In this document: positions 1 through 64,000 of the stretch, in pieces
How positions within the stretch are numbered: position 1 is the first letter of the stretch
Layout of the letters: each line of letters opens with the position of its first letter
Source of the DNA: Blastococcus saxobsidens
GTDB taxonomy: Bacteria; Actinomycetota; Actinomycetes; Mycobacteriales; Geodermatophilaceae
Length of the DNA: 64,000 bases
Direction of reading: 5' to 3'
NCBI RefSeq assembly: GCF_010682065.1
Contig: NZ_JAAGWG010000002.1
Location: forward strand, 1 to 64,000
Notes under the pieces: generated by a model
What the model was told of the DNA's origin: nothing
The model's input: the letters and a program-made list of their open reading frames with translations, nothing else
Databases searched by the model: none
Position numbers and translations under genes: made by a program

Positions 1-1
1 G

Positions 2-82
2 TCGGAATGGATGCCGTCAGACAGCTCCACCCGACCCGGAGGTCGCTCCCACGTCAACAACGGTCCTGCTCAGTACATCTAG
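2..82 (+). CDS. possible 3' end of an unidentified gene
   Basis: An open frame runs in from the window edge and stops at a TAG at 80-82; the last residues read SHVNNGPAQYI. It is followed 19 bases later by a strong hairpin and then by the convergent rel gene, which is the arrangement expected of a real gene end. Only 26 codons are visible, no family is recognisable, and the frame could be chance. Confidence 0.3.
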   Translation, partial: SEWMPSDSSTRPGGRSHVNNGPAQYI

Positions 83-101
83 GACGCGCCCAGCCCACGC
101 C

Positions 102-136
102 GAGAGCGCCGGTTCCCGATAGGGGCCGGCGCTCTC
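102..136. terminator. hairpin terminator downstream of rel
   Basis: A perfect 11-bp inverted repeat (GAGAGCGCCGG and CCGGCGCTCTC) encloses a 13-base loop. It lies about 80 bases past the rel stop and just past the possible plus-strand gene end, so it may serve both directions. There is only a weak T-rich tail, as is common in high-GC actinobacteria. Confidence 0.7.
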
Positions 137-214
137 GTCGTTCCGGGCCGCTGACTGCGGCGGGCCAGGCGTCCGACGGAACCTGGACTGAGCGCCGGCT
201 CGCGAGCGGCAGAG

Positions 215-2668
215 CTAGGCCGTCACCCGCTCGACGTCGAAGACGCCCTCGACGTTGCGCACCGTCTGCAGCACGGCGCCCAGGTGCGCCGGGTCGGCCA
301 GCTCGAAGGTGAACCGGCTGATGGCCACGCGGTCGCGGCTGGTCTGCACCGAGGCGGACAGGATGTTGACCCGCTCGTCGGCCAGCGCCTTGGTGACGTC
401 GGACAGCAGCCGGTGCCGGTCCAGCGCCTCGACCTGGATCGCCACGAGGAACACCGACCCCGGCGACGACGCCCACTCGACCTCGACCAGACGTTCAGGC
501 TTGCTCTGCAGGTCCGCGGCGTTGGTGCAGTCGGTGCGGTGCACGCTGACCCCGCCACCCCGCGTGACGAAGCCCAGGATCGAGTCGCCCGGCACCGGCG
601 TGCAGCACTTGGCCAGCTTCGCCCAGACGTCGGACATGCCGTGGACGATGATCCCCGGGTCCCCGCTGGCCGACCGGCGGACCGCCGGGCGCCGGGTCGG
701 GATGGCGGTCTCGGCAATGTCCTCCGCCGCGCCCTCGCTGCCGCCGAGGGCGACCATGAGCTTCTCGACCACCGACGCCGCCGACAGCTGGTTCTCCCCC
801 ACCGCCGCGTACAGCGCGGTGACGTCGGCGAAGCGCAGGTCCTTGGCCAGCGTGGAGAGTGCCTCGCCGCCCAGCAGCCGCTGCAAAGGCAGCCCGGCCT
901 TGCGCATGGCGCGGGTCAGCGCCTCCTTGCCGGCCTCGACGGCGTCCTCGCGGCGCTCCTTGGTGAACCACTGGCGGATCTTGGTCCGCGCCCGGGACGA
1001 GCCGACGAAGGTCAGCCAGTCCTTGGACGGCGCGGCGTTGGGCGACTTGGAGGTGAAGATCTCCACGACGTCGCCGTTGGTGAGCTTGCTGTCCAGCGAC
1101 ACCAGCGACCCGTTCACCCGGGCGCCGATCGTGCGGTAGCCGACCTCGGTGTGCACCGCGAAGGCGAAGTCCACCGGCGTCGACTCGCCCGGCAGGCTGA
1201 CGACGTCGCCCTTGGGCGTGAAGACGAAGACCTCCTGCGGCCCGAGGTCGTAGCGCAGGGTCTCCAGGAACTCGCCGGGCTCCTGGGCCTCGCGCTGCCA
1301 GTCCAGCAGCTGGCGCAGCCACAGCATGTCGTCGGGCGTGCCGGGCTTGGCCGGGGCGCCGAACTCACCGGCGCTGGGCTTGCCCCCGACCCGGGCCTTC
1401 TCCTTGTACTTCCAGTGCGCGGCGATGCCGAAGTCGGCGGTCCGGTGCATGTCGTGCGTGCGGATCTGCAGCTCGACGGGCTTGCCGTGCGGGCCGATGA
1501 CCGTCGTGTGCAGCGACTGGTACATGTTGAACTTCGGCATGGCCACGAAGTCCTTGAAGCGGCCCGGCACCGGCTGCCAGTGCGCGTGCATGATGCCGAG
1601 CGCGGCATAGCAGTCGCGCACCGAGTCCACCAGGATCCGGATCCCGACCAGGTCCCAGATGTCGGTGAAGTCCCGGCCGCGGACGATCATCTTCTGGTAG
1701 ATCGAGTAGTAGTGCTTGGGCCGACCGGTGACGACGGCCTCGATCTTCGCGGCCTTGAGCTGGTCGCTCACCGCAGAAGTGACCTCGGCGAGGTAGGTGT
1801 CCCGGGACGGCGCCCGCTCGGCGACCAGCCGGACGATCTCGTCGTACCGCTTCGGGTAGAGCGTGGCGAACGCGAGGTCCTCCAGCTCCCACTTGATCGT
1901 GTTCATACCCAGCCGGTGGGCCAGCGGGGCGAGGATCTCCAGCGTCTCGCGCGCCTTCTTCTCCTGCTTCTCGGGCGGCAGGAAACGCAGCGTGCGCATG
2001 TTGTGCAGCCGGTCGGCGAGCTTGATGACCAGCACCCGCGGGTCGCGGGACATCGCGATGATCATCTTGCGGATCGTCTCGGCCTGGGCGGCGTCGCCCA
2101 GCTTCACCTTGTCGATCTTCGTGACGCCGTCGACCAGGTGGGCGACCTCTGAGCCGAAGTCGGTGGTGATGGTCTCCAGCGTGACGCCGGTGTCCTCGAC
2201 CGTGTCGTGCAGCAGGGCCGCGATCAGCGTCGTGGTGTCCATGCCCAGGCCGGCGAGGATGGTGGCGACGGCGAGCGGGTGGGTGATGTAGGGATCACCG
2301 CTCTTGCGCTTCTGGGAAGCGTGCGCCGCCTCGGCGACGTCGTAGGCCCGCTGCAGGAGCGCGAGGTCGGCCTTCGGATGGCTCTGTCGGTGCAGCACAG
2401 CCAGCGGCTCGAGCACCGGGCGGACGAGCCCGCTGCGCTGCCCGGCGACGATCCGGCGGGCCAGCCGGTCGCGCACGCGGCGACGCGGGGCGCCGGACTC
2501 CGGGTCGACCGGCTCGGCGCCGACGTCGTCGGGCCGGCGCACCACCGGGCGTTCCGGGAGCGGGCTGCGCACCGGCAGCGGACCGGGCGGGCCGGCGACT
2601 GCCCCCTGCTCCGCGTCGACCGGGCCGGGCCGCGCGGGAGCCGCGTCAGCGGCTACTTCGGAGGCCAC
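215..2668 (-). CDS. relA: bifunctional (p)ppGpp synthetase/hydrolase Rel (RelA/SpoT family)
   Basis: This 817-residue cytosolic enzyme makes and degrades the alarmone (p)ppGpp and drives the stringent response. A disordered Pro/Arg-rich N-terminus of about 85 residues precedes the HD hydrolase domain, with the HDTVED motif at 154-159 intact, so hydrolysis should be active. The synthetase domain follows, with [10 protein letters not shown] at 370-379, then a TGS domain beginning near 478 ([10 protein letters not shown]) and a C-terminal ACT domain. Length and order match long Rel proteins. The GTG start at 2668 is supported by AGGAG six bases upstream. A TAGCAT -10-like hexamer sits at 2707-2712, giving a short leader. 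It lies about 90 bases downstream of apt, as in other actinobacteria. Confidence 0.96.
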
Positions 2669-2759
2669 GGCTGCTCCTGCAGGCTCGAGGAGGGGGGACC
2701 CTCACCATGCTAGCGGCAGCTCCGGCCCCATCGCCGGGCGCGCGGGCCGTCTCCCTCGG

Positions 2760-3347
2760 TCAGGTGGCCCAGAGGGCGTGCACCGTGTGCGGGGCCACCC
2801 GCTGCCGGCCGCCGAGGGCGGGGAGCTCCACCACGACCGCCACCGCCGACACCACACCGCCGAGCTGCTCGACCAGGCCCACCGCCGCAGCCAGGGTGCC
2901 ACCGGTGGCCAGGACGTCGTCGACGACCAGCACCCGCTGACCCGGCCGGATCGAGTCGGCGTGCATCTCCAGGGTGGCCGTGCCGTACTCCAGCGCGTAG
3001 TCGGCGGCGATCCGCTCGCGCGGCAGCTTGCCGGCCTTGCGAACGGGGACCACCCCGACGCCGGTCTCCAGCGCCACGCCGGCGGCCAGCAGGAACCCGC
3101 GCGCCTCCACCCCGACGACCACGTCGAAGGCGTGCTCACCCGCGCGCGAGTCGGCCAGAGCCGCCGCCCGCGGATCCGACGAGGACGCCGCGGCGAGCCC
3201 CTCCACGACCCGGCGGAACGCCGGCCCGTCGGCGAAGACGGGCGTGAGGTCCCGGAACAGCACCCCGGGCTCGGGGTGGTCCGGGACGTCGACCGTGAGC
3301 CCGGCGATCAGCTCGTCCAGCGGCTGGACCACCACGCCGTCGCTCAC
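2760..3347 (-). CDS. apt: adenine phosphoribosyltransferase
   Basis: Apt converts adenine and PRPP to AMP (purine salvage, cytosol). The product is 195 residues, slightly longer than the roughly 175 of typical Apt because of an N-terminal stretch and a loop. It carries the FRDLTPVF motif near 31-38, the VEARGFLLA segment near 80-88, and the PRPP-binding motif VLVVDDVLATGGT at 139-151. The GTG start at 3347 overlaps the secF stop as GTGA, so the two are probably translationally coupled. The same frame stays open far upstream across secF, but nothing there resembles Apt. The apt position between secF and rel is conserved in actinobacteria. Confidence 0.93.
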   Translation of the reverse strand: MSDGVVVQPLDELIAGLTVDVPDHPEPGVLFRDLTPVFADGPAFRRVVEGLAAASSSDPRAAALADSRAGEHAFDVVVGVEARGFLLAAGVALETGVGVVPVRKAGKLPRERIAADYALEYGTATLEMHADSIRPGQRVLVVDDVLATGGTLAAAVGLVEQLGGVVSAVAVVVELPALGGRQRVAPHTVHALWAT

Positions 3348-4714
3348 CGGCGGCGCTTGCCGGCGGGGCCGGTCTGCCCACCCCGGCGCTGCGGCCGGGC
3401 GCCCGGCCGGGGCGCCGCGGTGGCACCGCGGGCCGGCTCCGGGCGAACCGTGGACGGCGACTCGACGACCACGTCGGCAGCCACGGCCTCCGGCAGCTCG
3501 TCCACGGCCACGGATCCCGCGGCACGGCGACGGCGGGCGCTGGCGACCGGCCCGGCCGGGGCACCGCCCGTGCGGGCGGCGGACGCCCGTCGGGCCAGCA
3601 CCCGGCGGCGCAGCGCCACCATCTCCGGCTCCCGCTCCTTGAGGTCGGCCACGATCGGCGTCGCCAGGAAGATCGAGGAGTACGTGCCGGCCGCCAGACC
3701 GACGAACAGCACCAGCGCGAGGTCCTTGAGCGTGCCCACGCCCAGCAGCCCGGCGCCGACGAAGAGCAGGCCGGCAACCGGGAGCAGCGCGATCACCGAC
3801 GTGTTGATGGAGCGCATGAGCGTCTGGTTGACCGCCAGGTTGGCCGCCTCGCCCCAGGTCATCCGCGCGCTCTTCTCCAGGTCCTTGACGTTCTCGTCGA
3901 CCTTGTCGAAGACGACCACGGTGTCGTAGAGCGAGAAGCCCAGGATGGTGAGGAACCCGATGACCGTCGACGGGGTCACCTCGAAGCCGATCAGCGCGTA
4001 GATACCGGCGGTCACGAGGATGTCGTGCACCAGGGCCGCCATGGCGCCGATCGCCATCTTCGGCTGGAAGCGCACCGCGAGGAACAGGGTCACCGCCAGC
4101 AGGAAAACCACCAGGGCGAAGATCGCCTGGTCGGTGATGTCGTTGCCCCACTCGGCGCTGACCGACTCCGGGCTCACCTGGTTCGGCGCGATGCCGGCGG
4201 TGTCGGCCAGCGCCTCCACCACGGCGCGCTCGCCGTCGTTGTCCAGCTGCTCGGTGCGGATCAGCAGCTCGTTGCCGCCCACCACCTGGGCACTGGCGAC
4301 CTGGGCGCCGGCGTCCTCGGCCGCGGTCCGGGCCTCCTGGAGCAGCGATGAGTCACCGGGCAGCCGGAAGCTGTTGCCGCCGGCGAAGTCGATGCCGAAG
4401 TTGAAGCCCCGGAAGACCATGGTCAGCAGGCAGAGCAGCACGACGACCGCGGTGATGCGGTAGATCAGCCGGCTCCGCCCGACCACGTCCAGCCCGGCCT
4501 CGCCGTTGTAGAGCCGGTGGGCCAGGCTCCCGGGCCGGCGTCCGGCCCCGGGAGCGGGTGAGGGCTCCGCGCCGCCGTCGCCACCCGGGTCCTGCGGCAG
4601 GCCGGCGTCGGCGAGCGCGTCGTCCCCGGCGGTTCCCAGGGCCTCCTCCGGCGTCGTCTCCACCGGCGTCGTCTCCACCGGCGTCGTCTCCACCGGGTCG
4701 GTCGGGCGGGTCAT
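3344..4714 (-). CDS. secF: protein translocase subunit SecF
   Basis: SecF is an inner-membrane partner of SecD that uses the proton motive force to assist late steps of Sec-dependent export. The 456 residues start with an acidic cytoplasmic tail containing three tandem TTPVE repeats near 7-22, then the first membrane helix at about 83-103, the FGIDFAGG motif, a periplasmic P1 domain and five more helices in the C-terminal half. The tail after the last helix is long and basic. The ATG start overlaps the secD stop (ATGA), and the end overlaps apt. The Thr/Pro repeats are visible in the DNA as near-identical tandem copies at about 4655-4700. Confidence 0.95.
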   Translation of the reverse strand: MTRPTDPVETTPVETTPVETTPEEALGTAGDDALADAGLPQDPGGDGGAEPSPAPGAGRRPGSLAHRLYNGEAGLDVVGRSRLIYRITAVVVLLCLLTMVFRGFNFGIDFAGGNSFRLPGDSSLLQEARTAAEDAGAQVASAQVVGGNELLIRTEQLDNDGERAVVEALADTAGIAPNQVSPESVSAEWGNDITDQAIFALVVFLLAVTLFLAVRFQPKMAIGAMAALVHDILVTAGIYALIGFEVTPSTVIGFLTILGFSLYDTVVVFDKVDENVKDLEKSARMTWGEAANLAVNQTLMRSINTSVIALLPVAGLLFVGAGLLGVGTLKDLALVLFVGLAAGTYSSIFLATPIVADLKEREPEMVALRRRVLARRASAARTGGAPAGPVASARRRRAAGSVAVDELPEAVAADVVVESPSTVRPEPARGATAAPRPGARPQRRGGQTGPAGKRRR

Positions 4715-6378
4715 GAGGTGCTCCTGTCCTGGCGGCCGGTCGCGGTCGCGCCGGCCCCGACGAGCTCGCGTCCGCGCCGCGGCGCCGCGGTACCGGCCCG
4801 GCGGGTGTGCTCCACCTGGCCGAGGCCGGAGAACCGGTTGGTCCCGAACGACCTGACCCGCGACAGCACCGCCATGAGCGGATGGGTGAAGAGGAAGACG
4901 ACGATCAGGTCCAGCACCGTGGACATGCCGAGGGTGAAGGCGAAGCCCTTCACGTCCCCGATGGCCAGCAGGTAGAGGATCGCCGCCGCGAGGAAGCTCA
5001 CCGCGTCGGCCGACAGGATCGTGCGCCGGGCGCGGACCCAGGCCCGCGGGACCGCCGACCGCAGCGAGCGACCCTCCCGGATCTCGTCCTTGAGGCGCTC
5101 GAAGTAGACGACGAAGGAGTCGGCGGTGATGCCGATGGAGACGATGAACCCGGCGATGCCGGCCAGGCTCAGCGTGAAGCCGATCTCGCGGCCCAGCAGG
5201 ATCAGGCAGCCGTAGACGACCACCGCGGACAGCAGCAGGCTGGCGATCATGACCAGGCCCAGCAGGCGGTAGTAGAACAGCGCGTAGACGAAGACCAGCG
5301 CGATCCCGATCGCGCCGGCGATCAGACCGGCCTGGAGCTGCTCCTCGCCCAGCTCGGTCGAGATCGACTGCGCGGTGGCCTGGGTGAAGGTCAGCGGCAG
5401 CGCGCCGTACTTGAGCTGGTTGGCCAGCTCGGTGGCCGACTCCTGGTCGAAGCTGCCGCTGATCGTGGTCTGACCGTTGATGGCCGCCTGGATGACCGGC
5501 GCGGAGATCACCCGGCCGTCGAGGGTGAACGCGACGTTCTTGCTGATGTTGTTCGCGGTGTAGTCCGCCCAGATCGACCGCCCTTCGGACTTGAAGTCCA
5601 GGAGCACGACCCAGCTGCCGTCGGTCGGGTCGGTCGCCGCGCTGGCGTCGTCGATCTCGGTGCCCTCGATGATCGTCTGGCCGAGCAGGTACTTGGCGGA
5701 GCCGTCCTCGCTGCAGGTGGCGACGAAGTCGTCCGCGCGGGACAGCTCACCGGTGACGTTCTCCGCCTCGCAGGTCAGCGTCGCGAAGTCCGCGGCCGCC
5801 TCCTCCTCGGTGACCAGCGGGGCGTCGGCGTCGGGCAGGGCCGGGTCCTCCACCGCACCGTCGGTGTCGGTCGGCTCCGCTGCCCCGTCGGTGCTCTCCG
5901 CGGCGTCGCCGTCGGTACCTCCGTCGGCGGTCTCCGGGTCGGTGGCCCCCTCGGCCCCGTCGGCGCCCTCGGTCGGCTCGGCCGGCTCCTCGGCGGGAGC
6001 CGCCGGCTCGGGACCGGCGATGACCGGCCGGAACCGCAGCTGCGCGGTGGCCCCGAGCTCGCGGGCCTGCTCGCCGTCGTCACCCGGCACCGAGATGATG
6101 ATGTTGGCGTCGCCCTCGGTGACGACCTCGGCCTCGGCGACGCCGAGGCCGTTCACCCGCTGCTCGATGATCCGGCGGGCCAGCTCCAGGTCCTCGGGGG
6201 CCGGCGCCTGGCCGTCGGGGGTGCGTGCGGTCAGGGTGACGGTGGTGCCCCCGCGCAGGTCGAGCCCGAGCTGCGGCGTGCGGGTGTCACCGACGAAGAA
6301 GACCAGCCCGTAGATCAGGGCGATGATGGCGACGAGCGCGGCGAAGTACCCGCGCGCCGGAGCCGGGCGGTTGGCCAC
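4711..6378 (-). CDS. secD: protein translocase subunit SecD
   Basis: SecD is the larger subunit of the SecDF export motor. The GTG at 6378 gives 555 residues beginning VANRPAPARGYFAAL directly before the first transmembrane helix; upstream in-frame codons run into yajC and look non-coding. The protein has the LGLDLRGGT motif after helix 1 and the six-helix RND bundle at the C-terminus. An unusual low-complexity Ala/Glu/Pro/Thr/Asp-rich insertion of about 80 residues interrupts the periplasmic head between the P1 parts. Its stop overlaps secF. It follows yajC by 13 bases, forming yajC-secD-secF-apt. Confidence 0.95.
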   Translation of the reverse strand: MANRPAPARGYFAALVAIIALIYGLVFFVGDTRTPQLGLDLRGGTTVTLTARTPDGQAPAPEDLELARRIIEQRVNGLGVAEAEVVTEGDANIIISVPGDDGEQARELGATAQLRFRPVIAGPEPAAPAEEPAEPTEGADGAEGATDPETADGGTDGDAAESTDGAAEPTDTDGAVEDPALPDADAPLVTEEEAAADFATLTCEAENVTGELSRADDFVATCSEDGSAKYLLGQTIIEGTEIDDASAATDPTDGSWVVLLDFKSEGRSIWADYTANNISKNVAFTLDGRVISAPVIQAAINGQTTISGSFDQESATELANQLKYGALPLTFTQATAQSISTELGEEQLQAGLIAGAIGIALVFVYALFYYRLLGLVMIASLLLSAVVVYGCLILLGREIGFTLSLAGIAGFIVSIGITADSFVVYFERLKDEIREGRSLRSAVPRAWVRARRTILSADAVSFLAAAILYLLAIGDVKGFAFTLGMSTVLDLIVVFLFTHPLMAVLSRVRSFGTNRFSGLGQVEHTRRAGTAAPRRGRELVGAGATATGRQDRSTS

Positions 6379-6391
6379 GGACGTCCCCCGG

Positions 6392-6706
6392 TCAGACGGT
6401 GCCGTCGGCCGGGCGCGAGCGGTCGTCGTCGACCACCTGCGTCCCGTCGGCCGGCTGACGGACCTCGAGGACGGCCTGGCGGGCGAAGGTGACCACGACA
6501 CCCGGAGCGATCTCCAGGTCCAGGGTGGTCTCGCCCAGCCCGGCGACCGTGCCGTGCAGCCCGCTGGTCGTCATGACCGGCGTCCCCACCGTGAGGGCGG
6601 CCTGCATCGCGGCGTTCTGCTCCTGCATGCGCTTGCGCTGCCGCGCGGGCAGGACGAACAGCACGACGGCCAGCAGGGCCAGCATGATCAGCGGGAAGTA
6701 CTCCAC
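6392..6706 (-). CDS. yajC: Sec translocon accessory protein YajC
   Basis: YajC is a small single-span membrane protein that associates with SecDF. The chosen GTG start (6706) gives 104 residues starting VEYFPLIMLALLA; it has a purine-rich ribosome site (AGAGAGG) about 11 bases upstream and places the membrane helix at the very N-terminus, as usual. A longer ATG frame begins at 6784 but adds an unlikely basic leader. After the helix come PARQRKRMQEQNAAMQ and the VGTPVMTTSGLHGTV segment characteristic of the family. The 147-base gap upstream contains a possible promoter (TAGACT at 6851-6856). Confidence 0.92.
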   Translation of the reverse strand: MEYFPLIMLALLAVVLFVLPARQRKRMQEQNAAMQAALTVGTPVMTTSGLHGTVAGLGETTLDLEIAPGVVVTFARQAVLEVRQPADGTQVVDDDRSRPADGTV

Positions 6707-6853
6707 GACAGGTGTGCCTCTCTTCCGCGACTGGTGCTCCGCGGTGGGTGCGGTCCGGGAGGATCCGCTCGGGTACGTCGGCACCGGCGCGCGCGGCGAC
6801 CAGACGGGACGCGCACGGCCCGGCCTGCGAGTTGCGCGCCAGCGTCGGGGAGT

Positions 6854-7978
6854 CTAGGCGTCGAACAGGGGTTCTGACGACGACCCCGGGGCGTGTGGGT
6901 CCACTGTGACCCGGCCGAGGGGGACGCCGCCCCGTGGCAGCGGGTACCCGAGGTGCTGCCAGGCCGCCTCGGTGGCCACCCGGCCGCGCGGGGTCCGGGC
7001 GAGCAGCCCGGCGCGGACGAGGAACGGCTCGCACACCTCCTCGACGGTGTGCGGCTCCTCCCCCACGGCCACCGCGAGCGTCGCCACGCCGACGGGGCCG
7101 CCGCCGAACTTGGCGACCAGCGCCTCGAGCACGGCGCGGTCGAGGCGGTCCAGGCCCAGGTGGTCGACCTCGTACAGGGCGAGCGCGGCCTCGGCGACCG
7201 CGCGGGTCACCCGGCCGTCGGCCTCCACCTCGGCGTAGTCGCGCACCCGGCGCAGCAGCCGGTTGGCGATCCGAGGTGTGCCCCGCGACCGCCCGGCGAT
7301 CTCGGCCGACCCCTCGGGGGTCAGCTCGACCCCCAGCAGCTCGGCGCTCCGGGCGAGGACCAGCTGCAGCTCGGCCGGCTCGTAGAACTCCATCTGGCCG
7401 ACGAACCCGAAGCGGTCCCGCAACGGCCCGGTGAGCAGACCGGCCCGGGTGGTGGCACCGACCAGGGTGAACGGGTTGATCTCCAGCGGGATCGCGGTGG
7501 CCCCAGGGCCCTTGCCGACGACGACGTCGACCCGGAAGTCCTCCATCGCCATGTACAGCAGCTCTTCGGCCGGCCGGGCGATCCGGTGGATCTCGTCGAT
7601 GAAGAGCACGTCGCCGGGCGCCAGGTTGGACAGCATCGCGGCCAGGTCGCCCGAGCGCTCGATCGCCGGACCGCTGGTGATCTTCACCGAGGTGCCGAGC
7701 TCGGAGCCGATGATCAGCGCGAGGCTGGTCTTGCCCAGCCCGGGCGGACCCGACAGCAGGACGTGGTCGGGGGCGCGGCCGCGGCGCTTGGCCCCCTCGA
7801 GGACCAGCGCCAGCTGCCGGGCAACCTTCGGCTGCCCGATGAAGTCGTGCAGGGAGTGCGGGCGCAGCGCCGACTCGACGACGCGCTCCTCGTCGCCGGC
7901 CTGCGGGGAGACCGCCCAGTCCTGGCCGGCGTCACCGGCGAGCTCGCCGGTGAGCGACCGGTCGAACGGCGCGCTCAC
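6854..7978 (-). CDS. ruvB: Holliday junction branch migration DNA helicase RuvB
   Basis: RuvB is the hexameric AAA+ motor that drives branch migration with RuvA. The 374-residue product has Walker A GPPGLGKT at 77-84, Walker B with D128/E129 followed by IHR, the sensor-like GATTRAG at 174-180, and the C-terminal winged helix with the LARTPRGR segment. It is about 25-30 residues longer than E. coli RuvB, due to extra residues at both ends. The GTG start overlaps the ruvA stop (GTGA). It is the last gene of ruvC-ruvA-ruvB, presumably expressed from the LexA-controlled promoter before ruvC. Confidence 0.97.
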
Positions 7979-8607
7979 GAGCGGCCCAGCAGCTGGAGCG
8001 CCTGGCGCAGGAGGACCGCGACCTCGACCGAGCCGGTGGCGGCGATCTGCTCGTCGGCGACCGGGGCGAGCTGGCCGAGCGCCGTGTCGGCCTCCTTGGC
8101 CGACCAGCCCAGACCGACCAGTGCGGCGGTGAGCTGGTCGCGCCAGGGGGCCACCGGCGTGACCGGCGGGAGACCGGCGGGCGTGTCCAGCTGGGTGTCG
8201 GTGGTCGTGGAGCCCAGCCGGTCGCGCAGCTCGAGGATCAGCCGCTCCGCGCCCTTCTTGCCGATGCCGGGCACCTGCATGAGGGCCTTCACGTCGGCCA
8301 TCGAGACCGCCCGGCGGACCTCCCGCGGCGGGTGGATGGCCAGCACCGCCTGGGCCAGCCGTGGGCCCACCCCGTTCGCGGTCTGCAGCAGCTCGAACAG
8401 CTGCCGCTCGTCGTCGTCGGCGAAGCCGTAGAGGGTGAGCGAGTCCTCGCGGACGATCAGGCTGGTGGCCAGCCGGGCCGACTCCCCCACCTGCAGGCGG
8501 GCGATCGTGCCGGGGGTGCACTGCACCGCGAGACCGATGCCGCCCACCTCCACGACGGCGCCGTCGGGTGACACAGCCGCCACCCGGCCGCTGACACTGG
8601 CGATCAT
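7975..8607 (-). CDS. ruvA: Holliday junction branch migration protein RuvA
   Basis: RuvA tetramers bind four-way junctions and load RuvB. The 210-residue protein begins [12 protein letters not shown], typical of the N-terminal OB fold. It has two helix-hairpin-helix DNA-binding motifs ([11 protein letters not shown] near 76-86 and [16 protein letters not shown] near 112-127) and a C-terminal RuvB-binding three-helix domain after a Pro/Thr-rich linker. The ATG start overlaps the ruvC stop as ATGA and its own stop overlaps ruvB, so the three genes form a tightly coupled operon. Confidence 0.96.
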
Positions 8608-9173
8608 CGGGCCGCCACCCCCTGCGAGCGCGGCAGGGTGCGCTGCACGACCGGGGCGCCCAGGCCACCGGCGAGCGCCGCGGACCGCAGCCGCTGCTGC
8701 GCCGGGCCGCGCCACGCGTGGCAGACCGCCAGCGCCAGCGCGTCGGCGGCGTCGGCCGGCTTGGGGGCGGCGGAGAGCCCCAGTACCCGGGTGACCATGA
8801 GGGTGACCTGCTCCTTGTCCGCGCGGCCGTTGCCGGAGATGGCGGCCTTCACCTCGCTGGGCGTGTGCCAGGCGACCGGCCGGTCGGCCTGCGCCGCCGC
8901 GAGCGCGGCGACACCGGCGGCCTGCGCGGTGCCGGTGGCCGTGCCCTTGTTGTTCTGGGTGAACACCCGCTCGATGGCGACGACGTCGGGGCGGTGCTCG
9001 CGCAGCAGCGTGGTGACGGCGGTGTGCAGCTCCAGGAGCCGCAGCTCGAGGTCGAGCTCCGGCATCGTGCGGACGACGCCCACGCCGATCGCCGTCGGCC
9101 GCGCGCCGGGACGACCGTCGACCACCCCCCACCCGCACCGGGTGAGGCCCGGATCGATGCCGAGCACCCGCAT
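8604..9173 (-). CDS. ruvC: crossover junction endodeoxyribonuclease RuvC
   Basis: RuvC resolves Holliday junctions by paired cleavage. The 189-residue protein has the four-acid RNase H-like active site: D7 in GIDPG, E68 in AIERV, and D141/D144 in [11 protein letters not shown]. The ATG start at 9173 has GGAAGG seven bases upstream, which is why the longer frame beginning at 9248 is rejected. The leader carries a near-perfect SOS box overlapping the expected transcription start, so this is the first gene of an SOS-regulated ruvCAB operon. Confidence 0.96.
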
Positions 9174-9191
9174 GGAGAAACCTTCCGCCGA

Positions 9192-9216
9192 CCGAACGCC
9201 TGTTCGACCTACGCTA
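9192..9216 (-). promoter_or_regulatory. LexA (SOS) box and -10 element of ruvCAB
   Basis: On the minus strand a TAGCGT -10 hexamer (9211-9216) is followed by TCGAAC-AGGC-GTTCGG (9192-9207). This matches the actinobacterial SOS operator TCGAAC-N4-GTTCGA at 11 of 12 positions. The box covers the expected transcription start, so bound LexA should block initiation. Family knowledge: ruvCAB belongs to the SOS regulon in mycobacteria. Confidence 0.8.
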
Positions 9217-9269
9217 ACCGGACCCGCCGATGATCGTCCGCGCAACACGCCCGCCGCGGCCCGTGGCGG

Positions 9270-10295
9270 TCACCCGACGCCGAGGGCGATCAGCGGCCGG
9301 GCCGCCGGGTCCAGCCACCGCAGCAGCGCCGTCAGGCTCCCGGCGTCGATCGCCACGCAGCCGGCGGTGGGCGCGCCGTTGCTCACGTGCAGGAAGAACG
9401 CCGAGCCCGCACCCGGGGTGCCGCCGCGGTTGTAGTCGATGACGACGGCCTGCGGGTACATCGGCTCGTCGAACAGGTTCTCGGCCGCCGCCTCGTCGAA
9501 GTCGCAGGTACCGCGGGCGCACTCGGCGTAATGGTTGTACCGGGGGCTGCGCACGTCCGAGACCCACCAGTCGTCGCCGTCCACCAGCCGGTACGGCAGG
9601 GCGGTGCCCGGGTTCCCGGCCCGCCCGAAGGCCTCCGTCAGGGAGAACGTGCCGGCCGGGGTCCGGGTGGTCGTCTCGCTCGCCCGCCCGATGCCGGCCG
9701 AACCGATGCGCGCCGTCATCGGTCCCAGGACGGGTCGCCAGCCCTCCGGCCCGCGCTCCCAGGCGGTCAGCTGGGCGCTGGTCGACCGCGCGGACGGCGC
9801 GACCACGGTCACGACCTGGGCCGAGCCACCCGGATCGAGCCCGAGCGGCAGCGTCGCCCCCGCCGGCGCCGCGGCCGCGGGGGCGGCCGGCGACGGGCCG
9901 CCGGTGCGGGCGGGCGCGGGGCCGGCGGGCGTGGACCGGGTGCCAGGCGCGCCGCCGGCCGATGCCGCCGCTGCCGTGGCCGCTGCGGCGGCTGCCACCT
10001 GCGCCTGCGCGGCCGCCTCCGCGGCTGCCTCCGCCTCCGCGGCTGCCTGCGCCGCGCGCTGCGCGGCGGTCCCGTAGCCCAGCGGGTGGCCGACGGTGAG
10101 CCGCTCGACGGCCACGGCGACGCTCGGCGGGACCGGCGCCGTCCATCCGGCGGTCCGCGTGGTCACCGCACCGGCCTGCGCGGGATCCGTCGTCCCCGGC
10201 GGTGACGTCCACACGCCCAGCGTCAGCGTCGTCACCCCGAGCACGGCCACTCCGCGGAGCACCCGCCCCACGCGCCGTCCCGTCGTACCCGCCAC
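9270..10295 (-). CDS. exported L,D-transpeptidase-like (YkuD fold) protein
   Basis: This looks like a cell-envelope enzyme of the YkuD/L,D-transpeptidase type. With the GTG at 10295 it has 341 residues: a basic start (RRVGRVLRG), a signal or anchor helix (about 13-33), an Ala/Gln/Glu-rich, possibly helical repeat tract (about 78-115), a Pro/Ala linker, then a catalytic domain. Near the C-terminus HVSNGAPTAGCVAI holds a His before a Ser-x-Gly-x-x-x-x-Gly-Cys-Val segment, resembling the catalytic Cys motif, although the spacing is not the textbook SHGC. An in-frame start at 10382 would lie upstream of the -10-like TAGCTT at 10346-10351 and is less likely. The exact reaction is not proven. Confidence 0.72.
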   Translation of the reverse strand: MAGTTGRRVGRVLRGVAVLGVTTLTLGVWTSPPGTTDPAQAGAVTTRTAGWTAPVPPSVAVAVERLTVGHPLGYGTAAQRAAQAAAEAEAAAEAAAQAQVAAAAAATAAAASAGGAPGTRSTPAGPAPARTGGPSPAAPAAAAPAGATLPLGLDPGGSAQVVTVVAPSARSTSAQLTAWERGPEGWRPVLGPMTARIGSAGIGRASETTTRTPAGTFSLTEAFGRAGNPGTALPYRLVDGDDWWVSDVRSPRYNHYAECARGTCDFDEAAAENLFDEPMYPQAVVIDYNRGGTPGAGSAFFLHVSNGAPTAGCVAIDAGSLTALLRWLDPAARPLIALGVG

Positions 10296-10313
10296 CCGTG
10301 CGCCCCCGTGCTC

Positions 10314-10345
10314 GCCGTCGCGGGGGCATGCGGCCCCGCGACGGC
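10314..10345 (-). terminator. strong hairpin between yebC and the transpeptidase gene
   Basis: A perfect 12-bp inverted repeat (GCCGTCGCGGGG and CCCCGCGACGGC) with an 8-base loop lies about 100 bases after the yebC stop and just before the next gene. It probably terminates the pdxS-pdxT-yebC transcript. A TAGCTT hexamer at 10346-10351 abuts it, so it could instead form at the 5' end of the transpeptidase mRNA. Confidence 0.55.
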
Positions 10346-10448
10346 AAGCTAGCACCGCGAACGGCGCCGTCGCGATGCGCAAGTCGCCACGCCGTGGCCG
10401 ATGGGAGATGTGTGGCAGATGTGACCGGCGCGGTGCCGCTCGAGCGGC

Positions 10449-11203
<755 letters not shown>

Positions 11204-11207
<4 letters not shown>

Positions 11208-11893
11208 GACTGTCCCCTCTCGTCCCCGGCGGCCCCGTGATGGGCGCGGCCGGCCCTCTCCGCCAGGCGACGGCGCACGATGTCGACGAACAATGCGTGC
11301 ACCCGGCGGTCCCCGGTCAGCTCGGGGTGGAAGCTGGTGGCCACCACGTTCCCCTGGCGGACCGCGACGATCCTACCGTCGGCCGCACCGCCGACGACCC
11401 GGCCGAGCACCTCGACCCCCTCCCCGGCCTCCTCCACCCAGGGGGCACGGATGAAGACGGCGTGCAGCGGACCGCCGTCCAGGCCGGCCAGCTCCACGCG
11501 CGACTCGAAGGAGTCCACCTGCCGGCCGAAGGCGTTGCGGCGCACGGTGACGTCCAGGCCGCCGACCGTCGGCTGGTCCGCCGGGGCGTCCAGCAGCCGG
11601 TCGGCCAGCAGGATCATGCCGGCGCAGCTGCCGTAGGCGGGCAGGCCCGCGCGGACGGCGGACCGCAGCGGTTCCATGAGCCCGAACCGGTCGGCGAGCT
11701 TGGCCATGGTGGTCGACTCACCACCGGGCAGCACGATCCCGTCGACGGCGGCCAGCTCCTCGGGACGCCGGACCGGCCGGGCGTCGATGCCCTCGGCGCG
11801 CAGGGCGGCCACGTGCTCGCGGACGTCGCCCTGCAGGGCGAGCACCCCGACGACGGGGGCGCCGGCCGTGGCACCCTCCTGCGGGCCGGTCAC
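11204..11893 (-). CDS. pdxT: pyridoxal 5'-phosphate synthase glutaminase subunit PdxT
   Basis: PdxT hydrolyses glutamine and channels ammonia to PdxS in the DXP-independent pathway to pyridoxal phosphate. The 229-residue class I amidotransferase starts near [14 protein letters not shown], has GGESTTM near 56-62, the nucleophile motif YGSCAGMI with Cys near residue 90, and the His/Glu pair in [10 protein letters not shown] near the C-terminus. GTG at 11893 overlaps the pdxS stop, consistent with stoichiometric production. A tail of about 20 residues extends past the usual end. Confidence 0.95.
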
Positions 11894-12798
11894 CAGCCGC
11901 GGGTGGCGTACCGCTCGCTGTCGGGCAGCGTCGAGACGTTGATGCCGACCATGGCCTCGCCCAGGCCGCGGGACACCTTGGCGATGACGTCGGGGTCGTC
12001 GAAGAAGGTCGTCGCCTGCACGATCGCCGCCGCCCGCTGCGCCGGGTCGCCGGACTTGAAGATGCCCGAGCCCACGAAGACGCCCTGGGCGCCGAGCTGC
12101 ATCATCATCGCCGCGTCGGCCGGGGTGGCGATGCCGCCGGCGGTGAACAGCACGACCGGCAGCGCACCCAGGCGGGCCACCTCGACCACCAAATCGTGCG
12201 GCGCGCGCAGCTCCTTGGCGGCGACGTAGAGCTCGGTCTCGTCCAGGGTGCCCAGCCGCTTGATGCCGGCGCGCAGCGCCCGCATGTGCCGGGTGGCCTC
12301 CACGACGTTGCCGGTGCCGGCCTCCCCCTTGGAGCGGATCATCGCCGCGCCCTCGGAGATGCGCCGCAGGGCCTCGCCCAGATCCGTGGCCCCGCAGACG
12401 AACGGCACCGTGAAGGCGTGCTTGTCGATGTGGTGGGCCTCGTCGGCGGGGCTGAGCACCTCGGACTCGTCGATGTAGTCCACGCCGAGCGACTGGAGGA
12501 CCTGCGCCTCCACGAAGTGGCCGATCCGGGCCTTGGCCATGACCGGGATGGAGACGGCGTCGATGATCCCCTGGACCATGTCCGGGTCGCTCATGCGCGC
12601 GATGCCGCCCTGCGCACGGATGTCGGCCGGCACGCGCTCCAGCGCCATGACCGCCACAGCTCCCGCGTCCTCGGCGATGCGCGCCTGCTCGGGCGTGACG
12701 ACGTCCATGATGACGCCGCCCTTGAGCTGCTCGGCCATGCCGCGCTTGACGCGGTCGGTGCCGGTCGCGCCGACGGTCTGCTCGGTGGGAGTGCTCAC
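11890..12798 (-). CDS. pdxS: pyridoxal 5'-phosphate synthase lyase subunit PdxS
   Basis: PdxS forms a dodecameric (beta/alpha)8 barrel that condenses ribose 5-phosphate, glyceraldehyde 3-phosphate and ammonia into PLP. The 302-residue sequence is highly conserved, with [20 protein letters not shown] near 27-46, the lysine-bearing [16 protein letters not shown] segment, and [12 protein letters not shown] near the end. It starts with GTG at 12798 behind AGAGGCGG; a TAGAGT -10-like hexamer at 12838-12843 suggests a promoter in the gap after the LemA-like gene. It is the first gene of pdxS-pdxT-yebC. Confidence 0.97.
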
Positions 12799-12849
12799 GG
12801 ATTCCGCCTCTGGGTCGAGAAAAGCCAGTGGCGGGCCACTCTACGGCCG

Positions 12850-13398
12850 TCAGCGCGCGGCTCGGTCCGCCCCGTCGGCGTCCTTCGTCACGTTGCCGAC
12901 CCGGTCGTCGATGTCGAAGTACCGCGGCAGCGTCCGAGCGTGGTGCAGGCGCAGCCACCGCGGGAACCGGCGACCGCGCAGCTCACGGGTGTCCCGCACC
13001 GCGTCGTTGTAGAAGCGGCGGGCCAACGCGACCCGCGTCATGGTGCCGTCGAGGTCGGTCCGCAGCGGCTTGGGCACACCCGGGAGGTCGGCCGGCAGCT
13101 CGCGCAGCTCCCGGCCCAGCGCGTTCTCCGCCAGTTCCCGGTCGCCGGCCGCGGAGACCCGCGCCCCGGCCGCCGCCGCGGCCAGCCGCGCGGCGACGTC
13201 GGGACCGAGGGCCGCAGGGTGGTTGCGCGCGAGCTCCTCGGCCAGGCCCACCCGCCGGCGCAGCTGCGCGTCGAGGGCCCGCCAGGCACGGTCGAGCCGC
13301 ACCGTCAGCCGGCGCAGCCGGGTCAGCGTCCACCCGGTCCAGGCCAGCAGCACCAGGAGGACGCCGGCGGCGAGCAGCAACCACACCTCGGACGTCAC
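12850..13398 (-). CDS. LemA-like single-span membrane protein
   Basis: The 182-residue protein starts with a transmembrane helix ([19 protein letters not shown], about 5-23). A long helical region follows, with [19 protein letters not shown] near 36-54, resembling the LemA core. Near 135-160 it has [14 protein letters not shown], which matches the YND-motif of LemA proteins, and it ends with the RYFDIDD segment. LemA-fold proteins are coiled-coil membrane proteins of unclear role. Its place after pimA is where other actinobacteria often carry a different (Nudix) gene. GTG at 13398 lies 11 bases after the pimA stop. Confidence 0.7.
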
Positions 13399-13409
13399 GG
13401 GGACCGAGG

Positions 13410-14621
13410 TTAGCGGCGCCCCCGCCGGATGCGGGGAGGTCGCGCCGCGGTGCCGGTCGGCGGCACGCTCGGGACGTCGTCGTCGGGTCCCACCGTGACC
13501 GGGCCGCCACCCGGGGGCAGCACGGTCTCGTAGACGGCGAGGATGCGCCGGGCCAGCACCTGCCAGTCGTACTGCGCGGCCAGCGCCGAGCCGCGCGCGG
13601 CGAGCCCGGCCCGGCGCCCGGGGTCGCCGAGCAGCTCCGACAGGGCCCGGCCCAGCGCCGCCGGATCGTCCCGCCGCACGACGACCCCCGCCGTCCCGCC
13701 GTCGAGGACGCGGACGAAGGCGTCGAGGTCGCTGGCGACGACCGGCGCGCCGGCGGCCATCGCCTCGATGAGGATCACGCCGAAGGACTCGCCCAGGAGG
13801 TTGGGCGCGCAGTAGACGTCGACGCTGCGCAGCAGCGCCGCCTTCTCGGCCTCGCTGACCTCGCCGAGCAGCGTGACGTGCGGGCGCAGGTCCTCCCCCA
13901 CCATGCGCCAGAGCTCGTCGGCGTCGCCGCGGCCGGCGATGAGCAGCCGCGCGTGCGGGTGGTCGCGGACGACGGTGCGCATCGCGCCCAGCAACACCGG
14001 CAGGCCCTTGCGCGGCTCGTCGAAGCGGCCGACGAACCCGACGGCGGGCCCGTCGGAGCCGCGCGGGCGGCCGGTCAGGGTGGGGCCCTCGGCGAAGAAG
14101 CCGACGTGCACCCCGTTCGGGATGATCACCGCGTCGCCACCCAGGTGCTCGACCTGCACCCGGCGCGCGAAGTCCGAGACCGCGATCCGCCCGGCGATGC
14201 GCTCCAGCCACGGCCGCACGGCCGGCCCGAGCACGACCAGCATCTTCGAGCGGGTGGTCGCTGTGTGGAAGGTCGCCACGATCGGGCCCTGGGCAAGCAT
14301 GCAGACCAGCAGCGACACCGACGGCGACGACGGCTCGTGCACGTGCACGACGTCGAAGCGGCCCTCGCGCAGCCAGCGGCGCACCCGTGCGGCCGACACC
14401 GGGCCGAACTGGACGCTGGCCATCGAGCCGTTGTACGGGACCGGCACGGTGCGGCCGGCGAAGGTGATGAAGGGGTCGGTGATCGACTCCTCGCGCTCCG
14501 CGGGGGTCAGCACCTCGACGTGGTGCCCGATCCCGCGCAGCGTCTCGGCCAGGTCGCGCACGTGGTACTGGACGCCCCCGGGGATGTCCCACCGGTACGG
14601 GGAGACCAGACCGATGCGCAT
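13410..14621 (-). CDS. pimA: phosphatidylinositol alpha-mannosyltransferase PimA (GT4)
   Basis: PimA transfers the first mannose from GDP-mannose to the 2-position of phosphatidylinositol on the cytoplasmic face of the membrane, starting PIM synthesis. The 403-residue GT-B enzyme begins MRIGLVSPYRWDIPGGVQYH with the glycine-rich acceptor loop. It has HVHEPSSPSVS near 100-110 and, in the C-terminal half, GRFDEPRKGLPVL and the ESFGVILIEAMAAGAPVVAS nucleotide-sugar site with the E-x7-E motif. The ATG shares one base with the patA stop. It is embedded in pgsA-patA-pimA, the conserved PIM cluster. Confidence 0.93.
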   Translation of the reverse strand: MRIGLVSPYRWDIPGGVQYHVRDLAETLRGIGHHVEVLTPAEREESITDPFITFAGRTVPVPYNGSMASVQFGPVSAARVRRWLREGRFDVVHVHEPSSPSVSLLVCMLAQGPIVATFHTATTRSKMLVVLGPAVRPWLERIAGRIAVSDFARRVQVEHLGGDAVIIPNGVHVGFFAEGPTLTGRPRGSDGPAVGFVGRFDEPRKGLPVLLGAMRTVVRDHPHARLLIAGRGDADELWRMVGEDLRPHVTLLGEVSEAEKAALLRSVDVYCAPNLLGESFGVILIEAMAAGAPVVASDLDAFVRVLDGGTAGVVVRRDDPAALGRALSELLGDPGRRAGLAARGSALAAQYDWQVLARRILAVYETVLPPGGGPVTVGPDDDVPSVPPTGTAARPPRIRRGRR

Positions 14622-15559
14622 CAGGCCGGTTCCCGCTGCGGGGAGCGCGGGGCGTCGGCGGGGACGTCGGGCCAGACGCGCCCGAGCATGTGCCAGTCCT
14701 CCGGCGCCTGCGCGATGCCGGTGGTGAACGCGTCGGCCACGCCCTGCATCGCGGCGGCCACGGCGGCCCGCGAGCCGTCGGCGACCGGCACCTCCGGGTA
14801 CACCCGGTGCCGCCAGCCCGGCCCGTCGAACCGGCTCACCACCGGGTGCAGCGCCGCGCCTGTCTCGGCGGCCAGCACCGCCGCGCCGCCGGGCATGGTG
14901 GCCGGACGGCCGAAGAACCGCACCGGCACCCCGCCGGCGCCGAGGTTGCGGTCGACCAGCAGGCAGGCCGAGCCGCCGGCGGTCAGCCACTCGCGCAGCA
15001 CCTCGGCGCTGGGCCGCGGCCCGCCGGTGAGCGGCACGACCCGCATCCCCAGGGACTCGCGGTAGTCGAGGAAGCGCCGGTAGAGCGACTCCGGCCGCAG
15101 CCGCTCGGCGACGGTCATGAACGGACCGCCGAGCCAGTCGACGAACCACACCCCGGCGGCGTCCCAGTTCCCGCTGTGCGGCAGGGCGATGATCACGCCA
15201 CGCCCCTCGTCGCGCGCCTTCTCCAGGTGCTCGACGCCCGGCACGGTCGTGCCGGCGAGGATCCGCTCGGTGCCCAGCGTGGGCAGCCGGAACGCCTCCT
15301 GCCAGTACCTGGCGTAGGACCGCATGGCGCGGCCGGTCAGCTCGTCGAGCTCCGGCTCGGTCAGCGTCCCGCCGGTGACCACGCGCAGGTTGGCCCGCAG
15401 CCGGCGGACGCCGGCGCCGTCCCGCCCGGCGGCCCAGCCGCCCGCCCGGTCGAACACGCCTCGGGCCACGGGCTCAGGCAGCATCCGGACCGCCCGCCAG
15501 CCCGCTGCGTACCCGGTGTCGGTCACCCGGGCGAGCAGTCGTTCCCGGGTGCCGCTCAC
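14621..15559 (-). CDS. patA: phosphatidylinositol mannoside acyltransferase PatA
   Basis: PatA acylates the mannose of PIM1/PIM2 at the inner membrane. The 312-residue protein belongs to the LpxL/HtrB lysophospholipid acyltransferase fold, with the catalytic H(x4)D motif HSGNWD at 128-133 and the downstream DRNLGAGGVPVRFFG substrate segment. The GTG start overlaps the pgsA stop (GTGA) and the stop overlaps pimA, so the three PIM genes are translationally coupled. Annotation relies on both family match and position; on sequence alone a generic lauroyl-type acyltransferase would be possible. Confidence 0.9.
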   Translation of the reverse strand: MSGTRERLLARVTDTGYAAGWRAVRMLPEPVARGVFDRAGGWAAGRDGAGVRRLRANLRVVTGGTLTEPELDELTGRAMRSYARYWQEAFRLPTLGTERILAGTTVPGVEHLEKARDEGRGVIIALPHSGNWDAAGVWFVDWLGGPFMTVAERLRPESLYRRFLDYRESLGMRVVPLTGGPRPSAEVLREWLTAGGSACLLVDRNLGAGGVPVRFFGRPATMPGGAAVLAAETGAALHPVVSRFDGPGWRHRVYPEVPVADGSRAAVAAAMQGVADAFTTGIAQAPEDWHMLGRVWPDVPADAPRSPQREPA

Positions 15560-16173
15560 GGCGCGGTCCGCGCGTCCGCGGCGCCCCGCTTCACCGCCAG
15601 CACCCGCTGGGCCACCGTCACGGCGCTGCCGACGAGCAGCACCCACAGCGCGACGTCGACGGCGTACGGGATGCCCAGGCCGGTGAAGCCGGTCCCGACG
15701 AGCACCAGGATCAGCCGCTCGGTCCGCTCCACCACGCCGACGTCGCAGCGCAGGCCCATGCCCTCGGCGCGGGCCTTGATGTATGAGGTGAGCACGCCGA
15801 GCACGAGGCAGAGCAGCGCCAGCAGCACCAGCAGCCGGTTGTCGCCCGCGCCGGAGTACCACCAGACCAGCGCGCCGAAGATCGCGGCGTCGGCCGCGCG
15901 GTCGCCGGTGGAGTCCAGCACCGCGCCGAACACCGAGCCGCCGCCCCGCAGCCGGGCCAGCGCGCCGTCGAGCATGTCGAGCAGCACGAACACCGTGACC
16001 GCGAACGCGCCCCAGAACAGGTGGCCGGTGGCGATGAGCCCGGCGGCCGCGGCGACGGCGCCGACTGTGCCGGTGATGGTCACCATGTCCGGGGTGACCC
16101 CCACCCGGGCCAGCCGGGCGGCCAGCGGGTTCACCACCTTGGCGACCAGTGGACGGGCGTTGACGCCGAGCAC
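15556..16173 (-). CDS. pgsA: phosphatidylinositol phosphate synthase (CDP-alcohol phosphatidyltransferase)
   Basis: This integral membrane enzyme joins CDP-diacylglycerol to inositol 1-phosphate, giving the precursor of phosphatidylinositol for PIMs. The 205-residue, six-helix protein carries the full CDP-alcohol motif with D66, D69, G70, A73, R74, G83, D87 and D91 in place. Placement directly before patA and pimA indicates the inositol enzyme, not phosphatidylglycerophosphate synthase. Its GTG start at 16173 directly follows the HIT gene stop, with no intergenic base. Confidence 0.92.
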   Translation of the reverse strand: MLGVNARPLVAKVVNPLAARLARVGVTPDMVTITGTVGAVAAAAGLIATGHLFWGAFAVTVFVLLDMLDGALARLRGGGSVFGAVLDSTGDRAADAAIFGALVWWYSGAGDNRLLVLLALLCLVLGVLTSYIKARAEGMGLRCDVGVVERTERLILVLVGTGFTGLGIPYAVDVALWVLLVGSAVTVAQRVLAVKRGAADARTAP

Positions 16174-16737
16174 TCAGGCCTCCCGCACCGGGACGGCGTG
16201 GTCGGACCACGCGGCGGCGAGCAGGTCGCGGGTCTCGCGCAGCACCTGCGGGAGGACGCGGGTCAGGCCCACGACCGGCATGAAGTTGGTGTCCCCACCC
16301 CACCGCGGCACGGCGTGCTGGTGCAGGTGGTCGGCGATGCCCGCGCCGGCCACCGACCCCTGGTTCATGCCGATGTTGAAGCCGTGCGCGCCGGCGACGG
16401 CGCGGATGGTGCGCATCGCCGTCTGGGTGAAGGCCCCGAGCTCGGCGACCTCCTCGGCGGTGAGGTCGGTGTAGTCGGGCACGTGCCGGTAGGGCACCAC
16501 CATCAGGTGCCCGGCGTTGTACGGGTAGAGGTTGAGGACGGCGAACACCGTCGCCCCCCGCGCCACGATCAGCCCCGCCTCGTCGGTCATCGTCGGGATG
16601 ACGCAGAACGGGCAGTCGTGCGTTCCGGTGGGCTTGCCCTCGCCGCGGATGTAGGCCATCCGGTACGGCGTCCACAGGTGCTCGAAGGCCTGGCCGGGGC
16701 TCTGGGCCACGGTCGGGCCGCCGACGACCTCGCTCAT
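16174..16737 (-). CDS. HIT-domain Ap4A phosphorylase-like protein
   Basis: The 187-residue HIT-family protein has the catalytic triad HLHQH at 137-141 and a probable zinc Cys pair DCPFC at 41-45. Its ortholog in M. tuberculosis (Rv2613c, same position) is described as a diadenosine tetraphosphate phosphorylase, so dinucleoside polyphosphate breakdown is the likely role. The ATG overlaps the thrS stop (ATGA), which fits the link between Ap4A made by aminoacyl-tRNA synthetases and its removal. No reason for its conserved linkage to PIM genes is visible. Confidence 0.88.
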
Positions 16738-18770
16738 CCGGCCACCTGCGGGGTCTCCGCCGTCGGGTCGGCGTTGGTGCGCGCGGCGACCCAGGCCGCG
16801 ATCTCCTCGACGGCGTCGTCGACCGGGACGCCGTTGCGCTGGCTGCCGTCCCGGAACCGGAAGGACACCGCACCCGCCTCGGCGTCGGTCGCGCCGGCGA
16901 TCAGCACGAACGGCACCTTCTGCTTGCTGGCGGTGCGGATCTTCTTCTGCATCCGGTCGTCGGAGTCGTCCAGCTCGAAGCGCAGGCCACGCTGCCGCAG
17001 CCGGAGGCCGATGTCGTGCAGGTAGGGCACCTGCTCGTCGGTGACCGGGATGCCGACGGCCTGGACCGGTGCCAGCCAGGCCGGGAACGCCCCGGCGTAG
17101 TGCTCGGTCAGCACGCCGAAGAACCGCTCGATGGAGCCGAACTTGGCCGAGTGGATCATCACCGGCTGCTGGCGGGTGCCGTCGGCGGCGCTGAACTCCA
17201 GGCCGAAGCGGGCGGGCTGGTTGAAGTCGTACTGGATGGTCGACATCTGCCAGGTGCGGCCGATCGCGTCGCGCGCCTGCACCGAGATCTTCGGCCCGTA
17301 GAAGGCCGCGCCGCCGGGGTCGGGCACCAGCTCCAGTCCGGTCTCCTTCGCCGCCTCCTCGAGAACGGCGGTGGCCACCGACCACTCCTCCTCGGAGCCG
17401 ATGAACTTGGCCTGCTTCTCCGGTTCGTCGCCGCGGGTCGAGAGCTCCAGGTAGTAGTCGTCCAGGCCGAAGTCGCGCAGCAGGCTGAGCACGAAGTTCA
17501 GCAGGTGCCGGATCTCGCCGGGCGCCTGCTCCGGGGTGACGTAGCTGTGCGAGTCGTCCTGGGTGAGGCCGCGCACGCGGGTCAGGCCGTGCACGACGCC
17601 GGACTTCTCGTACCGGTAGACGGTGCCGAACTCGAAGAACCGCAGCGGCAGCTCGCGGTAGGACCGACCGCGCGATCGGAAGATCAGGTTGTGCATGGGG
17701 CAGTTCATGGCCTTGAGCCGGTACTCGCTGTTCTCCAGCTCCATGCCGGGGAACATGGTGTCCGCGTAGTACGGCAGGTGACCGGAGGTCTCGAACAGCC
17801 CGCTCTTGGAGATGTGCGGGGTGCCGACGTAGTCGAAGCCCTCCTCGATGTGGCGAGCGCGGACGTAGTCCTCCATCTCCCGCTTCACCACACCGCCCTT
17901 GGGGTGGAACACGACCAGGCCGGAGCCGATCTCGTCGGGGAAGCTGAAGAGGTCCAGCTCCGCACCCAGCCGGCGGTGGTCGCGGCGCTCGGCCTCGGCG
18001 AGGTGCTCCAGGTAGGCCTTGTGCGCGTCCTTGCTCTCCCACGCGGTGCCGTAGACCCGCTGCAGCTGCGGGTTCTTCTCGCTGCCGCGCCAGTAGGCCG
18101 CGGCCGACCGGGTGAGGCTGAACGCCGGGATGTTCGAGGTGCGCGGCAGGTGCGGGCCGCGGCACAGGTCGGTCCAGACCCGCTCGCCGGAGCGGGCGTC
18201 GAGGTTGTCGTACATGGTCAGCTGGGCGCCGCCGACCTCGACGTCGGCGCCCTCGGCGTCACCGGCGCCACCCTTGAGGCCGATCAGCTCGAGCTTGTAC
18301 GGCTCGTGCGCGAGCTCCGTCTGCGCGTCGGCGTCGCTGATCTCGCGGCGGGCGAAGTGCTGCCCGGCCCGGACGATCTCGGTCATCTTCTTCTCGAGGG
18401 CTTGCAGGTCCTCGGGGGTGAAGGGCCGCTCGGGGTCGAAGTCGTAGTAGAAGCCGTTCTCCACCGGCGGGCCGACGCCCAGCCGGGTCCCGGGGAAGAG
18501 CTCCTGGACGGCCTGGGCCAGGACGTGCGCGGCGGAGTGCCGGATGACCGCGCGCCCCTCGGCGCTGGCCGCCGGGACGGGTTCCACCTCGGCGTCGGCA
18601 TCCGGGGTCCAGGCCAGGTCCTTGAGGTCACCGGTGGCCAGGTCACGGACGACGACGGCGCCGTCGGCACCCTTGAGCGGCACCCCGGCGTCCTTGAGCG
18701 CCTGCTGCGCCGTCGTCCCGGCCGGCACCCGCAGGGATCCGACGGCGGTGGGCGAGGGCGGGGTCGACAC
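16734..18770 (-). CDS. thrS: threonyl-tRNA synthetase
   Basis: ThrRS charges tRNA-Thr in the cytosol. The 678-residue class II enzyme has an N-terminal TGS-like domain (about 10-65), the editing domain with [11 protein letters not shown] near 79-89, the catalytic core with the zinc and active-site segment [20 protein letters not shown] and [12 protein letters not shown], and the C-terminal anticodon-binding domain ending in [15 protein letters not shown]. The GTG start at 18770 leaves only 75 bases to capA. There is no room for a T-box leader; a TAGGCT hexamer near 18827-18832 is a candidate -10. It heads the operon running to pimA. Confidence 0.97.
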
Positions 18771-18845
18771 GAGAGCGCTCCAAGAGTGGTGGGGTGGGAC
18801 GAGAGTGCGAGGAATGGGCGCCCTGAGCCTAGTGCGCGACCGCCC

Positions 18846-19976
18846 TCACCCCGGGACGACTTCCAGTCCGGCCGCGACCGCACCGCGCCGGCCGAGCACC
18901 TCGGCCACCCGCTCGTACGTCACCGGGTCGGCCGGCCGCACGGTCACCGCGTCGTCGCCGAGCTCGATGGTCAGCGGTACGGCCTCGGCCCGCGTCACGG
19001 CGAACCGGCCGCTGGGCCCCTCGGTGAAGGTGAACCGCGCGGCGACGGAGTCCTCCGTGGGGTAGCCGCGGGTGGCGTGCTCGGCGAGGTGGTTGCCGAG
19101 GCCGTGGGCCACCCACTCCCCCGCGATCTGCCCGAAGGGCTGGACGACGTGCGCGTGGTGGCCCAGCACCAGGTCCACGTCCGGGGAGGCGAGCAGCGTC
19201 CGGGCGGCGGCCACCTGGGTGTCGGACGGGTCGTTCCGGTACTCCTGGCAGCAGTGCAGGCTGGCGACGACGATCTGCGCGCCGGCCGCCCGCGCGCGGG
19301 CCGCGGCGGCGAGCATCCCGGCCACGTCGGGCAGCGCGGCGACGTCGACCGACCAGTTCCGGCCCGCCGGCAGCGGCACCCCGTTGAGGCCGAAGGTGGT
19401 CGCGACGTGACCCACGGTCACCCCGGCGACGTCGACCAGCGTCGGCCGGGTGCTCTCCGCCGCGCTGCGGTACGTGCCGGTGTGCGCGATGCCGGCCGCG
19501 TCGAGGACGTCCAGGGTGCGGGTGAGCCCGTCGAACCCGGCGTCCAGCGAGTGGTTGGACGCGGTCGAGCACAGGTCGTAGCCCACCCCGGCCAGCGCGT
19601 CGACGATCTCCGGCTGCACCGCGAAGCTCGGGTACCCCCGGTAGGGGCCGCCCGGGGGTGCGACGGGTGTCTCCAGGTGGCAGACGGCGAGGTCGGCGTC
19701 ACCGATCAGGTCGGCGACGGGCGCGAACACCCGGCTGAAGTCGTAGGAGCCGTCCGGCTGCGCGGCCCCCGCGGTGAGCGCCCGGTCCTGGTGGACGAGG
19801 ACGTCGCCGGTGGCCACCAGCGTGATGCTCCGCGGCTCCGGTTCGGGCTCCGGCGCCGGCGGCTGCTCGGACTGCCCGGTGGCGGCCGGCTGCCGCGGCC
19901 CGTCGCCGGCGTCGGCGCCGCACCCGGCGAGCAGCAGCAGCGCCGTGGCGAGCACCCCGAGCCGTCCGCGTGTCAC
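18846..19976 (-). CDS. CapA-family lipoprotein (poly-gamma-glutamate synthesis-type metallophosphatase fold)
   Basis: The 376-residue protein has a lipoprotein signal with LLLLAGC and the acylated Cys at residue 19, followed by a Pro/Glu-rich tether. The CapA domain carries the typical metal-binding motifs: VATGDVLVHQD near 53-63, CHLETPV near 98-104, NHSLDAGFDGL and GHHAHVVQP. The family is linked to polyglutamate capsule synthesis or anchoring, but many CapA-like lipoproteins have no known substrate and no capB/capC genes are nearby. The GTG start at 19976 follows the MOSC gene by nine bases. Confidence 0.85.
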   Translation of the reverse strand: MTRGRLGVLATALLLLAGCGADAGDGPRQPAATGQSEQPPAPEPEPEPRSITLVATGDVLVHQDRALTAGAAQPDGSYDFSRVFAPVADLIGDADLAVCHLETPVAPPGGPYRGYPSFAVQPEIVDALAGVGYDLCSTASNHSLDAGFDGLTRTLDVLDAAGIAHTGTYRSAAESTRPTLVDVAGVTVGHVATTFGLNGVPLPAGRNWSVDVAALPDVAGMLAAAARARAAGAQIVVASLHCCQEYRNDPSDTQVAAARTLLASPDVDLVLGHHAHVVQPFGQIAGEWVAHGLGNHLAEHATRGYPTEDSVAARFTFTEGPSGRFAVTRAEAVPLTIELGDDAVTVRPADPVTYERVAEVLGRRGAVAAGLEVVPG

Positions 19977-19985
19977 GGCCGCAGG

Positions 19986-20543
19986 CTAGAGCAGGACGGC
20001 GTCCCCGACGGCGATCCCGCCGGGCCGCCGCACCTCGGCGTAGACGCCGAGGCAGTGCTTGGGCGTCCGGGTGACGTGCAGCTCGGCGTCCCCGATGCGC
20101 ACGGTGCGCCCCACCCACGTGCGCTCGTCGTCGTCGGGGAGGTCGAGCAGCACGTTGGCCCGCGGGTCGTCGGCGGAGCAGCCCTCGGGCACGTCGCCCA
20201 GTTCCGCCCGGTCGATCGCCTGCCGGGAGACCAGGTGCACCGCCGCGGCGTCGGCCGCCGAGCCGCCGGGCGCGGGCTCGATCCGCACCGGCCGGCCGAG
20301 CGCCCCGGTGACCGTCCGCTCGTCGCTCACCGGGTCCCCGGTCGGCGTGAGGCCGGCCAGCCCGGGCGCGTGCTTGCCCCGCAGCACCTCGCCACTGCCT
20401 GCGTCCACGACGGTCCACGCCCGGTCGCCCTCCGGTCCGGCAGGCCCCAGCTGGACCCGGTCCAGCGGCGTTCCGCCGAGCGACTTGACCGGGTAGATCC
20501 AGATCCCGGCGACCCGGCCCGTCGTCGCCTCCGCTGCCGTCAC
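19986..20543 (-). CDS. MOSC domain protein
   Basis: The 185-residue protein combines a MOSC N-terminal beta-barrel (IYPVKSLGGTPLDRVQL near 16-32 and GPEGDRAW) with a MOSC domain ending in HVTRTPKHCLGVYAEV, where the conserved Cys is present. MOSC proteins move sulfur or bind molybdenum cofactor, as in YcbX or mARC-type reductases. No partner molybdoenzyme is seen here. It lies between HNH and capA with 9-10 base gaps and is probably co-transcribed. Confidence 0.85.
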   Translation of the reverse strand: MTAAEATTGRVAGIWIYPVKSLGGTPLDRVQLGPAGPEGDRAWTVVDAGSGEVLRGKHAPGLAGLTPTGDPVSDERTVTGALGRPVRIEPAPGGSAADAAAVHLVSRQAIDRAELGDVPEGCSADDPRANVLLDLPDDDERTWVGRTVRIGDAELHVTRTPKHCLGVYAEVRRPGGIAVGDAVLL

Positions 20544-20553
20544 GGCCCTGACC

Positions 20554-20961
20554 CTAGGCGGGGACGCCGGGCAGCGTGGCGCCCCGACGGAGGAGCCGGC
20601 GCACCTGGGCGTCGAGGTAGGGGCGGGCTCGACGCTGCCCGCCGAGGCGGGCGATGGCGGCCGACAGCGCGGTGAGGACCCGGCCCAACCGGTCGACGTC
20701 GACCGGCCAGCCCCGCCGCTGGCACTCCTCCAGCCACTCCACCGGGCTGCGGTGCCCGCGCTCGCCGTTGCAGCGCCCGCAGGCCGCCACCTCGTTCTCC
20801 AGCCAGGAGGGGCCGCCCTTCACCCGGGGGACGACGTGCTCGGTGGTGGGCCGGACCTGCCCGGCGAAGGGCCGGCCGCACCAGATGCAGGTCGAACCGT
20901 CCCGCTCGAGGATCAGCAGCAGCCGGGCCGCGCGATCGGGCTGGGCGCTCACCTCTCCCAT
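20554..20961 (-). CDS. HNH endonuclease domain protein
   Basis: The 135-residue product has a zinc-type HNH core: CIWCGRPF near 26-33, EHVVPRVKGGPSWLENEVAACGRCN near 45-69, with two CxxC pairs and the central His/Asn residues intact. These stand-alone proteins are probably DNA nucleases but substrates are unknown. The ATG at 20961 is preferred because the frame upstream lacks family similarity. It is divergent from the reductase gene at 21082 and leads the HNH-MOSC-capA group. Confidence 0.82.
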   Translation of the reverse strand: MGEVSAQPDRAARLLLILERDGSTCIWCGRPFAGQVRPTTEHVVPRVKGGPSWLENEVAACGRCNGERGHRSPVEWLEECQRRGWPVDVDRLGRVLTALSAAIARLGGQRRARPYLDAQVRRLLRRGATLPGVPA

Positions 20962-21081
20962 GGTCCCGCGTTCCGGGAGGGCGCGCCGGGCGACGGATTC
21001 CGGCGATGAGTTCCGGGCGCAGCGCAGGTCACAGCTCCGGGAGTGCCCGAGGAGCGGAGCGCTCGTGCCCGGAGGAGACCC

Positions 21082-21642
21082 ATGGCCAAGCTCGTCTACT
21101 CGATGATGACGTCGCTGGACAGCTGCACCGCCGCGACCGAGGGCGACCTCGACTGGGGGGCCGCCGACGACGAGGAGGTGCACACCTTCATCGGCGACAC
21201 CTTCCGCGACCTCGGCACGTACCTCTACGGCCGGCGCATGTACGAGACGATGGTCTTCTGGGAGACCGCGCACACCGATCCCGACGCGCCGGCGCACGTC
21301 GTGCAGTACGCGCGTGACTGGCAGGCCGCCGAGAAGGTCGTCTACTCCACGACGCTGGAGCAGGTGTCGAGCGAGCGGACCCGGATCGAGCGGACCTTCG
21401 ACGCCGACGCCGTCCGCCGCCTCAAGGACGCCGCCGACTCCGACCTCAGCGTGGAAGGACCGACGCTCGCCGCCCAGGCGATCGCCGCCGGGCTGGTGGA
21501 CGAGTACCACCTCTTCCTCACCACGAGCGTGGTCGGTGGCGGCACGCGCTTCTTCCCCGACGGCGTGCGCCTCGACCTCGACCTGGTCGAGCAGCGGGCC
21601 TTCGCCAGCGGGCTGATCTACGCGCGCTACCGGACCCGCTGA
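21082..21642 (+). CDS. dihydrofolate reductase-like (RibD C-terminal) family protein
   Basis: The 186-residue protein begins MAKLVYSMMTSLDS and contains LYGRRMYETMVFWE near 50-63 and DLSVEGPTLAAQAIAAGLVDEYHLF near 125-149, features of the RibD-C/DHFR-like NADPH-binding fold. These enzymes are usually annotated as DHFR-like without known substrate; it is not the housekeeping FolA. A clear GGAGGAG ribosome site lies six bases before the ATG. A strong hairpin terminator follows. Confidence 0.85.
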   Translation: MAKLVYSMMTSLDSCTAATEGDLDWGAADDEEVHTFIGDTFRDLGTYLYGRRMYETMVFWETAHTDPDAPAHVVQYARDWQAAEKVVYSTTLEQVSSERTRIERTFDADAVRRLKDAADSDLSVEGPTLAAQAIAAGLVDEYHLFLTTSVVGGGTRFFPDGVRLDLDLVEQRAFASGLIYARYRTR

Positions 21643-21665
21643 GACCTCCCGGTCCCGGACACGAC

Positions 21666-21708
21666 GAAGGGCCAGGTTTCCCCCGTCTCCGGGTTCACCT
21701 GGCCCTTC
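21666..21708. terminator. terminator between the reductase gene and tRNA-Val
   Basis: A perfect 12-bp inverted repeat (GAAGGGCCAGGT and ACCTGGCCCTTC) lies between two convergent genes. The minus-strand copy ends in a short T-rich run, so it may end both the reductase mRNA and the tRNA-Val transcript. Confidence 0.75.
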
Positions 21709-21714
21709 GGCCGG

Positions 21715-21786
21715 TGGGCGATACTGGGTTCGAACCAGTGACCTCTTCGGTGTGAACGAAGCGCTCTACCACTGAGCCAATCGCCC
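21715..21786 (-). tRNA. tRNA-Val (anticodon CAC)
   Basis: On the minus strand a complete 72-nt cloverleaf is visible: acceptor GGGCGAT pairs with ATCGCCC, anticodon stem CTTCG/CGAAG encloses loop TTCACAC (anticodon CAC, reading GUG), and the T arm ACTGG-TTCGAAC-CCAGT is canonical. The discriminator is A. It is close in sequence to the second valine tRNA at 24701, suggesting duplication. Confidence 0.95.
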
Positions 21787-21812
21787 GTTGCGCGTCCGAT
21801 TGTGCCAGACGC

Positions 21813-22307
21813 TCATCGCCAGAGCGGCACCCACCCCGGCACCCAGTCGGGGACTCCCATGAGGTGCAGGGTGACCACCAGGACGCCGTAGACGAACGCC
21901 GCCGTCGCCAGCGCGATGAGCAACCGGACCCAGACCGGCTGCCCGCCCACCCAGTCGGTCCACCGCTTGACGTGGTGCTTGGTGAACTCCAGCAGCCGCT
22001 CGGCCCAGGTGAACTCGCTGGCCAGCACGAAGAGGCCGGCGATCACGGTGAGCCAGCCCGGCCCCGGCAACGGGATGGTAACCAGTCCGACGGCGACGAC
22101 CAGCCCGCCGACGACCCCCACGCCCACCCGGTAGCCGTGGTTCAGGCTGCGCTTGGCGGCCAGGCGGCGGCGCCAGCCGGCCTCCGCCACGCGCTCCCGC
22201 AGGCTGTGCGTGTCGTCGGAGTCGTACCGCGCCCGTCGCTCGTCGGAGGTCTCGGCCGCGGGCCGGGAACGGTCGACCGGTGTCGCCGTGGTCTCTTGTC
22301 CGCTCAG
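21813..22307 (-). CDS. PGPGW-type (TIGR02611-like) membrane protein, probable CTG start
   Basis: The protein contains VTIPLPGPGWLTVIAGLFVLASEFTWAER (family signature, shown here as parts: LPGPGW and SEFTWAERLL) and about four membrane helices; its function is unknown. The first ATG/GTG/TTG in frame is a GTG at 22190 (125 residues), but GC-rich third positions continue upstream to a CTG at 22307 whose bases overlap the anti-sigma stop as CTGA, the same 4-base overlap used at many junctions here. I therefore place the start at 22307 (164 residues), with 22190 as the alternative. It is the third gene of the sigma/anti-sigma operon. Confidence 0.72.
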   Translation of the reverse strand: MSGQETTATPVDRSRPAAETSDERRARYDSDDTHSLRERVAEAGWRRRLAAKRSLNHGYRVGVGVVGGLVVAVGLVTIPLPGPGWLTVIAGLFVLASEFTWAERLLEFTKHHVKRWTDWVGGQPVWVRLLIALATAAFVYGVLVVTLHLMGVPDWVPGWVPLWR

Positions 22308-23110
22308 CTGGTCACCTGCCCGGTCGCGACGACCTCCGTCGGGGCCGACGGAGCCTGTCGACCGGGCTCGATGCTGATGCCGTATCCGGAGAAGTCGTTC
22401 CCGGTCGCTCCGGAGCCTACGGTTTCGACGCCGATCTGTGACCCAGCGACGTCGAACTCACCCAGGGGCACTGGCGCTTCCTCGCCGAGACCCCACAGCA
22501 CGTAGATCTCCGACGACGCGTCGTTGCGGCTCAGGCCGTCGGTGACGACGCGGACGCCGTCCTCGCGGACGACCACGGTGGCGACATCCCGCTCACCGGT
22601 GCTGAGGGGCACGACGGTCGAGGTGCCGGGCTCGGTCAGCTCGGCCACGACCTGCTCCTGCGCGGCCACGGTTGACCGCAGGTCGTCGCGCGACTGGCTC
22701 AGTGCGACGGTCCACCCACCCAGGCCCAGGACGGCGGCCACGGCGGCGGCGGCCAGCACGCGGGTCAGCACGGGACGGCCCGCCGCGCGGCGGCGGAGCG
22801 GGACCGGCTGCGGGCCGGCCTGCTCTGCGGCGCTCACGGCGATCACGGGAGCCCGCGCGCCGGCGGGCCGCGGCGGCACCTGCTCGGTCGTCTCCACGGC
22901 GGCCCGGAGCCGCTCCCGCAGACCCGGGGAGGGCTCGGCCGCGGGCAGGTCCCGCGCCATGGCGGCCATCGCCTCGGAGGTGTCGGCGATCGTTCGCGCG
23001 CAGCGTTCGCAACCGGCGAGGTGGCGGACGAACTCCGCTTCGTCCTCGGGCTCGAGCGCGTGCAGGGCGTACCCCACCGCCAGCTCGTCGTAGGCGTGCT
23101 CGCCGGTCAT
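22304..23110 (-). CDS. zinc-binding anti-sigma factor (RskA-like)
   Basis: The 268-residue membrane protein should hold the adjacent ECF sigma factor inactive. The N-terminal anti-sigma domain has the zinc motif His30-x3-Cys34-x2-Cys37 (HLAGCERC). A single transmembrane helix lies at about 105-127, and the extracytoplasmic C-terminal half resembles the RskA domain (near 200-250, SSEIYVLWGLGEEAPVPLG). The ATG overlaps the sigma factor stop (ATGA), the usual arrangement for sigma/anti-sigma pairs. The signal that triggers release is not evident. Confidence 0.9.
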   Translation of the reverse strand: MTGEHAYDELAVGYALHALEPEDEAEFVRHLAGCERCARTIADTSEAMAAMARDLPAAEPSPGLRERLRAAVETTEQVPPRPAGARAPVIAVSAAEQAGPQPVPLRRRAAGRPVLTRVLAAAAVAAVLGLGGWTVALSQSRDDLRSTVAAQEQVVAELTEPGTSTVVPLSTGERDVATVVVREDGVRVVTDGLSRNDASSEIYVLWGLGEEAPVPLGEFDVAGSQIGVETVGSGATGNDFSGYGISIEPGRQAPSAPTEVVATGQVTS

Positions 23111-23757
23111 CGTGCCGTCCCGTCCAGGGGCGCGATGTCGTCCAGGGCGCTGCCACCGCCCTGGGCGGACAACCCGCCCAGCTCTGCCTTCAACCGGCGC
23201 ATCCCGGCAAGCATCCGTGTCTTCACCGTGCCGAGAGGGGTCCCGGTCAGGGCCGCCACCTCCCGCTGCGTGTACCCGCCGTAGTAGGCGAGGGTCAGCG
23301 CCTCGCGCTGCGGCGTGGGCAGCACCCCGAGCGCCGTCCGCACCTGGTCGGCCACCACGCGGGACCAGGCGTCGTCCTCCACGTCGCGGGTCGCGACGGG
23401 GGCCTCCAGCACGGCGGCGTCCTCGGCGCGGGACTGCCGGCGCCGCTGGGACTCCTCCCGGCGGACGGCGTCGACCGCCTTGTGGTGCACGACGGCCAGC
23501 AGCCAGGACGCGAAGCTGCCCCGGGCGCCGTCGTACCCGCTGGGATCCCGCCACACCCCGAGGAAGACGTCCTGCAGCACGTCCTCGGCCAGGCCGTCGT
23601 CGGCGAGGATCCGACGGGCCAGGGCGAACGCGGGACGCCGGAACCTGTCGTAGAGATCGTCGACGGCGCTGCGGTCACCCGCGCGGATACGCCGGAGGAT
23701 CTCGACGTCTTCGTCGCCGTCCTCCGGCCGGCGCACCGGTCGGCTCACGGCTCCCAT
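23107..23757 (-). CDS. ECF RNA polymerase sigma factor (SigK/ECF19-like)
   Basis: The 216-residue protein has region 2 with LYDRFRRPAFALARRILAD and DVLQDVFLGVW, and region 4 with LPTPQREALTLAYYGGYTQREVA and GTPLGTVKTRM, an intact two-domain ECF sigma factor. The ATG at 23757 is preferred over an upstream TTG. Pairing with an RskA-like anti-sigma is typical of the SigK/SigL-type group. The 146-base gap to ssgB contains divergent promoters, but no ECF-type element was clear enough to call. Confidence 0.92.
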   Translation of the reverse strand: MGAVSRPVRRPEDGDEDVEILRRIRAGDRSAVDDLYDRFRRPAFALARRILADDGLAEDVLQDVFLGVWRDPSGYDGARGSFASWLLAVVHHKAVDAVRREESQRRRQSRAEDAAVLEAPVATRDVEDDAWSRVVADQVRTALGVLPTPQREALTLAYYGGYTQREVAALTGTPLGTVKTRMLAGMRRLKAELGGLSAQGGGSALDDIAPLDGTAR

Positions 23758-23903
23758 CGTCACACGAGGTGTTCGCAACGACCTAGTCCGGCGGTTCAGC
23801 CCGCCCTCCGTGGGACTGATGTGACGCCTGTGACGGGTGTGGAGGGTGTGAGTCGACTTCTTGGCAGGACGTCACTTCCGAGCCCCCCCGTCGTTGACCT
23901 GAC

Positions 23904-24365
23904 ATGACGAGCCGATGGACCCCCGGTCACATCACCCCCATCACTCTTCAGCTGGTCGGCCCGCAGTCCTGGACCGAGGTCCCGGCGCTGCTCTGCTACG
24001 ACCCGTCGGACCCCTTCGCGGTCCGCATCGCCTTCGGCGAGGTGGACGACCCGGACGCCGGCGACGGCGACGAGGGCATCGCGTGGCTGGTCGGGCGTGA
24101 GCTGCTGGCGGCCGGCCTGGAGCGCCCCGCGGGCGACGGCGACGTGCGCGTGTGGCCGGCCCACACGGCCAGCGACGTGCTGTTCCTCCACCTGCGCGCC
24201 CCGTCGGGCGAGGCCCTGTTCGAGCTGTCCCGCGCGACCGTCGCCGCCTTCCTCCGCCACACCGAGGCCCTCGTGCCGTCGGGCTCGGAGGCCTCGCTGC
24301 TACACCTGGACCAGGAGCTCGACGCTCTGCTCTCGAACGGTGGACCGGACGCGACGGGTCGCTGA
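23904..24365 (+). CDS. SsgA/SsgB-family sporulation and cell division regulator
   Basis: The 153-residue protein shows the SsgA-like fold: SWTEVPALLCYDPSDPFAVRIAF near 23-45, WLVGRELLAAGLERPAGDGDVRVWP near 61-85, and FELSRATVAAFLRHTEALVP near 106-125. In Streptomyces SsgB recruits FtsZ to sporulation septa, and the family is restricted to morphologically complex actinobacteria. The length and conservation fit the SsgB branch, but the exact paralog cannot be told. It is divergent from the ECF operon and followed by the tRNA cluster. Confidence 0.88.
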   Translation: MTSRWTPGHITPITLQLVGPQSWTEVPALLCYDPSDPFAVRIAFGEVDDPDAGDGDEGIAWLVGRELLAAGLERPAGDGDVRVWPAHTASDVLFLHLRAPSGEALFELSRATVAAFLRHTEALVPSGSEASLLHLDQELDALLSNGGPDATGR

Positions 24366-24419
24366 CCTGCGGAAAGACTCCGGCGGTCGCCACCGGGGAA
24401 GGTCGGGGGGACCCCCCCC

Positions 24420-24448
24420 TCGAACCCCCTCCGGACGTCCGCTAGAGT
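24420..24448 (+). promoter_or_regulatory. probable promoter of the tRNA-Gly/Cys/Val cluster
   Basis: A TAGAGT -10 hexamer (24443-24448) lies 12 bases before the mature tRNA-Gly and is preceded by TCGAAC at 24420-24425 with a 17-base spacer. The -35 is weak, so the call rests on the -10 and spacing. Confidence 0.5.
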
Positions 24449-24460
24449 TCTTCTCGTAAC

Positions 24461-24532
24461 GCGGATGTGGCTCAGTGGTAGAGCATCACCTTGCCAAGGT
24501 GAGGGTCGCGGGTTCGAATCCCGTCATCCGCT
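24461..24532 (+). tRNA. tRNA-Gly (anticodon GCC)
   Basis: A 72-nt cloverleaf with acceptor GCGGATG/CATCCGC, anticodon stem TCACC/GGTGA, loop TTGCCAA (anticodon GCC), and T arm CGGG-TTCGAAT-CCCG. CCA is not encoded; the discriminator is T. Confidence 0.95.
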
Positions 24533-24540
24533 CGGAACCG

Positions 24541-24568
24541 CGGGCCCTGGTCGGAAGACCTGGGCCCG
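24541..24568 (+). other. spacer hairpin between tRNA-Gly and tRNA-Cys
   Basis: CGGGCCCTGGTC and GACCTGGGCCCG form a 12-bp stem with one mismatch and a GGAA loop. It may be a processing signal in the tRNA precursor or a partial terminator. Confidence 0.45.
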
Positions 24569-24575
24569 TGTGTGC

Positions 24576-24646
24576 GGTGGAGTGGCCGAGAGGCGAGGCA
24601 ACGGCCTGCAAAGCCGTCTACACGGGTTCAAATCCCGTCTCCACCT
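24576..24646 (+). tRNA. tRNA-Cys (anticodon GCA)
   Basis: A 71-nt cloverleaf with acceptor GGTGGAG/CTCCACC, anticodon stem ACGGC/GCCGT, loop CTGCAAA (anticodon GCA), and T arm CGGG-TTCAAAT-CCCG. The discriminator is T, as expected for tRNA-Cys. Confidence 0.95.
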
Positions 24647-24700
24647 CGTCTCCTCTGCGGAGCACGAGCGTGGAGGTGGGTCCGGTCGCGAGGCCGGAAC

Positions 24701-24772
24701 GGGCGATTGGCGCAGCGGTAGCGCGCTTCCCTGACACGGAAGAGGTCACTGGTTCGATCCCAGTATCGCCCA
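24701..24772 (+). tRNA. tRNA-Val (anticodon GAC)
   Basis: A 72-nt cloverleaf with acceptor GGGCGAT/ATCGCCC, anticodon stem CTTCC/GGAAG, loop CTGACAC (anticodon GAC), T arm ACTGG-TTCGATC-CCAGT and discriminator A. It shares the acceptor and T stems with tRNA-Val(CAC) at 21715-21786. Confidence 0.95.
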
Positions 24773-24784
24773 CCAGCAGCACCC

Positions 24785-24818
24785 GGGACCCCAGGACGCC
24801 GACGGCGCCTGGGGTCCC
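24785..24818 (+). terminator. terminator of the tRNA cluster
   Basis: A perfect 11-bp stem (GGGACCCCAGG and CCTGGGGTCCC) with a 12-base loop is followed by a T-rich stretch, 12 bases after tRNA-Val. The convergent coaE gene ends 35 bases further on. Confidence 0.8.
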
Positions 24819-24852
24819 TTCGTTCTGGGCGGAGCTCACTCCCCCGGGCCCG

Positions 24853-25452
24853 TCAGCGCCGTGACGCTCCTCGCACGTGCCGATCCCAGAACTCCTGCAC
24901 CTGCTCGGCCAGGCGCTCCGGCGTTCCACTGTTGTCCAGCACCACGTCCGCGGCGGCCCGGCGCTGCTCGTCGGTGGCCTGCGCGGCGATGCGGGCACGG
25001 GCATCCGCCTCGGTCAGGCCCCGGCCGACCAGCCGGGTGATCCGGGTCTCGACGTCGGCCTCCACCACGAGCACCAGGTCGTAGGAGCCGGCCTGACCGG
25101 TCTCCACCAGCAGCGGCACGTCGTTGACCACCACGGAATCGTCCGGTGCTGCCGCGACGAGCTCGGCGGTCCGCCGGCGCACCAGTGGATGGACGAGCCC
25201 GTCGAGTCGACGCCGGGCCGCGTCGTCGGAGAAGACGATTGCCGCCAGGGCTGCGCGGTCCAACGATCCGTCCGGGGTCACCACCTCGGGGCCGAATTCC
25301 GTCACGACGGCAGCGAGACCGGGCGTGCCCGGCGCCAGCACCTCGCGGGCGATCCGATCCGCGTCCACCACGACGGCACCGCGCTCGGCCAGCAGCGCCG
25401 ACACCGTGCTCTTGCCGGAGCCGATGCCCCCGGTCAGTCCGATCCTCAGCAC
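24853..25452 (-). CDS. coaE: dephospho-CoA kinase
   Basis: CoaE phosphorylates dephospho-CoA in the last step of coenzyme A synthesis. The 199-residue protein has the P-loop GGIGSGKST at 8-16, the [13 protein letters not shown] segment, and the [10 protein letters not shown] motif near 109-118. Length is that of the bacterial single-domain enzyme; mycobacterial CoaE carries an extra C-terminal domain that is absent here. The GTG start at 25452 sits six bases after a TACTGT -10, so the mRNA is probably leaderless. Confidence 0.95.
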
Positions 25453-25458
25453 GTACGG

Positions 25459-25464
25459 ACAGTA
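25459..25464 (-). promoter_or_regulatory. -10 element of a probable leaderless coaE mRNA
   Basis: TACTGT on the minus strand lies six bases before the GTG start codon, so transcription should begin at or next to the start codon. No -35 is obvious. Confidence 0.5.
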
Positions 25465-25596
25465 GCGACCGCCCGGTGATCATCACGGACCGGTAACGCC
25501 ACCCCACGCGCCCGGCGCGTCGCAGTAGTCACACGAGCCCCACCACTAACGTTCGTCCTGGCGATCTTCCCCCCGCCGAGAGAGGCAGAACGAGAC

Positions 25597-25869
25597 ATGT
25601 CCGCACACACGCCTGCTGCATCCCCGTCGACCCGCGCCGCCCGCCGTGGCGCCGGCCGGCACCGGCTCGGTGCCACCGCCGGTGTGCGTTGCGCCGACAT
25701 CCCCGCCGTCCGCGACCGGATGCAGTTCCAGCGTCCCGCCGTCGCGCACCGCAGCTCGCTGCTGCGCTGGATGTTCTCCACGCCGACCACCGGCCGGCAC
25801 ACGTGGAGCTTCCTGGCCGGCTCCGGCGGTCGCCCCCGCACGGCCTTCGCCATCATCCTCAGCCTCTGA
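25597..25869 (+). CDS. small basic protein of unknown function
   Basis: The 90-residue reading frame has strongly GC-biased third positions and a purine-rich GAGAGAGG about 11 bases before the ATG, so it is probably real. The product is basic and Arg/Ala-rich at the N-terminus, then contains RDRMQFQRPAVAHRSSLLRW and a C-terminal RTAFAIILSL. No family is recognised. It stands alone between coaE (divergent) and a terminator. Its upstream region has TAGTCA and TAACGT separated by 15 bases (about 25548-25557 for the -10). Confidence 0.6.
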   Translation: MSAHTPAASPSTRAARRGAGRHRLGATAGVRCADIPAVRDRMQFQRPAVAHRSSLLRWMFSTPTTGRHTWSFLAGSGGRPRTAFAIILSL

Positions 25870-26014
25870 TCCCTGCCGGTCCGGCCGCGGGCACCCCCCT
25901 GCCCGGTAGCCGACCGGTCGCCGAGCGCTGCTCGGCCGGCTGACCGCCGTCCGCCGCACCTCGGCCTGCCGACCGATCAGCTGCCCGCCCGACCCAGCGG
26001 TCGGCGCCTCCGAC

Positions 26015-26043
26015 AGGACCCGTGGACGTCGTCCACGGGTCCT
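26015..26043 (+). terminator. terminator for the small plus-strand gene
   Basis: A perfect 13-bp inverted repeat (AGGACCCGTGGAC and GTCCACGGGTCCT) with a 3-base loop and a following T-containing tract lies about 145 bases after the small gene. Confidence 0.7.
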
Positions 26044-26082
26044 TCGTCGTCGTCGTCCCGGGCAACGCTGCGGGAACGACGA

Positions 26083-26111
26083 AGGCCCAGGACCGAGCAG
26101 GTCCTGGGCCT
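26083..26111 (-). terminator. rpsA terminator
   Basis: A perfect 12-bp inverted repeat (AGGCCCAGGACC and GGTCCTGGGCCT) with a 5-base loop lies about 40 bases past the rpsA stop. It is back to back with the plus-strand terminator at 26015-26043. Confidence 0.8.
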
Positions 26112-26148
26112 CCGACGTTCAGCGCTGGATCAGCGCCGGATCACCTGT

Positions 26149-27618
26149 TCACTCACCGCCGGCGAGCTTGGCTCGCAGCGCGGCCAGGGCCTCGTCGCTG
26201 GCCAGCGTCCCGCCGGTGCTGGCCGGGGCGTCCGGGCCGGCGACGTCGTCGCTGGAGTAGCTGCCACCAGCGGCGGCCTCGGCGTCGGCCTCCTTGGCGG
26301 CCGCGATCTGCTTGCGGTGCGCCTCGAAGCGGGCCTGGGCCTCGGCGTACTGCCGCTCCCACGTCTCGCGGGCCTCGTCGTAGCCCTCGAGCCACTCGCC
26401 GGTCTCCGGGTCGAAGCCCTCGGGGTAGATGTAGTTGCCCTGCTCGTCGTACGAGGCCGACATGCCGTAGGCGGCCGGGTCGAACTGCTCCTCGTCGCCG
26501 ACGACGCCCTCGTTGGCCTGCTTGAGGGAGAGCGAGATGCGACGACGGTCGAGGTCGATGTCGATGACCTTGACCAGGATCTCGTCGCCGACCTGCACGA
26601 CCTGCTCCGGGATCTCCACGTGGCGCTCGGCCAGCTCGGAGATGTGCACCAGGCCCTCGATGCCCTCGTCGACGCGCACGAACGCACCGAAGGGAACGAG
26701 CTTGGTGACCTTGCCCGGCACGACCTGACCGATCTGGTGCGTGCGGGCGAACTGACGCCACGGGTCCTCCTGCGTCGCCTTCAGCGACAGGGAGACCCGC
26801 TCGCGGTCCAGGTCGACGTCGAGGACCTCGACGGTGACCTCCTGGCCCACCTCGACGACCTCGGACGGGTGGTCGATGTGCTTCCACGACAGCTCGGAGA
26901 CGTGCACCAGGCCGTCGACGCCGCCCAGGTCCACGAAGGCACCGAAGTTGACGATCGAGGAGACGACACCCGAACGGACCTGGCCCTTGGCGAGCTTGTT
27001 GAGGAACTCGCTGCGCACCTCGGACTGGGTCTGCTCCAGCCACTGGCGACGGGAGAGGACGACGTTGTTGCGGTTCTTGTCGAGCTCGATGATCTTCGCC
27101 TCGAGCTCGCGGCCCACGTAGGGCTGCAGGTCCCGGACGCGTCGCATCTCGACCAGCGAGGCGGGGAGGAACCCGCGCAGGCCGATGTCGAGGATGAGGC
27201 CGCCCTTGACGACCTCGATGACGGTGCCGGTGACGACCTCGTCGGCTTCCTTCTTGGCCTCGATCGTGCCCCAGGCGCGCTCGTACTGGGCGCGCTTCTT
27301 GGAGAGGATCAGCCGGCCTTCCTTGTCCTCCTTCTGGAGAACCAGGGCTTCCACCTCGTCGCCGACCTTGACGACCTCGTTCGGGTCGACGTCGTGCTTG
27401 ATGGAGAGCTCGCGCGAGGGGATGACGCCCTCGGTCTTGTAGCCGATGTCCAGCAGCACCTCGTCCCGGTCGACCTTGACGATGACGCCCTCGACGATGT
27501 CGCCATCGTTGAAGTACTTGATCGTCGCGTCGATGGCGGCGAGGAAGTCCTCGGCGCTGCCGATGTCGTTGATGGCGACCTGGGGGGTGCTGGAAGGACG
27601 GACCTGAGTGGAGGTCAT
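26149..27618 (-). CDS. rpsA: 30S ribosomal protein S1
   Basis: S1 binds mRNA at the 30S subunit and helps initiation on structured or weak Shine-Dalgarno leaders. The 489-residue protein has four S1/OB domains at about 39-108, 126-191, 212-280 and 297-366, each with the G-x-V...G-x-F/Y pattern (for example [20 protein letters not shown]). An acidic/Ala-rich low-complexity tail follows from about 375 to the end. Four domains and this length are normal for actinobacteria. It has its own promoter and a leader of about 130 bases, and sits next to coaE as in mycobacteria. Confidence 0.97.
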
Positions 27619-27755
27619 GTGGTTGGTTGCTCCGGACGGTTTATGCGTAGGGACAGGACGACCCGCGGCCGTCGGACCGCGGGGAGGTACAGCGGGGAGA
27701 ACCGACGCGGGCGTCCCCGGAGGGGAAGAGCACGACAGACCTCTGGCGCCTCCTC

Positions 27756-27785
27756 ATGGTACGGACGCCGGGACGCTGCGGTCCA
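27756..27785 (-). promoter_or_regulatory. probable rpsA promoter
   Basis: On the minus strand TGGACC (27780-27785) and TACCAT (27756-27761) are separated by 18 bases, giving a leader of about 130 nt before the rpsA ATG. The leader holds a CCGCGG-based hairpin near 27663-27682, which might serve S1 autoregulation (inference). Confidence 0.45.
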
Positions 27786-27836
27786 CCTGGGTTCCGGCGG
27801 TCACCGGCTCCGGCGGCGTGTCACCATCGGCGCGCC

Positions 27837-28685
27837 ATGACCCAGCCCTCACCCCCCTCCCCGCTGCCGCTCGCCAGCGACGGCTACCCGGTCGCCGGCG
27901 GTGTCGCCCGCCGCCCCGCGGGCGCGGACGAATCGGTCCGCGCCAACCGCCTCTGGTGGGACGCCGCCGCCCCCGCGTACCTGGCCGAGCACGGCTCCGA
28001 CCTCGGGGACGCGGACTTCCTGTGGTGCCCCGAGGGTCTGCGGGAGGCCGACGCGCACCTGCTCGGGGACGTGGCCGGACGACGGGTCCTGGAGATCGGC
28101 TGCGGCTCGGCGCCGTGCGCGCGGTGGCTGCGCTCCGCCGGGGCCGACGTCGTCGCCCTGGACCTGTCCGCCGGCATGCTGGCCCGCGCGGCCGAGCTCA
28201 ACCGCTCGACCGGCATCACCGTCCCGCTGCTGCAGGCCGACGCCGGCGCGCTGCCGCTGGCCGACGGCAGCGTGGACCTGGCCTGCTCGGCCTTCGGCGG
28301 GCTGCCGTTCGTCGCCGACGTCGAGGGCGCGCTGCGCGAGGTGGCGCGGGTGCTGCGTCCGGGTGGCCGGTTCGTCGCCTCGGTGAACCACCCGATGCGC
28401 TGGCCCTTCCCTGACTCCCCGGACCCCGAGGACCTGCGGATCGTCTCCTCCTACTTCGACCGCACGCCCTACGTGGAGACCGACGGCTCCGGGCGCACCG
28501 TCTACGTGGAGCACCACCGCACCGTCGGTGACTGGGTGCGGGCCGTCGTCGGCGCCGGGCTGGTGCTGACGGACCTGGTCGAGCCGGAGTGGACGCCCGG
28601 CCGGATGCAGACCTGGGGCCAGTGGTCACCGGAGCGTGGCGAGCTGGTGCCCGGCACGCTGATCCTGGCCTGCGCCCGACCCTGA
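27837..28685 (+). CDS. class I SAM-dependent methyltransferase
   Basis: The 282-residue protein has motif I VLEIGCGSAPCARWL near 83-97, the acidic end of beta-2 in VVALDLSAGML, DLACSAFGGLPF and the post-motif VLRPGGRFVASVNHP. The substrate is unknown; close family members in actinobacteria are simply annotated methyltransferases. The ATG at 27837 is preferred to an earlier frame start, which would overlap the rpsA promoter on the other strand. It is divergent from rpsA and convergent with the acetyltransferase gene. Confidence 0.85.
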   Translation: MTQPSPPSPLPLASDGYPVAGGVARRPAGADESVRANRLWWDAAAPAYLAEHGSDLGDADFLWCPEGLREADAHLLGDVAGRRVLEIGCGSAPCARWLRSAGADVVALDLSAGMLARAAELNRSTGITVPLLQADAGALPLADGSVDLACSAFGGLPFVADVEGALREVARVLRPGGRFVASVNHPMRWPFPDSPDPEDLRIVSSYFDRTPYVETDGSGRTVYVEHHRTVGDWVRAVVGAGLVLTDLVEPEWTPGRMQTWGQWSPERGELVPGTLILACARP

Positions 28686-28713
28686 ACCTCAGGTCGAGGT
28701 TCTGGGTCCGGCG

Positions 28714-29259
28714 TCACCAGAGGTCGCCGTCGCGCCAGTCGCAGGTCAGCTCGCCGTCCAGGTCCAGCGTCGCCGTCCCGGGCAGGACGAACACCGCCTC
28801 GTCGTCGTCGGGCGTGCGGATCCGGCCCGACGGCGTGAGCGCCCACGTGCTCCCCCGCCACGGCTGCCAGCCGCGGGCGGCGTAGAGCGGGGCTCCGTCG
28901 TCGGTGGCGCCGAGCGCCCCGGCGTCGTAGCCGCGGCGCACGACGTCCTCCAGGGCGGCCATGACCGCCGAGCCGTGACCGCGGCGCCGGGCCGCGGGGT
29001 GGACCGCGACCGCCTCGACGTAGCCGGCCCGCAGCGCCCGGCCGTGGTGCAGCAGCCGCCGCTGCACCACGGACCCGTGCGCGACCAGCGCGCCGTCGAC
29101 GTGCACGAGCGCGTGCAGGCCGCCGAGCGCGTGGTCCCAGTCGGCGTCGCCGAAGCCCTCGTCGAAGCACACGTCGAGCAGCCGGCGGACCTCGACCAGC
29201 GCCGCCGGCCCCAGCTGCGCGGTGTGCCGCAGCGTCAGGCCGTCAGTGGGCGGCGGCAT
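28714..29259 (-). CDS. aminoglycoside 2'-N-acetyltransferase-like protein (AAC(2')-I family)
   Basis: The 181-residue GNAT-fold protein matches AAC(2')-Ic in length and in blocks recalled from that family: DWDHALGGLHALVHVDGAL near 40-58, VVQRRLLHHGRALRAGYVEAVAV near 63-85, the acetyl-CoA loop RRRGHGSAVM, LYAARGWQPWRGST, RTPDDDEAVFVLP and the terminal CDWRDGDLW. The family acetylates the 2'-amine of aminoglycosides such as gentamicin and tobramycin; mycobacterial members are chromosomal and their native role may lie in cell-wall metabolism. The start overlaps the polA end by 17 bases, so it is probably co-transcribed with polA. Confidence 0.83.
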   Translation of the reverse strand: MPPPTDGLTLRHTAQLGPAALVEVRRLLDVCFDEGFGDADWDHALGGLHALVHVDGALVAHGSVVQRRLLHHGRALRAGYVEAVAVHPAARRRGHGSAVMAALEDVVRRGYDAGALGATDDGAPLYAARGWQPWRGSTWALTPSGRIRTPDDDEAVFVLPGTATLDLDGELTCDWRDGDLW

Positions 29260-32002
29260 CCCAGCTGGCACCGACGCCGACCGAGACCTCCAGCGGCACG
29301 GACAGCTCCGCGGCACCGGCCATCTCGCGGCGGACCAGCGTCTCCAGGGCGTCCTTCTCCCCCGGCGCCACCTCGAGCACCAGTTCGTCGTGCACCTGGA
29401 GCAGCATCCGCGACTGCAGACCCTCGGCGGTGATCGCCTTCTCCACGTTGAGCATCGCCACCTTGATGACGTCGGCCGCCGAGCCCTGGATGGGCGCGTT
29501 GAGCGCCATCCGCTCGGCCATCTGCCGGCGCTGCCCGTTGTCGCTGGTGAGGTCGGGCAGGTAGCGCCGCCGGCCCAGCGTGGTCTCGGTGTAGCCGGTC
29601 TGGCGGGCGTCGTCCACGACGCCGTCGAGGTAGTCGCGGATCCCGCCGAAGCGCTCGAAGTAGGCGTGCATCTGCTCGCGCGCCTCCTCGACGGAGATGC
29701 GCAGCTGCCCGGACAGCCCGTAGGCGCTCAGTCCGTAGGCCAGGCCGTAGCTCATCGCCTTGATCCGTCGGCGCATCTCCGGGTCGACCTCGGAGATCGG
29801 GATGTCGAAGGCCCGCGAGGCGACGAAGGAGTGCAGGTCCTCCCCCGACATGAACGCCTCGATCAGCCCCTCGTCGCCGGAGAGGTGCGCCATGATCCGC
29901 ATCTCGATCTGGCTGTAGTCCGCCGTCATCAGGGACTCGTAGCCCGAGCCGACCACGAACGCCTGGCGGATGCGCCGGCCCTCGGCGGTGCGGATCGGGA
30001 TGTTCTGCAGGTTCGGGTCGGTCGAGGACAACCGGCCGGTGGCCGCGATCGTCTGCTGGAAGGTGGTGTGGATGCGCCCGGCGTCGTCGACCATCGGGAT
30101 CAGGCCGTCGATGACCGTACGCAGCCGGGTCACGTCGCGGTGCCGGAGCAGGTGCTCCAGGAACGGGTGCCCGGTGGAGGCGAGCAGCGACGTCAGCGCG
30201 TCGGCGTCGGTCGTGTACCCGGTCTTGTTCTTCTTCGTCTTGGGCAGGCCCAGCTCGTCGAAGAGCACCGCCTGCAGCTGCTTCGGCGAACCCAGGTTCA
30301 CCTCGCGGCCGATGACGGCGTAGCACTCGGCGGCCGCCGCGGCGACGCCGTCGGCGAACTCCTTCTGCAGGTCGTGCAGGAAGTCCAGGTCGGCGGCGAT
30401 GCCGCGGTACTCCATCGAGGCCAGCACGCGGGTGAGCGGCAGCTCGATGCCGCCGAGCAGGTGGTCCCCGCCGCGCTGCCCGAGCACCTGCTCGAGCGCG
30501 TCGGACAGGTCGTTGACCGCCACGGCCTTCAGCACGTCGGCCTTCGCGGCCTCGGCGGCGACGTCGTCCTCGGTCGGGCCGAGCCCGTCGAGGGTCAGCT
30601 GCCCCTCGGGCTCGGCGGCGTCCTTGAGCTCGCGGCGCAGGTAGCGCACCGCGAGGTCGCCGAGGTCGAAGGAGCGCTGCCCCGGCAGGGCCAGGTAGGC
30701 GGCGAGCGCGGTGTCGCTGACCACGCCGGCGAGCTCCCAACCGCGCGACCAGATCGCGAGCAGCGGGCCCTTGACCTCGTGCACGGCCTTGGGCCGGTCG
30801 GCGTCGGCCAGCCACGCGGCGAGCGCCTGCTCGTCGGCGACGTCGAGGTCCGGACCGAGGTCGACGAAGGCGGTGTGGTCGTCGGCCGCGGCCAGCCCCA
30901 GGCCGGTCAGCTCCCCGGTGCCACGGCCCCAGGTGCCGCGGAAGATGAGCCCGGTGCGGCCGGTGCGCGCGTGCGCGTCCAGCCAGGCGCCGAGCCCTCC
31001 GGCGGGGACCTCGTCGACGGTGACGTCGAAGCCGCCCTCCACCTCCGGCTCGGCGCTGGTGAGCGTGGCGAACAGCCGGTCGCGGAGCACCCGGAACTGC
31101 AGGTTGTCGAAGAGGGTGTGGACCTCGTTGCGGTCCCACGCCTGGACCGCGAGGTCCTGCGGGCCGACCTCGAGGGGCACCGCGCGGTCGAGCTCGGTGA
31201 GCCGCCGGTTCTGCAGCACCGAGGAGAGGTGCTCGCGCAGCTTCTCCCCCACCTTGCCCTTGACGGTGTCCACCTGGTCGACCAGCGCGTCGAGCGAGCC
31301 GTACTCCCGCACCCACTTGGCGGCCGTCTTCTCACCGACGCTGGGGATGCTCGGCAGGTTGTCGCTCGGGTCGCCCCGGAGCGCGGCGAAGTCGGGGTAC
31401 TGCGTCGGGGAGAGGCCGTACTTCTCCTCGACGGCCTCGGGGGTGAACCGGGTCATGTCCGAGACGCCCTTGCGCGGGTAGAGCACCGTGACGTGCTCGT
31501 TGACCAGCTGGAGGGCGTCGCGGTCGCCGGTCCCGATGAGCACGTCCATGCCCTGCTCCACCGCCTGCACGGTGAGCGTGGCGATGACGTCGTCGGCCTC
31601 GTAGCCCTCCGCGGTGATGACCGGGACGCGCAGCGCCCCGAGCACCTCCTGCACCAGGCTGACCTGGCCGCGGAAGTCCGTCGGGCTCTCGGCCCGGTTG
31701 GCCTTGTACTCGGCGAAGATCTCGCTGCGGAAGGTCTTGCGCCCGACGTCGAAGGCGACGGCGAGGTGCGAGGGCTGCTCGTCGCGCAGGATGTTGATCA
31801 GCATCGACGTGAAGCCGTAGACGGCGTTCGTCGGCTGGCCCGTGGTCGTCGAGAAGTTCTCCACCGGCAGCGCGAAGAACGCGCGGTAGGCCAGGGAGTG
31901 CCCGTCCAGCAGCAGCAGCCGCGGCCGTCGGGTGGCGGGAGGAGCCGTCGCGGTGGGGGCGGCGGACGGCGGGGCGCTGGGGGTACTGACCGGAGCGGAC
32001 AT
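29243..32002 (-). CDS. polA: DNA polymerase I
   Basis: PolA fills gaps and removes RNA primers during replication and repair. The 919-residue protein has an N-terminal 5' nuclease domain (about 28-320, LLLLDGHSLAYRAFFALP and EGYEADDVIATL), a middle 3'-5' exonuclease-like domain, and a C-terminal polymerase with motif A DYSQIEMRIMAHLSGD, motif B RRIKAMSYGLAYGLSAYGLS and motif C LLQVHDELVLEV. The exonuclease-like region lacks the acidic metal-binding residues (the first strand reads TGLIFRGTWG), so proofreading is probably absent, as in other actinobacterial PolA. A TAGGAT -10 eight bases before the ATG suggests a leaderless mRNA. Confidence 0.97.
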   Translation of the reverse strand: MSAPVSTPSAPPSAAPTATAPPATRRPRLLLLDGHSLAYRAFFALPVENFSTTTGQPTNAVYGFTSMLINILRDEQPSHLAVAFDVGRKTFRSEIFAEYKANRAESPTDFRGQVSLVQEVLGALRVPVITAEGYEADDVIATLTVQAVEQGMDVLIGTGDRDALQLVNEHVTVLYPRKGVSDMTRFTPEAVEEKYGLSPTQYPDFAALRGDPSDNLPSIPSVGEKTAAKWVREYGSLDALVDQVDTVKGKVGEKLREHLSSVLQNRRLTELDRAVPLEVGPQDLAVQAWDRNEVHTLFDNLQFRVLRDRLFATLTSAEPEVEGGFDVTVDEVPAGGLGAWLDAHARTGRTGLIFRGTWGRGTGELTGLGLAAADDHTAFVDLGPDLDVADEQALAAWLADADRPKAVHEVKGPLLAIWSRGWELAGVVSDTALAAYLALPGQRSFDLGDLAVRYLRRELKDAAEPEGQLTLDGLGPTEDDVAAEAAKADVLKAVAVNDLSDALEQVLGQRGGDHLLGGIELPLTRVLASMEYRGIAADLDFLHDLQKEFADGVAAAAAECYAVIGREVNLGSPKQLQAVLFDELGLPKTKKNKTGYTTDADALTSLLASTGHPFLEHLLRHRDVTRLRTVIDGLIPMVDDAGRIHTTFQQTIAATGRLSSTDPNLQNIPIRTAEGRRIRQAFVVGSGYESLMTADYSQIEMRIMAHLSGDEGLIEAFMSGEDLHSFVASRAFDIPISEVDPEMRRRIKAMSYGLAYGLSAYGLSGQLRISVEEAREQMHAYFERFGGIRDYLDGVVDDARQTGYTETTLGRRRYLPDLTSDNGQRRQMAERMALNAPIQGSAADVIKVAMLNVEKAITAEGLQSRMLLQVHDELVLEVAPGEKDALETLVRREMAGAAELSVPLEVSVGVGASWDAAAH

Positions 32003-32010
32003 CGCCGTCG

Positions 32011-32016
32011 ATCCTA
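32011..32016 (-). promoter_or_regulatory. -10 element of a probable leaderless polA mRNA
   Basis: TAGGAT on the minus strand lies eight bases before the polA ATG and 41 bases from the oppositely directed -10 of the thioesterase gene. Confidence 0.55.
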
Positions 32017-32057
32017 GGGGCGCACACCGACACCGATGGAGGCCACGCGGCGGCGGT

Positions 32058-32063
32058 TACGGT
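32058..32063 (+). promoter_or_regulatory. -10 element of a probable leaderless thioesterase mRNA
   Basis: TACGGT ends six bases before the GTG start at 32070, placing the transcription start at the start codon. The same hexamer and spacing precede the decarboxylase gene at 39813. Confidence 0.5.
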
Positions 32064-32069
32064 GCCGGG

Positions 32070-32486
32070 GTGACCACCCCTCCCCCGGCCTGGCTCCCGG
32101 ACGGCATCAGCAGCCCGCTCGACGACAAGCTCGGCGTCCACATCACCGACTGGAACCCCGACCGGCTGGTCGCCACCATGCCGGTGGCCGGCAACGAGCA
32201 GCCCTTCGGCCTGCTGCACGGCGGGGCGACCTGCACGCTGGCCGAGACGATCGGGTCGATGGCCGCGGCCGTGGGCGCCGGTCCCGACCGCCAGGTGGTG
32301 GGCATCGAGCTCAACGTCAGCTACCTGCGCGCGGCGACGAGCGGCACCGTCACCGCCGTCTGCACCCCCGTCCGGCGCGGCCGGACCCTCTCCACGTTCC
32401 TCATCGAGATCAGCGACGACCGGGGCCGGCAGACGGCCAGCGCACGGCTCACCTGCATGACGCTGAACGCGTCGAAGAAGGCCTGA
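32070..32486 (+). CDS. hotdog-fold acyl-CoA thioesterase (PaaI-like)
   Basis: The 138-residue protein has the PaaI/YdiI-type signature QPFGLLHGGATCTLAETIGS near 44-63 and the beta-strand run VVGIELNVSYLRAATSGTV. These thioesterases hydrolyse aromatic or medium-chain acyl-CoA; the exact substrate is unknown. The GTG start follows a TACGGT box by six bases, so the mRNA is probably leaderless. It is divergent from polA, a neighbour pairing common in actinobacteria. Confidence 0.88.
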   Translation: MTTPPPAWLPDGISSPLDDKLGVHITDWNPDRLVATMPVAGNEQPFGLLHGGATCTLAETIGSMAAAVGAGPDRQVVGIELNVSYLRAATSGTVTAVCTPVRRGRTLSTFLIEISDDRGRQTASARLTCMTLNASKKA

Positions 32487-32616
32487 GCGCCGGGCCGTGA
32501 CCGATCGCACCGGCCCTCCGGCGTGTCGCAGAAAGGTCACAGCTCGGTCCGCGCCTGCGGCCCGCGCCGAGAACTGCGTTAGGTTCCCTCCTCAACGAAT
32601 CCGCCGAGGAGGTCGA

Positions 32617-33981
32617 GTGACGCACCCGACGGACCGTGTCCGCCGGCACGGTCGACGAAGCAGTCCCACGAGGACGGGGGCTCGTACGCCGGCCGGTAGG
32701 CCGCCGCGTCGACGCCTGACCGTGCTGCGGCTGCTGTTGATCGGCCTGTTCACCGCGGGGCTCGCCGCCCTGGTGCCCGGAACGGCGCACGCCGCCGAGG
32801 ACGCCGCGGAGCAGATCTCGGGCACGATGCGGACCAGCGTCAGCGGTCCCATCGAGGGCATCGAGGTCGTCGTCACCACGCCGGACGGTGACGAGGTCGG
32901 CACCGACGAGACCGACGAGAACGGCCGGTTCGTCGTCGACCTCCCCGGCCCCGGCCAGTACACCGTGACCGTCCCCGAGGACTCCCTCCCCGACGGCGTC
33001 GAGTTCAACTCCGGCAACAGCCGGACCGTGACCGTCGACCCCGGCCGCAACCAGGGCGTCATCATCGGCCTCGACGACGGCAGCGGCGGCGCGGGCGGCG
33101 GCAACCTCCGGTGGGTGCAGCTGCTCGTCGACGGCTTCCGCTTCGGCCTGCTGATCGCCATGGCCGCCGTCGGCCTGTCGCTGATCTTCGGCACGACCGG
33201 CCTGACCAACTTCGCGCACGGCGAGCTGGTGACCGTCGGCGCCATCGTGGCCTGGTTCATCAACGTCGAGGGTGGGGTGCCGCTGATCCCGGCCGCCCTG
33301 CTGGCGATGCTCATCGGAGCCGGCGTCGGCGCCATGAACGAGCGCCTGCTGTGGCGCCCGCTGCGCCGCCGCGGCACCGGCCTGGTCGCCGCGCTGGTCA
33401 TCTCGATCGGCCTGTCGCTGCTGCTCCGCTACGCCTACCAGATCTTCTTCGGTGGCGGCTCGGAGGCCTACGCGGACTACCGCGGTCAGCGGGCGGTCAG
33501 CTACGGCCTCTTCACCATGACGAACAAGGACCTGGCGTCGATCGTCATCGCGCTCGTCGTGCTGGTCCTCGTCGCGCTGATGCTGCAGAAGACGAAGATC
33601 GGCAAGGCGATGCGCGCGGTCAGCGACAACCGCGACCTGGCCGCCTCCTCGGGCATCGACGTGAACCGGGTGATCCTGGTCGTCTGGATGATGGGCGGGG
33701 CCCTGGCGGCCCTCGGCGGCGTGCTCCTCGGTCTGTCCGACGAGGTGCAGTGGGACATGGGCTTCCGCCTGCTGCTGCTCATGTTCGCCGGCGTCACGCT
33801 GGGCGGGCTGGGCACCGCCTACGGCGCGCTCGTCGGGAGCATCGTCGTCGGCGTCTTCGTCCAGATGTCCACGCTGGTGGTCCCCAACGACATCAAGTAC
33901 GTCGGCGGGCTCCTGCTCCTGATCGTCATCCTCATGGTGCGGCCGCAGGGCATCCTCGGCAGCCGGGTTCGGGTGGGTTGA
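32617..33981 (+). CDS. livH: branched-chain amino acid ABC transporter permease LivH with an N-terminal exported beta-domain
   Basis: LivH is one of two permeases of a HAAT-type importer. The GTG at 32617 has GAGGAGG five bases upstream. Residues 1-35 are basic; 36-59 form a signal-like helix ending in AHA, suggesting cleavage near 59/60. Residues about 65-150 form a carboxypeptidase regulatory-like/Ig beta-domain (ISGTMRTSVSGPIEGIEVVV, GRFVVDLPGPGQYTVTVPE). A Gly linker leads to the permease from about 165, with FGTTGLTNFAHGELV near 189-203 and a terminal MVRPQGILGSRVRVG. The extra exported domain is not part of standard LivH. It heads livH-livM-livG-livF. Confidence 0.9.
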   Translation: MTHPTDRVRRHGRRSSPTRTGARTPAGRPPRRRLTVLRLLLIGLFTAGLAALVPGTAHAAEDAAEQISGTMRTSVSGPIEGIEVVVTTPDGDEVGTDETDENGRFVVDLPGPGQYTVTVPEDSLPDGVEFNSGNSRTVTVDPGRNQGVIIGLDDGSGGAGGGNLRWVQLLVDGFRFGLLIAMAAVGLSLIFGTTGLTNFAHGELVTVGAIVAWFINVEGGVPLIPAALLAMLIGAGVGAMNERLLWRPLRRRGTGLVAALVISIGLSLLLRYAYQIFFGGGSEAYADYRGQRAVSYGLFTMTNKDLASIVIALVVLVLVALMLQKTKIGKAMRAVSDNRDLAASSGIDVNRVILVVWMMGGALAALGGVLLGLSDEVQWDMGFRLLLLMFAGVTLGGLGTAYGALVGSIVVGVFVQMSTLVVPNDIKYVGGLLLLIVILMVRPQGILGSRVRVG

Positions 33982-33984
33982 GCA

Positions 33985-34983
33985 ATGGGTGAGTTCATCG
34001 ACGCACTGGCGATCGCCGTCAAGGCGGGACTCGGCTTCCAGGCCGTCTTCCTCGCCCTGCTGGCCATCGGCATCAACATGCAGTTCGGGTACACCGGCCT
34101 GCTCAACTTCGGCCAGATCGCCTTCGCCCTCCTCGGCGGGTACGGCATCGCCATCTCCGTCAGCCAGTGGGGCCTGAGCTTCTGGCTCGGCGTGCTGATC
34201 GGGATCGCCGCCGCCGTCGTGCTGGCCCTGCTCCTCGGGCTGCCCACGCTGCGGCTGCGTGCGGACTACCTGGCGATCGCCACGATCGCCGCGGCCGAGG
34301 GTCTGCGGCTGGTGTTCCGGTCGGTCTCGGCCACGCCGGTCACCAACGGGTCGCGCGGCATCTCCGGCTTCAACCGGGAGTTCGTCGAGCTGGCCCCCTG
34401 GGACACCGGGCGCCGGTACTCGATCCTGGGCACCTTCTGGAGCGGCGCCGACCTGTGGGTCACCGCCGTCGGCTGGACCCTGGTCGCGCTCGCCTCGCTG
34501 CTGGTGTGGGGCCTGGTGCGCAGCCCCTGGGGCCGGGTCGTGCGGTCCATCCGCGAGGACGAGGACGCCGTCCGCGCGCTGGGCAAGAACGTCTACGTCT
34601 ACAAGATGCAGGCGCTCGTCCTCGGCGGCGTCTTCGGTGCCCTCGGCGGCATGATCTACGCCCTCGGCACGGGCTCGACCACCCCGGACCAGTACCAGAA
34701 CGCGAACACGTTCCTGGCCTACGCGGCGCTCATCCTCGGCGGGGCGGCGCGGGTCCTGGGGCCCGTGGTCGGGGCCATGCTCATGTACTTCATCATCCAG
34801 TTCGCCGACTCCGGGCTGCGCAGCCTGATCGAGACCGGCGTCATCCCCGAGGGTCTGCTCACGACGACCGACGTCGCCCAGATCCGCTTCGTCATCATCG
34901 GTCTCGGGCTGATCCTGCTGCTGGTCTTCCGGCCGCAGGGCATCTTCGGTGACCGGCGAGAGGTGATGCTCGATGCCCGCTGA
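33985..34983 (+). CDS. livM: branched-chain amino acid ABC transporter permease LivM
   Basis: The second permease of the importer has 332 residues and about nine membrane helices. It contains GYTGLLNFGQIAFALLGGYG near 32-51, the family motif, the cytoplasmic coupling loop RAVSDN-like WGRVVRSIREDEDAVRALGKNV, and the closing VFRPQGIFGDRRE. It starts three bases after the livH stop, and its end overlaps livG by 11 bases. Confidence 0.94.
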   Translation: MGEFIDALAIAVKAGLGFQAVFLALLAIGINMQFGYTGLLNFGQIAFALLGGYGIAISVSQWGLSFWLGVLIGIAAAVVLALLLGLPTLRLRADYLAIATIAAAEGLRLVFRSVSATPVTNGSRGISGFNREFVELAPWDTGRRYSILGTFWSGADLWVTAVGWTLVALASLLVWGLVRSPWGRVVRSIREDEDAVRALGKNVYVYKMQALVLGGVFGALGGMIYALGTGSTTPDQYQNANTFLAYAALILGGAARVLGPVVGAMLMYFIIQFADSGLRSLIETGVIPEGLLTTTDVAQIRFVIIGLGLILLLVFRPQGIFGDRREVMLDAR

Positions 34984-35959
34984 GCCCATCCCCACCGGCG
35001 CGACCGCCTCGGGGGGCCGTGCGCCGGCCCGGCTCGCCCAGGCGGCGCTGCGCGACATCCCCTGGGAGGTCGGCGTCGCCAAGCCGGACCCGACCATCGT
35101 CGTCGACGGCGTGACCCGGACCTTCGGCGGGCTCACGGCCGTCTCGGTCGACCACCTGGAGATCCAGCGCGGCGGCATCACCGGCCTGATCGGGCCGAAC
35201 GGTGCCGGCAAGACCACGCTGTTCAACCTGCTCACCGGGTTCGACCAGCCCGACGGCGGCACCTGGACCTTCGACGGCCGGTCGCTCGGCAAGCTGGCGC
35301 CCCACCAGGTGGCCCGGCTGGGCGTGGTCCGCACCTTCCAGCTGACCAAGGCGCTGTCCCGGCTCACCGTGCTGCAGAACATGCTGCTCGGCGCGCAGGG
35401 GCAGAAGGGCGAGGGCTTCTTCTCCGCGCTCGTGCCGGCGCTGTGGCGCGGGCAGGAGCGGGCCAACACCGAGAAGGCGATGGAGCTGCTGCGGCGGTTC
35501 AAGCTCGACGCCAAGAAGGACGACTTCGCCGGCACCCTCTCCGGGGGCCAGCGCAAGCTGCTCGAGATGGCCCGTGCCCTGATGAGCGACCCGAAGGTCG
35601 TCATGCTCGACGAGCCGATGGCCGGCGTGAACCCCGCGCTGACCCAGAGCCTGCTCGGGCACGTCAAGGACCTCCGCGAGGAGGGCATGACGGTGATCTT
35701 CGTCGAGCACGACATGGACGTCGTCCGCGACATCAGCGACTGGGTCGTGGTCATGGCCGCCGGCAACGTGATCGCCGAGGGGCCGCCGGAGTCGATCAGC
35801 CAGAACCAGGCGGTCGTCGACGCCTACCTCGGCGCGCACCACGACGCCCCGCTCACCATCGAGGACGAGGACCGGCAGCTGGCCGAGGCCGAGGCCGCCA
35901 TCGCCCGCGAGTCCGACGGTCCGGGCACCGGGACCGACCAGGGAGGCAAGGCGCGATGA
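34973..35959 (+). CDS. livG: branched-chain amino acid ABC transporter ATP-binding protein LivG
   Basis: LivG is an ATPase subunit of the importer. The 328-residue protein has Walker A GPNGAGKT at 74-81, signature LSGGQ at 189-193, Walker B ending MLDEP near 211-215 and the switch His in VEHDMDVV. It carries an unusual N-terminal extension of about 40 residues and an acidic C-terminal tail of about 45 residues beyond the typical 255-residue LivG. The start overlaps livM by 11 bases and the stop overlaps livF (ATGA). Confidence 0.94.
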   Translation: MPAEPIPTGATASGGRAPARLAQAALRDIPWEVGVAKPDPTIVVDGVTRTFGGLTAVSVDHLEIQRGGITGLIGPNGAGKTTLFNLLTGFDQPDGGTWTFDGRSLGKLAPHQVARLGVVRTFQLTKALSRLTVLQNMLLGAQGQKGEGFFSALVPALWRGQERANTEKAMELLRRFKLDAKKDDFAGTLSGGQRKLLEMARALMSDPKVVMLDEPMAGVNPALTQSLLGHVKDLREEGMTVIFVEHDMDVVRDISDWVVVMAAGNVIAEGPPESISQNQAVVDAYLGAHHDAPLTIEDEDRQLAEAEAAIARESDGPGTGTDQGGKAR

Positions 35960-36837
35960 GCACCATGGACAACCCCGCCAGCGAGGACCCGATGTTCCAG
36001 GTCGGCGAGGGCGGCGACGGCGGGACGCCGGACGAGCGCGCGATCGCGGCCGGCACCGAGCTGTCCCCCGCCGAGAAGGCCGCCACCCGGGGGGAGCACG
36101 AGCGCCTCGCCGAGGGCGCGCTGGTCCGGGGCGACGAGCTGGTGGCCGGGTACGTCCCCGGCGTCAACATCCTCAACGGCTGCGACTTCTACCTGCAGGA
36201 GGGCGAGCTCGTCGGCATCATCGGCCCGAACGGGGCCGGCAAGTCGACGCTGCTCAAGACGCTGTTCGGGCTGATCCCGGTCCGGTCGGGCGCGGTCACC
36301 CTCCGCGGCGAGGACATCACCTCCGCGCCGGCGCACCGGCTGGTGTCGCTCGGGGTCGGCTACGTGCCCCAGAACAACAACGTGTTCCCCTCGCTCAGCA
36401 TCGAGGAGAACATGGAGATGGGCGCCTACCTGCGTCCCAAGGTGTTCCGGGAGCGGTTCGACTACGTCGCCGACCTGTTCCCGATGCTCGGCGAACGCCG
36501 GAAGATCAAGGCCGGGTCGCTGTCCGGCGGTGAGCGGCAGATGGTGGCCATGGGCCGGGCACTGATGATGGAGCCGTCGGTGCTGCTGCTCGACGAGCCC
36601 TCGGCGGGCCTCTCCCCCGCCTACCAGGACGAGGTGTTCATCCGCTGCCGGCGGATCAACGCCACGGGCGTCTCGATCATCATGGTCGAGCAGAACGCAC
36701 GCCGCTGCCTGCAGATCTGCGACCGCGGGTACGTGCTGGACCAGGGGCGCAACGCCTACACCGCGACCGGCGAGTCGCTCATGCACGACCCGAAGGTCAT
36801 CGAGCTCTACCTCGGGACGCTGGCCAAGGCGCACTGA
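35956..36837 (+). CDS. livF: branched-chain amino acid ABC transporter ATP-binding protein LivF
   Basis: The second ATPase subunit has 293 residues with Walker A GPNGAGKS at 90-97, signature LSGGE at 189-193, Walker B LLLLDEPSAGLSP and VEQNARRCL with the family's usual non-His switch region. An acidic N-terminal extension of about 55 residues precedes the normal LivF start. It closes the operon and is followed by a terminator. No substrate-binding gene lies on this strand; the binding protein is encoded convergently at 37009-38343. Confidence 0.94.
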   Translation: MSTMDNPASEDPMFQVGEGGDGGTPDERAIAAGTELSPAEKAATRGEHERLAEGALVRGDELVAGYVPGVNILNGCDFYLQEGELVGIIGPNGAGKSTLLKTLFGLIPVRSGAVTLRGEDITSAPAHRLVSLGVGYVPQNNNVFPSLSIEENMEMGAYLRPKVFRERFDYVADLFPMLGERRKIKAGSLSGGERQMVAMGRALMMEPSVLLLDEPSAGLSPAYQDEVFIRCRRINATGVSIIMVEQNARRCLQICDRGYVLDQGRNAYTATGESLMHDPKVIELYLGTLAKAH

Positions 36838-36858
36838 CCCGACCCGCTCCACCCCCGG

Positions 36859-36890
36859 CAGCGCCGGTCCCCACCCGGGGGCCGGCGCTG
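36859..36890 (+). terminator. livHMGF terminator
   Basis: CAGCGCCGG and CCGGCGCTG form a 9-bp stem extended by an inner CCCC/GGGG pairing, 21 bases after the livF stop and followed by TCGTCGTCGT. Confidence 0.75.
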
Positions 36891-36934
36891 TCGTCGTCGT
36901 GACCCCGGCGCCTCCGCCTCACCCCGGGAACGAC

Positions 36935-36969
36935 AGTGGCCCGGCACCTCCAGGAGGTGCCGGGCCACT
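36935..36969 (-). terminator. terminator of the substrate-binding protein gene
   Basis: A perfect 17-bp inverted repeat (AGTGGCCCGGCACCTCC and its complement, one central base) lies 40 bases past the minus-strand stop at 37009. The inner pairs would open to form the loop. Confidence 0.8.
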
Positions 36970-37008
36970 GCGGTGGCGCTACCGGGTCTCAGGACCCGGC
37001 GGGGTGGT

Positions 37009-38343
37009 TCAGCGCTTCGGGCCGATGCCCTGCGAGTTGAGGCCGTCGATGATCCGAGCGGACTCCTCGAAGCCGATCACCACGATGGCGTCGGGGTTGA
37101 GGTCGACCATCTGCTGCACCTCGGCGTCGAAGTTCGCCGCCGTGGGGTCGTAGACGACCAGCTCGATGCTGTCCTCGGCCAGACCGCTGGACACCAGGTT
37201 GTCGACGGTGCCCTCGGCCAGACCCGTGCCGTAGGAGTCGTTCCGGGCCAGGATCCCGACGGTGTTGGCGCCGTCGTTGATGATCAGGTCCGAGAGCGCC
37301 CGCGACTGCAGGGTGTCCGGCGGAGCGGTCCGGAAGTACAGACCGTTGTCGTTGTAGTTGGTGAACTCGTCGGACGTGTTGGCCGGCGAGATCTGGACGA
37401 CACCGGCGCCGGTGATCTTGTCGATGACCGTGCGGGTGACGGCCGAGGAGGCCGCACCGACGATCACGTCGACGTTCTGCTGCAGCAGGGCGTCGACCGA
37501 CTGGGTGGCGATGTCGGTGGAGGTGTCACCGGAGTCGCGCTGGATGAGCTCCACCGGGACACCGAGGACGCCACCGGCGGCGTTGATCTCCTGGACGGCC
37601 AGCTCGGCGCCCGCGATCTCCGGAGGGCCGAGGAAGGCCAGGTCACCGGTCTGCGGCAGCAGCGTGCCGACCACCAGCGGGTCGGCCGCGGTGGCGCCGG
37701 GGGCGGCGGGAGCCGGGCCCTCGTCGGAGGCGGCGTTGGCCTCGTCACCGGCGAGCTCGAACTGGGTGTCGTCGGAGGCGATCGCGTTGTCCGGGCCGAA
37801 CTGCAGGATGCCGAAGCTCGCCACCGAGGGCTCGCCGGCCTCGGCGAACGCCAGCGGGCCGGAGACGCCGTCGTAGTCGGGGTTGCCCCCACCGTCGACG
37901 ATCTCCTTGCAGGAGGCGAAGTCCTCGCAGGTGTCCCCGCCGAAGGTCACGCCGTTGATGTAGGGCGCGAACACGGCCGGGTCGGTGCTGCCGGCCAGCT
38001 GCGAGGCGACCGCCGCGATGAGGACGGCGTCGTAGGTCTCACCGGCGTAGTTGAAGTCCTGCAGATCGGGGTCGATCTCCAGGAGCCGGTTGGTGAACTC
38101 GTCGCCGAGGTCGGTGAGCGGGGTGGTGCCCTTCATGCCGGCGAGGGCGCCCTCATCGGTGAAGGACTCACCGAGCGCGTTGCCCATGTTGCCGTCGGTG
38201 CCGTAGACGTTGACCTGCTTCTCGCCGCTGTCGCCGCCGCTGTCTCCGGTGTCGCCGCCGGCATCGCCGCCACCGCAGGCGGTGAGGGCGAGGAGGGCGG
38301 CACCGGTCACGGCGATGCCTCGGGCAGTGGTGCCAGTGCGCAT
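37009..38343 (-). CDS. Liv-type substrate-binding lipoprotein, apparently circularly permuted
   Basis: This 444-residue protein should be the solute receptor for the adjacent Liv importer. It has a lipoprotein signal (ALLALTAC, Cys23) and a Gly/Asp-rich tether to about 40. Normally the mature protein would then begin with the LVVGTLLPQTGDLAFLGPP block. Here that block begins only at residue 223, runs through QISPANTSDEF (317-327) and ARNDSYGTGLAEG (366-378), and ends at ARIIDGLNSQGIGPKR (429-444). Residues 42-196 (VNVYGTDGNMGNALGES through YDGVSGPLAFAEAG) correspond to what normally follows GIGP. An Ala/Pro/Glu-rich linker (about 197-221) joins the halves. ATG has GGGAG seven bases upstream. 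Confidence 0.88.
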   Translation of the reverse strand: MRTGTTARGIAVTGAALLALTACGGGDAGGDTGDSGGDSGEKQVNVYGTDGNMGNALGESFTDEGALAGMKGTTPLTDLGDEFTNRLLEIDPDLQDFNYAGETYDAVLIAAVASQLAGSTDPAVFAPYINGVTFGGDTCEDFASCKEIVDGGGNPDYDGVSGPLAFAEAGEPSVASFGILQFGPDNAIASDDTQFELAGDEANAASDEGPAPAAPGATAADPLVVGTLLPQTGDLAFLGPPEIAGAELAVQEINAAGGVLGVPVELIQRDSGDTSTDIATQSVDALLQQNVDVIVGAASSAVTRTVIDKITGAGVVQISPANTSDEFTNYNDNGLYFRTAPPDTLQSRALSDLIINDGANTVGILARNDSYGTGLAEGTVDNLVSSGLAEDSIELVVYDPTAANFDAEVQQMVDLNPDAIVVIGFEESARIIDGLNSQGIGPKR

Positions 38344-38577
38344 CAAGCAACTCCCAGTGTCATCTGACGTCGTCGTGCGCGCCCGGACGGAGTCGTTCCA
38401 GCCCGGGGAGCGCCGATCAGTGGCCAGAACGTAGCTGCCATCCGGGGCCCTGACTCCGGCCGCGGAACGACCGTGATGAGGTCGTGACCTCGATGTCCGC
38501 ATCCTGGAACGACATGGACGCACCGTGATCGGAGCTCGACGACGAGTGACGGCACCCGGGACCGAGGGCCGGGACGG

Positions 38578-39177
38578 TCAGGCCGGAGCCTCCTCCGGGG
38601 TCGTCCCGCCGGCGAGGATCTCCTCGGCGAGGGCCTTCATGCTCGTGCGCTGGTTCATGGCCGTCCGCTGGATCCACCGGAACGCCTCGGCCTCGGACAT
38701 GCCCTGCTCGCTCATGAGCCGCCCCTTGGCCTGCTCCACCACCTTGCGCGTCTCGAGGCGCTCCTCGAGCGTGCGGACCTCGCCGTCCAGCGCGGTCATC
38801 TCGGCGAAGCGGCCGCGGGCGACCTCGATGGCCGGCACCAGGTCGTTCTTCGAGAACGGCTTCACCAGGTAGGCCATGGCGCCGGCATCGCGCGCCCGTT
38901 CCACCAGCTCCCGCTGGCTGAAGGCGGTGAGCACGATGACGGGCGCGATCCGGGCGGAGGCGATCTGCTCGGCCGCCGAGAGCCCGTCGAGCACCGGCAT
39001 CTGGATGTCGAGGATGACCAGGTCGGGACGCAGCTCCTGCGCCCGGTCCACGGCCTGCTGCCCGTCACCCACCTCGGCGACGACGCGGTAGCCCTCCTCC
39101 TCCAGCATCTCCTTGAGGTCGAGACGGATGAGCGCCTCGTCCTCGGCGATCAGAACGCGGATGGGGTCGCTGGTCAC
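38578..39177 (-). CDS. pdtaR: ANTAR-domain response regulator, PdtaR-like
   Basis: The 199-residue protein has an intact receiver domain (acidic pair in IAEDEALIRLDLKEML, phospho-acceptor Asp in LVILDIQMPVLDG near residue 57, Lys in YLVKPFSKND) and a C-terminal ANTAR domain (VVEQAKGRLMSEQGMSEAEAFRWIQRTAMNQR). ANTAR proteins bind paired hexanucleotide-loop hairpins in mRNA to prevent termination. In M. tuberculosis PdtaR works with the PdtaS kinase, which is not encoded here. It starts with GTG at 39177, and its location near tRNA-Leu, tesB and pyk is conserved. Confidence 0.92.
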   Translation of the reverse strand: MTSDPIRVLIAEDEALIRLDLKEMLEEEGYRVVAEVGDGQQAVDRAQELRPDLVILDIQMPVLDGLSAAEQIASARIAPVIVLTAFSQRELVERARDAGAMAYLVKPFSKNDLVPAIEVARGRFAEMTALDGEVRTLEERLETRKVVEQAKGRLMSEQGMSEAEAFRWIQRTAMNQRTSMKALAEEILAGGTTPEEAPA

Positions 39178-39257
39178 GGCTGCACAGCCTATCGACGTCG
39201 GGCGCCGGCCACCGCCCCGCTAGGCTGCTCGGGCGACCGGGGCGCTCCCCCGGCCAC

Positions 39258-39331
39258 GCCCCCGTACCCCAATCGGCAGAGGGAGCGGATTCAAAACCCG
39301 CGCAGTGTGCGTTCGAGTCGCACCGGGGGCA
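39258..39331 (+). tRNA. tRNA-Leu-like gene (anticodon CAA) with a short variable loop
   Basis: A 74-nt cloverleaf is visible: acceptor GCCCCCG/CGGGGGC, T arm GTGCG-TTCGAGT-CGCAC, discriminator A. The anticodon stem is GCGGA/CCCGC with an A-C apposition next to loop TTCAAAA, giving CAA (Leu, UUG codon). The variable loop is only five bases (GCAGT), whereas tRNA-Leu normally has a long variable arm; the D stem CCCC/GAGG contains a C-A mismatch. CC follows the discriminator, then T. Confidence 0.8.
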
Positions 39332-39344
39332 CCTCCGCTGGATT

Positions 39345-39407
39345 GCCGTCCTTCGGACGGCGACCGCGGCCAGGTGCCGTTCCCGGCGTCCGTGGAGCCG
39401 TTGCCCG
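39345..39407 (+). repeat. dispersed hairpin repeat, copy A
   Basis: A 63-base element starting with hairpin GCCGTCC-TTC-GGACGGC (UUCG-type loop) and ending GAGCCGTTGCCCG. By eye it matches 43634-43695 at about 49 of 62 positions, with a compensatory base-pair swap in the stem. It lies 13 bases after the tRNA-Leu gene. Confidence 0.65.
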
Positions 39408-39530
39408 CGCTGTCTCGGGGAGCCTCCGGCCCCCACTCGGCAACCCGCCTCGCGGGGCGGCTCACGTCCCAGCGTCTTCGCCCCACCTCCCGGCATGCCT
39501 CGGGGACCCTTCGGGCCCCGCTCGCCATGC
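39408..39530 (+). other. hairpin-rich intergenic patch with two related 27-base units
   Basis: Two 27-base units, 39414-39440 and 39499-39525, agree at about 22 positions. Each folds into a hairpin with a UNCG-type loop: GGGGAGCC-TCC-GGCCCCC (39417-39434) and GGGGACCC-TTC-GGGCCCC (39502-39519), again with a compensatory swap. Between them CCGCC...GGCGG pairs at 39445-39460. Frames reading through this stretch look non-coding. Confidence 0.6.
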
Positions 39531-39534
39531 GGCC

Positions 39535-39816
39535 GCCGGCGCGGCCGATCAGCTCGCCGCGGGCCGGCTGCGCCCGCGCCGGGTCGCGGCGGAGGACTTC
39601 GTGCTCGAGACCGGTGCCGAGCCCTTCGACGTCGTCTTCGCCCTCCGCGTCGGTGCCCTCGACGGCCGCCACCCAGCAGTCGGCGAGCAGGTGCTGCGGC
39701 GCATCGCGGCGGCGACGCGACCGGGCGCCCGCCTGTTCGTCGACGGCGGACACCCGCTCCGGGAACTGACCATCCCCCGGGCCGGACGGGACGCACCCCA
39801 TACGGTTGCACCGTGA
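39535..39816 (+). pseudogene. 5'-truncated SAM methyltransferase remnant
   Basis: One frame encodes DQLAAGRLRPRRVAAEDFVL, then FDVVFALRVGALDGRHP and RRIAAATRPGARLFVDGGHP before a TGA at 39814-39816. This resembles the second half of a class I methyltransferase (strands 4 and 5). Motif I and the whole N-terminal half are missing; upstream is the hairpin-repeat patch. The stop overlaps the decarboxylase GTG as GTGA, the coupling style of real operons here, so the gene was probably once intact and co-transcribed. A short functional protein cannot be excluded. Confidence 0.5.
39801..39806 (+). promoter_or_regulatory. -10 element of a probable leaderless decarboxylase mRNA
   Basis: TACGGT ends six bases before the GTG at 39813, identical in sequence and spacing to the thioesterase promoter at 32058-32063. 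It lies inside the methyltransferase remnant. Confidence 0.45.
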
Positions 39817-41345
39817 CCGAGCCTGCCCCGCACATGACCCCCGAGCAGTTCCGGCGCCACGGCCACGAGGTGGTCGACTGGATCGCCGACTACTGGACGA
39901 GGATCGGCACCTTCCCGGTGCGCTCCCAGGTCTCCCCCGGCGACGTCCGGGACTCGCTGCCGGCCGCCGCTCCCGAGCACGGCGAGGGCTTCGACGCGAT
40001 CCTCGCCGACCTCGACCGCGTGGTCCTGCCCGGCGTCACGCACTGGCAGCACCCCGGTTTCTTCGGCTACTTCCCGGCCAACACCTCCGGCCCCTCCGTG
40101 CTGGGCGACCTGGTCTCGGCCGGCCTGGGCGTCCAGGGGATGTCCTGGGTGACCAGCCCCGCGGCCACCGAGCTCGAGCAGCAGGTCATGGACTGGCTGG
40201 CCGACCTGCTCGGCCTGCCGGCGTCCTTCCGCTCCACCGGGACCGGTGGCGGCGTCGTCCAGGACTCCAGCTCCGGGGCCAACCTCGTCGCGCTCCTGGC
40301 CGCCCTGCACCGCACCTCCGGCGGCGCCACGGTCCGCCAGGGCGTCGAGCCGGAGCGGGCCACCGTCTACGTGTCCAGCGAGACGCACTCCTCGATGGAG
40401 AAGGCCGTCCGCATCGCGGGCCTGGGCACCGACGCCGTCCGCATCGTGGAGGTCGACGGCGACCTCGGGATGAACCCCGGGGCGCTGGCCGCCCGCCTGG
40501 AGCGCGACGTGGCCCGCGGCTACCGCCCGGTGCTGGTCTGCGCCACCGTGGGCACCACCTCCACGACCGCGGTGGACCCCCTGGCGGCTCTCGGGCCGAT
40601 CTGCCGGAAGCACGGCGCCTGGCTGCACGTCGACGCCGCCTACGCCGGCGTGAGCGCCGTCGCCCCCGAGCTCCGCGGGCTCCAGGCCGGCGTCGAGTGG
40701 GCCGACAGCTACACGACCGACGCGCACAAGTGGCTGCTCACCGGTTTCGACGCCACCCTCTTCTGGGTCGCCGACCGGGCCGCCCTCACCGGCGCGCTGG
40801 CGATCCTCCCCGACTACCTGCGCAACGCCGCCACCGACGCCGGCGCCGTCGTGGACTTCCGGGACTGGCAGATCCCCCTGGGCCGGCGCTTCCGGGCCCT
40901 CAAGCTCTGGTTCGTCGTCCGCTGGTACGGCGCCGAGGGCCTGCGGGCGCACATCCGCTCGCACGTCGCCCTCGCCCAGGAGCTGGCCGGGTGGGCCGAG
41001 GGCGACGAGCGGTTCGACGTCGTCGCGCCGCATCCGCTGTCGCTGGTCTGCCTCAAGCCGCGCTGGCCCGAGGGGGTCGACGCCGACGTCGCCACCATGA
41101 CACTCCTGGAACGGCTCAACGACGGCGGCGAGGTCTTCCTGACCCACACGACCGTCCGGCGCGAGCCGGTGCTGCGCGTCGCCGTCGGGTCCCCGGCGAC
41201 GACGCGGGAGCACGTCGAGCGGCTCTGGGCGCTGCTGAAGGAGGGCCACGACTGGCTCGCCGCCGACTTCGCCGCCCAGGCCGCCGAGCAGGCCGCCGCC
41301 CGCGCCGCCGAGCGGGCGGGGCTCAGCGGTCCAGCGACCGGATGA
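39813..41345 (+). CDS. PLP-dependent group II decarboxylase (aromatic L-amino acid decarboxylase-like)
   Basis: The 510-residue protein resembles tryptophan/tyrosine/DOPA decarboxylases. It has WQHPGFFGYFPANTSGPSVLG near 78-98 (substrate pocket), ETHSSMEKA with the ring-stacking His192, HVDAAYAG with Asp274, and DAHKWLL with the PLP lysine K306. It probably makes an aromatic amine from tryptophan, tyrosine or phenylalanine; the substrate cannot be fixed from sequence. A second possible start is the ATG at 39835. The last 23 bases overlap the 3' end of tesB on the other strand. Confidence 0.88.
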   Translation: MTEPAPHMTPEQFRRHGHEVVDWIADYWTRIGTFPVRSQVSPGDVRDSLPAAAPEHGEGFDAILADLDRVVLPGVTHWQHPGFFGYFPANTSGPSVLGDLVSAGLGVQGMSWVTSPAATELEQQVMDWLADLLGLPASFRSTGTGGGVVQDSSSGANLVALLAALHRTSGGATVRQGVEPERATVYVSSETHSSMEKAVRIAGLGTDAVRIVEVDGDLGMNPGALAARLERDVARGYRPVLVCATVGTTSTTAVDPLAALGPICRKHGAWLHVDAAYAGVSAVAPELRGLQAGVEWADSYTTDAHKWLLTGFDATLFWVADRAALTGALAILPDYLRNAATDAGAVVDFRDWQIPLGRRFRALKLWFVVRWYGAEGLRAHIRSHVALAQELAGWAEGDERFDVVAPHPLSLVCLKPRWPEGVDADVATMTLLERLNDGGEVFLTHTTVRREPVLRVAVGSPATTREHVERLWALLKEGHDWLAADFAAQAAEQAAARAAERAGLSGPATG

Positions 41346-42201
41346 GCCCCTCCTGGGCGACGGTGGCCACGTGCGTGCCGTCGGCCGACCAGATCTGCCC
41401 GAAGCACAGCGCCCGGCCCGCGGAGGCCGCCGGGCTGTCGGTCTCGTAGAGCAGCCAGTCGTCGGCGCGCACGGGGCGGTGGAACCACACCGCGTGGTCC
41501 AGGCTGGCGCCGATGAAGTCCGGCCAGCCCCCGCCGAGCCGGGCGAAGCCCGCCGAGAGCAGGGTCAGGTCGCTGACGAACGTCAGCGCCGCGGCGTGCA
41601 CGACCGGGTCCTCGTCGAGGTCCCCGGCCACGCGGAACCAGGTGTGGGACTGGGTGTGCGGCGGGGCCTTCGGCGGCGCGGCGAAGGGGTCCTGCGTGTA
41701 GCGCTGCTCGACCACCTTCCCCATGGCCTCCATCCAGGCCGCCCGCTCACCGTGCCGGGCGACGATCTCGCTGGTGCCCGGCAGCTCGTCGGGTCCCGGC
41801 ACGTCGGGCATCGGCAGCGAGTGCTCGGCGACGGCGGCCTCCCCCGCGGTGAAGTCCGCGGTCAGCGCGAAGATGGCGACGTCCTGCCCCTTGCGCCGCT
41901 GGCAGGCGATCACCCGCCGGGTGGTGAAGGAGCGTCCGTCCCGGATGCGGTCGACGGAGTAGCGGATCTCCTCGAACGGGTCGCCGGGCCGGAGGAAGTA
42001 GGAGTGCAGCGAGTGCACGGCCCGGTCGGCCGGCACGGTGCGCCCCGCGGCGACGAGCGCCTGGCCGGCCACCTGGCCGCCGAAGATGCGCTGCCGCTCG
42101 GTGCTCGGCGTCTTCCCGACGTACACGTCCTGCTCGCGCTCGGCGAGGTCGAGCACCGACAGCAGCGACGCCGCCTGGGTGTCCTCCGGCCCGTCGCTCA
42201 C
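41323..42201 (-). CDS. tesB: acyl-CoA thioesterase II
   Basis: TesB hydrolyses medium- and long-chain acyl-CoAs. The 292-residue double-hotdog protein has GGQVAGQALVAAGRTVPADRA near 41-61, HSLHSYFLRPGD, and in the second hotdog SLDHAVWFHRPVRADDWLLY with the catalytic Asp. The GTG start overlaps the pyk stop (GTGA). It converges on the decarboxylase gene with a 23-base 3' overlap. The pyk-tesB-pdtaR neighbourhood is typical of actinobacteria. Confidence 0.94.
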   Translation of the reverse strand: MSDGPEDTQAASLLSVLDLAEREQDVYVGKTPSTERQRIFGGQVAGQALVAAGRTVPADRAVHSLHSYFLRPGDPFEEIRYSVDRIRDGRSFTTRRVIACQRRKGQDVAIFALTADFTAGEAAVAEHSLPMPDVPGPDELPGTSEIVARHGERAAWMEAMGKVVEQRYTQDPFAAPPKAPPHTQSHTWFRVAGDLDEDPVVHAAALTFVSDLTLLSAGFARLGGGWPDFIGASLDHAVWFHRPVRADDWLLYETDSPAASAGRALCFGQIWSADGTHVATVAQEGLIRSLDR

Positions 42202-43613
42202 GAGTCCGTCCCCACCTCGTGGACCCGGATGAGGTTGGTCGACCCCACGGTGTTGGGCGGGCTGCCGGCGACGACGACGACGCGGTCGCCCACCTGGAGC
42301 CGGCCGATGGACAGCAGCGAGAAGTCGACCTGCTCGACCATGTCGTCGGTGTGCTCGACGGTGGGCACCAGGAAGGTCTCCACGCCCCAGGAGAGCGCCA
42401 GCTGGCTGCGCACCCGGGCGTCGACGGTGAAGGCGAGCAGGGGCTGACGGGGGTGCAGCGCCGCGAGGCGGCGAGCGGTCTCGCCGGTCTGCGTGAACGT
42501 GCACAGCGCCTTGACGTCCAGCGACTCCCCGATGTCCCGGGCCGCCCGGACGATGGCCCCCGAGCGGGAGCGCGACCGGCGCGCCACCTCGGGCACCCAC
42601 AGGTGGTCGCTCTCGACGGCGTCGATGATCCGCTCCATCGTGCGGACCGCGCCGATCGGGTACGCCCCGACCGAGGTCTCGCCGGAGAGCATGACCGCGT
42701 CCGCGCCGTCGAGCACCGCGTTGGCGACGTCGGAGGCCTCGGCGCGCGTGGGCCGGGAGTTCGTGATCATCGACTCGAGCATCTGGGTGGCCACGATGAC
42801 CGGCTTGTTGCGCTCGCGGGCGGCCTGGATGGCCCGCTTCTGCACCAGCGGGACCTGCTCCAGCGGCAGCTCCACGCCGAGGTCCCCGCGGGCGACCATG
42901 ATCCCGTCGAACGCCTCGACGATCGCGTCGAGGTTGCGCACCGCCTCCGGCTTCTCCAGCTTGGCGATGACCGGGACGTAGATGTCCTCCTGCCGCATGA
43001 TGTCGCGGACCAGGGCGACGTCGGTCGGCGAGCGGACGAAGGACAGCGCGACGAAGTCCACGCCCATCTGCAGGGCGAAGCGCAGGTCCCGCTCGTCCTT
43101 GTCCGACAGCGGCGGCACGCTGACCGCCACGCCCGGCAGCGAGAGCCCCTTGTTGTTCGAGACCGGGCCACCCTCGAGCACCAGGCAGAAGACGTCGGGG
43201 CCCTCCACGCGGACGACGGTCAGCGACAGGTTGCCGTCGTCGACCAGCAGCCGGTCGCCGACCCGGACGTCGTTGGCGAGGTTCTTGTAGGTCGTGGACA
43301 CCCGCTCGGCGGTGCCGGCGACGTCCTCGACGGTGATGCAGACCTCGGTGCCGGTGACCCAGGTGACCGGGCCGTCGGCGAAGGTGCCGAGGCGGATCTT
43401 GGGGCCCTGCAGGTCGGCGAGGATCGCCACCGCGTGGCCGACGCGGTCGGAGGCCTCGCGGACCCGCCCGTAGGCGGTGGCGTGGTCCTCGTGCGACCCG
43501 TGGCTGAAGTTGAGCCGGGCGACGTCCATGCCCGCCTCGACCAGGGCGGTGATCTGCTCGGGCGAGCTCGTGGCCGGACCGAGGGTGCAGACGATCTTCG
43601 CGCGTCGGGACAT
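42198..43613 (-). CDS. pyk: pyruvate kinase
   Basis: Pyk catalyses the last ATP-forming step of glycolysis. The 471-residue protein begins MSRRAKIVCTLGPATSSPEQ and contains ARLNFSHGSHEDH, the active-site IAKLEKPEAVRNLD with the catalytic Lys, MVARGDLGVELP and MLSGETSVGAYP; the allosteric C-terminal domain is present. The ATG at 43613 lies seven bases after a TAGCGT -10, so the mRNA is probably leaderless. The stop overlaps tesB. Confidence 0.97.
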   Translation of the reverse strand: MSRRAKIVCTLGPATSSPEQITALVEAGMDVARLNFSHGSHEDHATAYGRVREASDRVGHAVAILADLQGPKIRLGTFADGPVTWVTGTEVCITVEDVAGTAERVSTTYKNLANDVRVGDRLLVDDGNLSLTVVRVEGPDVFCLVLEGGPVSNNKGLSLPGVAVSVPPLSDKDERDLRFALQMGVDFVALSFVRSPTDVALVRDIMRQEDIYVPVIAKLEKPEAVRNLDAIVEAFDGIMVARGDLGVELPLEQVPLVQKRAIQAARERNKPVIVATQMLESMITNSRPTRAEASDVANAVLDGADAVMLSGETSVGAYPIGAVRTMERIIDAVESDHLWVPEVARRSRSRSGAIVRAARDIGESLDVKALCTFTQTGETARRLAALHPRQPLLAFTVDARVRSQLALSWGVETFLVPTVEHTDDMVEQVDFSLLSIGRLQVGDRVVVVAGSPPNTVGSTNLIRVHEVGTDS

Positions 43614-43620
43614 GGCTGTA

Positions 43621-43626
43621 ACGCTA
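43621..43626 (-). promoter_or_regulatory. -10 element of a probable leaderless pyk mRNA
   Basis: TAGCGT on the minus strand is seven bases before the pyk ATG. The dispersed repeat copy B begins eight bases further upstream. Confidence 0.5.
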
Positions 43627-43633
43627 TGACATC

Positions 43634-43695
43634 GCGGTCCTCCGGACCGCACCGCCGCCACGTGCCGTCCCCCACTGCCGCTGAGCCGCTGCCCG
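43634..43695 (+). repeat. dispersed hairpin repeat, copy B
   Basis: A 62-base element starting with hairpin GCGGTCC-TCC-GGACCGC (UCCG-type loop) and ending GAGCCGCTGCCCG. It fills almost the whole gap between pyk and gltD. Relative to copy A (39345-39407) the third stem pair is G-C instead of C-G, a compensatory change. Confidence 0.65.
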
Positions 43696-43696
43696 G

Positions 43697-45187
43697 TTAT
43701 CTGAGCGCGACCGCGGTGGGGGTCACCGGGCGCGGCAGCTCCGAGCTGCCGGTGAGCCAGGTGTCGACGGCGGCGGCCGCCGCCCGGCCCTCGGCGATGG
43801 CCCAGACGATGAGCGACTGCCCGCGGCCCATGTCCCCGGCGACGAACACGCCGGGCACGGTGGACATGAAGTCGTCGTCGCGGACGACGTTGTCGCGCTG
43901 GTCCATCTCCACGCCCAGGGCGTCGAGCAGCCCCTCGCGCTGGGCGCCGGTGAAGCCCATGGCCAGGAACACCAGGTCCGCCGGCAGCTCGCGCTCGCTG
44001 CCCTCGATCTTCTGGAACCGGCCGTCGACCCGCTCCACGTCGTGGAGGAGCAGCGCACGGACGTTGCCGTTCCCGTCGTCGAGGAATCGCTCGGTGTTGA
44101 CCGAGTACAGCCGCTCGCCGCCCTCCTCGTGCGCGCTGGAGACGCGCATGATCATCGGGTAGGTCGGCCACGGGTTGCTGTCGTGCGCGCGGCGGTCCGG
44201 CGGCGCCGGCATGATCTCCAGCTGCGCGACCGAGGCCGCGCCCTGCCGGTGCGCGGTGCCCAGGCAGTCCGCGCCGGTGTCACCGCCACCGATGATCACC
44301 ACGTGCTTGCCGTGCGCGTCGATCGGCGGCGCGTCCAGCTCGCCCAGGGCCTGCCGGTTTCCGTAGGGCAGGTACTCCATGGCCAGGTGGATCCCGGCGA
44401 GCTCGCGGCCGGGGGCCGGGAGGTCGCGACCGACGGTCGCCCCACCGGCGAGGACCACGGCCTCGAAGTCCCCGCGGAGCTGCTCGACGGAAAGGTCGGC
44501 CTCGGCGCCGCCGCCGACCTCCACCCCGGTGACGAACCGGGTGCCCTCGGCGCGCATCTGGTCCAGCCGCCGGTCCAGGACGGACTTCTCCATCTTGAAC
44601 TCGGGGATCCCGTAGCGGAGCAGCCCGCCGATCCGGTCGGCCCGCTCGAAGACGGTGACGTCGTGCCCGGCGCGGGTGAGCTGCTGGGCGGCGGCCAGGC
44701 CGGCCGGGCCGGAGCCGACGACGGCGACCTTCTTGCCGGTGCGCTCGGCCGGGGTCTGCGGGGTCACCCAGCCCTCGTCCCAGGCGCGGTCGATGATCTC
44801 CCACTCGATCTGCTTGATCGTGACCGGCGACTCCTGCAGGTTCAGCACGCAGGAGCCCTCGCACGGCGCCGGGCAGAGCTTCCCGGTGAACTCCGGGAAG
44901 TTGTTCGTCGCGTGCAGCCGCTCGATGGCGTCCTGCCAGTCGTCCCGGCGGGCCAGGTCGTTCCACTCCGGGATCAGGTTCGCCACCGGGCAGGCGTGGT
45001 GGCAGAACGGGATGCCGCAGTCCATGCAGCGGGCGGCCTGGGTGCGGACCTCCGCCGTCGGGAAGAGCGGGTCCTCACCGTTCTGGCGACGGCTGTAGAC
45101 GTCCTTCCAGTCCATGATGCGGAGCTCGACGGGACGCCGCGGCGGCATCGCCCGGTCGTACTTCAGGAATCCGGTCTGGTCAGCCAC
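43697..45187 (-). CDS. gltD: glutamate synthase (NADPH) small subunit
   Basis: GltD passes electrons from NADPH through FAD and 4Fe-4S centres to the large subunit for glutamate formation. The 496-residue protein has the N-terminal cysteine cluster CMDCGIPFCHHACPVANLIPEWN, LCPAPCEGSCVLN, a FAD-binding GSGPAGLAAAQQL and an NADPH-binding GGGDTGADCLGTAHRQG segment. The GTG at 45187 has AGGAGGTGG upstream. It follows gltB by 53 bases and is co-transcribed with it. Confidence 0.96.
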   Translation of the reverse strand: MADQTGFLKYDRAMPPRRPVELRIMDWKDVYSRRQNGEDPLFPTAEVRTQAARCMDCGIPFCHHACPVANLIPEWNDLARRDDWQDAIERLHATNNFPEFTGKLCPAPCEGSCVLNLQESPVTIKQIEWEIIDRAWDEGWVTPQTPAERTGKKVAVVGSGPAGLAAAQQLTRAGHDVTVFERADRIGGLLRYGIPEFKMEKSVLDRRLDQMRAEGTRFVTGVEVGGGAEADLSVEQLRGDFEAVVLAGGATVGRDLPAPGRELAGIHLAMEYLPYGNRQALGELDAPPIDAHGKHVVIIGGGDTGADCLGTAHRQGAASVAQLEIMPAPPDRRAHDSNPWPTYPMIMRVSSAHEEGGERLYSVNTERFLDDGNGNVRALLLHDVERVDGRFQKIEGSERELPADLVFLAMGFTGAQREGLLDALGVEMDQRDNVVRDDDFMSTVPGVFVAGDMGRGQSLIVWAIAEGRAAAAAVDTWLTGSSELPRPVTPTAVALR

Positions 45188-45240
45188 GAGCGGCCACCTC
45201 CTGCACAACTTCCGTAGGACATTCGGTCAGGTGCCGCGTC

Positions 45241-48200
45241 TCACCCACGAGCGGCCTCCATCACTGCTCGATCCACGTCGACGCCCGCCGCTTCCGCGGC
45301 GCGCCTCGCTTCCAGCGCGCGGCGGTAGTCCCGCGGCATGATCACGCTGAACTGCTCCGACCAGCGGCCCCAGTCGGCCAGCAGCGCGGCGGCCACCGTC
45401 GACTCGGTGTCGGCGGCGTAGCGCACCAGCACGTCGCGCAGCCACTGCGCCGACTCCCCGTCCAGCGGCTCGACGTCGACCATCTCGGTGTTGACGCGGT
45501 GCCGGGCCAGGTCCAGCACGTAGCCGACGCCGCCGGACATGCCCGCGGCGATGTTGCGGCCCGTCGGGCCCAGGATCACCGCGCGGCCACCGGTCATGTA
45601 CTCCAGCGCGTGGTCGCCCACGCCCTCGACGACGGCTAGCGCGCCGGAGTTGCGGACGCAGAAGCGCTCGCCGACCCGGCCGCGCAGGAAGATCTCCCCG
45701 CTCGTCGCGCCGTAGCCGATGACGTTGCCGGCGATGACGTTGTCCTCCGCCAGGAAGGGCGCCTCGCGGGAGGGCCGGACGATGATCCGGCCACCCGACA
45801 GGCCCTTGCCGACGTAGTCGTTGGCGTCCCCGAACAGCCGCATCGTGATGCCGCGCGGGACGAAGGCACCGAAGGACTGGCCGGCCGACCCACCGAAGGT
45901 CAGGTCGATCGTGCCGTCGAGCAGGCCCTCGCCACCGAAGCGGCGGGTGACCATCGAGCCCAGCATCGTGCCGACGGTGCGGTTCACGTTGCGGACCGGC
46001 AGCTCGAGGCTGACCGGGCGCGCGTCGAGCAGCGCGCCCTCGCAGAGCTGGATGAGGGTCTGGTCCAGGGCGACGTCGAGGCCGTGGTCCTGGCCCCGCA
46101 CCCGGCGACGCGGCGCGCCCTCGGGCAGCTCCGGGACCACGAGGACCGGCGAGAGGTCCAGGCCCTGCGCCTTCCAGTGGCCCACGGCCTTGCGGGTGTC
46201 CAGCAGCTCGGCGTGCCCGACGGCCTCGTCGATCGAGCGGAAGCCCAGCTCCGCCAGGTAACCGCGCACCTGCTCGGCCAGGAACTCGAAGAAGGTGACG
46301 ACGAACTCCGGCCGCCCGGTGAACCGCTTGCGCAGCTCCGGGTTCTGGGTGGCGACACCCACCGGGCACGTGTCCAGGTGGCAGACCCGCATCATCACGC
46401 AGCCGGAGACCACCAGCGGCGCGGTCGCGAAACCGAACTCCTCGGCGCCCAGCAGCGCCGCGACGACGACGTCGCGCCCGGTCTTCATCTGGCCGTCGAC
46501 CTGCACGGTGATCCGGTCGCGGAGCCCGTTGGCCAGCAGCGTCTGCTGAGTCTCGGCCAGCCCGAGCTCCCACGGGGAGCCGGCGTGCTTGAGCGAGGTC
46601 AGCGGGGCCGCGCCCGTACCGCCGTCGAACCCGGAGATGAGGACGACGTCGGCGTGCGCCTTGCTGACCCCGGCCGCCACCGTGCCCACCCCGACCTCGG
46701 CGACCAGCTTGACGTGGACCCGCGCCTCGTTGTTGGCGTTCTTCAGGTCGTGGATCAGCTGCTTGAGGTCCTCGATCGAGTAGATGTCGTGGTGCGGCGG
46801 CGGGCTGATCAGGCCGACGCCCGGCGTCGAGTGCCGGGTGCGGGCCACCCACGGGTAGACCTTGGCGCCGGGCAGCTGCCCGCCCTCGCCGGGCTTGGCG
46901 CCCTGCGCCATCTTGATCTGGATGTCGTCGGCGTTGACCAGGTACTCGCTGGTGACGCCGAACCGGCCGGAGGCCACCTGCTTGATCGCCGAGCGGCGCA
47001 GGTCGCCGTTCGGGTCGGGCGTGAAGCGGTCCGGGTCCTCGCCGCCCTCACCGGTGTTGGACCGCCCACCGAGGCGGTTCATGGCGATGGCGAGGGTCTC
47101 GTGCGCCTCCTGCGAGATGGAGCCGTAGCTCATGGCGCCGGTGTTGAACCGCTTGACGATCTCGCTGACCGGCTCGACCTCGTCGATCGGCACCGGCGGG
47201 CGGACGCCGGTCCGCAGCGAGAAGAGGCCGCGCAGCGTGGCGGCGTCCTCGGACATCTTGTCGACGGTCTGCGTGTACTTCTCGAAGACGTCGTACTGCC
47301 GGGACCGGGTGGCGTGCTGGAGCAGGAACACCGTCTCGGGGTTGAACAGGTGCACCTCGCCCTCGCGGCGCCACTGGTACTCGCCCCCGGTCTCCAGCCC
47401 GCGGTGCGCCCGCTCGGTGGGGTTCTCCGGGTAGGCGCGGCGGTGGCGCATGGCCACCTCCTCGGCGAGCACGTCGATGCCGACGCCGCCCAGCGGGGCG
47501 GAGGTGCCGGTGAAGTACTCGTCGACGAGCTTCTGGGACAGGCCGACGGCCTCGAAGATCTGGGCCATCGTGTACGAGCCGACGGTGCTGATGCCCATCT
47601 TGCTCATGACCTTGAGGACGCCCTTGCCCAGCGCCTTGACGATGTTGCGGACCGCCTGGGCGGGCTCCACGCCGGTGAGGACGCCGTCGCGGATCAGGTC
47701 CTCGATGGACTCGAACGCCAGGTAGGGGTTGACGGCGGCCGCGCCGTAGCCCAGCAGCAGCGCGACGTGGTGCACCTCGCGGCAGTCGCCGGTCTCGACG
47801 ACGAGGCCGACCTCCATGCGGGTCTTCTCGCGCACCAGGTGGTGGTGCACCGCGGCGGTCATGAGCAGCGACGGGATCGGTGCGCGCTGCTCGTCGCAGT
47901 CGCGGTCGGACAGCACGATGATCCGGGCGCCGGCGGAGATGGCCTTGGAGACCTTCGTCCGCAGCTGCTCGATCGCCTCGGCCAGGGCCGGCCCGCCGCC
48001 GTCGACGTCGAAGTGGCCGGTGATCCGGACGGCGGCGTAACCGGGCAGGTCGCCGTCGTCGTCGATGTGCAGGATCTTGGCCAGCTCGTCGTTGTCGATG
48101 ACCGGGAACGGCAGGTGCACCTGCCGGCAGGACGCCGGGGACGCCGCCAGCAGGTTCTGCTCCGGGCCGAAGGTGCGGCCCAGGCTGGTCACCAGCTCCT

Positions 48201-49890
48201 CGCGGATGGCGTCCAGCGGCGGGTTGGTCACCTGGGCGAACAGCTGGCCGAAGTAGTCGTAGAGCAGCCGGGAACGGTCCGACAGCGACGCGATCGGGGT
48301 GTCGGTGCCCATGGAGCCGATGGGCTCGGCCCCGCTGGCCGCCATCGGCTGGACGAGCAGGCGCAGGTCCTCCTCGGTGTAGCCGAAGAGCATCTGCCGC
48401 CGGACGACGGACTCGTGGCTGGGCCGCGAGCGGCGGCGCTCGGGGAGCTGGGGCAGGTGGACCAGGCCGGCGTGCAGCCAGTCCTCGTACGGCTCGGCCG
48501 CGGCCAGCGCGCCCTTGACGTCCTCGTCGGAGACGATCCGCCCGGAGGCGGTGTCGACGAGGAACATCCGGCCCGGCTGCAGCCGGCCCTTGGCGACGAT
48601 GTCGGCCGCGGGGATGTCGAGCACGCCGACCTCGCTGGCCATGACGACCAGGTCGTCCTTGGTGTGCCACCAGCGGCCCGGGCGCAGCCCGTTGCGGTCC
48701 AGGACGGCGCCGATCAGGGTCCCGTCGGTGAAGCAGACGGCGGCGGGGCCGTCCCACGGCTCCATGATCGAGGAGTGGAACCGGTAGAAGGCCCGGCGGG
48801 CCGGGTCCATCTCGTCGTGGTTCTCCCACGCCTCCGGGATCATCATGAGGACGGCGTGCGGCAGCGAGCGGCCCGACAGGTGCAGCAGCTCCAGCACCTC
48901 GTCGAAGGTCGCCGAGTCGCTGAAGTCGCTGGCGGTGACCGGGAAGATCCGCTCCAGGCCCAGCTCGGAGGCGGGGCCCGCCGGGCCGTCGAACATCTGG
49001 GTCTCGAGCTTGGCCTCGCGGGCCCGCATGCGGTTGCGGTTGCCCTTGATGGTGTTGATCTCGCCGTTGTGCGCGATGAAGCGGAACGGGTGGGCCAGCG
49101 GCCAGCTGGGGAACGTGTTGGTCGAGAACCGGCTGTGCACCAGCGCGATCGCCGACTCGTAGCGCTCGTCCCGCAGGTCGGGGAAGAACAGCGGCAGCTG
49201 GTCGGTGGTCAGCATGCCCTTGTAGGTGATCGTCCGGGAGGACAGCGAGGCGACGTACATGGAGCTGCCGGCGTCGACGGCGGCACGCTCGGCGCGCTTG
49301 CGCAGCACGAAGGAGCGCCGCTCCAGGCGGGTCACCCCGTTGCACTCGACGTTGCCGCCGAAGGCCGTCGCGTCGGCCCGGGCGCCCATCGTCTCGGCGA
49401 CGAACAGCTGCGCGAAGTGCGGCATGACCGCGCGCGCGGTGGGGCCGAGGTCGGCGCCGTCGGGGTCGACCGGGACGTCGCGCCAGCCGAGGACGGTCAG
49501 GCCCTCCTCCTCGGCCAGCCGGGCGACGTCGGAGTAGCGGGCGGCCCGCTCCGCCTCGTCGGTGGGGAGGAAGGCGATGCCGACCGAGTACTCGCCCAGG
49601 GGCGGCAGGTCGAAGTCGACCGAGGCGCGCAGCAGCGCGTCGGGGATCTGGGTGAGGATGCCGGCGCCGTCGCCGGAGTTGGGTTCGGCACCGGCGGCAC
49701 CGCGGTGGTCGAGGTTGTGCAGCGCCGTGAGGCCGGCCTGCACGATGCGCCTGCTGCGTCGGCCCCGGGCGTCGGCCACGAAGGCGACACCGCAGGCGTC
49801 CTTGTCGTTCGCCGGGTCGTACAGCCCCACCGGGGCGGGCACGGCGGAGAAGGGGACTGCCGCGGGGGCGGGGGCGGGAAGGTCGGTCAT
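45241..49890 (-). CDS. gltB: glutamate synthase (NADPH) large subunit
   Basis: GltB converts glutamine and 2-oxoglutarate to two glutamates, the nitrogen entry step with glutamine synthetase. The ATG at 49890 gives 1549 residues with GGGAG five bases upstream. A 32-residue propeptide precedes the catalytic Cys33 ([12 protein letters not shown]). Then come the amidotransferase domain, the central domain, the FMN-binding synthase domain ([44 protein letters not shown]), the Cys cluster [19 protein letters not shown] and the C-terminal beta-helix. The frame remains open to 50058 but the upstream part lacks coding features. Confidence 0.96.
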
Positions 49891-50239
49891 GTCACTCCCG
49901 TCGTCGGCGCACCATCGTCCCTCGCGACGAGGGGGGACGGTGGGCGGGGCCGAAAGGTCGAAAGGCGGCGGAGAAGGCGGCACGTGCGGAGCGCCGGGTC
50001 CGGCCGGACAGCGTTGCCCCGGCCGTCTCTGGCGTGCGGGCCCGGCGGGTGGTGCCACCGGGCCGTCGTCCGCGGGGCGACGCTGGCCCGGTTCCGACTC
50101 TGCGACCCGGCCAGGATCGCTGGCGAGTCAGCCCGAAGGGTACACAGCAGTAACACGTCTCTGACATGACGGAGAACACGCCACGCCATCCTGTCCTGAT
50201 CGCCGCGATCGCTGGCCGGACCAGGGGTGTTCGGGCGTT
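49891..50239 (-). promoter_or_regulatory. gltB upstream region (349 bases without a gene)
   Basis: On the minus strand this region holds a possible -10, TACCCT (50137-50142), giving a leader of roughly 240 bases. The leader contains a GC-rich hairpin with arms at 50039-50045 and 50058-50064. A 95-codon frame (49892-50179) ends next to the gltB start but has weak codon bias and is not called. The first bases after lgt show GCGATCGC-type palindromes only. Confidence 0.4.
50150..50165 (+). promoter_or_regulatory. GlnR-like site before gltB
   Basis: GTAAC-ACGTCT-CTGAC has one perfect GTnAC half-site and a six-base spacer; the second half-site departs from GnAAC. It overlaps the -35 area of the proposed gltB promoter. 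GlnR control of nitrogen genes is established in actinomycetes, but this match is weak. Confidence 0.3.
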
Positions 50240-51190
50240 TCAGCTCGCGGGTGGAGGCTCGTGATCGTTCTCACGGGCCGGAGCCGGGTCGGTGCCGGAC
50301 CGCCGTGCGGCCACTCCCCCGGTGGCCTCGCCTCTCCGCTCCGCCGCGGCCTCCGAGCGGTCGATCACCTCGCGCGGCCGACCGCGCTGCCAGACGAAGT
50401 AGGCGACCGCCAGCAGGCCCACGACCAGCGCGGTGAACACGTTGAGCCGGACGCCGAAGAACGTCTCCGCGGGGTCGGTGCGCAGCAGCTCCACCCACAG
50501 CCGGCCCGCGCAGTAGGCGGCGACGTAGAGGGCGAAGGCGCGACCGTGGCCCAGCCGGAACCGGCGGTCGGCCCAGATGACCAGCGCGGCGGCGGCAAGG
50601 TTCCACAGCAGCTCGTAGAGGAACGTCGGGTGGAAGGTGCCCAGCAGCACCGGTTCCCCGTCGGCGCCGGTCACGGCCCGGCCGCCGTCCCACTCGTAGA
50701 TCTTCAGCGCCCACGGGAGGTCGGTCGGCCCGCCGTAGAGCTCGTTGTTGAACCAGTTGCCCAGCCGGCCGATCGCCTGGGCGACCAGCAGGCCCGGGGC
50801 CAGCGCGTCGGCGAAGGCCGGCAGCGGGATGCCGCGGCGGCGGCAGGCGATCCAGGCGCCCACGCCGCCGAGCGCGATGGCCCCCCAGATACCGAGCCCG
50901 CCCTCCCAGATGGCGAGCGCCCGGAGCGGGTCACCGCCCTCTCCGAAGTACGGCCGCGGGCTGGAGATCACGTGGTAGAGCCGGCCGCCGACGATGCCGA
51001 ACGGGACCGCCCAGACGGCGATGTCCAGCACGTCCTCGGCGAGGCCGCCCCGGGCGACCCAGCGCTTCTGGGTGATGACGACGGCGGCGATGATGCCCGC
51101 GACGATGCACAGCGCGTAGGCGCGGATCGGCAGCGGCCCGAGCTCCCAGACGCCCTGCGTCGGGCTGGGGAGGGCGGCGAGGACGGTCAT
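50240..51190 (-). CDS. lgt: prolipoprotein diacylglyceryl transferase
   Basis: Lgt adds diacylglycerol to the lipobox Cys of prelipoproteins at the membrane; at least two lipoproteins in this window are likely clients. The 316-residue, seven-helix protein has YHVISSPRPYFGEGG, the WEGGLGIWGAIALGG segment, the signature AIGRLGNWFNNELYG, and HPTFLYELLWNLAAA. A polar Ala/Arg/Glu-rich tail of about 45 residues extends past the last helix. The ATG overlaps the trpA stop (ATGA); trpA-lgt linkage is conserved in actinobacteria. Confidence 0.96.
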   Translation of the reverse strand: MTVLAALPSPTQGVWELGPLPIRAYALCIVAGIIAAVVITQKRWVARGGLAEDVLDIAVWAVPFGIVGGRLYHVISSPRPYFGEGGDPLRALAIWEGGLGIWGAIALGGVGAWIACRRRGIPLPAFADALAPGLLVAQAIGRLGNWFNNELYGGPTDLPWALKIYEWDGGRAVTGADGEPVLLGTFHPTFLYELLWNLAAAALVIWADRRFRLGHGRAFALYVAAYCAGRLWVELLRTDPAETFFGVRLNVFTALVVGLLAVAYFVWQRGRPREVIDRSEAAAERRGEATGGVAARRSGTDPAPARENDHEPPPAS

Positions 51191-51987
51191 GCGCGCACCC
51201 CCGCGCGGCGGACGCCGGCGGCCAGGTCCTCGGTGAGCGCGCGGACGCCGTCGGCCCCGCGTCCCTCGAGCATCTCCCGCACGTAGGCCGAGCCGACGAT
51301 GACGCCGTCGGCGAAGGCGGCGAGCTCCGCGGCCTGGGCGCCGTTGGAGACCCCGAGCCCGACGCACAGGGCGATGTCCGGGCGCGCCTCGCGGGTCCGG
51401 GCGACGAGCGTCTGCGCCGCGTCGCTCACGGTGTCGCGGGCTCCGGTCACGCCCATGGTGGAGGCGACGTAGACGAACCCGCGGCTCGCGTCGGCCGTCG
51501 AGCGCAGCCGGGCGTCGGTGGACGACGGCGCGACGAGGAAGACGCGGTCCAGCCCCTCGCGGTCGCTGGCGGCGATCCACTCCCGGGCCTCGTCCGGGAT
51601 GAGGTCGGGGGTGATCGCCCCCGCGCCCCCGGCGGCGGCGAGATCGGTGGCGAACCGCTCGACCCCGTAGCGCTCGATCGGGTTCCAGTAGCTCATCACC
51701 ACCGCGGCGGCACCCGCGGCGGACACCGCCTCGACGGCGCGCAGCACGTCCGGCATGCCGACCCCGGCCCGCACGGCCACGTCCACGGCCTCCTGGATCA
51801 CCGGACCGTCGATCCCGGGGTCGCTGTAGGGGACCCCGATCTCGATCGCGTCCGCCCCGGCCTCGACCATGGCCACCATGGCCTCGATCGAGCTGTCGAC
51901 GTCGGGATAGCCGACGGGCAGGTAGCCGATGAGGGCGGCCCGCCCCTCGGCCTTCGCGGCCTCGATGCGGTCGGCGAGCTTGCTCAC
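51187..51987 (-). CDS. trpA: tryptophan synthase alpha chain
   Basis: TrpA cleaves indole-3-glycerol phosphate and passes indole through a tunnel to TrpB. The 266-residue (beta/alpha)8 protein has [11 protein letters not shown] near 22-32, the catalytic Glu and Asp in [21 protein letters not shown], and [15 protein letters not shown] and [12 protein letters not shown] in the phosphate-binding loops. The GTG start overlaps the trpB stop (GTGA). Confidence 0.96.
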
Positions 51988-53351
51988 AGCGCGGCTCCTG
52001 CGTCCCGGCCGGCGACGGCCTCGTCGTTGCTGACCGCGCCCTCGGTGGGCTGCTGGTCGGTGTCCATCCCCGGCCCGGGGTCGACCTGCTCGCGGTCGCC
52101 CAGCCCGAACCACCGGGACGCGGTCTCCACGTCCTTGTCGCCGCGGCCGGAGAGGTTGACCAGGAGCAGGGGGGCCTCGCCGCCCTGCCCGCGCGACGCG
52201 AGCTCCCGGCCGAGCTTCATCGCCCCGGCGAGGGCGTGCGCGGACTCGATCGCCGGGATGATGCCCTCGGTGCGGCACAGCAGCGCGAAGGCCTCCATGG
52301 CCTCGGCATCGGTGATCGGGCGGTACTCGGCGCGGCCGATGTCGTGCAGGTAGGAGTGCTCGGGGCCGACGCCCGGGTAGTCCAGGCCGGCACTGATCGA
52401 GTGCGACTCGATCGTCTGACCGTTGTCGTCCTGCAGGAGGTACGAGCGGGCGCCGTGCAGCACGCCCGGGGTGCCGCCGGTGATGGTGGCCGCGTGCCGC
52501 GGGGTGTCGACGCCGTCCCCACCGGCCTCGAGGCCGATCAGCCGGACGCCGTCGTCGGGCACGAAGGCGGTGAAGATGCCGATCGCGTTGGAGCCGCCGC
52601 CCACGCAGGCCAGGACGGCGTCGGGCAGCCGGCCCTCCCGCTCGAGCACCTGGCCGCGGGCCTCGTCACCGATGACCCGCTGGAAGTCGCGCACCATGGC
52701 CGGGAACGGGTGCGGGCCGGCGACCGTGCCGAAGACGTAGTTGGTGCTGTCCACGTTGGTCACCCAGTCGCGGAACGCCTCGTTGATCGCGTCCTTGAGG
52801 GTGCGCGAGCCGGTGGTCACCGGGATCACCTCGGCGCCCAGCAGCCGCATGCGGGCCACGTTGAGCGCCTGCCGGCGGGTGTCCTCCTCGCCCATGTAGA
52901 CGGTGCAGGACAGCCCCATGAGCGCCGCGGCGGTCGCCGTCGCGACGCCGTGCTGACCGGCGCCGGTCTCGGCGATGACCCGGGTCTTGCCGATCCGCTT
53001 GGTGAGCAGCGCCTGGCCGAGCACGTTGTTGATCTTGTGCGAGCCGGTGTGGTTGAGGTCCTCGCGCTTGAGCAGCACGCGGACGCCGCCGCAGTGCTCG
53101 GCGAACTTGGGCACCTCGGTGACCGGGCTCGGCCGGCCGGTGTAGTCGCGCTGCAGCCGGGCGAACTCGGCGAGGAACTCGGGGTCCACCCGCATGGCCT
53201 CGTAGGCCTCGGTCAGCTCGTCTAGCGCGGCGATGAGCGCCTCGGGTACGAAACGGCCACCGAAGATGCCGAAGTGGCCGGTCGCGTCGGGCCAGCCAGG
53301 GCGCGCCGGGAGGGAGAGTTCTCCGGGCTGCGGCGGGCTGGTCGTCGTCAT
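51984..53351 (-). CDS. trpB: tryptophan synthase beta chain
   Basis: TrpB joins indole and serine using PLP. The 455-residue protein contains [17 protein letters not shown] with the PLP lysine, [18 protein letters not shown], the GGGSNAIG phosphate loop and the C-terminal [13 protein letters not shown]. It extends about 35 residues past the usual end with an acidic tail. The ATG at 53351 follows a weak GACACT -10-like box by six bases, so it may have its own leaderless promoter in addition to any read-through from trpC; a DUF222 gene separates it from trpC. Confidence 0.96.
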
Positions 53352-53418
53352 GCGTCCAGTGTCTCCCGTCCGCGCTGAACAGCGGCGCAGGGGTCACCGC
53401 CATGTCACCGGATCGGGA

Positions 53419-54942
53419 TCAGAAGGGCGGTGGATCGTCGGCCGGGTCCGGTGGTGGGTGTGGTGGTCCGGGAAGGACGCGGTAGCCGGGTGGCCGGCTG
53501 ATCCGGGTGACGCCGGAGGGGGTGATGACGGTGAGCACCCCGTCGGCGTCGAGGGTGTGGGTCCAGCCGGGTGCGTGGGTCTTGAGCCGGTGGTGCCGCC
53601 GGCACAGGCAGCAGAGGTTGTCGCAGCTGGTGTCCCCGCCGGCGGCGTGCGGGACGACGTGGTCCAGGTCGGCCCAGCCGGCGCGGGTTCTGCAGCCGGG
53701 GTGCCGGCAGGTGCGGTCGCGGGTGCGCAGAAACCGTTGCTGGGCGGCTGAGGGGCGGTAGCGGTCGACCGGTCCCGGCGGGCCGAGCACCGGGCAGGTG
53801 CAGGTGGCCAGCCGTTCCAGCTCTCGGCGGCCGGTGACCGCCAGCAGGGCACCGGTGGCGTCGGTGATCGCGATGTCCAGGGTGCCGCCGGCCGGCGCCT
53901 GCACGCCCCATGCCTGGAGCTGGGTGAGCAGCTCGCGCAGGTGGGCGGCGGTGATCGGCTCACCGTCGACCTCACCGACCGGCGCGGCCGCACCGGGCGG
54001 CGTGAACGCGGCCGGCAGCGGCGCCCCGGAGGCCAGGAATCCGGCAGGTGTCAGGGCGTGCAGCGGTGCCACGACGGTGAGATGCGCGGTGACCGGCGGG
54101 CGTTCCTGCCAGGGCCGCAGCAGCAGGTCGGCCACCGCGCCGGCGCGCAGCATGCCGAGCGGGCGGGGGTCGCCGGCCTCCTTGGCGGCGCGGGCGTGCT
54201 GGTCGGCTGCGTCCCGGCAGGCGCGAGCATCGGGATAGGGCATGAGGGCGCGGAACTCACCCATGCCGTCCCCGACCGGCCGCACGCTCACGTCCGCACC
54301 GCGGCGGCGGTTCTCCCGCCGCCGGTCGGCGGCGGTGGCGTCGCGGGCGATCAGCTCGGCGCGCACCGCCTCCCGCAGCTTGGTCACGCCCAGTTCGGTG
54401 GCGACGGGCAGCACCGCGGCCTCCATGCCGGCGATGACGGCCGGGGCGGTCTCCCGCCCGGTCGCGGCCACCTCCGCGGCCATCGCCCGGGCACGAGGCC
54501 AGTCCAGCCGCCCGAGCCGCAGCTCGGCGAACGTGCCCCCCAGGACGGTGGTGAGGATCTCGGCGTGCTCCAGCAGGGTCACCGCCGCCGCCCGGCTGCT
54601 GTTCTGCACCGCCGCCAGCTCATCGGGCACGAACTCGCTCGCATCTGGCGGGCCCACCGAACCGGCGCCGTGCCCGCCGGGCAGTCGATCGGCCGGCGCC
54701 GGGCGGGCGGCGGCCAGGTCCATCACCAGCTCCACCCGCAGCGCGGCCAGCTGCGCCTCCGCGGCCACGATCTGCCCCAGCAACGCCGCCGCTTCCGCCG
54801 CGCTGCGGCGGGCCGGCAACCACGCACTCAACGGCTCGCCCAAGGCGGGAGCGGGGTCCGGGTCGGCCAGCTCCCACGGCGAGGGCACCGGGTCCACCGC
54901 CATCACGGTCACCCCGACCGCGAACCCCACACCCGACGACAC
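53419..54942 (-). CDS. DUF222/HNH endonuclease (13E12-repeat-type) protein
   Basis: The 507-residue protein has an N-terminal Ala/Leu-rich DUF222 region and a C-terminal HNH nuclease domain (CRHPGCRTRAGWADLDHVVPHAAGGDTSCDNLCCLCRRHHRLK, here seen as CRHPGC, DLDHVVPHAAGG and LCRRHHRLK). Such genes are multicopy in many actinobacteria; their role is unknown, and in mycobacteria the related REP13E12 units can serve as phage attachment sites. It interrupts the trpC-trpB order. The start is placed at the GTG six bases after TAGCCT (54949-54954); an ATG at 54903 is the main alternative. Confidence 0.82.
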   Translation of the reverse strand: MSSGVGFAVGVTVMAVDPVPSPWELADPDPAPALGEPLSAWLPARRSAAEAAALLGQIVAAEAQLAALRVELVMDLAAARPAPADRLPGGHGAGSVGPPDASEFVPDELAAVQNSSRAAAVTLLEHAEILTTVLGGTFAELRLGRLDWPRARAMAAEVAATGRETAPAVIAGMEAAVLPVATELGVTKLREAVRAELIARDATAADRRRENRRRGADVSVRPVGDGMGEFRALMPYPDARACRDAADQHARAAKEAGDPRPLGMLRAGAVADLLLRPWQERPPVTAHLTVVAPLHALTPAGFLASGAPLPAAFTPPGAAAPVGEVDGEPITAAHLRELLTQLQAWGVQAPAGGTLDIAITDATGALLAVTGRRELERLATCTCPVLGPPGPVDRYRPSAAQQRFLRTRDRTCRHPGCRTRAGWADLDHVVPHAAGGDTSCDNLCCLCRRHHRLKTHAPGWTHTLDADGVLTVITPSGVTRISRPPGYRVLPGPPHPPPDPADDPPPF

Positions 54943-54948
54943 ACCCAC

Positions 54949-54954
54949 AGGCTA
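54949..54954 (-). promoter_or_regulatory. -10 element before the DUF222-HNH gene
   Basis: TAGCCT on the minus strand lies six bases before the GTG at 54942, matching the leaderless spacing seen at other genes. It shares a short divergent region with the phosphoribosyltransferase -10 at 54999-55004. Confidence 0.4.
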
Positions 54955-54998
54955 GGGAGGGGGTACGACAGTTCTGCGCCGCGCGACCGGGGCGTCGG

Positions 54999-55004
54999 TA
55001 CGGT
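54999..55004 (+). promoter_or_regulatory. -10 element of a probable leaderless phosphoribosyltransferase mRNA
   Basis: TACGGT ends eight bases before the ATG at 55013, so the transcript should start at or near the start codon. Confidence 0.5.
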
Positions 55005-55012
55005 ACGGGTCC

Positions 55013-55543
55013 ATGACCTCCGCGGGCCGGCGCGCAGTCCTCGAGACCTTCCGCTGGGTGGGCTCCGACGCGGACATCTGGCGGGTGTTCGCCGACGGTG
55101 CCACCTTCGCCGAGGTCGTCGCGGGTCTCGCCGCGCCGTGGACCGACGCCGGCGTCACGCACGTCGTCGGGATCGAGGCGCGCGGCTTCGTCGTCGGCGC
55201 TCCGGCCGCCGTGGCCCTGGGCGCCGGGTTCGTCGCCGTCCGCAAGAACGCGTCCGGCACCCTGCCCGGTCCGACGCTGACCGCCACCGCGGCCGAGGAC
55301 TACCGCGGCGTCGGGCACACCCTGCGCATGCAGGAGGTGCTCGGGCCGGACGCCCGCGTCCTGCTCGTCGACGATTGGGCCGAACGGGGCAGCCAGGCCG
55401 AGGCGACGGCCGCCCTCGTCCGCCGGGCAGGGGCTCGGTTCCTCGGCCTCTCGCTGGTCGTCGACGAGCTGTCCGACGACGTCCGGACGCGTCTGGGCCG
55501 CGTCACGGCGCTGGTGACCCGATCGGAGCTGGGCGGACCCTGA
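55013..55543 (+). CDS. adenine phosphoribosyltransferase-like (PRTase-fold) protein
   Basis: The 176-residue protein has HVVGIEARGFVVGAPAAVAL near 50-69 and the PRPP-binding loop VLLVDDWAERGSQAEA near 117-132. In this loop the usual TGGT is replaced by ERGSQ, so it is not a standard Apt and its substrate is uncertain. A housekeeping apt exists at 2760-3347. It lies on the plus strand between trpC and the DUF222 gene, divergent from the latter and convergent with trpC. Confidence 0.78.
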   Translation: MTSAGRRAVLETFRWVGSDADIWRVFADGATFAEVVAGLAAPWTDAGVTHVVGIEARGFVVGAPAAVALGAGFVAVRKNASGTLPGPTLTATAAEDYRGVGHTLRMQEVLGPDARVLLVDDWAERGSQAEATAALVRRAGARFLGLSLVVDELSDDVRTRLGRVTALVTRSELGGP

Positions 55544-55568
55544 CGTCGGCTGCGGGTGCGACCCGGCC

Positions 55569-56378
55569 TCAGCGCGTGGTGCGCGGCGTGGCCGGGTGCG
55601 ACCCGGCGGTGACCAGATCGGCCACGGCCTGGCGGGCGTCGCCCGCGGTGACCAGACCTTCGCCGACCAGCACGGCGTCGGCCCCGGCTGCGGCGTAGCT
55701 GATCAGGTCGTGCGGGCCGCGCACACCGGACTCGGCGACCTTGACGACCTCCGACGGCAGCCCGGGGGCGATCTTCTCGAAGGTCGAGCGGTCGACCTGG
55801 AGGGTGGTGAGGTCCCGCGCGTTGACCCCGATCACCGACGCGCCGGCGGCCATCGCGCGGTCGGCCTCGGCCTCGGTGTGCACCTCGACCAGCGCGGTCA
55901 TCCCCAGCGACTCGACCCGCTCCAGCAGGCCGACGAGCACGTTCTGCTCCAGCGCCGCCACGATCAGCAGGACGACGTCGGCGCCGTGCGCCCGTGCCTC
56001 GTGCACCTGATAGCTGCTGACGATGAAGTCCTTGCACAGCACCGGGACGTCGACGACCGCCTTCACGGCCGTGAGGTCGGCGTGCGAGCCCCCGAACCGG
56101 CGACGCTCGGTGAGCACGGAGATGACCCGTGCGCCGCCCGCGGCGTACTGGCGGGCCAGCTCCGCCGGGTCCGCGATGTCGGCCAGGTCGCCCTTGCTCG
56201 GGCTGCGGCGCTTCACCTCGGCGATGACGCCGACACCAGGTGCGCGCAACGCGGCCAGGGCGTCCAGCGGCGGTCGGGCCGCCTGCGCGGCCGCCTTCAC
56301 CTCGTCGAACGGCGTGGCCGCCTCGCGATCGGCCAGGTCCGCGCGGACCCCCGCGACGATCTCGTCGAGCACGTTCAC
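55569..56378 (-). CDS. trpC: indole-3-glycerol phosphate synthase
   Basis: TrpC closes the indole ring in tryptophan synthesis. The 269-residue monofunctional protein has [17 protein letters not shown] near 49-65 with a catalytic Lys, [24 protein letters not shown], the catalytic Glu in [22 protein letters not shown], and VAESGVRG near the end. The GTG start at 56378 overlaps the TGA of a 14-codon upstream ORF. A 17-residue tail follows the usual end. Confidence 0.96.
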
Positions 56379-56419
56379 GGCGCGGTCGCACCCTCGGGTG
56401 AGGTCCGGTGGCTGCTCAT
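56375..56419 (-). CDS. 14-codon upstream ORF coupled to trpC
   Basis: An ATG at 56419 with GAGAGGGAG eight bases upstream opens the frame [14 protein letters not shown], whose TGA overlaps the trpC GTG (GTGA). The ribosome site is stronger than any before trpC itself, so trpC may depend on ribosomes that finish this peptide. It contains no Trp codon, so it is not a classic attenuator peptide. Confidence 0.5.
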
Positions 56420-56491
56420 CGGTACCACTCCCTCTCGCACGTCGGTCCCCGCCCGGGCGGCTCGTCGACCCACTCTAGAAGGGCCGCCCGC

Positions 56492-56510
56492 GGCCCCCGG
56501 CCCGGGGGCC
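56492..56510 (-). terminator. GC-rich palindrome between the Trp membrane protein gene and trpC
   Basis: A perfect 9-bp inverted repeat around one central base (GGCCCCCGG/CCGGGGGCC) follows the membrane protein stop by about 25 bases. It could reduce read-through into trpC, which has its own leader. Confidence 0.4.
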
Positions 56511-56535
56511 GATGAGCCGATCCAGCGCCGTTCCG

Positions 56536-57159
56536 CTATACGGGGTCCGCGTTGCGGGCCGGCGGGGGCGGCTCGGTCGGGTCCTCGCCCCGGTCGAGGG
56601 CCTTCCAGGCGTCCTGGGCGCGGTCCTCGTCCGTGCGCGGGCGCACCGTCGCCGGCGTCCGCTCGTAGCGGCGCCCCATGGCCGGCCAGGACCGCCCGCG
56701 CACGGTGGTGACCAGACCGGCGGCGAGCGCGAGCAGCCCGGCCACGAGTGCCAGCACCGGCCAGACCGGCGAGGCGTCGACCGACGTCGAGACGATGCTG
56801 CTGCCGCTCAGCCCCGGCAGGTCGACCGCCGCGTCGGCCACTCCCCCGGTGAGCACGCGGACCCCCGACCAGACCAGCGCGCCACCGGCCGCCGCCGTCA
56901 CCAGGCCGACGGCGGCCCGCCCGACGCCTCGGACGGCGAGCAGCGCCACGGCCGCGGCCAGCAGCACCAGCCCCGCCGCGGTGACCAGCGGTGCGACGTC
57001 GCCACCGGACAGCGCACCGGACACCGGGGGCAGCGGCGACCGGCGCTGGGCGGTGACGTCGGCCCAGCGCTGCCCCGACGCCGACAGCGCCAGCACCCCG
57101 GCCACGACCGCGCCCAGCACGGCACCGGACAGCTCGCGCCGCCCGCCGCCGTCGGTCAC
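56536..57159 (-). CDS. Trp biosynthesis-associated membrane protein (TIGR02234-like)
   Basis: The 207-residue protein has four predicted membrane helices (about 11-29, 57-79, 83-105, 130-152) and the characteristic post-helix SWPAMGRRYERTP segment, followed by a polar tail. Proteins of this type sit between trpE and trpC in many actinobacteria; their function is unknown. The GTG start overlaps the trpE stop (GTGA). Confidence 0.88.
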   Translation of the reverse strand: MTDGGGRRELSGAVLGAVVAGVLALSASGQRWADVTAQRRSPLPPVSGALSGGDVAPLVTAAGLVLLAAAVALLAVRGVGRAAVGLVTAAAGGALVWSGVRVLTGGVADAAVDLPGLSGSSIVSTSVDASPVWPVLALVAGLLALAAGLVTTVRGRSWPAMGRRYERTPATVRPRTDEDRAQDAWKALDRGEDPTEPPPPARNADPV

Positions 57160-58658
57160 GAGAGCTCCCGGAGGCTCTCCGCCGTCGCGATCGCCGACAG
57201 CACCGCCCGGGCCTTGTGCCGGGTCTCGGCCTCCTCGGTCGCCGCGTCGCTGTCGGCCACGACGCCGGCGCCGGCCTGCACGTAGGCGTGCCCCTCGTGC
57301 AGCACGGCGGTGCGGATGGCGATCGCCATGTCCATGTCACCGCTGGCGTCGACGTAGCCGACCGTGCCGGCGTAGAGCGCCCGGCGGGTGGGCTCCAGCG
57401 ACTCGATGATCGTCATCGCGCTCGGCTTGGGCGCACCGGAGACGGTGCCGGCCGGGAAGGTGGCGTCGAAGACGTCGAGCGCGTCGCACCCCGGGCTGAC
57501 CTCGCCCGCGACGGTGGACACCAGGTGCATGACGTGGCTGTAGAGCTCCACCCGCATGAAGTCCGGCACCTCGACGCTGCCGGGCACGCAGACCCGTCCC
57601 AGGTCGTTGCGGGCCAGGTCGACGAGCATGACGTGCTCGGCCCGCTCCTTGGGATCGGCCAGCAGACCCTCGGCCAGCCGGAGGTCCTCCTCCTCGGTCG
57701 CCCCGCGGGGCCGGGTGCCGGCCGGCGGGTGGACCACGGCGGAGGACCCGGTCACCGTGACCAGCGCCTCCGGCGAGGACCCGACGACGTCGAACGGTGT
57801 CTCGCGCCCGGCGAAGCGCAGCAGGTACATGTACGGCGAGGGGTTCGTCGCGCGCAGCACCCGGTAGAGGTCCAGCGCCTCGACGTCGGTCTCGACCTCG
57901 AACCGCTGGGCGAGGACCACCTGGAACGCGTCACCGGCGCGGATGTGCTCGCGCACGACCTCGACACCCGCCTCGTACGCGCCGGGGGCGAGGTTGCTGC
58001 GCACCGGTGGGGCGTCGGCCCGCTCGAACACGGCCACCCCGGGGGCCCCGGCGGCGGTGAGGGCGGCGGTCATCCCGTCGAGCCGGGCGACGGCGTCGTC
58101 GTACCCCTGCACGCCGGCACCGCCGAGCACGTTGGCGATCAGCAGCACCGAGCCGTCGCTGTGGTCGAGCACGACGAGATCGGTCACCAGCATCATCGCC
58201 AGCTCCGGCATGCCCAGGTCGTCGGTGCTCGTCTCCGGCAGCCGCTCGAGCCGGCGCACGACGTCGTAGCCGAGGTAGCCCACCAGGCCGCCGGTCAGCG
58301 GCGGCAGCCCCACCCGGCGCGGCGAGCGCAACCGGCGGGCCAGCACGCGGACGGCGTCCAGCGGGTCGGCCGGCAGGTCGTCGGTCAGCCCGGGGACGGC
58401 GTCCCCGAGCCACTGCGTGCGGCCGTCGCGCTCGGTGAGCACGCCCGCGCTGCGGACGCCGATGAAGCTGTACCGCGCCCAGCGCTTGCCCTGCTCGGCG
58501 GACTCCAGCAGCACCGTCCCCGGCCGGTTGCCGGCCAGCGCCCGGTAGATGCCGACGGCGGTCTGCCCGTCGGCGAGCAGCCGGCGGGTGACCGGGACGA
58601 CCGGTCCCTCGACGGCCGCGAACTCCTCGCGGGACGGGCTGGTCACCCCGAACCTCAC
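57156..58658 (-). CDS. trpE: anthranilate synthase component I
   Basis: TrpE makes anthranilate from chorismate. The 500-residue protein has the N-terminal tryptophan-binding region ([19 protein letters not shown] near 49-67, with the LLES-type feedback motif) and the chorismate-binding core with [39 protein letters not shown] and [11 protein letters not shown]. No component II (trpG) is present in the window. The GTG start overlaps the hisI stop (GTGA). It leads trpE-membrane protein. Confidence 0.95.
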
Positions 58659-59032
58659 GGCCGCGCCCCCGTCTCCGCGGGCAGGGCCCGGTAGAAGCAG
58701 CTGCGTTCGCCGGTGTGGCAGGCGGCGCCCTCCTGGTCGACGAGCACCAGCAGCGCGTCGCCGTCGCAGTCGACCCGCACCTCGCGCACCCACTGACGGT
58801 TGCCCGAGGTCTCACCCTTCACCCAGTACTCACCCCGGCTGCGCGACCAGTAGGTCGCCCGGCCGGTCGTCAGGGTGCGGCGCAGCGCCTCGTCGTCCAT
58901 CCAGGCGACCATGAGCACCTCGAGGCTGTCGTGCTGCTGGACGACCGCGGCGACGAGACCGGCCGGGTCCCGGGACAGCAGTTCGGCCACCTGCGGGTCG
59001 AGCGCGGGTTCGGCGGGTGGGACGGCGGACAT
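58655..59032 (-). CDS. hisI: phosphoribosyl-AMP cyclohydrolase
   Basis: HisI opens the adenine ring in the third step of histidine synthesis. The 125-residue monofunctional enzyme has [28 protein letters not shown] near 39-66, the metal-binding [14 protein letters not shown] and the cysteines of [11 protein letters not shown]. The pyrophosphohydrolase HisE is not fused. The hisI-trpE overlap couples the histidine and tryptophan pathways transcriptionally, an actinobacterial arrangement. Confidence 0.95.
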
Positions 59033-59057
59033 GCCGCCAGTGTGCCGTGCGCGCCGG

Positions 59058-59759
59058 TCAGACCTGCGGGGCGGTGAACCAGCGCCGTCCGTTGCCGATC
59101 AACAGCAGGCCCAGGGCGACGAGCGGGACGGCGGAGAAGAACAGGCTGAACACGGCGAGCACGCCCCCGACCCCCTCGGCCGCCGCGGCGGGGCCCAGGA
59201 GGTCGTTGAGCCGCATCAGCCAGTACAGCGCCAGCGCCACCTGGACGGCGTGCGCCGTCACCACCGTCGCGAAGGCGACCCTCGAGCGCCGGGTCAGCGC
59301 CAGGATGCCGCCGACGACGAGCAGCACGACCGTGCCGATCTGGATGATCGCCAGGGTGGTCCCGAGCCGGGTGAACTCGTGAGCCATGGCGGGGGCCGCA
59401 CCCGGGTTCTCCTCCACCGCCAGGCCGGCGATGGAGGCGAAGAACCAGACGTACAGCGAGGCGACGAGCACGATGGCGCCCTGCACGAAGCTGAGCACCG
59501 CGGCGCCGACGACCTGCCCCGGGCGCTGCGGGCCGCGCGGCTGGGCCCCGTACCCCGGCGGACCGAACGTCGGGTAGGGCGAGCCGTAGGGCGGCGGAGC
59601 GTAGGGCGGCGGCGCGCCGTACGGGGAGCCGTAGGGCGCGGTCGGGCCGTAGCCGTAGGGCGTGCCGTAGCCGGGCGGGGGCGCGGTGGGCGGCGGCCCG
59701 GCGTACCCGGGTTCGGCCTGGGTCGAGGGATCGGCCCAGGGGTCGCGGGGTCCGCTCAC
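59058..59759 (-). CDS. membrane protein with a Pro/Gly/Tyr-rich N-terminus
   Basis: The 233-residue protein has a low-complexity cytoplasmic head of about 80 residues built of repeats such as [20 protein letters not shown], then four transmembrane helices with [12 protein letters not shown] in a loop. Function is unknown; similar architecture is frequent among actinobacterial DUF4064-like and other membrane proteins. The GTG start overlaps the stop of the flavoprotein gene (GTGA), so the two are coupled. Confidence 0.75.
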
Positions 59760-61426
59760 AGCGCCGCCGCGAGCGAGCGGCCCGCGGTCCGCCCGCTGAA
59801 CAGGCAGCCGCCGAGGAACGTGCCCTCCAGCGACCGGTAGCCGTGCACGCCGCCGCCACCGAAGCCGGCCACCTCGCCCGCCGCGTACAGGCCGGGGAAC
59901 ACCTCGCCGCCCGGGCGCAGCACCCGGCCGGACAGATCGGTCTCCAGCCCGCCCAGGCTCTTGCGGGTGATGATGTTGAGCCGGACCGCGATCAGCGGTC
60001 CCGCCTCGGGGTCGAGGATCCGGTGCGGCTGCGCGACCCGGATCAGCTTGTCGCCGAGGTAGTTGCGCGCCGCCCGCATCGCGTTGACCTGCATGTCCTT
60101 GCCGAACTCGTGGGCGATCTCCCGGTCGCGGGCGACGATCTCCCGCTCGATCCGGCCCAGGTCGAGCTCCGGCGTCCCCCCGGTGATCCGGTTCATCCCG
60201 GCGACGAGCTGCGGCAGCGTGTCGGCCACGACGAAGTCCTCGCCCTTGTCGAGGAACGCCTGCACGGGCGGGGCCATGCCGGCCTTCACCCGCGTCGCGA
60301 GCAGGCGGACGTCCTTGCCGGTGAGATCGGGGTTCTGCTCGGACCCCGACAGGCCGAACTCCTTCTCGACGATCTTCTTGGTCGCGATGAACCAGGTGTG
60401 GTCGTAGCCGGTCGTCCCGATGTGGGCGAGGGTGCCCAGGGTGTCGAACCCCGGGAACAGCGGCACCGGGAGGCGGTTCCCGGTCGCGTCGAACCACAGC
60501 GACGACGGGCCGGGCAGGATGCGGATGCCGTGCTGCGCCCACACCGGCGAGTGGTTGGCGATGCCCTCCGTGTAGTGCCACATCCGGTCGCCGTTGACCA
60601 TGCTGGCGCCGGCCGCGACGGCGGCCTGCTGCATGCGGCCGTCGACGTGCGCCGGCACGCCCGACAGCATCCGCTGCGGTGCCGGGCCGAGCCGGGCCGG
60701 CCAGTTCTGCCGCACCAGCTCGTGGTTGCCGCCGATGCCGCCGGAGGTGACGACGACGGCCTGCGCGGCGAACTCGAAGTCCCCGACCTCGGTGCGGGAG
60801 CTGGCCTCACCGCGGGCCACGGCGCTGGGCTCCAGGACCGAGCCACGGACGCCGGTGACCGCCCCGCCGCTGACGACGAGCTCGGAGACGCGGTGCCGGA
60901 AGCGCAGCTGCACCAGGCCGGACTCGGCGGCGGCGCGGACCCGCCGCTCGAACGGCGCGACGATGGCCGGGCCGGTGCCCCAGACGATGTGGAAGCGCGG
61001 CACCGAGTTGCCGTGGCCGGTGGCGGTGTAGCCGCCGCGCTCGGCCCAGCCGACGATGGGGAAGAAGCCGATGCCCTGCGACTTCAGCCAGGACCGCTTC
61101 TCCCCGGCGGCGAACTGCAGGTAGGCCTCGGCCCACTGCCGGGGCCAGTGGTCGCTGTCCCGGTCGAAGCCGGCGGTGCCGAACCAGTCCTGCCGGGCCA
61201 GCTCGAGGGAGTCGTGCACCCGCAGCCGGCGCTGCTCCGGGGAGTCGACGAGGAACAGCCCGCCGAAGGACCACCACGCCTGCCCGCCGAGGGACTGCTC
61301 GGGCTCCTGGTCGACCAGGATCACCCGCTTGCCCGCGTCGGCCAGTTCGGCGGTGGCCACGAGGCCGGCCAGCCCCGCCCCCACCACGACGACGTCGGCC
61401 TCGAAGCTGTCGGTGTGCGCGCTCAC
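59756..61426 (-). CDS. FAD-binding dehydrogenase (3-ketosteroid-dehydrogenase/fumarate-reductase-like flavoprotein)
   Basis: The 556-residue protein starts with the dinucleotide fold VVVVGAGLAGLVATAEL near 11-27 and VILVDQEPEQSLGGQAWWSFGG. It continues with GHGNSVPRFHIVWGTGPAIV and ends with GLYAAGEVAGFGGGGVHGYRSLEGTFLGGC, the FAD-binding end typical of the FRD/KstD superfamily. It matches a subgroup annotated only as FAD-binding dehydrogenase; the substrate (possibly a ketosteroid-like ring) is unknown and no steroid genes are nearby. A TAGCGT -10 lies seven bases before the GTG. Confidence 0.87.
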   Translation of the reverse strand: MSAHTDSFEADVVVVGAGLAGLVATAELADAGKRVILVDQEPEQSLGGQAWWSFGGLFLVDSPEQRRLRVHDSLELARQDWFGTAGFDRDSDHWPRQWAEAYLQFAAGEKRSWLKSQGIGFFPIVGWAERGGYTATGHGNSVPRFHIVWGTGPAIVAPFERRVRAAAESGLVQLRFRHRVSELVVSGGAVTGVRGSVLEPSAVARGEASSRTEVGDFEFAAQAVVVTSGGIGGNHELVRQNWPARLGPAPQRMLSGVPAHVDGRMQQAAVAAGASMVNGDRMWHYTEGIANHSPVWAQHGIRILPGPSSLWFDATGNRLPVPLFPGFDTLGTLAHIGTTGYDHTWFIATKKIVEKEFGLSGSEQNPDLTGKDVRLLATRVKAGMAPPVQAFLDKGEDFVVADTLPQLVAGMNRITGGTPELDLGRIEREIVARDREIAHEFGKDMQVNAMRAARNYLGDKLIRVAQPHRILDPEAGPLIAVRLNIITRKSLGGLETDLSGRVLRPGGEVFPGLYAAGEVAGFGGGGVHGYRSLEGTFLGGCLFSGRTAGRSLAAAL

Positions 61427-61433
61427 ACCGGCG

Positions 61434-61439
61434 ACGCTA
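61434..61439 (-). promoter_or_regulatory. -10 element of a probable leaderless flavoprotein mRNA
   Basis: TAGCGT on the minus strand ends seven bases before the GTG at 61426. Its first three bases are also the stop codon of the upstream membrane protein gene. Confidence 0.45.
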
Positions 61440-61877
61440 GCGGGCGGGACGGGCGCTGCGCGTCCCCCCTGCCGGGCGAGTTGCCGCGCGCCGGGCCGCC
61501 ACCCACCGACGGACGCCGGGCAGGGCGGCGAGGACGGTGGCCACCAGCGGGACCAGGACGGCCAGCTCCAGGAATCCACCGCCCAGCCCACCGGTCACGT
61601 ACCCGACGGTCACCAGCACCGCCATCGTGCCGGTGAAGACCGCGAGCACCAGCCAGGAGCGGCCGAGCAGGAGCAGCACGGCGCCGACCACCAGCCCGAC
61701 CAGGTATCCGAGCGGCACGACGACCACCGCCCAGCCACCGCCGTCGAACCGCCCGCCGGAGAAGGCCACGGCGAGGAAAGCGATGAGCGCGGGCACCGCC
61801 GCGCTGAGCAGGCCGAGCACCGCCGCGGCGAGCGCCGCTGCGGGCGGGGTCCGGCGGGGAGCCGTCGTGGGATGCAC
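61437..61877 (-). CDS. small hydrophobic membrane protein of unknown function
   Basis: The 146-residue protein has about four hydrophobic segments (13-38, 47-71, 74-96, 100-118) and a basic C-terminal tail RRWVAARRAATRPAGG. No family is recognised. It begins with GTG six bases after a TACGCT -10 (61884-61889). Confidence 0.7.
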   Translation of the reverse strand: MHPTTAPRRTPPAAALAAAVLGLLSAAVPALIAFLAVAFSGGRFDGGGWAVVVVPLGYLVGLVVGAVLLLLGRSWLVLAVFTGTMAVLVTVGYVTGGLGGGFLELAVLVPLVATVLAALPGVRRWVAARRAATRPAGGTRSARPAR

Positions 61878-61883
61878 GGGCGC

Positions 61884-61889
61884 AGCGTA
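61884..61889 (-). promoter_or_regulatory. -10 element of a probable leaderless membrane protein mRNA
   Basis: TACGCT on the minus strand lies six bases before the GTG at 61877. Confidence 0.45.
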
Positions 61890-61901
61890 GGGCCCGGCTG
61901 G

Positions 61902-63728
61902 TCAGGCGACCCGTTCCGGTTCGCCCGCCGAGGAGCGGCGCCACGAGGCGTGCAGCCGCGCGTAGGGGCCCTCGGCGTCCACCAGCTCGGCGTGCGAGCC
62001 GCGCTGGACGACGTGGCCGGCGTCCACGACCAGCACCTCGTCGGCCCGCTCGGCGGTGGACAGCCGGTGGGCGATGGTGAGCGTCGTCCGGCCGGCGGTC
62101 AGCGCGTCCAGGGCGCGGGTGAGCCGCTGCTCCGTGGCCGGGTCGACCGCGCTGGTCGCCTCGTCGAGCACCAGCAGGTGCGGGTCGGCGACGTAGGCCC
62201 GGGCGACGGCGACCAGCTGCCGCTCCCCCGCCGACAGCGACTCGCCCCGCTGGTCGACCGGCGTCGAGACCCCGGCCGCCAGCCCCTGCACCCAGTCGGT
62301 GAGCCCCAGCTCGTCGAACGCGGCGGCCACCTCCGCGTCGGTCATGCCCGGCCGCCCGTAGCGCACGTTCTCGGCCACCGAGGCGTCGAAGAGGAAACCG
62401 TCCTGCGGGACCATCACCACCCGCGAGCGCAGCGAGGAGAAGGCGACGTCGGCCAGCGGCACCCAGCCGGCCGCGTCCGAACCCAGCAGCACCCGGCCCT
62501 CGACCGGGTCCATCAGCCGGGTGACGAGCTTGGCGAAGGTCGTCTTGCCCGAACCGGTCTCGCCCACGATCGCCACCCGGCGGCGCGGCTCGATGGTCAG
62601 GTCGACGGAGTCCAGGGCCGCACGGGCGCCCGGCGCGTACCGGAAGGTGACCGAGTCGAACCGGACGCCCAGCGGGCCGTCCGGCAGCTGCCGGGCGCGG
62701 TCGGGGGTGGCGACGGCCGGGTCGCGGACGTCGGGCTCGGTGTCGAGCACGTCCAGCACCCGGCGGAACCCGGCGACGGCGTTCTGCGCCTCGTTGAGCA
62801 CCTCGCTGGCGGTCTGCACCGGCGCGACGAACAGCGTGACGAGGAAGAGGAAGGCGACCAGCGTGCCCGGGGTGATGTCGCCGGCCAGGCCGAGCAGCAC
62901 GCCGACCACGACGACGGCGGCGTTGGCCAGCGCCGCGACGAACTCCCCGCTCACGAACACCGCCGCGGTGACCCGCTGCGCCTGCACCTGGGCGCGGTAG
63001 TGCCGGTCGATCGCCGCGTCGATCCGGGCCGCGGTGCGGGCCCGGACCCCGTAGGCGCGCACCGTCGGGGCGCCGACGACGGACTCGGCGACGGCGGCCA
63101 GCACGTCACCGACCCGGACGCGGACGACGCCGTAGACGCGGACCAGCCGCCGCGCGAAGGCCTTGATGGCGATCGCCAGCGGCACGAAGCACAGCAGCAC
63201 CAGCAGGGTGAGCTGCCACGAGTAGACGGCCATGACGACGGTCGCGACGACGAGCTGGCCGACGCTGACCAGGCCGAGCACGCCGCCCCACTGCATGAAC
63301 ACCGACAGCTGGTCGACGTCGCTGGTCACCCGCGAGACGAGGGAACCGCGGCGCTCGCCCTGCTGGTGGAGCACCGACAGGTCGTGCACGTGCCGGAAGG
63401 CGCGCACCCGCAGGTTGGCCAGGGCGGTCTCGGTGGTCCGGAACAGCCGGACGTTCATCCGGTAGACGGCGACGGCGGTGAGCACGACGACGACCGCGCA
63501 CACCAGCACGAGGTTGCGGACCAGGTCGAGGTCGGCGCCCCCGTCGCTCAGGCCGCGGTCGATGACCTGCTGCACGGCGATCGGCACGACCACCCGGCCG
63601 GCCGTGGCCACCAGGGCGAGGGCGAAGGTTCCCGGGAGGCCGCGCCGGAACTCCGGCATCATCCGCAGCCCGCGCCGCAGCGTGGCGAAGCTGCCCTCGG
63701 TGCGCTCCCCGGTCGCCGCGAGGCTCAT
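61902..63728 (-). CDS. ABC exporter half-transporter with canonical ATPase site residues
   Basis: The 608-residue protein has a six-helix type-1 exporter domain (about 30-310) fused to an ATPase domain: Walker A GETGSGKT at 389-396, signature LSAGE at 498-502, Walker B ending with D522 and catalytic E523 (LLVLDEATSAVD), and switch His554 (TIAHRLST). The family includes lipid, peptide and drug exporters. The ATG overlaps the stop of the upstream exporter gene (ATGA), whose ATPase site is degenerate, so the two most likely form a heterodimer. The cargo is unknown. Confidence 0.92.
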   Translation of the reverse strand: MSLAATGERTEGSFATLRRGLRMMPEFRRGLPGTFALALVATAGRVVVPIAVQQVIDRGLSDGGADLDLVRNLVLVCAVVVVLTAVAVYRMNVRLFRTTETALANLRVRAFRHVHDLSVLHQQGERRGSLVSRVTSDVDQLSVFMQWGGVLGLVSVGQLVVATVVMAVYSWQLTLLVLLCFVPLAIAIKAFARRLVRVYGVVRVRVGDVLAAVAESVVGAPTVRAYGVRARTAARIDAAIDRHYRAQVQAQRVTAAVFVSGEFVAALANAAVVVVGVLLGLAGDITPGTLVAFLFLVTLFVAPVQTASEVLNEAQNAVAGFRRVLDVLDTEPDVRDPAVATPDRARQLPDGPLGVRFDSVTFRYAPGARAALDSVDLTIEPRRRVAIVGETGSGKTTFAKLVTRLMDPVEGRVLLGSDAAGWVPLADVAFSSLRSRVVMVPQDGFLFDASVAENVRYGRPGMTDAEVAAAFDELGLTDWVQGLAAGVSTPVDQRGESLSAGERQLVAVARAYVADPHLLVLDEATSAVDPATEQRLTRALDALTAGRTTLTIAHRLSTAERADEVLVVDAGHVVQRGSHAELVDAEGPYARLHASWRRSSAGEPERVA

Positions 63729-64000
63729 GCCGGCACCTCCTCGTGCGAGTAGGCCCGCACGAGCGCGGCGTAGCCGGGCACCTCGGCGAGCAGCTCGTCG
63801 TGGCTGCCGCGGGCGACGACCCGGCCGTCGGCCAGCCACACCACCTCGTCGGCCAGGGCGATGGTCGCCTGCCGGTAGGCGACCACCACGACCGTCGTCG
63901 GCGTCTCGCTGCCGCGCAGCGCGTCGAGGATCCTCGCCTCCACGGAGGGGTCGACGGCGCTGGTCGCGTCGTCCAGGACGAGCAGGCGGGGCCGCCGGAC
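63725..64000 (-). CDS. ABC exporter half-transporter, degenerate-site partner (3' end only)
   Basis: The last 91 codons of a second exporter subunit are present; the rest lies outside the window. It shows Walker B with LLVLDDATSAVD, where Asp replaces the catalytic Glu, and VVVVAYRQATIALAD, where the switch His is replaced by Tyr. These are hallmarks of the non-catalytic site in heterodimeric exporters such as TM287/288. The C-terminal GRVVARGSHDELL segment is normal. Confidence 0.88.
   Translation of the reverse strand, partial: VRRPRLLVLDDATSAVDPSVEARILDALRGSETPTTVVVVAYRQATIALADEVVWLADGRVVARGSHDELLAEVPGYAALVRAYSHEEVPA

Follow-up and report, generated by a model that had tools for sequence, protein, structure and literature searches.

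The locus described here raised the question of whether a binding-protein gene that adjoins livHMGF importer genes encodes a receptor whose two halves stand in exchanged order and, if so, where that order came from. The gene lies in a 64,000-nucleotide stretch of DNA that was analysed as a whole (the window). We hold with considerable confidence to one overall reading, that the gene encodes a permuted HAAT receptor which likely serves the adjacent livHMGF importer and which probably derives from tandem duplication followed by trimming.

Order of the two halves of the receptor

The receptor gene occupies 37009..38343 on the minus strand, with its ATG at 38343 and its stop at 37009 (coding 37012-38343), and encodes a protein of 444 aa. 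Read from the N-terminus, and throughout on the minus strand, the lipobox LTAC (residues 20-23; codons at 38275..38286) is followed by a low-complexity Gly/Asp/Ser tether (residues 24-43; 38215..38274), the counterpart of the second part of native-order receptors (residues 44-199; 37747..38214; assigned by native profile match), an Ala/Pro/Glu linker from the old C-terminus to the old N-terminus (residues 200-222; 37678..37746) and the counterpart of the first part (residues 223-444; 37012..37677). Cys23 of the lipobox was invariant in an alignment of 48 homologues, which comprised the window protein and 47 others chosen from 361 protein ids. The signal peptide, the lipobox and this Cys identify a putative lipoprotein for which lipidation is predicted. 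Residues 44-52 read VNVYGTDGN, LVVGTLLPQTGDLAFLGPP starts at residue 223 and the C-terminus is GIGPKR. The block at residue 44 is the one that follows the GIGP motif in Liv/HAAT receptors and the block at residue 223 is the usual opening block of their mature domain; the positions that the first-pass annotation had given for both blocks, the linker and the GIGP end agree with the sequence.

A profile of length 381 built only from 69 native-order relatives matched residues 220-443 at its positions 4-225 (i-E 1e-104) and residues 40-194 at its positions 223-376 (i-E 4e-52). The Pfam profile Peripla_BP_6 aligned with residues 223-443 only (profile 2-218 of 343; 118 bits against a cut-off of 31.7), and in its natural order the receptor showed no whole-length collinear alignment with the Peripla_BP_6/HAAT profile. 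When the receptor was rotated, the Peripla_BP_6 span grew to 2-313 of 343 and the score to 126.6 from 118 bits (a gain of 8.6); the span of ANF_receptor was extended from 6-191 to 6-350 of 353, with 87.2 bits compared to 82.1 (a gain of 5.1). The gain in bits is thus small and, as far as profile matches can tell, the gain in span is large and telling. The NCBIfam LivK-type subfamily NF011933 gave 68 bits, below its curated cut-off of 477. Judged by its sequence, the protein is a binding lipoprotein of the Liv/HAAT type whose halves are circularly permuted, and these matches exclude chance as the source of the swapped order.

Searches with the receptor protein revealed two kinds of match among relatives, those that aligned end-to-end and those with the halves swapped in one frame. 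In the latter, the native-order relatives, residues ~200-443 matched first and residues ~45-200 directly after, within a single reading frame; identity was 44-67% in one half and, in the half that corresponds to residues 44-199, 35-57% in two of the three sets of loci sorted and 31-58% in the third. The circular permutation proposed in the first-pass annotation was therefore borne out by relatives that carry both halves in the opposite order in one reading frame. Analysis of 221 matching reading frames (some from duplicate loci) with the native-only profile found 114 to be collinear, 107 swapped and none mixed or repeated, the order of the halves being read from DNA only at retrieved loci. All 82 distinct permuted proteins, which had been classified by order in advance, matched the profile as two swapped segments; the count describes the cleanness of the pattern.

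The full-length permuted gene was found end-to-end in at least 92 of the 112 genomes of the window's family, 12 of these 92 or more being single contigs; up to the best 15 candidates per genome were scored. This answered a check suggested in the first-pass annotation, for the same order in related genomes. At E 1e-40, 95 of the 112 genomes, including that of the window, had a match and 17 had none, and partial matches only were seen in three (G084, at a contig edge, G083 and G090). Among the matches listed, all 19 named loci, from Blastococcus, Modestobacter and Geodermatophilus, had the same permuted gene, which places the window in this family, Geodermatophilaceae, and the nearest named relative was B. 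saxobsidens (95% identical; dN/dS 0.145). Of six pairs compared, the most distant had a dN/dS ratio of 0.60, for which silent-site changes cannot be reliably estimated in DNA of this kind. The source annotations listed for such proteins were ordinary substrate-binding or hypothetical proteins. Within the genus of the window itself, seven genomes (G001, G009, G010, G011, G013, G019 and G022) had no match at E 1e-40; four of the seven gave only weak partial matches and three gave none at E 0.001, which indicates that the permuted receptor gene can be absent.

Chromosomal locus and predicted fold

The receptor gene is convergent with the last of four importer genes on the plus strand. These encode a LivH-type permease whose membrane part follows a CarboxypepD_reg-like domain (32497..33981; PF02653, PF13620), a LivM-type permease (33985..34983; PF02653), a LivG-type ATPase (34973..35959; PF00005, PF12399) and a LivF-type ATPase (35956..36837; PF00005). 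Both the livHMGF neighbourhood and the lipobox at the front of the protein had been noted in the first-pass annotation, and both stand. Upstream of the receptor gene, and like it on the minus strand, is a gene for a response regulator with an ANTAR domain (38578..39177; PF00072, PF03861). The syntenic locus is flanked on one side by the DNA polymerase I gene, polA (29243..32002, minus strand; PF00476), and on the other by the pyruvate kinase gene, pyk (42198..43625, minus strand; PF00224). In the 19 named loci the gene order was pyk, ANTAR regulator, receptor, livFGMH (opposite strand) and polA; pyk was seen in 18 of them and the remaining contig stops short of it. A CarboxypepD_reg-like stretch before the permease core was recognised by eye in most of the 24 LivH frames examined, beside native and permuted receptors alike, and may serve for docking. 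In the window's family, three genomes (G105, G102 and G121; loci L074, L075 and L086) had the permuted receptor together with a native-order paralogue that has its own livHMGF.

An AlphaFold2 model of the whole receptor had a pLDDT of 85.4 and a pTM of 0.83, with linker blocks at 86-89 and residues 1-39 below 50. The first part modelled alone gave a poor model, and structure searches with this part returned no strong matches, a result with no bearing either way. Residues S300, T323, Y371, D50 and Y99 were invariant in the 48-row alignment and were read as aligned to S79, T102, Y150, E226 and Y276 of leucine-binding protein, which we take to be its ligand-role residues. In the proposed arrangement both halves would fold into one ordinary two-lobed flytrap, in which the linker would run from lobe 2, at the old C-terminus, to lobe 1, at the old N-terminus, and so add a fourth hinge crossing. 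The membrane tether would enter lobe 2 just before the strand with the presumed ligand-contacting Asp50; ligand would close the lobes, and the loaded receptor would dock on LivHM as usual. The protein is likely the receptor for the adjacent livHMGF amino-acid importer, with a predicted ligand-binding role.

Three other accounts of the gene were weighed against this role. The window's genome assembly consists of 77 contigs, which leaves room for the swapped order to be an assembly artefact, or the gene might be in decay; either is scarcely credible. Assembly error was ruled out as the source of the order by its recurrence across the family genomes, single-contig ones among them, and decay is at odds with the lack of internal stop codons, the conserved residues and the low dN/dS against the nearest relative. 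AmiC, the sensor partner of AmiR, was among the structural matches of the receptor, and together with the ANTAR regulator directly upstream this might suggest a comparable sensor for that regulator rather than a transport receptor. We consider such a role very improbable, as a receiver domain is already part of the regulator, the receptor carries a lipobox and livHMGF flanks the receptor and regulator pair in many native and permuted genomes. It is also improbable, though somewhat less so, that the halves do not pair within one chain and instead form a swapped dimer or engage partner chains: the poor model of the first part alone fits such an arrangement, but the whole-chain model is confident, linker included, and the permuted receptor TpMglB-2 behaves as a monomer according to the available parts of its report (PMC4990184).

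Recurrence of the swapped order and its probable origin

Permuted receptors were sorted into groups. Group A comprises the window's family and one genome of another family (L064), and group B is family f16, in which the listed relatives of the G038 member were all Micromonospora. Group C1 comprises families f39 and f49, the listed relatives of the f49 member being uncultured Actinomycetota. Group C2 was found in at least 9 of 147 genomes of one genus, of which 82 had a match and 16 others were read as native order (up to the best 11 candidates per genome were scored). Two sets that belong to different classes of this phylum from the other groups make up group D, one from f68 (2 genomes) and one from f81 and f122 (4 genomes). 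The surveys of relatives, including that of other classes, scored the best 4 candidates per genome, and the counts of permuted genomes are lower bounds.

Native-order relatives lie at the same locus, beside liv genes and the regulator (for example L066-L073), and the native loci L199 and L200 adjoin polA as well; in L198 the order of these genes differs, and in L197 no regulator was seen. The permuted genes of groups C1 and C2 also lie at this locus (L185-L189 and L204; no regulator seen in L186). As native and permuted forms occupy one syntenic locus, the permuted gene appears to have taken the place of the native gene. The group B receptor stands alone, without liv genes within 5 kb, at 8 of 8 loci (L056-L063), as does a second permuted copy in a genome of the window's family (L081). 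The group D genes adjoin liv genes, with no regulator or polA in the DNA examined (L193-L196; L192 is a short contig). Native sisters of group A (L066-L071, L095 and L098) have a tether Cys and a Cys at FVCYPDKG or its equivalent; both were missing from the permuted proteins compared, which may reflect a disulfide lost with the permutation.

Trees were built from alignments in which both parts were set in native order, and were left unrooted. In a 105-row tree, for which the permuted rows of groups A and B were cut down to 16 and L122, L144 and L152 were omitted, permuted groups lay at separate places among native forms. Five changes of order were needed, and all five were forced by well-supported branches (bootstrap range 5-5). 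Group C2 and fifteen native proteins of the same genus formed one clade with support of 100/99. Quicker trees, one for each part of the native chain, needed six changes (first part) and five (second part), of which well-supported branches forced four and three respectively; a tree without group B and without the cut-adjacent residues again gave five changes, all forced. Holding all permuted rows together lowered the log-likelihood by 249 (p 6e-5), and by 153 in an earlier 74-row tree, and a single origin of all permuted forms was rejected on these constrained-tree likelihoods. Holding together the rows of groups A, B, C1 and C2, which share a cut site, lowered it by 231 (p 1e-42), and holding C1 with C2 by 55 (p 1e-4). 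The two D sets held together gave p 0.032; if this test is distrusted, the five events become four. Groups A and B may have a single origin, which is compatible with the data (log-likelihood cost 1.04, p 0.34). Since the groups were defined following an initial inspection of the data, the p values carry less force; the tiny ones also varied between runs (4e-118 and 6e-5 for the single origin), and we place weight on the likelihood differences. Rooting with three distant paralogues was tried, and as this gave branches of up to 9 changes per column and put one paralogue on the wrong side, the outgroup was dropped and later trees were unrooted. The order swaps likely arose at least five separate times in Actinomycetota.

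The cut sites, for which profile ranges were taken from 11 permuted rows, point the same way. At site 1 (groups A, B, C1 and C2) the chain starts just before the YGTDGN/YxVDGN strand, at native profile 221-227, and stops immediately past GIGP or the residues that align with it. At site 2 (group D) this strand is kept at the C-terminus, ending VYGVDGNMGNALAENFEAGT in L171, and the chain starts near LAGMKGTTPL, at native profile 238-247. The sites are ~20 residues apart, and by alignment to leucine-binding protein we take both to lie in lobe 2, the limits of the lobe being assumed. The differing cut sites argue for independence without recourse to the tree. The same trees could also be read as a single ancient permutation that reverted to native order again and again, as the change counts are root-independent and gains and reversals are indistinguishable in them; the possible shared origin of A and B, whose linkers share AGDE-like motifs, would suit that history too. 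We judge this history unlikely: the grouping of all permuted rows was rejected, the two cut sites differ, a transferred permuted gene would not sit among native genes in the gene tree, and the Pfam family and solved HAAT receptors have native order, so that each return would need a rare event to be reversed.

Repeated separate permutation, the reading that we prefer, calls for a route by which it could occur. The linkers resemble an old C-terminal tail joined to an old tether end. The C2 linker, LDYITGQI...PKPGDGVLTVGTLLP, can be compared with the native tails VKYIAGEV and VEYIAGNI and with native tether ends like EPKGDGTLTFGTLLP; set D likewise has the native tail FRLAEL and a linker that reads FRQAEIS..., and in the group A linker the likeness to tail and tether is less clear by eye. 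Tandem native copies were present at the corresponding locus in three genomes, picked for having two matches, and were 80%, 82% and 72% identical. The first-pass annotation had proposed tandem duplication with loss of the outer parts. Linker composition and the tandem native copies favour that proposal without proving it; we infer the duplication route, since no fused tandem intermediate was found among the long reading frames of the retrieved loci. By these signs, tandem duplication of the receptor gene and then trimming was probably the origin. Tandem [signal-N-C][signal-N-C] receptor genes would fuse, copy 1 keeping the signal, tether and second half and copy 2 the old tether end and first half. 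In Actinomycetota such fusion and trimming would likely have occurred five times or more, always within one or other of two loops that flank the same strand.

Comparison with known systems

Natural circular permutation is mostly encountered as a rare, old event between distant proteins. For Actinomycetota we think it reasonably probable that at least five independent permutations took place by duplication and trimming of tandem receptor genes. The cuts would fall in a pair of neighbouring loops within a single lobe, and several of the permuted genes would have replaced the native one at its own site next to polA, livHMGF and the ANTAR gene. If so, the receptor fold and its locus would be a permutation hot spot, perhaps because a lobe-2 tether alters docking on the importer. 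Native and permuted forms are found together in a single genus and at a single syntenic locus, and relatives have candidate tandem intermediates, which makes the origin and effects of permutation directly testable. Annotation hides the permutation: the source names are ordinary, and the family profile spans just half the chain. Type I receptors serve as biosensor scaffolds, and evolution appears to have explored two cut sites in them that work. Among the papers listed in searches of the open PMC literature, which leaves most subscription journals outside, none described a permuted Liv/HAAT receptor or repeated permutation of binding proteins.

Compared to canonical LivJ/LivK (PF13458), both halves of the receptor described here are homologous, the livHMGF locus is the same and the presumed ligand-site positions are kept, whereas the halves are swapped, a linker lies between the old termini and the tether is at the start of the second half. 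The cpRAS and YRG GTPases likewise represent two different permutations of one fold; in the available parts of their report (PMC2430557) they form distinct families of GTPases whose patchy distribution is attributed to losses, and not repeated swaps at one locus between close relatives.

The closest parallel is TpMglB-2 (Tp0684) of Treponema, a circularly permuted Type I receptor for which Type Ic was proposed. As described in the available parts of that report (PMC4990184), it has a fourth hinge crossing, binds glucose, undergoes ligand-driven conformational change and has homologues in many species, and its authors suggested that tethering may favour the permuted topology. Both TpMglB-2 and the receptor described here are tethered Type I binding lipoproteins in permuted order; the fold and the fourth hinge crossing, the latter solved in TpMglB-2, are predicted here. 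TpMglB-2 was cut in the N lobe, its first three strands having moved to the C-terminus, and it binds glucose, whereas the receptors described here were cut past the middle of the chain, at profile 221-227 (of 381) or 238-247, and not after the third N-lobe strand as is the trait of Type Ic, and the window protein belongs by sequence to the HAAT family. Recurrence within one family is not described for TpMglB-2 in those parts of the report (PMC4990184). A permuted Type I receptor was thus known before, and it is the recurrence that is surprising.
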